From Clostridia bacterium (lineage in GTDB: Bacteria > Bacillota > Clostridia > Christensenellales > Borkfalkiaceae): a stretch of 13,392 nt of DNA. The stretch's first letter is position 1. Each line of letters starts with the position of its first letter. Of this stretch, positions 1 through 13,392 are shown one piece after another. Both the position numbers and the translations under genes were made by a program. The DNA lies in NCBI GenBank assembly GCA_017631725.1, contig JAGBSS010000253.1:1-13392 (forward strand), written 5' to 3'. Below the pieces are notes generated by a model, which saw only the letters and a list, made by a program, of their open reading frames with translations, did not search any database and was not told the DNA's origin.

Positions 1-240
1 AATGTTAGCAACGCCACAATGAGCCTGACGGCGAGTAATGGGGCAAACACGACAAATATTACCTTAGACAACTTAATAACGCTTCAAAACTCCGCACAGA
101 ACTTGGAAGATTTAATTCAAAGTTTAATTACAACGATAAAAGCAATAACAATAACAAATAACCAAATTTCACAAACAAGCAAAGATAATTTAACAACAGT
201 AGCCACAAACTTTGCAGCACTATTAAAAGGAAGAAATTAA
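1..240 (+). CDS. C-terminal part of a probable baseplate spike/puncturing protein (Gp138/gpV-like), 5' end outside window
   Basis: The frame is open from base 1, so this is the tail of a longer gene rather than a gene starting at the ATG at 19. The visible 79 residues are Ser/Thr/Asn-rich. They contain a helical stretch (QNLEDLIQSLITTIKAI) followed by a region ending in TNFAALLKG. This 'short helix, LxxLI, few hydrophobic repeats, end' pattern is what follows the beta-helix in Gp138/gpV-type baseplate spikes. Its position directly before a gp25-like gene and baseplate J supports that reading. The stop codon abuts the ATG of the next gene and AGGAAG within the last codons serves as its ribosome binding site. 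The assignment is inferred from context and the helical tail; the OB-fold domain that would prove it lies outside the window. Confidence 0.5.
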   Translation, partial: NVSNATMSLTASNGANTTNITLDNLITLQNSAQNLEDLIQSLITTIKAITITNNQISQTSKDNLTTVATNFAALLKGRN

Positions 241-594
241 ATGAGTTTTAGAAATTTAGATGCAAACGGCGATTGGACTTTCGGGCAAAGCATGAGCAAT
301 TATGTTTATGACGATATGGAAATTTTATTAAATGCAAAAACCCGTATTCTTTCTTTTTTGGGCGATTGCTTTTTTGCCCCGACAGAAGGTATTGATTGGT
401 GGCATTTATTTGCATATAACAAACAAGCCGAACTTGAAAACGCAGTTATGGCAACAATAGCAGAAACAAACGGCGTTGCAAGCACAAATCAGGTGGAAAG
501 TTATATGACAGGAAACAGAAAAATAAACCTCGCTTATTCAATTACAACCGTAAACGGAACAACTTATCAACAAGAGTTAATACCCATAATGTAA
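241..594 (+). CDS. Baseplate wedge protein, gp25/gpW-like
   Basis: A protein of 117 residues. The family assembles into the inner wedge of contractile-tail baseplates and helps nucleate the sheath. Visible features are an N-terminal Asp/Gly/Trp segment (residues 6-17), a helical run that includes ILLNAKTRILSFLGDC, then a GIDWWHLF segment in the place where gp25 proteins carry the conserved G(I)xY/W motif after the first helix. A second helix (about residues 60-80) precedes a C-terminal beta hairpin. Length suits gp25/gpW proteins (about 110-150). It sits immediately before baseplate J, which is the usual P2/Mu-type order. Similarity is by motif and order, not by a search. A Mu gp46-like protein is the main alternative. 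Confidence 0.65.
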   Translation: MSFRNLDANGDWTFGQSMSNYVYDDMEILLNAKTRILSFLGDCFFAPTEGIDWWHLFAYNKQAELENAVMATIAETNGVASTNQVESYMTGNRKINLAYSITTVNGTTYQQELIPIM

Positions 595-604
595 GGATAT
601 ATAA

Positions 605-1810
605 ATGGCAGACCAAAACTATATTGGCGTTAATGGAATAGTAACGCAATCACTTCAACAAATACAAGATGACCTTGTTGCAAAATTCAATAACATTTAT
701 GGCGCAGATGTAAACCTCGAACAAAACTCACCTGATGCACAATTTTTGATGATTCTTGCACAAGAGAAAAAAGACATTCTCGACTTATGCGTTCAGTTTT
801 ATAATAACTTAGACACAGAAAGAGTTGTCGGAATACCGCAGCAAATCTTGTACAAACTCAATGGGCTTGAAATAAAGGCTTTTACATACAGTTACGTATA
901 TATTGATATAACCACAACAAAAGCACTTAATTTGCAAGGCATACCCGAAGAAGAAGTAAACAACGCAGATGTAACAGGCTATACCGTTTCAGATACAAAC
1001 GGCAACAGATGGATATTAACAACAGGACAAGCAGGCGTTAATACCGTTTCATTAACAGAAGGTTTAAATGAAAATTTAAGATTTAGAGCGGCAGAACTCG
1101 GAAGCGTTGAAGCGCTTGCAAACACAATTACTGTTATGGAAACAATTATTGCGGGTGTTCAGAGTGTTAATAACCCTGCAAATAACTATCAGACAGGTGC
1201 AACAGGGGAACTTGACAGCGCTTTTAGGCTTAGAAGAAACAGAAGCGTAACGATGCCGTCTCAAGGTTTTGAAGATGCACTTGAAGCACAGTTATTAACT
1301 ATTGAAAACGTTGCAGAAGCAAAAGTCTATTCTAACAGAACAGATGCAACGGCAGACGGAATTCCCGCTCATACAGTATGGGTAATAGTTAAAGGCGGAG
1401 CAGATGAAAAAATCGGACAGGCAATTTATTATAATATTCCGCCCGGAATACCGATGAAAGGAACAAAAAGCGTTCCTATTTCAAGACCAAACGGCACTTT
1501 AGAGACGGTTAATTTTGATACCGCTTCGGAAATTCAATTATATGTTGATATGAAAATCAAACCTCTTTCCGGCGCAATCGACCAAAACTACATTAAACAA
1601 CAACTTGCAGAATTAACGTTTGAAATCGGGCAAAGTGCCGAAGCGGTAAATATTGCATCAACAGTTAAAGACATTATATCTGCAAACGGCACGCCGTATG
1701 ATGTTGGCGTTTCGTTGACAAATGATAATTATTCCGAAATAGTTAGTCCGTCAGATTTAGACGAATATTTTTCAATTAGTACAGACAATATCACAATTCA
1801 GGTAATATAA
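605..1810 (+). CDS. Baseplate J-like protein
   Basis: A protein of 401 residues, in the usual 350-480 range for baseplate J. J proteins form the baseplate wedge arms joining the central hub to the fibre network. The N-terminal helical region (residues 8-75) includes NSPDAQFLMILAQEKKDILD, matching the family's 'P..q....A...a.l..l' opening. It is followed by a beta-rich domain, then the central segment QTGATGELDSAFRLRRNRS (around residue 195) and FEDALEAQLLTIENVAEAKVY, both typical of the J core. The PGIPMKG motif near residue 280 is also characteristic. The start follows AAGGAT with about 7 nt spacing. Its stop TAA shares a base with the next ATG (TAATG), so translation of the DUF2612 gene is probably coupled. 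No truncation is seen. Confidence 0.9.
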   Translation: MADQNYIGVNGIVTQSLQQIQDDLVAKFNNIYGADVNLEQNSPDAQFLMILAQEKKDILDLCVQFYNNLDTERVVGIPQQILYKLNGLEIKAFTYSYVYIDITTTKALNLQGIPEEEVNNADVTGYTVSDTNGNRWILTTGQAGVNTVSLTEGLNENLRFRAAELGSVEALANTITVMETIIAGVQSVNNPANNYQTGATGELDSAFRLRRNRSVTMPSQGFEDALEAQLLTIENVAEAKVYSNRTDATADGIPAHTVWVIVKGGADEKIGQAIYYNIPPGIPMKGTKSVPISRPNGTLETVNFDTASEIQLYVDMKIKPLSGAIDQNYIKQQLAELTFEIGQSAEAVNIASTVKDIISANGTPYDVGVSLTNDNYSEIVSPSDLDEYFSISTDNITIQVI

Positions 1811-2418
1811 TGGCATACGAAGCAGAAGTCTCAAATGTAGAAGAATATTATGCAAATTTGCTTATTCTTCAGTATAGAAATAAGCCGAAAGCAAGAGCAA
1901 CGGTCAAACTCGGAGCAGACATATATCTTGGCGATGGGCTTGTTTTTGAACTCAATGACATATTAAACATTGATATTGCCGTAGGCAAACAACTTGATTT
2001 AATTGGGCAAATTCTTGGATGCAACCGAAATATTTACGGGCTTTCAATTGATACCCCGTTTTTCTCTTTTGAAAAAGAAGATGCTTACGGATATTCTGAC
2101 AAAAACACTTTATCTGAAGGCTATTGGAAATCATATTTTAACAGCACAGGTTCAGCCTATGCCCTTCCTGATGACGATTATAGATATTTGTTAAAATTCA
2201 AAGCCGCATATAACCTCAAAAGGGGTTCATGGGGCGAATTAAATGACATGTATGACACATTTTTTGGCAATGAATTGAATATGGTTAATAATAAAGATTT
2301 GTCGGTTACGTTCCAATACAGCCCAAATCTTTCTTTAGCCTTAAAAGTAGCAAAATTCTTAAATTATATAATTCCGCCGATGGGAATAAAATACGAGTTT
2401 GAAGAAATAGAGGAATAA
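1810..2418 (+). CDS. DUF2612 tail protein (baseplate/fibre adaptor, P2 gpI / Mu gp48 position)
   Basis: A protein of 202 residues. The opening YYANLLILQYRNKPKARATV, then DIDIAVGKQLDLIGQILG (residues 56-74), is the signature pattern of DUF2612: a repeat-like helical N-terminus followed by a D.ava G.qLd.iG segment. The C-terminal half holds KFLNYIIPPMGIKYEFEE, the usual closing beta segment. In P2/Mu-like phages the protein after baseplate J closes the baseplate and anchors the tail fibre, and this position fits. The start overlaps the J stop by one base and the gene ends 3 nt before the next. The exact biochemical role is not established for this family; an adaptor role is inferred from gene order. 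Confidence 0.8.
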   Translation: MAYEAEVSNVEEYYANLLILQYRNKPKARATVKLGADIYLGDGLVFELNDILNIDIAVGKQLDLIGQILGCNRNIYGLSIDTPFFSFEKEDAYGYSDKNTLSEGYWKSYFNSTGSAYALPDDDYRYLLKFKAAYNLKRGSWGELNDMYDTFFGNELNMVNNKDLSVTFQYSPNLSLALKVAKFLNYIIPPMGIKYEFEEIEE

Positions 2419-2421
2419 TAA

Positions 2422-3435
2422 ATGACGACACTAACAAGACAACCTTACAAGGTTTTTGCACAAAACGCAAACCTCGACCAATTGGCTGTTTACGGTTCAA
2501 TGAAAACGGGAACACCTGTTTATAGTTCAAGCATTGCAACCTTACAAGGCGAAACGGCATACGGTTTAGGCTGGGCAGATGCGATTTTAGACGACAAAGC
2601 CCCTTATCTTGAAGAAATGAACGGCCTTCAATACAGTTCAAGTTATCAAATCGGGTATATGTTGCAAGAAGGCATTCCCGCTTATGATTCAGCGACAGAA
2701 TACTCAAATACAAGTATTGTAAAAGTAATCAATAATAACGAATTGCAACTTTATCACTCTTTGCAAAATAGCAATGTCGGACATGCATTAAGTGAACCCG
2801 AATGGTGGACACAAGTATATTTCACAAATACTGCTGCTATCGGTGTTCCGCAATTAACACTTGCATTTAATACATTACCCCCCAATTGCGTATGGCTTGA
2901 AGGGGCAACCGTATCAAGAACAACTTATGCAAGCCTTTTTGCGATTTATGGCACAACATACGGCGCTGGCGATGGTTCTACTACCTTCAAACTCCCTGAT
3001 TTACGAAATCGTGTTTTTTGGGGCGGAACAACAGCCGGCTATCTCGGAGCAGGCTTCCCGTCTTTAACAAGTACAACCGCAAGCGCTGGAGCGCACACCC
3101 ACACAAGGGGAACAATGGAAATTGCCGGTAGTTTTTGGGATTTAGCAAGTACAGGCTATCAAGACGGCAATTATATGGGTTCTGCTGATGGTGCATTTTA
3201 TACAAACGCAAGAGGTTCAGGAAACGCAAGCCATAAGGCTTCAAGCGTTACAAAATTAAGTGATGGGCATGATGGTATTGGCTTTAGGGCTTCAAGAAAT
3301 TGGACAGGTTCAACATCATCTTCCGGCGCTCATACTCATGCAGTAACAATTTCTGACGGTTACGGTATTTTGGGCGCAGCAACAACAGTAAGACCGCCAG
3401 CCGTAAAGGTAAGAATATATACGAGGTACGCATAA
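2422..3435 (+). CDS. Tail fibre with phage tail collar domain and HxH motifs
   Basis: A protein of 337 residues. Residues 1-135 are a shaft/attachment region. A tail-collar (MdpB/short-tail-fibre type) domain follows at about 148-200: LPPNCVWLEGATVSRTTYA, then FAIYGTTYGAGDGSTTFKLP and DLRNRVFWG, which is the classic 'G..vsr..Y..Lf..iGt.yG.gdG.ttF.lPdlr.r' pattern. After it come two separate AHTH motifs, near residues 224 and 303, flanked by small Ser/Gly residues. In T4 gp37 and related fibres, HxH clusters bind iron along the trimer axis. The C-terminus closes with RPPAVKVRIYTRYA, the family's usual final strand. This is one of two probable receptor-binding fibres. It follows DUF2612 by 3 nt and abuts its likely chaperone gene. 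Confidence 0.88.
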   Translation: MTTLTRQPYKVFAQNANLDQLAVYGSMKTGTPVYSSSIATLQGETAYGLGWADAILDDKAPYLEEMNGLQYSSSYQIGYMLQEGIPAYDSATEYSNTSIVKVINNNELQLYHSLQNSNVGHALSEPEWWTQVYFTNTAAIGVPQLTLAFNTLPPNCVWLEGATVSRTTYASLFAIYGTTYGAGDGSTTFKLPDLRNRVFWGGTTAGYLGAGFPSLTSTTASAGAHTHTRGTMEIAGSFWDLASTGYQDGNYMGSADGAFYTNARGSGNASHKASSVTKLSDGHDGIGFRASRNWTGSTSSSGAHTHAVTISDGYGILGAATTVRPPAVKVRIYTRYA

Positions 3436-4083
3436 ATGAAGATATACAACTATGATGAAATGACGGGCGAATTTCTCTTTGAAAGTGAAGCAGAACTTGA
3501 CCCCGCAGAATGGCAAATTAACCATAAAAAAGTTTATTTAATGCCCGCAAATGCGACAAAAACAAAACCGCCCAAAACTTCTGCTACTCAAATTGCTATT
3601 TTTCAAAATGACAGTTGGGAAATAGAAGATAATTATAAGGGCATGTATATGGTTGATGAAAACATGTCTCCTGTTTTTGTTGACTTTATCGGCTCATTGC
3701 CCGAAGGTTTTGTACCCTGTACGGAAGCACAGGCAAACAAAATTCTCGAAGATAAAATTTATTATGTTATTCAAAACGGCGAATTAATTATCAACCCTAA
3801 TTATGACGAAGATAAAGAAAAGGAAAAAGAAGAAATCTTCAACGCAAACTTCTTCCCTACCTCTTTAGGATATATTCGCAGAACGGTTAAAATGCAAAAT
3901 CTTGAAGAACTCAAGTTTTTAAGTGATATTTTGCCGCTTTTGGAAGTTGGCACGCCTGTTTTGGTTTATTCAAAAGACCTTAAACAAAGCACGGCTATTG
4001 TAACAGAACAATTCATTGCAGAATGCAAGGCTCAATTGTACAAAGATTTTTATGGAGATTTCCCGAATGAACCCAATATATAA
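3436..4083 (+). CDS. Tail fibre assembly chaperone-like protein
   Basis: A protein of 215 residues. The opening contains MKIYNYDEMTGEFLFESEAE, a 'YnYd..tGeflg...A..DP' start shared by tail fibre assembly proteins. PANATKTKPPKTSATQIAIF and SWEIEDNYKGMYMVD (about residues 35-75) then match the 'P.T..G....f....W....d.rG...y' core of that family. A charged helical stretch (about 118-135, DEDKEKEKEEI) separates it from a C-terminal helical domain. Such chaperones help trimerise the fibre encoded just upstream, to which this gene is directly abutted. GAGG lies 10 nt before its ATG. The end overlaps the next gene by 17 nt. The C-terminal half (140-215) is not part of the core chaperone domain and may be an additional helical domain. 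Confidence 0.7.
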   Translation: MKIYNYDEMTGEFLFESEAELDPAEWQINHKKVYLMPANATKTKPPKTSATQIAIFQNDSWEIEDNYKGMYMVDENMSPVFVDFIGSLPEGFVPCTEAQANKILEDKIYYVIQNGELIINPNYDEDKEKEKEEIFNANFFPTSLGYIRRTVKMQNLEELKFLSDILPLLEVGTPVLVYSKDLKQSTAIVTEQFIAECKAQLYKDFYGDFPNEPNI

Positions 4084-4375
4084 AACAGACGACATGGGTG
4101 CTTTTGGCGGTGGTATTACTATCAATTTAAGCAACCCTCAAGGTTATGAAATTAGCAAAGTTATATTTGTTTGCGGATGCATTCAAAAGGTTTACGAAAA
4201 CCCGACTTTTCCGCTTCATATAGCCCCGACAAGCGAAGAAACGGCAAAATTCAACGTTACAAACGTTTGCTATCTTGTTGTTTATGATAGTCAAGGCAGA
4301 CAAAAAACATGCAAAGGTACATTGACGATTCCGGCACAGAATGGAGTATTAAATAATGGAAGAACTTGTTGCTAA
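4067..4375 (+). CDS. Small beta-rich phage protein, function unknown
   Basis: A protein of 102 residues that I do not recognise. I chose the ATG at 4067 because GGAG lies 9 nt upstream and the residues before it (read from an ATG at 4016) are only a shadow of the fibre chaperone. The sequence alternates short hydrophobic stretches with polar turns (ITINLSNPQGY, KVIFVCGCIQKVY, VCYLVVYDSQG, KGTLTIPAQNG), suggesting an immunoglobulin-like or similar beta sandwich. It has six Cys, two at the extreme C-terminus. It overlaps the chaperone by 17 nt and the giant fibre by 20 nt, a sign of translational coupling. The giant fibre begins with a similar beta-strand-like segment, so this could be an adaptor or cap linking that fibre to the baseplate. 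That role is inference from position only. Confidence 0.6.
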   Translation: MNPIYKTDDMGAFGGGITINLSNPQGYEISKVIFVCGCIQKVYENPTFPLHIAPTSEETAKFNVTNVCYLVVYDSQGRQKTCKGTLTIPAQNGVLNNGRTCC

Positions 4376-7300
4376 TTTCACGCTTGAAGATACACCGATA
4401 AACGCTCAATTTGAAGTTGAAGAAGCCGACCACGTTGATGCAATTTTCGAAATTAATGCAACGGGAGCATTTTGGGGCAATATTTTAGGCAATATTGAAA
4501 ATCAAACCGACCTCAAAGATATTTTAGACGGTTTAGAATTAACAATAAACAATAATTATGATACTCTTGACGGCAGAATTGACAGCGTTGTAGAAAGTTT
4601 CGATGATGATATTGACACTTTAAGCGGTCAAATCGACAGTAATCATCAAGAAATAACCAATATTGCTACAACTATGCAAGGATATGGCGACATTGTAACG
4701 TACAATGCCGCATATTTTGCTACTTCCGCACAGGGGGCGTTGGCAGATACGGCATTACAACCGAATGACAATATATCGGAATTGACAAACAATGCGGGAT
4801 ATATTACAGGCATAGACAGTACAGATGTTGTCAATGCCTTAGGGTATACACCTTATGATGCAAGCAACCCTGACGGTTACACAACAAATGTAGGTACGGT
4901 TACGAGCGTTAATAACACAAGCCCCGATTCAAACGGCAACGTAACAATTACAATTCCCGATACGGCCGCTTGGGGAAACATCACAGGCACATTAAACAAT
5001 CAAACAGATTTGCAAAACGCCCTTGATGCAAAGGTAACAAATAACGCAACAGGTTCACAATCTATTGCTTTGGGTTCTATGGCAACCGCAACGGGAACGG
5101 GTTCTGTTTCTTTCGGTTATAGTGCGGATGCGACATCGACTTACGCAATGGCGATAGGCTGGGATGCAAGTGCAAGCAATACAAATACAATTGCTATTGG
5201 TAAAGGTGCGAAGGCAACGGCGGCGGGTGCAATTGCAATAGGAACAGGCTCGGAAAATAGTGCTTCTTATACATTTCAAGTCAGTAGTTATAAACTATTA
5301 GATTTGTCTGACGGTTTAATTCCTGATGCTCGCATAAGTACAAATATTGCAAGAAGTTCTGATATTCCGACTTTTGATACCGACCAAATGGCGGCAATAA
5401 ATTCAGGTGCAACGGCTACTAATATCGGACAAATAGCAACTAATACTCAAGATATATCAGACGAAATTATAAACAGACAAAACGCTGATAACGGCTTGCA
5501 ATCTCAAATTGATGCTTTAGTTGTTGCTTCTGACGTGTTTGATATTGTCGGCACTTATGCAGAATTGCAAGCATACGACATTTCAAGCGTTCCTGTTAAT
5601 GATATTATAAAGGTTTTAGTTGACAGCACACATGACAATGCGGCCACATATTACAGGTGCGTTGAATCGGGCGGTATTAAGTCTTGGAGTTATATCGGTG
5701 CTGAAGGTGCTTATTATACAAAATCAGAAGCAGACGGCAGATTTGTTGCACAAACCACAACCATAAACGGACACGCACTAAGTTCAAACATATCACTTGA
5801 TGCTTCTGACGTTGGTGCTTTGCCCGATAGCACAGTTATACCGACAGTTAATAACTCAACTATAACAATACAAAAAAATAGTTCAACGGTTGATACCTTT
5901 ACGCTTAACCAATCAACGGCAAAAACTATTAATATATCAATTCCGACAGATACAAGCGATTTGACGAATGGTGCGGGGTATATAACAGGTATAACAAGTT
6001 CAGACGTTACAACCGCACTCGGCTATACACCATACGACAGTTCAAACCCTGACGGCTACACAACCAATGTAGGTACAGTTACAAAGGTAAATAATACAAG
6101 TCCCGATGCAAACGGGAATGTATCAATTACTATTCCGTCAATGAACAGTAGCAACAACTATGTACCTTATAGGTCAAGTGCTTCTGCGTTTGGAAACTCT
6201 ACATTATTGTATAACTCCAATGCAATGGCTTTTACTGGCAGATTACACGTTGGTTCAGCTTCACCCGCTAGTTATTATGACAAAGGAAGATTGACAATAT
6301 ACGATAATACGGCAAGTCAACAAACAACTTCTCTTGCGTTGCTTAACTACGGCGGTGGCGGTGGATGCGGTGTCGCAGTTGATATGTACAACACTTCTGC
6401 CAATAACGGCATTCCGTCAGGAAGATTTGGGGTTGTTGATAACGGAAACTATTCAGGTTATTTACAGTTACAAGTAAAAAAATCAGGTGCGGCGGGAAAT
6501 CCTCTCTTACCTGCGATGAATATAGTGCCTGTTCCGGCAGCAAATTCTCTTACAACGTGCGTATCTTTCGGTCAAGATGAATTTAACAGAGTTTTATTTG
6601 ATTTGCATAAACCCGAAGCGACTGTAACCATTACCGATACTGATAAGCGTTGGGGCGGTAGTGGTACAACATACTCGGTTACAGGCTCAAATAAATTCAA
6701 TACTCGTTTATTGGTTGCAGTCGGCGATATTGTATCATTTGATAGTTTTACAACAGAAGCGACAGTTACGGGAGTTGTTTCAAACTCTACAACTTGTCAA
6801 ATAACAACTGATGTAACACTTGGAACTATATCAAATAAAAATATTTCAGTTAAAAAAGCATATTTCAAGATAACAGACGAAAACAATAATACAAAAATAT
6901 ATGTTAACCCGTATGGAAAATTTGCAATAGGTACTCTTTCCCCGTCTTATGATTTAGATGTTGTAGGAACAATAAACGCAAGTACAGATGTTAAGGTTAA
7001 TGGTACAAGTGTCATACAAGTCCAATCTGATTGGAACGAAACAGACACAAGCAGTAAAGCATATATCCTTAATAAGCCAAATATTCCTGCAGGGGTAGTG
7101 GTCGACCAAACCTATGACGGAACGTCAACAAATGCACAATCAGGTGTTGCTATTGCAGGGGCAGGGTTTGCTTTATCTTCAAACCTAGCAACTGTGGCAA
7201 CATCAGGTGATTATGATGATTTAACAAACAAGCCTACTATACCTACTGTAAATGATAGCACTATTACTATTCAACAAGGTGGAACAACAGTTGACACGTT

Positions 7301-8141
7301 TACGACAAATCAATCGACAAATAAAACAATAAATATTCCTAACGAAATATTTATTGCAGAATATGGAACAACAACTTTTGCAGAGGTTTTGGCAGCAGTG
7401 CAAAGCAATAAAAAAGTATTGTTAGAAGAAACTGAAACGATTAATGCTGTTGATAGTCTAAAACATTATGCCGAGTTATCTCTGCAAGCAATAATAACTA
7501 CACCTTCGGAATTTCGTTTCTCTAGCGTATATGGAACTTTTGCTAGAACCTATGTACTAACATTTAATAATGCTTGGAGTGTTTCATCCCATACAAATGA
7601 ACAAATTGGAAATAAAGTAACTTCTATTTCTTCTACAAGCACAGACACTCAATATCCAAGTGCTAAGTGTGTGTATAATAATTTACTAACAAAAGCCGAT
7701 ACAACTCTTTCAAACGTATCATCTATTGATAGCAATTCCGCAGTACAAACGGCTCTTGACAGTAAAGCAGACACAGATTTTTCAAACATATCCACTACGG
7801 CGAAAATAAAAACTGCTCATCTTGCTTCGCCGTCTAATACCTCAAAAACTGTTACTTTAGGGGCAAGCGGCACAGAATATACTGCCCCAACTGACGGATA
7901 TTATTCTTTGACGCTTAGTTTTTCAAACTCTTCTGCGGCAACCCGTTATTGCCGCCTTAGAAACGAAAGTAATGGCATTGATAGTTTTTCAATTCAACCA
8001 GCAGCAACCGGACAGGTTGGATGTTGGACTGTGGCACAAAAAGGACAAAAAGTAAAGGCATATTATTCTGTCGGAACAATCACGGCTACTGACTTTAGAT
8101 TTATCCCCTGTGTTGGTTCAGAAAGCGAGGTTGCATCATAA
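4356..8141 (+). CDS. Giant modular tail fibre / receptor-binding protein with YadA-like head repeats
   Basis: A protein of 1261 residues. In order: a short beta N-terminus (1-38, probable attachment); a WGNI-G-NQTDL linker module (40-58, again at 206-224); a helical coiled segment (60-110); a linker module (142-201); five 14-residue repeats with the AIG/ALG core (234-303), as in YadA-type trimeric adhesin heads; a coiled-coil segment (340-390); a second copy of the linker module (535-594); a Gly-rich domain (around 660-680, NYGGGGGCG); a segment with PSYDLDVVGTINAS (863-877), common just before S74-type fibre tips; and a C-terminal beta domain with ASGTEYTAPTDGYYSLTL (1170-1187), resembling jelly-roll/C1q-like fibre tips. 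No S74 autoproteolytic chaperone is visible at the end. Expected to form a trimer. GGAG lies upstream of the start, which overlaps the preceding gene. Confidence 0.85.
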   Translation: MEELVANFTLEDTPINAQFEVEEADHVDAIFEINATGAFWGNILGNIENQTDLKDILDGLELTINNNYDTLDGRIDSVVESFDDDIDTLSGQIDSNHQEITNIATTMQGYGDIVTYNAAYFATSAQGALADTALQPNDNISELTNNAGYITGIDSTDVVNALGYTPYDASNPDGYTTNVGTVTSVNNTSPDSNGNVTITIPDTAAWGNITGTLNNQTDLQNALDAKVTNNATGSQSIALGSMATATGTGSVSFGYSADATSTYAMAIGWDASASNTNTIAIGKGAKATAAGAIAIGTGSENSASYTFQVSSYKLLDLSDGLIPDARISTNIARSSDIPTFDTDQMAAINSGATATNIGQIATNTQDISDEIINRQNADNGLQSQIDALVVASDVFDIVGTYAELQAYDISSVPVNDIIKVLVDSTHDNAATYYRCVESGGIKSWSYIGAEGAYYTKSEADGRFVAQTTTINGHALSSNISLDASDVGALPDSTVIPTVNNSTITIQKNSSTVDTFTLNQSTAKTINISIPTDTSDLTNGAGYITGITSSDVTTALGYTPYDSSNPDGYTTNVGTVTKVNNTSPDANGNVSITIPSMNSSNNYVPYRSSASAFGNSTLLYNSNAMAFTGRLHVGSASPASYYDKGRLTIYDNTASQQTTSLALLNYGGGGGCGVAVDMYNTSANNGIPSGRFGVVDNGNYSGYLQLQVKKSGAAGNPLLPAMNIVPVPAANSLTTCVSFGQDEFNRVLFDLHKPEATVTITDTDKRWGGSGTTYSVTGSNKFNTRLLVAVGDIVSFDSFTTEATVTGVVSNSTTCQITTDVTLGTISNKNISVKKAYFKITDENNNTKIYVNPYGKFAIGTLSPSYDLDVVGTINASTDVKVNGTSVIQVQSDWNETDTSSKAYILNKPNIPAGVVVDQTYDGTSTNAQSGVAIAGAGFALSSNLATVATSGDYDDLTNKPTIPTVNDSTITIQQGGTTVDTFTTNQSTNKTINIPNEIFIAEYGTTTFAEVLAAVQSNKKVLLEETETINAVDSLKHYAELSLQAIITTPSEFRFSSVYGTFARTYVLTFNNAWSVSSHTNEQIGNKVTSISSTSTDTQYPSAKCVYNNLLTKADTTLSNVSSIDSNSAVQTALDSKADTDFSNISTTAKIKTAHLASPSNTSKTVTLGASGTEYTAPTDGYYSLTLSFSNSSAATRYCRLRNESNGIDSFSIQPAATGQVGCWTVAQKGQKVKAYYSVGTITATDFRFIPCVGSESEVAS
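4779..4958 (+). repeat. Fibre linker module, copy 1 of 2
   Basis: Fibre residues 142-201 (ELTNNAGYITGI...TITIP). They match residues 535-594 at most positions, including LGYTPYD, NPDGYTTNVGTVT and VNNTSP-NGNV. The two copies lie 393 residues apart and differ mainly at synonymous and conservative positions, so they are an old intragenic duplication or independent acquisitions of one linker cassette. Confidence 0.85.
5055..5264 (+). repeat. Five tandem 14-residue YadA-head-like repeats
   Basis: Fibre residues 234-303 fall into five units of 14 residues (SQSIALGSMATATG, TGSVSFGYSADATS, TYAMAIGWDASASN, TNTIAIGKGAKATA, AGAIAIGTGSENSA). Each carries the (S/A)(I/V)(A/S)(L/I/F)G core and a following A-rich turn. 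In YadA and related trimeric adhesins, such units stack as a left-handed parallel beta-roll. The units are diverged at DNA level, so this is not a simple slippage tract. Confidence 0.8.
5838..5939 (+). repeat. Fibre 'IPTVNxSTITIQ' module, copy 1 of 2
   Basis: Fibre residues 495-528. They match residues 962-995 (bases 7239-7340) in IPTVN-STITIQ, TVDTFT, NQST and KTINI. A small beta linker used twice in the same fibre. Confidence 0.8.
5958..6137 (+). repeat. Fibre linker module, copy 2 of 2
   Basis: Fibre residues 535-594 (DLTNGAGYITGI...SITIP), the partner of 4779-4958. See that entry for the shared motifs. Confidence 0.85.
7239..7340 (+). repeat. Fibre 'IPTVNxSTITIQ' module, copy 2 of 2
   Basis: Fibre residues 962-995, the partner of 5838-5939. 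It follows a DYDDLTNKPTIP linker of the type widespread in modular phage fibres. Confidence 0.8.
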
Positions 8142-8554
8142 TGTTTATAGCAAAGAATAATGATTTAATAATTTTAGCAAGAGAAACAAGAGAAGAACTT
8201 GAAAATGACCTTGCATTAATGGTTTACACGGATATTGAAGAAACCGAAACAAACTATGAATTATACAACGGTCAATATCTTACGGAAGAAGAAATCGCAC
8301 AGAAAGAACGTGAACGCATAGGCGAATTACAAGTAACCAAAAGAGTGTTTGCTCTTGCTCTGCAACAATTGGGCATAAGTTATACACAACTTAAAGAACT
8401 TATCGCTACGTCTGAACAGGCACAACTTGAATGGGATTTGTGCGTTGAACTGCAAAGGAAAAACCCGTTATTAGACATTATGGCGGCACAATTAGGTGTA
8501 AGTTCTGAAACACTTGATATGATATTTAAGAGGGCAAACGGTGAGAATGAATAG
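8141..8554 (+). CDS. Small helical protein behind the giant fibre (possible fibre-associated protein)
   Basis: A protein of 137 residues not recognised as a named family. Its ATG shares the last A of the fibre stop (TAATG), so the two are probably co-translated. The N-terminal 50 residues are mixed alpha/beta and acidic (RETREELENDLALMVYTDIEE). Residues 55-137 are almost entirely helical: EEIAQKERERIGELQVTKR, then ALQQLGISYTQLKELI and a final 'AAQLGVSSETLDMIFKRA'. The C-terminal segment looks like helix-turn-helix packing but lacks a clear DNA-binding signature. Small proteins directly behind a fibre gene are often fibre chaperones, and that is the best guess here. The end overlaps the next gene by 14 nt. 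Confidence 0.6.
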   Translation: MFIAKNNDLIILARETREELENDLALMVYTDIEETETNYELYNGQYLTEEEIAQKERERIGELQVTKRVFALALQQLGISYTQLKELIATSEQAQLEWDLCVELQRKNPLLDIMAAQLGVSSETLDMIFKRANGENE

Positions 8555-8942
8555 TTTCGATAAAGAACCCAAAATAGCGGTAAACCCGAAAGCAAAGAAA
8601 AAACCGTTCATACTCATGAACGATATTGAGTATATTTCCAATAAGTATAACGGGCAGAATTATCGCATATTTATCAATAAAGGTTATAGTTGGGATGGGG
8701 CAACCATCCCCCGTTTTTTGTGGCGTGTCGTAGGTTCTCAATATAACCCTGAATTTCTTCCGGCAAGTATGATTCATGATTGGCTTTGTGAAAACAAAGG
8801 CTTTATCGAAAAAAAAGGTGCTTATGTAAGCACATGTATTTTTAAGGATATTTTGGAGTTATACGGCGTTTCAAGTTTTAAGGCAAGCGTTATGTTTGCG
8901 GCTGTTTATGCTTTCCAAAAGACACGCAAAGGCTGGAAATAA
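8541..8942 (+). CDS. DUF1353 family phage protein
   Basis: A protein of 133 residues (131 if the ATG at 8547 is used). GYSWDGATIPRFLWRVVG (around 48-65) followed by FLPASMIHDWLCE (around 72-84) is the DUF1353 signature: 'G..fDGAtiP..lw...G' then 'aa..HD.ly'. The remainder is helical (ILELYGVSSFKASVMFAAVY) and basic at the end. The GTG at 8541 has AGAGGG six bases upstream; the ATG at 8547 has it at 12, so the GTG start is slightly favoured. DUF1353 genes often lie between tail and lysis genes in phages, as here. The biochemical function is not known. It overlaps the preceding gene and ends one base before the zinc-ribbon gene. Confidence 0.85.
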   Translation: MRMNSFDKEPKIAVNPKAKKKPFILMNDIEYISNKYNGQNYRIFINKGYSWDGATIPRFLWRVVGSQYNPEFLPASMIHDWLCENKGFIEKKGAYVSTCIFKDILELYGVSSFKASVMFAAVYAFQKTRKGWK

Positions 8943-8943
8943 T

Positions 8944-9099
8944 ATGTATTTTTATAAATGTCCGGGATGCCTTGATATATGGTATTCGGAAGAATTACAT
9001 ACAAAATGTAAATGTTTTAAGTGCGGGGAAGAATACGAACCGCCGACAATACAAGTTGACGAATGGGTTATTAGAGCGATGAAAAGGTGCAGAGGATGA
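8944..9099 (+). CDS. 51-residue zinc-ribbon protein
   Basis: The ATG at 8944, right after the DUF1353 stop, is the natural start; an upstream ATG at 8896 in this frame would lie inside DUF1353 coding sequence. The protein opens MYFYKCPGCLDIWYSEE and continues HTKCKCFKCGEEYEPP: paired CPGC and CKC-FKCG clusters, a typical zinc-ribbon fold. The last 20 residues are a short helix. Such mini zinc ribbons are common in phage genomes and may bind nucleic acid or protein, but no specific function can be given. Its stop TGA overlaps the ATG of the next gene. There is no strong SD directly before it, suggesting translation coupled to DUF1353. Confidence 0.7.
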   Translation: MYFYKCPGCLDIWYSEELHTKCKCFKCGEEYEPPTIQVDEWVIRAMKRCRG

Positions 9100-9359
9100 A
9101 TTTATCGACAGAATTAATTTTTTCAATTGCGTTGCAGATTGTTAGCGTATCGTTTTTTGTAGGTGTTTATGTTACTACCGTTAAATTTATCGGCAAACAA
9201 ATTGACGAATTGAAACAACAATCAAAAGATGACAAAGAAGAACTGAAAACAGAAATGCGGCGGTATAATGATGTTTTATCACGTCTTGCCGTTGCAGAAA
9301 ACAGTATTAATTCAGCACACCACAGAATTGATAAAATGGAAGAAATTAATGATTTATAA
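9096..9359 (+). CDS. One-TM coiled-coil membrane protein; holin or spanin candidate
   Basis: A protein of 87 residues. I chose the ATG at 9096 (ATGA overlap with the upstream stop, GAAAAGG 8 nt upstream) over the GTG at 9087. Residues 6-31 (ELIFSIALQIVSVSFFVGVY and following) form one transmembrane helix with few charges. Residues 32-87 are highly charged with a heptad pattern (DELKQQSKDDKEELKTEM, then LAVAENSINSAHHRIDKMEE). This N-terminal TM plus coiled coil is seen in small phage lysis proteins (XhlA-like, i-spanin-like) and in some holins. It lies directly before the endolysin, with 11 nt overlap, which supports a lysis role. There is no lipobox. Whether it is holin, accessory or spanin cannot be decided from sequence. 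Confidence 0.65.
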   Translation: MNLSTELIFSIALQIVSVSFFVGVYVTTVKFIGKQIDELKQQSKDDKEELKTEMRRYNDVLSRLAVAENSINSAHHRIDKMEEINDL

Positions 9360-9786
9360 ATGCAAAAAATTTGTTATTCAAGAACTCGTTAGCCCTTTAG
9401 TTTATAAAAAATTCGGTGATTTTGCGTGGAAGTTCTTTGATGAAGATGTCTTAAAAGATTTAGACACTATCAGAGAATATCACGGAGCCGGTATAACAAT
9501 AAATAATTGGCATTGGGGCGGAAGTCTTAAACAATGCGGCTTACGCTGCAACAAAGATGATATTGTTGCAAGCAAAAAAGATGTATATTGCTCGGCTCAC
9601 TTAATGGGCAAAGCGTTTGACTTACATTCCAATAATATACCAAAACTATACAAAGACGTTGAATTTTTGATTAAAAACAAACGTCTGAAAAAAATCAGAC
9701 GTATTGAAAGCCCACAAACAACAAAGTACGCTTGGTGTCATATAGATGCTATGCAGACATCAGCAGACATAGAATTCTTCATATAA
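9349..9786 (+). CDS. M15-type peptidase, probable endolysin
   Basis: A protein of 145 residues from the ATG at 9349, which has GGAAG 6 nt upstream; a longer reading from 9268 would overlay the holin candidate. The core is CSAHLMGKAFDLH (81-93), giving the SxHxxGxAxD zinc motif with H84 and D91. AWCHIDA (128-134) supplies the third ligand H131 in a WxHxD motif, and E120 (RIESPQ) is a plausible catalytic Glu. GLRC (64-67) may hold the conserved Arg of the family. M15 peptidases cut peptide cross-links in peptidoglycan (VanY/L-Ala-D-Glu type). There is no signal peptide and no wall-binding domain, as for endolysins of Gram-negative-type hosts released through a holin. It is the last gene before the terminator. 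Confidence 0.75.
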   Translation: MIYKCKKFVIQELVSPLVYKKFGDFAWKFFDEDVLKDLDTIREYHGAGITINNWHWGGSLKQCGLRCNKDDIVASKKDVYCSAHLMGKAFDLHSNNIPKLYKDVEFLIKNKRLKKIRRIESPQTTKYAWCHIDAMQTSADIEFFI

Positions 9787-9826
9787 AAACCTCTTTCATA
9801 CTAATTCTATCTGAAAACCAAACTAA

Positions 9827-9857
9827 CCCTTCAGCAGAAATGCTGGGGGGTTTTTTA
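9827..9857 (+). terminator. Intrinsic terminator of the tail-lysis operon
   Basis: CCCTTCAGCA (9827-9836) and TGCTGGGGGG (9841-9850) form a 10-bp stem with two G-U pairs closed by a GAAA tetraloop, followed by six T (9851-9856). It lies 40 bp after the endolysin stop and ends right at the stop of the convergent gene. On the opposite strand the following bases are only moderately T-rich, so it is mainly a rightward terminator. Confidence 0.92.
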
Positions 9858-10421
9858 TTATCCAAAATTGAATTGTTTTTTTAGTTTTTTAGCAAAAATC
9901 AAAACATCTTCATCTTCTAAGTCATTATCTGTTAATTTGCAAAGAAATTCTCGGGCTTCTTGCCAGTTTATAATATTCGGTGGTGTAAATATACCTTTTT
10001 TTGATTTAACGTGCCTTGTCGGCGATTGTACGGGCAGATTTTGTTTTTGTTCTTTTTGGGGTTCTTCTTGTTTAGTTACTTGTGCGGTTTTTTGTTCAAC
10101 TTGTTCACTTTTTAATTGCCGAACCATATAAGTAAAATAAGCCCCTTTACATCTTACGTTTGGAGTACCCTTAACATATTCAACGGCTCTCTGTACGGTC
10201 TTAACCCCATAGATGCGACATACCGCTTTCGGACTTCCGACATTCCACGCTTCAAGTTGATTAAGTAAAACCGCATAATCTTTTTTGGGTATCATCTCAT
10301 ACACATTGTGTAAAGATGTGTTAAGAACATGTTGTGTCATGTTATGACATGATGTGTTTTCTTCTTTTCTTCTCTCAAACTGTGTTTGAAGTTGTGCTAA
10401 AGTGTTGCCGATTTGTTCCAT
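9858..10421 (-). CDS. Replication-initiator-like C-terminal module protein (tentative)
   Basis: A protein of 187 residues. Residues 50-104 (AVLLNQLEAWNV, KAVCRIYGVKTVQRAVEYV, then NVRCKGAYFTYMVRQL) follow the pattern 'L...gv....a..li..yg...v..al.yv...p.vrn.aGYfv..L' seen at the C-terminus of plasmid and phage replication initiators. Here the usual N-terminal winged-helix initiator domain is absent. Residues 105-140 are a Gln/Lys/Glu-rich linker and 145-187 a helical tail with an acidic patch (DNDLEDEDVL). AAGGAGAG lies about 7 nt before the ATG. It is leftward, convergent with the lysis operon, and preceded by a long structured leader. It could instead be a regulator or loader acting with a replication protein elsewhere. 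Function is inferred, not shown. Confidence 0.6.
   Translation of the reverse strand: MEQIGNTLAQLQTQFERRKEENTSCHNMTQHVLNTSLHNVYEMIPKKDYAVLLNQLEAWNVGSPKAVCRIYGVKTVQRAVEYVKGTPNVRCKGAYFTYMVRQLKSEQVEQKTAQVTKQEEPQKEQKQNLPVQSPTRHVKSKKGIFTPPNIINWQEAREFLCKLTDNDLEDEDVLIFAKKLKKQFNFG
10335..10352. promoter_or_regulatory. Operator-like inverted repeat inside the start of the 187-residue gene
   Basis: TGTCAT-GTT-ATGACA (10335-10349) is a perfect 6+6 inverted repeat with a 3-bp centre. Within it and the next three bases, TCATGTTATGACATGA (10337-10352) closely resembles TCATGTTAAGGGCATGA in the promoter spacer at 10584-10600 (same arms and same TCATGTTA opening, one base less in the middle). Could be a shared protein-binding site. 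Confidence 0.4.
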
Positions 10422-10454
10422 TTTCTACTCTCCTTATTTTTTTGCATAAAAAAC

Positions 10455-10483
10455 TTGACCTTATCGGCGAAACCTGATAGAAT
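10455..10483 (+). promoter_or_regulatory. Promoter P1 (antisense to the leader), sigma-70 type with extended -10
   Basis: TTGACC (10455-10460), 17-bp spacer, TAGAAT (10478-10483), preceded by TGA giving an extended -10 (TGnTAGAAT). Both boxes match the consensus at 5 of 6 positions. The expected start is G10490 or A10491. The only thing immediately downstream is the hairpin terminator at 10503. Confidence 0.75.
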
Positions 10484-10489
10484 ATTCTT

Positions 10490-10535
10490 GAAAAATGATT
10501 TGATAGTTTTTGGTTCGCCAAAGGCTATTTTTTTA
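10490..10535 (+). ncRNA. Candidate short antisense RNA (about 45 nt)
   Basis: It would run from the predicted P1 start to the end of the T tract at 10534. It consists of a 13-nt unstructured 5' end and one 11-bp hairpin with a UUCG loop. It lies within, and is complementary to, the leader of the leftward 187-residue gene, and its loop would face the CGAA loop of leader hairpin I. It contains ATG ATT TGA only, so it codes for nothing sensible. An alternative view is that P1 and its terminator form an attenuator for the HTH-TM gene downstream. Confidence 0.5.
10503..10534 (+). terminator. Intrinsic terminator with UUCG tetraloop
   Basis: ATAGTTTTTGG (10503-10513) pairs along its full length with CCAAAGGCTAT (10518-10528), two pairs being G-U, around a UUCG loop, followed by T6 (10529-10534). 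The position only about 20 bp after the -10 box of P1 makes a very short transcription unit. Confidence 0.85.
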
Positions 10536-10577
10536 TATTCAGTTTTTGAGCGTTATTGGCATGCCGTTTTTTTGCTC

Positions 10578-10606
10578 TTGACTTCATGTTAAGGGCATGA
10601 TATCTT
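10578..10606 (+). promoter_or_regulatory. Promoter P2 for the HTH-TM gene
   Basis: TTGACT (10578-10583), 17-bp spacer, TATCTT (10601-10606) with a TGA extended -10. The start is expected near 10613, giving a leader of about 58 nt to the ATG at 10671. Its spacer contains TCATG...CATGA arms (10584-10588 and 10596-10600), and the DNA is shared with the opposing promoter P3. Confidence 0.7.
10584..10600. promoter_or_regulatory. Operator-like inverted repeat in the P2/P3 overlap
   Basis: TCATG-TTAAGGG-CATGA lies in the P2 spacer and across the -10 box of P3. A protein bound here would block both promoters. A near-identical sequence occurs at 10337-10352. The nearby HTH protein and the 187-residue protein are the obvious candidates to bind, but nothing in the sequence proves it. 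Confidence 0.4.
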
Positions 10607-10615
10607 TTCTGTCAA
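10586..10615 (-). promoter_or_regulatory. Promoter P3 for the 187-residue gene, face to face with P2
   Basis: On the - strand TTGACA (10615-10610, perfect consensus), 18-bp spacer, TAACAT (10591-10586, 4 of 6). The -35 boxes of P2 and P3 are arms of an inverted repeat CTTGAC...GTCAAG (10577-10582 and 10611-10616), so each promoter's -10 lies between the two -35 boxes. Only one polymerase can occupy the site at a time. Confidence 0.55.
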
Positions 10616-10670
10616 GTATGGTTATTTTACTAATTTTGCGGTAAGTGAAAGTAAATTAAGGGGTTAATGA

Positions 10671-11288
10671 ATGGAAAAAGAGAAGTTCAAAGTTGCTGAT
10701 TTTTCAGCGTTAATCGGTTGTTCTCAAAAGACGGTTTATTCACTAATAGATAAGGGTGAGTTAAAAACCGTAAATGAAACTTCAAAAGGACGTAAAATTG
10801 TCCTTGTTCTTGCTACTGATGCAGAAATAAAAGAACTTCAAAAAATTTACGGTAAAAATCTTGTAAATGAAGTAAATTGTAAAGAAAATGAAACACAATA
10901 TATTGAAACTGAAAGTAAAAACCTTAACTATTCTATTGAAACACCTACTTTCTTTGAAAAGGTAATTGAACTGCAAAATACTTTCAATGAACAGATAATG
11001 AAATACAATGACGAGTTAATTAAATTCAAAAGCCAAGTTCCACTTTTAGAGGATAGACAGGGGTTGTATCTGCAACAAATAAAAGATTTTGAAGCAGAAA
11101 ATAACACCTTAAAAAAGGATAACAACATATTATTAAAATGGTTAATAACAGTCATTATCCTTGCTATTTTGATTATTGCTGCACTTGGTGTTGCACTTGC
11201 TTTTTACTATAATAAACCCCCGAAAGTCATAGAAACAGAAAAAGTGGTTACCGTTGAAAAGCCGGTGTATGTTAAGGGGAAAAGGTAG
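10671..11288 (+). CDS. HTH - coiled coil - C-terminal membrane anchor protein
   Basis: A protein of 205 residues with three parts. Residues 6-46 (FKVADFSALIGCSQKTVYSL, then a K-GRKIVLVL wing-like strand) are an excisionase/MerR-type helix-turn-helix with the 'IGCSQKTVYSLIDKGEL' recognition pattern. Residues 92-155 are charged and heptad-like, predicted coiled coil. Residues 157-180 (WLITVIILAILIIAALGVAL and following) are one strong transmembrane helix, followed by a 24-residue Lys/Val/Pro tail. The HTH should be cytoplasmic and the tail outside. AAGGGG lies 7 nt before the ATG at 10671 (a second ATG at 10667 is out of frame). A DNA-binding head on a membrane anchor suggests tethering of phage or plasmid DNA, or a membrane-bound regulator. 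I recognise no named family. Promoter P2 serves it. Confidence 0.75.
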   Translation: MEKEKFKVADFSALIGCSQKTVYSLIDKGELKTVNETSKGRKIVLVLATDAEIKELQKIYGKNLVNEVNCKENETQYIETESKNLNYSIETPTFFEKVIELQNTFNEQIMKYNDELIKFKSQVPLLEDRQGLYLQQIKDFEAENNTLKKDNNILLKWLITVIILAILIIAALGVALAFYYNKPPKVIETEKVVTVEKPVYVKGKR

Positions 11289-11315
11289 GCATTAAAAAAA
11301 CCCCTTTTCGTTTAT
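11279..11315. terminator. Possible shared terminator between convergent genes
   Basis: GAAAAGG (11279-11285) can pair with CCTTTTC (11303-11309) over a 17-nt loop, followed by GTTTATTG on the + strand. On the - strand AAAAGGGG is followed by T7 but has only a poor stem. A weak candidate in the only gap (36 bp) between convergent genes. Confidence 0.3.
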
Positions 11316-11324
11316 TGTTGCTCC

Positions 11325-11600
11325 TTAAAATGGTATTCCATAGGCTTCAAGCCTTTTAACTACTTGTAAAATTTCTATGGTTTCACCACTTATAACCACG
11401 TCTTGTAATCTTCGTGCTTCGTTAAAAGCATCTTTATAGGTGTTATGTATAACTCTTGGTTTGTCGGCACTTGGCACAAACACGTAAAATTGTTCTTTTA
11501 AAGATACTTCTTGTAATTTTGTTGCACAATTATTTATTAAAGAAGAAATATGTAACATTGTGCGTATTAACCACCTTAAAAATCTTTCGTAAATATTCAT
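11325..11600 (-). CDS. Small phage protein, function unknown
   Basis: A protein of 91 residues. An N-terminal amphipathic or weakly hydrophobic helix (RFLRWLIRTMLHISSLI, 6-22) is followed by a compact alpha/beta part: EQFYVFVPSADKPRVIHNTY, then KDAFNEARRLQDVVISGETI, then EILQVVKRLEAYG. The second part follows a pattern seen in many tiny phage proteins, 'f.V..p.....thnty..A..EA.rLa......f.vl..v'. Their function is not known. AAAGGA lies about 6 nt before the ATG. It is the last gene of the leftward operon, ending 36 bp from the convergent HTH-TM gene. The N-terminal helix is too charged at its ends to call a confident transmembrane segment. Confidence 0.65.
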   Translation of the reverse strand: MNIYERFLRWLIRTMLHISSLINNCATKLQEVSLKEQFYVFVPSADKPRVIHNTYKDAFNEARRLQDVVISGETIEILQVVKRLEAYGIPF

Positions 11601-11603
11601 CCT

Positions 11604-11639
11604 CTATCCTTTCATAATATCTGCTAAACCCGTTATCAT
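11604..11639 (-). CDS. Possible 11-residue peptide ORF
   Basis: On the - strand AGAGGAG is followed 8 nt later by ATG and 11 codons (MITGLADIMKG) ending in TAG. This fills most of the 58-bp gap between the 72- and 91-residue genes. A longer reading of 20 residues starts at 11666 and overlaps the upstream stop. The ribosome site is as good as those of its neighbours, but length alone cannot establish a gene. It could serve only to couple translation. Confidence 0.3.
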   Translation of the reverse strand: MITGLADIMKG

Positions 11640-11658
11640 TATTCGCACTCCTCTATGT

Positions 11659-11877
11659 CTATCCATAATACTCATTACAATTTTTATAAAAGTTATCTAA
11701 TTTTTCTTTACGTTTATCTAAAGTTTTTTGATTAAATTTACAACCTATTTCATATCTTCCTTGATATAAATACTCTGTAACTTCATTATCGGCTACAAGT
11801 CCACAAACGTCAGGATAAGTTTCATCAGTATCCCAACCATCTAACATAGGTTTATATTTACAACTACAACATCTCAC
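11659..11877 (-). CDS. Small Cys-containing phage protein, function unknown
   Basis: A protein of 72 residues from a GTG start at 11877. I prefer this start to the ATG at 11928 because the GTG overlaps the upstream stop as GTGA, has AAAGGA about 8 nt ahead, and puts the first Cys pair at the N-terminus, while the longer form would overlap the upstream gene by 55 nt. The protein opens RCCSCKYK and later has DVCG (around 26) and GCKFN (around 47), a spacing that could bind one zinc, followed by a basic/acidic helix (KTLDKRKEKLDNFYKNC). I do not recognise a named family. It is part of the tightly packed leftward operon. Confidence 0.6.
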   Translation of the reverse strand: MRCCSCKYKPMLDGWDTDETYPDVCGLVADNEVTEYLYQGRYEIGCKFNQKTLDKRKEKLDNFYKNCNEYYG

Positions 11878-12254
11878 TCCAAAATTCCTTTCACTTGTTG
11901 CTTTTCTTCTTCTGTTAGGGATTGCCAAAGGTTGTTTATTAAGTTTGCAAGAGCATTTTCAAAATTCAAATCACTTCTACCTTTAACTTCTTCTGACTTC
12001 AAATCTTCAAAATTATAATTTATTTTCCAACGCCCATAGTCTATTGCTATTATTGAAATGAAATCATCATCTTCTGTACATAACCACTTAATCAACTCTA
12101 ATTGTTTCTCTGCGGTGAATGGCGGGTAATATAACTGCGTACTTTCGTAATGTTCGCAAGATGTACTACAATATTTACTCCCTTTGCAAGTCCACTCACA
12201 CATTCTTTCTTGTTTTATCCCTGCTTTTTCATAGAGTTTAGTTATTTCACTCAT
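11874..12254 (-). CDS. Hypothetical phage protein with N-terminal Cys cluster
   Basis: A protein of 126 residues. An N-terminal Cys cluster MCEWTCKGSKYCSTSCEHYE (18-37, spacing CX3CX5CX3C) may bind a metal. It is followed by YYPPFTAEKQLELIKWLCTE (about 42-61), a segment that recurs in short early phage proteins of unknown role. The centre (ISIIAIDYGRWKINYNFEDL) looks like a beta hairpin and the C-terminus (about 95-126) is helical (NALANLINNLWQSLTEEEKQ). GGAGGA lies 6 nt before the ATG, which overlaps the upstream stop as ATGA. The ribosome site is part of a 19-nt sequence repeated exactly at the next gene junction upstream. Confidence 0.65.
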   Translation of the reverse strand: MSEITKLYEKAGIKQERMCEWTCKGSKYCSTSCEHYESTQLYYPPFTAEKQLELIKWLCTEDDDFISIIAIDYGRWKINYNFEDLKSEEVKGRSDLNFENALANLINNLWQSLTEEEKQQVKGILE

Positions 12255-12266
12255 TGGTTATCCTCC
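12248..12266 (-). repeat. Gene-junction repeat, copy 2
   Basis: GGAGGATAACCAATGAGTG on the - strand, identical over 19 nt to 12457-12475. It holds the ribosome site, the end of the upstream gene (codons for EDNQ and the stop) and the start of the 126-residue gene (M-S). Confidence 0.9.
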
Positions 12267-12463
12267 ACTCTTAATTTTCTTAAATTATTTATTGCCGTCT
12301 GTATTTGCATATAACCTCTATGTATATTTTGTACTTCATCATTTACTTCATCCGTTTCATAATCAAAAACAAATTTTTCCATATCACACAAAGGGTAGTG
12401 AATACCTTTTAAGCACTTTTCTATTTCATCTATTGTTTCTTTATATGCCTGTTTTACACTCAT
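12251..12463 (-). CDS. Small helical phage protein, function unknown
   Basis: A protein of 70 residues, mostly helical and acidic. KQAYKETIDEIEKCLKGI (4-21) is a first helix, followed by a YPLCDMEKFVFDYETDEVND segment, and GYMQIQTAINNLRKLRVEDN a final helix. No known family is recognised. The start is set by AGGAGG 6 nt upstream and the ATGA overlap with the 43-residue gene. It ends in EDNQ, the same four residues as that gene, because both ends are built from the same junction repeat. Confidence 0.6.
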   Translation of the reverse strand: MSVKQAYKETIDEIEKCLKGIHYPLCDMEKFVFDYETDEVNDEVQNIHRGYMQIQTAINNLRKLRVEDNQ

Positions 12464-12475
12464 TGGTTATCCTCC
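12457..12475 (-). repeat. Gene-junction repeat, copy 1
   Basis: GGAGGATAACCAATGAGTG on the - strand, identical to 12248-12266. It ends the 43-residue gene and starts the 70-residue gene. A weaker relative (GATAACCAA) occurs near 13258, before the 61-residue gene. Confidence 0.9.
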
Positions 12476-12591
12476 TGTAATAACCATTCAAGCATGTTTA
12501 TAGCAACCTTAATTCCGTCATTATAAAATGTATAATATAAATCACCTTGTAATTTTTTGAGTTTTTCCCTTATTTCTTCTTCACTTCTCAT
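12460..12591 (-). CDS. 43-residue phage protein, easily missed
   Basis: ATG at 12591 with AAAGGAG 7 nt upstream, 43 codons, stop TGA overlapping the next ATG. The protein opens MRSEEEIREKLKKLQGDLYY and ends INMLEWLLQEDNQ. The 'R(T/S)EEEIR.kl..l...l........ki..LeWll' pattern recurs in short phage proteins of unknown function; both ends are likely helices. It overlaps the end of the methyltransferase gene by 11 nt, and without it there would be an unexplained 118-bp gap in an operon that otherwise has none that long. I am fairly sure it is real. Confidence 0.75.
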   Translation of the reverse strand: MRSEEEIREKLKKLQGDLYYTFYNDGIKVAINMLEWLLQEDNQ

Positions 12592-13051
12592 CTGTTTGCT
12601 CCTTTATAAATACTAAAAAATATGTTTTACTTCGTTTATTTCCAAATATTGGCTTACAATAAAAACATTTTAAAACTTCAGACAACTTTATTTGTTCTTC
12701 ATTCCATTTAAAAATTAGTGTTCCGTTTGGTTTTAGAACACGCATACATTCATTAAATCCTTGCTTTAATTCAGCTTGCCAATTTTCAGGAAGTCGGCCA
12801 TACTTTTTTGCAAGCCAAGATTTTTCCCCTGCTCGTTTTAAATGCGGTGGGTCAAATACCACCATATAGAAAGAATTATCCGCAAAGGGGATATTTTTAA
12901 AGTCGGCCACAATATCGGGTTTAATTTCTAAAACTCGGCCATCGCACAAAACGTCTGTTAATTCTCTTTTATCCATAAAACAAACATTGGGATTATTTTT
13001 GTCAAAATAAAACATTTTTGAACCGCAACAAACATCTAATATAGGCTTCAT
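12581..13051 (-). CDS. SAM-dependent DNA methyltransferase-type protein (orphan, phage family)
   Basis: A protein of 156 residues. ILDVCCGSKMFYFDK (4-18) is the SAM-binding motif I in the CCGS(R/K)MF form typical of a small phage methyltransferase family. FMDKRE (25-30) gives the acidic residue after strand 2, DIVADF (46-51) follows, and VVFDPPHL (64-71) is the catalytic DPPH/DPPY-type motif of amino-methyltransferases. ECMRVLKPNGTLIFKWNEEQ (101-120) is strand 5 with its usual 'vLkpgG.li.kw'. Amino-methyltransferases of this type modify adenine N6 or cytosine N4, or guard phage DNA. The target is unknown, and no specificity domain or partner nuclease is visible here. It follows the 61-residue gene by one base, with GAGGGA just upstream. 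Confidence 0.88.
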   Translation of the reverse strand: MKPILDVCCGSKMFYFDKNNPNVCFMDKRELTDVLCDGRVLEIKPDIVADFKNIPFADNSFYMVVFDPPHLKRAGEKSWLAKKYGRLPENWQAELKQGFNECMRVLKPNGTLIFKWNEEQIKLSEVLKCFYCKPIFGNKRSKTYFLVFIKEQTDEK

Positions 13052-13052
13052 C

Positions 13053-13238
13053 CTATCCCTCGCTTTCTTGTTGTAGCCATTGTTTTTGGTTTTTTATGCT
13101 TACTTCTATTGGAACTTCGCCTGTCAATTCTATGCTTAAAGCAGTCGTGAAACCGTCTATTACTGCTTTTGCAAATAATGCGTGATGTTCCGCCATTTCA
13201 TCAAGGGTCATAGCCTTTATTCTATCGTAGTTATTCAT
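13053..13238 (-). CDS. Short phage protein of the 'NYD(R/K)IKxMT' type
   Basis: A protein of 61 residues. The opening MNNYDRIKAMTLDEMAEHHA and the end KQWLQQESEG match a family of short phage proteins that start with N-Y-x-x-I-K-x-M and finish with W-L-x-x-E. In the better-known members the middle contains several Cys, probably binding zinc. Here the middle (FTTALSIELTGEVPIEVSI) has none, so this is a Cys-less variant with an altered core. Its role is unknown. Its ATG overlaps the stop of the preceding partial gene (ATGA). GGTGGGGGA lies just ahead of the ATG. It ends one base before the methyltransferase start. Confidence 0.6.
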   Translation of the reverse strand: MNNYDRIKAMTLDEMAEHHALFAKAVIDGFTTALSIELTGEVPIEVSIKNQKQWLQQESEG

Positions 13239-13392
13239 TCCCCCACCTCTGCTTTGGTTATCTTTTGCAAAATTCTGTCGTGTATTGTTTCTTTGCCATA
13301 TAAATAAAATTCAGGTAGTTCAAGGAAATTTTTTATCTCTTGCAAGGTCTGATAATACTTATCTCTTTGGCTTATAACCTTTTGTAAATCAT
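13235..13392 (-). CDS. C-terminal end of an upstream gene of the leftward operon, 5' end outside window
   Basis: The - strand frame is open from the window edge to a TGA at 13237-13235, giving 51 residues (from DLQKVISQRDKYYQTLQEIK to KITKAEVGE). It is helical and charged, probably part of a coiled coil, ending in a typical short phage-protein helix (DRILQKITKAE). The stop overlaps the next ATG as ATGA, which fits the spacing of every other junction in this operon. The rest lies beyond the edge. Confidence 0.6.
   Translation of the reverse strand, partial: DLQKVISQRDKYYQTLQEIKNFLELPEFYLYGKETIHDRILQKITKAEVGE

Follow-up and report, generated by a model that had tools for sequence, protein, structure and literature searches.

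What does the short region between the two divergent genes ORF187 and ORF205 control, and what kind of element carries it? The window (the whole stretch of DNA that was analyzed, 13,392 nucleotides) is the complete contig C17 of a 1.09-Mb genome rated 80% complete. Rightward tail and lysis genes, including those for a baseplate-like protein and an endolysin match, reach up to position 9786 and are followed by the leftward ORF187, the intergenic region, the rightward ORF205, and a leftward block that includes a methyltransferase gene. The latter, at 12581-13051, is a DNA methyltransferase-like gene (phrog_954, 3.1e-80). A preliminary description of this DNA had proposed that a short antisense RNA opposes the leader of a replication-like gene, here ORF187.

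The near-consensus promoter with an extended -10 box that had been claimed on the plus strand (P1) was found at its place. Such a promoter alone is ordinary, as 47 sites of this kind occur in the window vs. 44.7 expected. Together with the hairpin and the T6 run, P1 formed the sole promoter-terminator pair of its kind on both strands of the 13.4-kb window, under a rule demanding a promoter of at least 9/12 and, within 10-50 nt, a hairpin (at least 8 pairs, -8 kcal/mol or lower) with a T-run. Dinucleotide shuffles of the intergenic region gave such a pair in 0/200 cases, and in 3/200 under the looser final rule given below. The hairpin had been called a perfect 11-bp UUCG hairpin; its position, loop, and T6 were as stated, but the 11-bp core (10503-10513 with 10518-10528, loop TTCG) is unbroken only when two G-U pairs are counted. 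The folded form of 10502-10529 had 12 pairs, three of them G-U, and a predicted stability of -11.6 kcal/mol on the plus strand vs. -5.7 on the mRNA strand. With a start assumed 7 nt after the -10 box, the predicted RNA runs from 10490 to about 10535 (45 nt), and its complementarity to the leader of the leftward gene holds on sequence. Rfam yielded 0 matches across the window, and the five matches in 10400-10700 were far under the gathering scores (best E 0.011). Additionally, P2 and the candidate promoter P3 overlap on opposite strands.

Table 1. Positions of the control region features in the window
Feature	Position	Strand	Basis
ORF187, controlled gene, putative replication protein	9858..10421	-	slot and relatives
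Three CATG repeats, 10 bp apart, possible iterons	10328..10351		sequence; 5' part of ORF187
Shine-Dalgarno AAGGAG of ORF187	10430..10435	-	sequence
P1, antisense RNA promoter, TTGACC-17-TAGAAT, TG before -10 (extended -10)	10455..10483	+	sequence and consensus scan
Element D of leader mRNA, inside P1 spacer; core GGUUUCGCC pairs with GGCGAACC of H	10461..10477	-	H:D duplex
Predicted antisense RNA, about 45 nt: 12-nt 5' tail, terminator hairpin, U tail	10490..10535	+	start inferred
Hairpin and intrinsic terminator, UUCG loop	10502..10529	+	complement on - strand is leader target H
P3, candidate promoter of ORF205	10578..10606	+	consensus scan, window only
P2, promoter of leftward gene, TTGACA-18-TAACAT	10586..10615	-	consensus scan
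ORF205: N-terminal HTH, C-terminal hydrophobic helix, middle possibly coiled coil	10671..11288	+	Par/RocS-like layout

Related loci were collected through both genes. The few relatives of ORF187 with DNA were L003/L004 (52%; L004 was handled as a copy of L003), L005 (43%), and L006 (31% to the A2 query), and the ORF205 searches led to Dulem virus 31 (L009), L012-L015, and L017-L019 in genomes, two of the latter genomes being titled Candidatus Gastranaerophilales. Of 383 genomes searched in the family of L017's genome, 10 contained a match. Among the 11 places of this search, L032, L033, and L034 repeat L017, L019, and L018, and L035, L036, and L042 (two of them in one genome) are new cases with the same divergent layout; L038-L041 (E 1.5e-4 to 6.8e-4) and L037, which has a different arrangement, were left out of the locus count. 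No further relatives of ORF187 were found in viral contigs, phages, and genome contigs (A1 query) or in additional genomes of the family (200) and of the phylum (397). The A3 and ORF205 queries gave nothing useful against viral contigs, and the L005, L006, and P0038 proteins found none in phages beyond Dulem virus 31, nor L006 any in plasmids.

The device was kept in 15/15 related loci under the final rule, above two unrelated kinds of leftward gene. On the strand opposite the leftward gene, this rule demands TTG[AC]NN, a 17-bp spacer, T[AT]NNNT, and then a hairpin with a T-run, with the -35 box placed 32-40 nt from the leftward start codon; it gave 8 hits in 3000 shuffles. The first 11 loci had served to fit this rule, and the threshold for the hairpin was loosened after a stricter rule had given 1/4 of the added loci. 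The stricter rule found 10/11 in the first set (L013 fails on the -10 box), with 5 hits in 2400 shuffles in a run that included L018, whose rep-like gene was out of range. In the first set, the promoter (P1 picked by eye), the 17-bp spacing, the position, and the hairpin were kept in 11/11 loci while the sequences change, and the predicted antisense RNAs are 42-74 nt long. TG precedes the -10 box in 12/15 loci. The hairpin was more stable as antisense RNA than as mRNA in all 15 loci, a comparison that leans toward the antisense strand in that the hairpin borders were chosen on it; the difference arises largely because G-U pairs turn into A-C on the mRNA strand.

These results support the antisense reading, as the divergent-pair relatives keep promoter, spacing, position, and hairpin, and the leader holds a locus-specific partner for the target. 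A relative that keeps the gene and has lost both promoter and hairpin was looked for, and none was seen among the 15 loci. An antisense RNA gene opposite the leftward leader is very probably present. The earlier suggestion of a YUNR loop was correct by letters in the window, but the pattern is not conserved: the antisense loop has it in 4/11 loci (7/11 counting the closing pair), and YUNR was rejected as a conserved pairing enhancer. The window and L003 have nearly the same hairpin at a protein identity of about 52%, whereas incompatibility loops diverge fast; this counts against the copy-control reading given below. L034 (L018) holds about 900 bp between the divergent genes (roughly 2256-3170), with a repeated unit of about 50 bp and other repeats, vs. 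about 230-380 bp in the 14 other loci; the antisense device persists there beside the rep-like gene despite the repeats.

A second element of the leader, newly noted here, is D, the complement of the P1 spacer. The H:D duplex in the window was calculated at -14.5 kcal/mol. The letters of H and D vary among loci yet match inside each locus, as seen by eye in GGCGAAC/GUUCGCC (L003), UUGAGGU/ACCUCAA (L014), CUUUUGCAGU/ACUGCAAAAG (L017), and CGGUAGAA/UUCUACCG (L013). Over 10 loci, with P1 positions set by eye and L003 dropped as a near copy of the window, the own-locus H:D sum was -114.8 kcal/mol vs. -58.7 +/- 8.8 in permutations, and 0/200000 were as good. In the full matrix, the own D was top for its H in 7/11 rows (not in L006, L015, L012, and L013) and the own H was top for its D in 10/11 columns (not in L014). 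The best downstream 17-mer partner of H lay within -3 to +7 nt of D in 11/11 loci of the first set and 14/15 overall, the exception being L034 (18 nt off D), and it was stronger than the best upstream 17-mer partner in 11/11. D ends 25-30 nt upstream of the Shine-Dalgarno sequence in the 11 first-set loci. Because H finds its best partner at D and matches the D of its own locus, D is a candidate cis competitor of the antisense RNA, and the H:D pair resembles, in its logic, the ON arm of the pSK41/pSA564 switch. These results suggest that the rep-like gene is likely to be controlled through competition for H.

The same data bear on two explanations without a trans-acting RNA. P1 might work mostly in cis, by polymerase collision with P2 transcription or by a hairpin that insulates ORF205, with the short RNA as a by-product. 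The two promoters face each other over about 100 bp, so interference is expected, and the hairpin lies between P1 and ORF205; however, this leaves unexplained both the H:D complementarity specific to each locus and the finding that H has its best partner at D, which makes a mainly cis-acting P1 very unlikely. Still less probable is that H and D form an inverted DNA repeat with no RNA role, i.e., an operator or cruciform at the antisense promoter that is bound by ORF187 or ORF205. The P1 spacer, where D is located, is a usual place for an operator, but a protein site would keep its letters, whereas here the letters differ between loci and the within-locus match is kept; the greater hairpin stability on one strand in 15/15 loci also argues against it.

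The ORF187 family has 37 listed proteins, of which the first is the window's own, and it looks mosaic in alignment A1, with closely similar C-terminal thirds and clearly different middles (P0025, P0027, and P0030 vs. the window). No family match was obtained for ORF187 at E <= 0.01, nor any PHROGs match for the five ORF187-type genes scanned, and a search of solved structures gave insignificant hits only. RepA_N matched neither ORF187 and three ORF187-type relatives nor the Dulem virus 31 gene. Leftward genes of the ORF187 type occupy six loci (the window, L003, L005, L006, L015, and L019), and winged-helix genes unrelated to ORF187 occupy nine (L009, L012, L013, L014, L017, L034, L035, L036, and L042). 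The winged-helix gene of Dulem virus 31, P0038, matched Pfam HTH_36 (5.6e-14), with DnaD_N below cut-off. All five winged-helix genes tested matched PHROG replication initiation families, O-like or DnaD-like (best E 7.5e-9 to 1e-14); the remaining four of the nine were assigned by reading their translations. CATG occurs 3, 4, 6, 8, 9, and 7 times in the first 150 nt of the six ORF187-type genes vs. 0, 1, 1, 2, 1, and 1 times in the rest, a count that is not significant in the window alone (56/500 shuffles reach 3). Since there is no family match, we infer a replication role of ORF187 from its slot, the CATG repeats, and the presence of initiator-like genes at this position in other loci. ORF187 itself is without a recognizable replication domain, which counts against the replicon reading given below. 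A CATG-centered palindrome, seen by eye in the P2 spacers of several loci, is a likely operator.

The leftward gene could instead be a lysis-lysogeny or early-late regulator, with a real and repressing RNA of the phage immunity type. Small RNAs confer phage immunity in P4 and P1 (c4), and this explanation would fit the absence of an initiator match in ORF187 and five relatives, the place of the cassette between the late genes and the leftward block, and the separate DnaD-like helicase loader of Dulem virus 31. On the other hand, the same device stands above replication-initiation matches in 5/5 tested winged-helix loci, ORF187-type genes have CATG repeats concentrated toward the 5' end, and Dulem virus 31 encodes a CI-like repressor elsewhere. 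We consider a regulator with an immunity RNA unlikely, though less so than the two explanations above.

The best reading, which we consider fairly likely, is that a family of phage-plasmids carries a plasmid-style replicon whose copy number is under antisense control. The window would contain the control region of such a plasmid-type replicon, carried by a tailed phage. P2 would drive the leftward rep-like mRNA, whose leader would measure about 158 nt, and P1 would drive the short antisense RNA, with a hairpin complementary to element H of the leader. Were H still free once transcription passes D, the H:D pair would form and the mRNA would stay translatable (ON). Earlier capture of H by the antisense RNA would leave D free and, in several loci, able to pair with and close the ribosome-binding site (OFF). 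A higher copy number would yield more antisense RNA, so that replication would be kept at low copy number.

The OFF half varied among the loci. The complementarity of D to the ribosome site of its own locus was above cross-locus chance (163, 704, 56, and 297 of 20000 permutations for four choices of the compared segments), with strong pairing in L009 (-16.2), L006 (-14.5), and L005 (-13.5) and weak pairing in the window (-4.7 kcal/mol). In the window fold with the antisense target blocked, exposure was hardly altered (Shine-Dalgarno 0.86 to 0.91, AUG 0.40 to 0.35). The predicted AUG exposure on antisense binding dropped in L005 (0.55 to 0.02), L015 (0.77 to 0.19), L019 (0.74 to 0.05), and L013 (0.16 to 0), shifted by at most 0.09 in six other loci including the window, and rose in L003 (0.46 to 0.64). 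Uniform closure of the Shine-Dalgarno sequence and AUG was therefore not predicted by the folds in every locus, and the result is partial. As the complementarity exceeds chance across the loci but is weak in the window, the OFF half is plausible for the family rather than for the window in particular, and a full ON/OFF switch with ribosome-site closure has an even chance of being correct.

Two other modes of control were rejected. Transcription attenuation of the pT181/pIP501 type was discarded for the window, in which no terminator-like site was present on the minus strand at 10420-10480. A leader peptide of the repY/tap type was discarded as a family feature. An ORF that begins downstream of the inferred P2 start, spans 6 codons or more, and extends into H was present with an ATG start in 2/14 leaders (L005 and L013) and with any start in 4/14 (also L006 and L035), but not in the window; L034, for which P2 was not set, was excluded, and shuffled leaders yielded such ORFs equally often or more in most leaders. 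The boxes corresponding to P2 in the 11 first-set leaders, TTGAC-17/18-T, were picked by eye. A frame that stops at the hairpin is common to the window and L003, and an ORF of 30 residues is annotated at this place in Dulem virus 31, but in all three the ATG overlaps the P2 -10 box.

Antisense control of copy number is best known from plasmids of Enterobacteria and Firmicutes. The closest comparison is with the leaders of pSA564 and pSK41. Their upstream, middle, and downstream elements form mutually exclusive ON and OFF pairings, and it is the upstream element that the antisense RNA binds (PMC8129170, PMC5703833). In the staphylococcal RepA_N plasmids pSK41, pSK1, and pSA564, the antisense RNA is made inside the rep leader and the target pairs with either the antisense RNA or the middle element, as proposed here (PMC8129170, PMC5703833). 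The middle element of pSK41/pSA564 can instead close the ribosome site, the counterpart of which is weak in the window, and the pSK41 group has Rep boxes within rep and an initiator structurally similar to DnaD. In this group, pPR9 has an HTH of pfam13730, which is also the match of the Dulem virus 31 gene, and the pSA564 RNA1 loop is CGCCAA where the loop region of the window reads UUCGCCAA. Unlike in pSK41/pSA564, where the RNA is about 83 nt long with two hairpins, the RNA here is predicted at 42-74 nt with one hairpin. Further differences are the position of the middle element in the antisense promoter spacer, the lack of a RepA_N match, and the tailed-phage carrier; the terminator-like OFF hairpin of those plasmids was not found in the window.

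The predicted RNA also resembles RNAII of pMV158, a 48-nt RNA with an unpaired 5' tail, one terminator hairpin, and a U tail that blocks translation of the initiator (PMC4485353). The target of RNAII lies directly before repB, whereas the target here lies about 80 nt upstream of the start codon and has the H:D match. CopG and Rep_2/RepB had no Pfam match among eight window proteins, including ORF187 and ORF205. In IncI-type plasmids (ColIb-P9, IncB, and IncK), the target loop pairs with the antisense RNA or with a downstream rep-activating element, forming a pseudoknot. The GGCG/CGCC letters of RNAI/SLI in the IncI complex (PMC10724649) recur in the window and L003. Unlike the IncI complex, no conserved leader peptide was found, other loci use other letters, and the relation of D to the ribosome site differs.

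In pSK1, the gene for Par lies beside and divergent from rep. The layout of ORF205 resembles that of pSK1 Par, RocS, and RacA, which comprise an N-terminal HTH, a middle part, and a C-terminal membrane element (RocS, probably Par; PMC11500499). ORF205 differs in lacking DUF536, which matched neither ORF205 nor nine homologues, and in its C-terminus, a hydrophobic helix in place of an amphipathic one of the MinD type. Pfam matches of the HTH or MerR type were found, below cut-off only, in ORF205 (HTH_17, E 7.6e-5, below the curated cut-off) and 4/9 homologues, and a hydrophobic C-terminal segment was seen by eye in the homologues. We infer that ORF205 probably positions or partitions the molecule. 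At L037, also from the family of L017's genome, a short HTH protein whose tail is rich in helices adjoins what looks by eye like a Rep_3-type initiator (1165-1611 and 1863-2672); this pairing would fit a partition role for ORF205-like proteins.

With regard to the carrier, no tyrosine integrase (Phage_integrase, PF00589) was found in 9 virus records, no PF07508 in 5, and no rve in 8; three virus records look circular and the others may be fragments. Two of the six contigs compared carry direct overlaps of 127 and 113 bp at their ends, and Dulem virus 31, with its CI-like repressor, is annotated as circular. Extrachromosomal mycobacteriophages use RepA or RNA-based origins (PMC7157519). As in the RepA mycobacteriophages, the replication cassette lies downstream of the virion genes; in those phages, it replaces an integrase, and the direction of repA is opposite to that of the virion genes (PMC7157519). 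Those phages have parABS, whereas the ParA-type AAA_31 was found in 0/5 records here. A plasmid-like prophage is reasonably likely.

If this is true, a small RNA from the opposite strand would act as a copy-number brake that lets gut phages persist in the host cell like plasmids, by antisense control reduced to a single hairpin, in phages without a detected integrase, and over two unrelated genes. It seems about as probable as its contrary that gut phages, some of them in genomes of non-photosynthetic Cyanobacteria (Gastranaerophilales), live as low-copy plasmids under such a minimal antisense switch, in which one 17-bp stretch is both the antisense promoter spacer and the competing mRNA arm and the module is kept while the gene is swapped between two unrelated initiator types. 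The signature, a promoter with a 17-bp spacer followed by a terminator hairpin matching that spacer, lends itself to searches of any phage genome, and the number of gut phages living as plasmids is thus testable from sequence. No published description of the system was found among the matches listed for antisense control in phage-plasmids, for Gastranaerophilales prophages or plasmids, and for phage-plasmids with Cyanobacteria or rumen, in a search outside which most subscription papers and preprints lie. Additionally, the record of Dulem virus 31 (PP511318.1) is filed under Microviridae and has terminase, portal, tail sheath, and tape measure genes; it is apparently a misplaced tailed phage.
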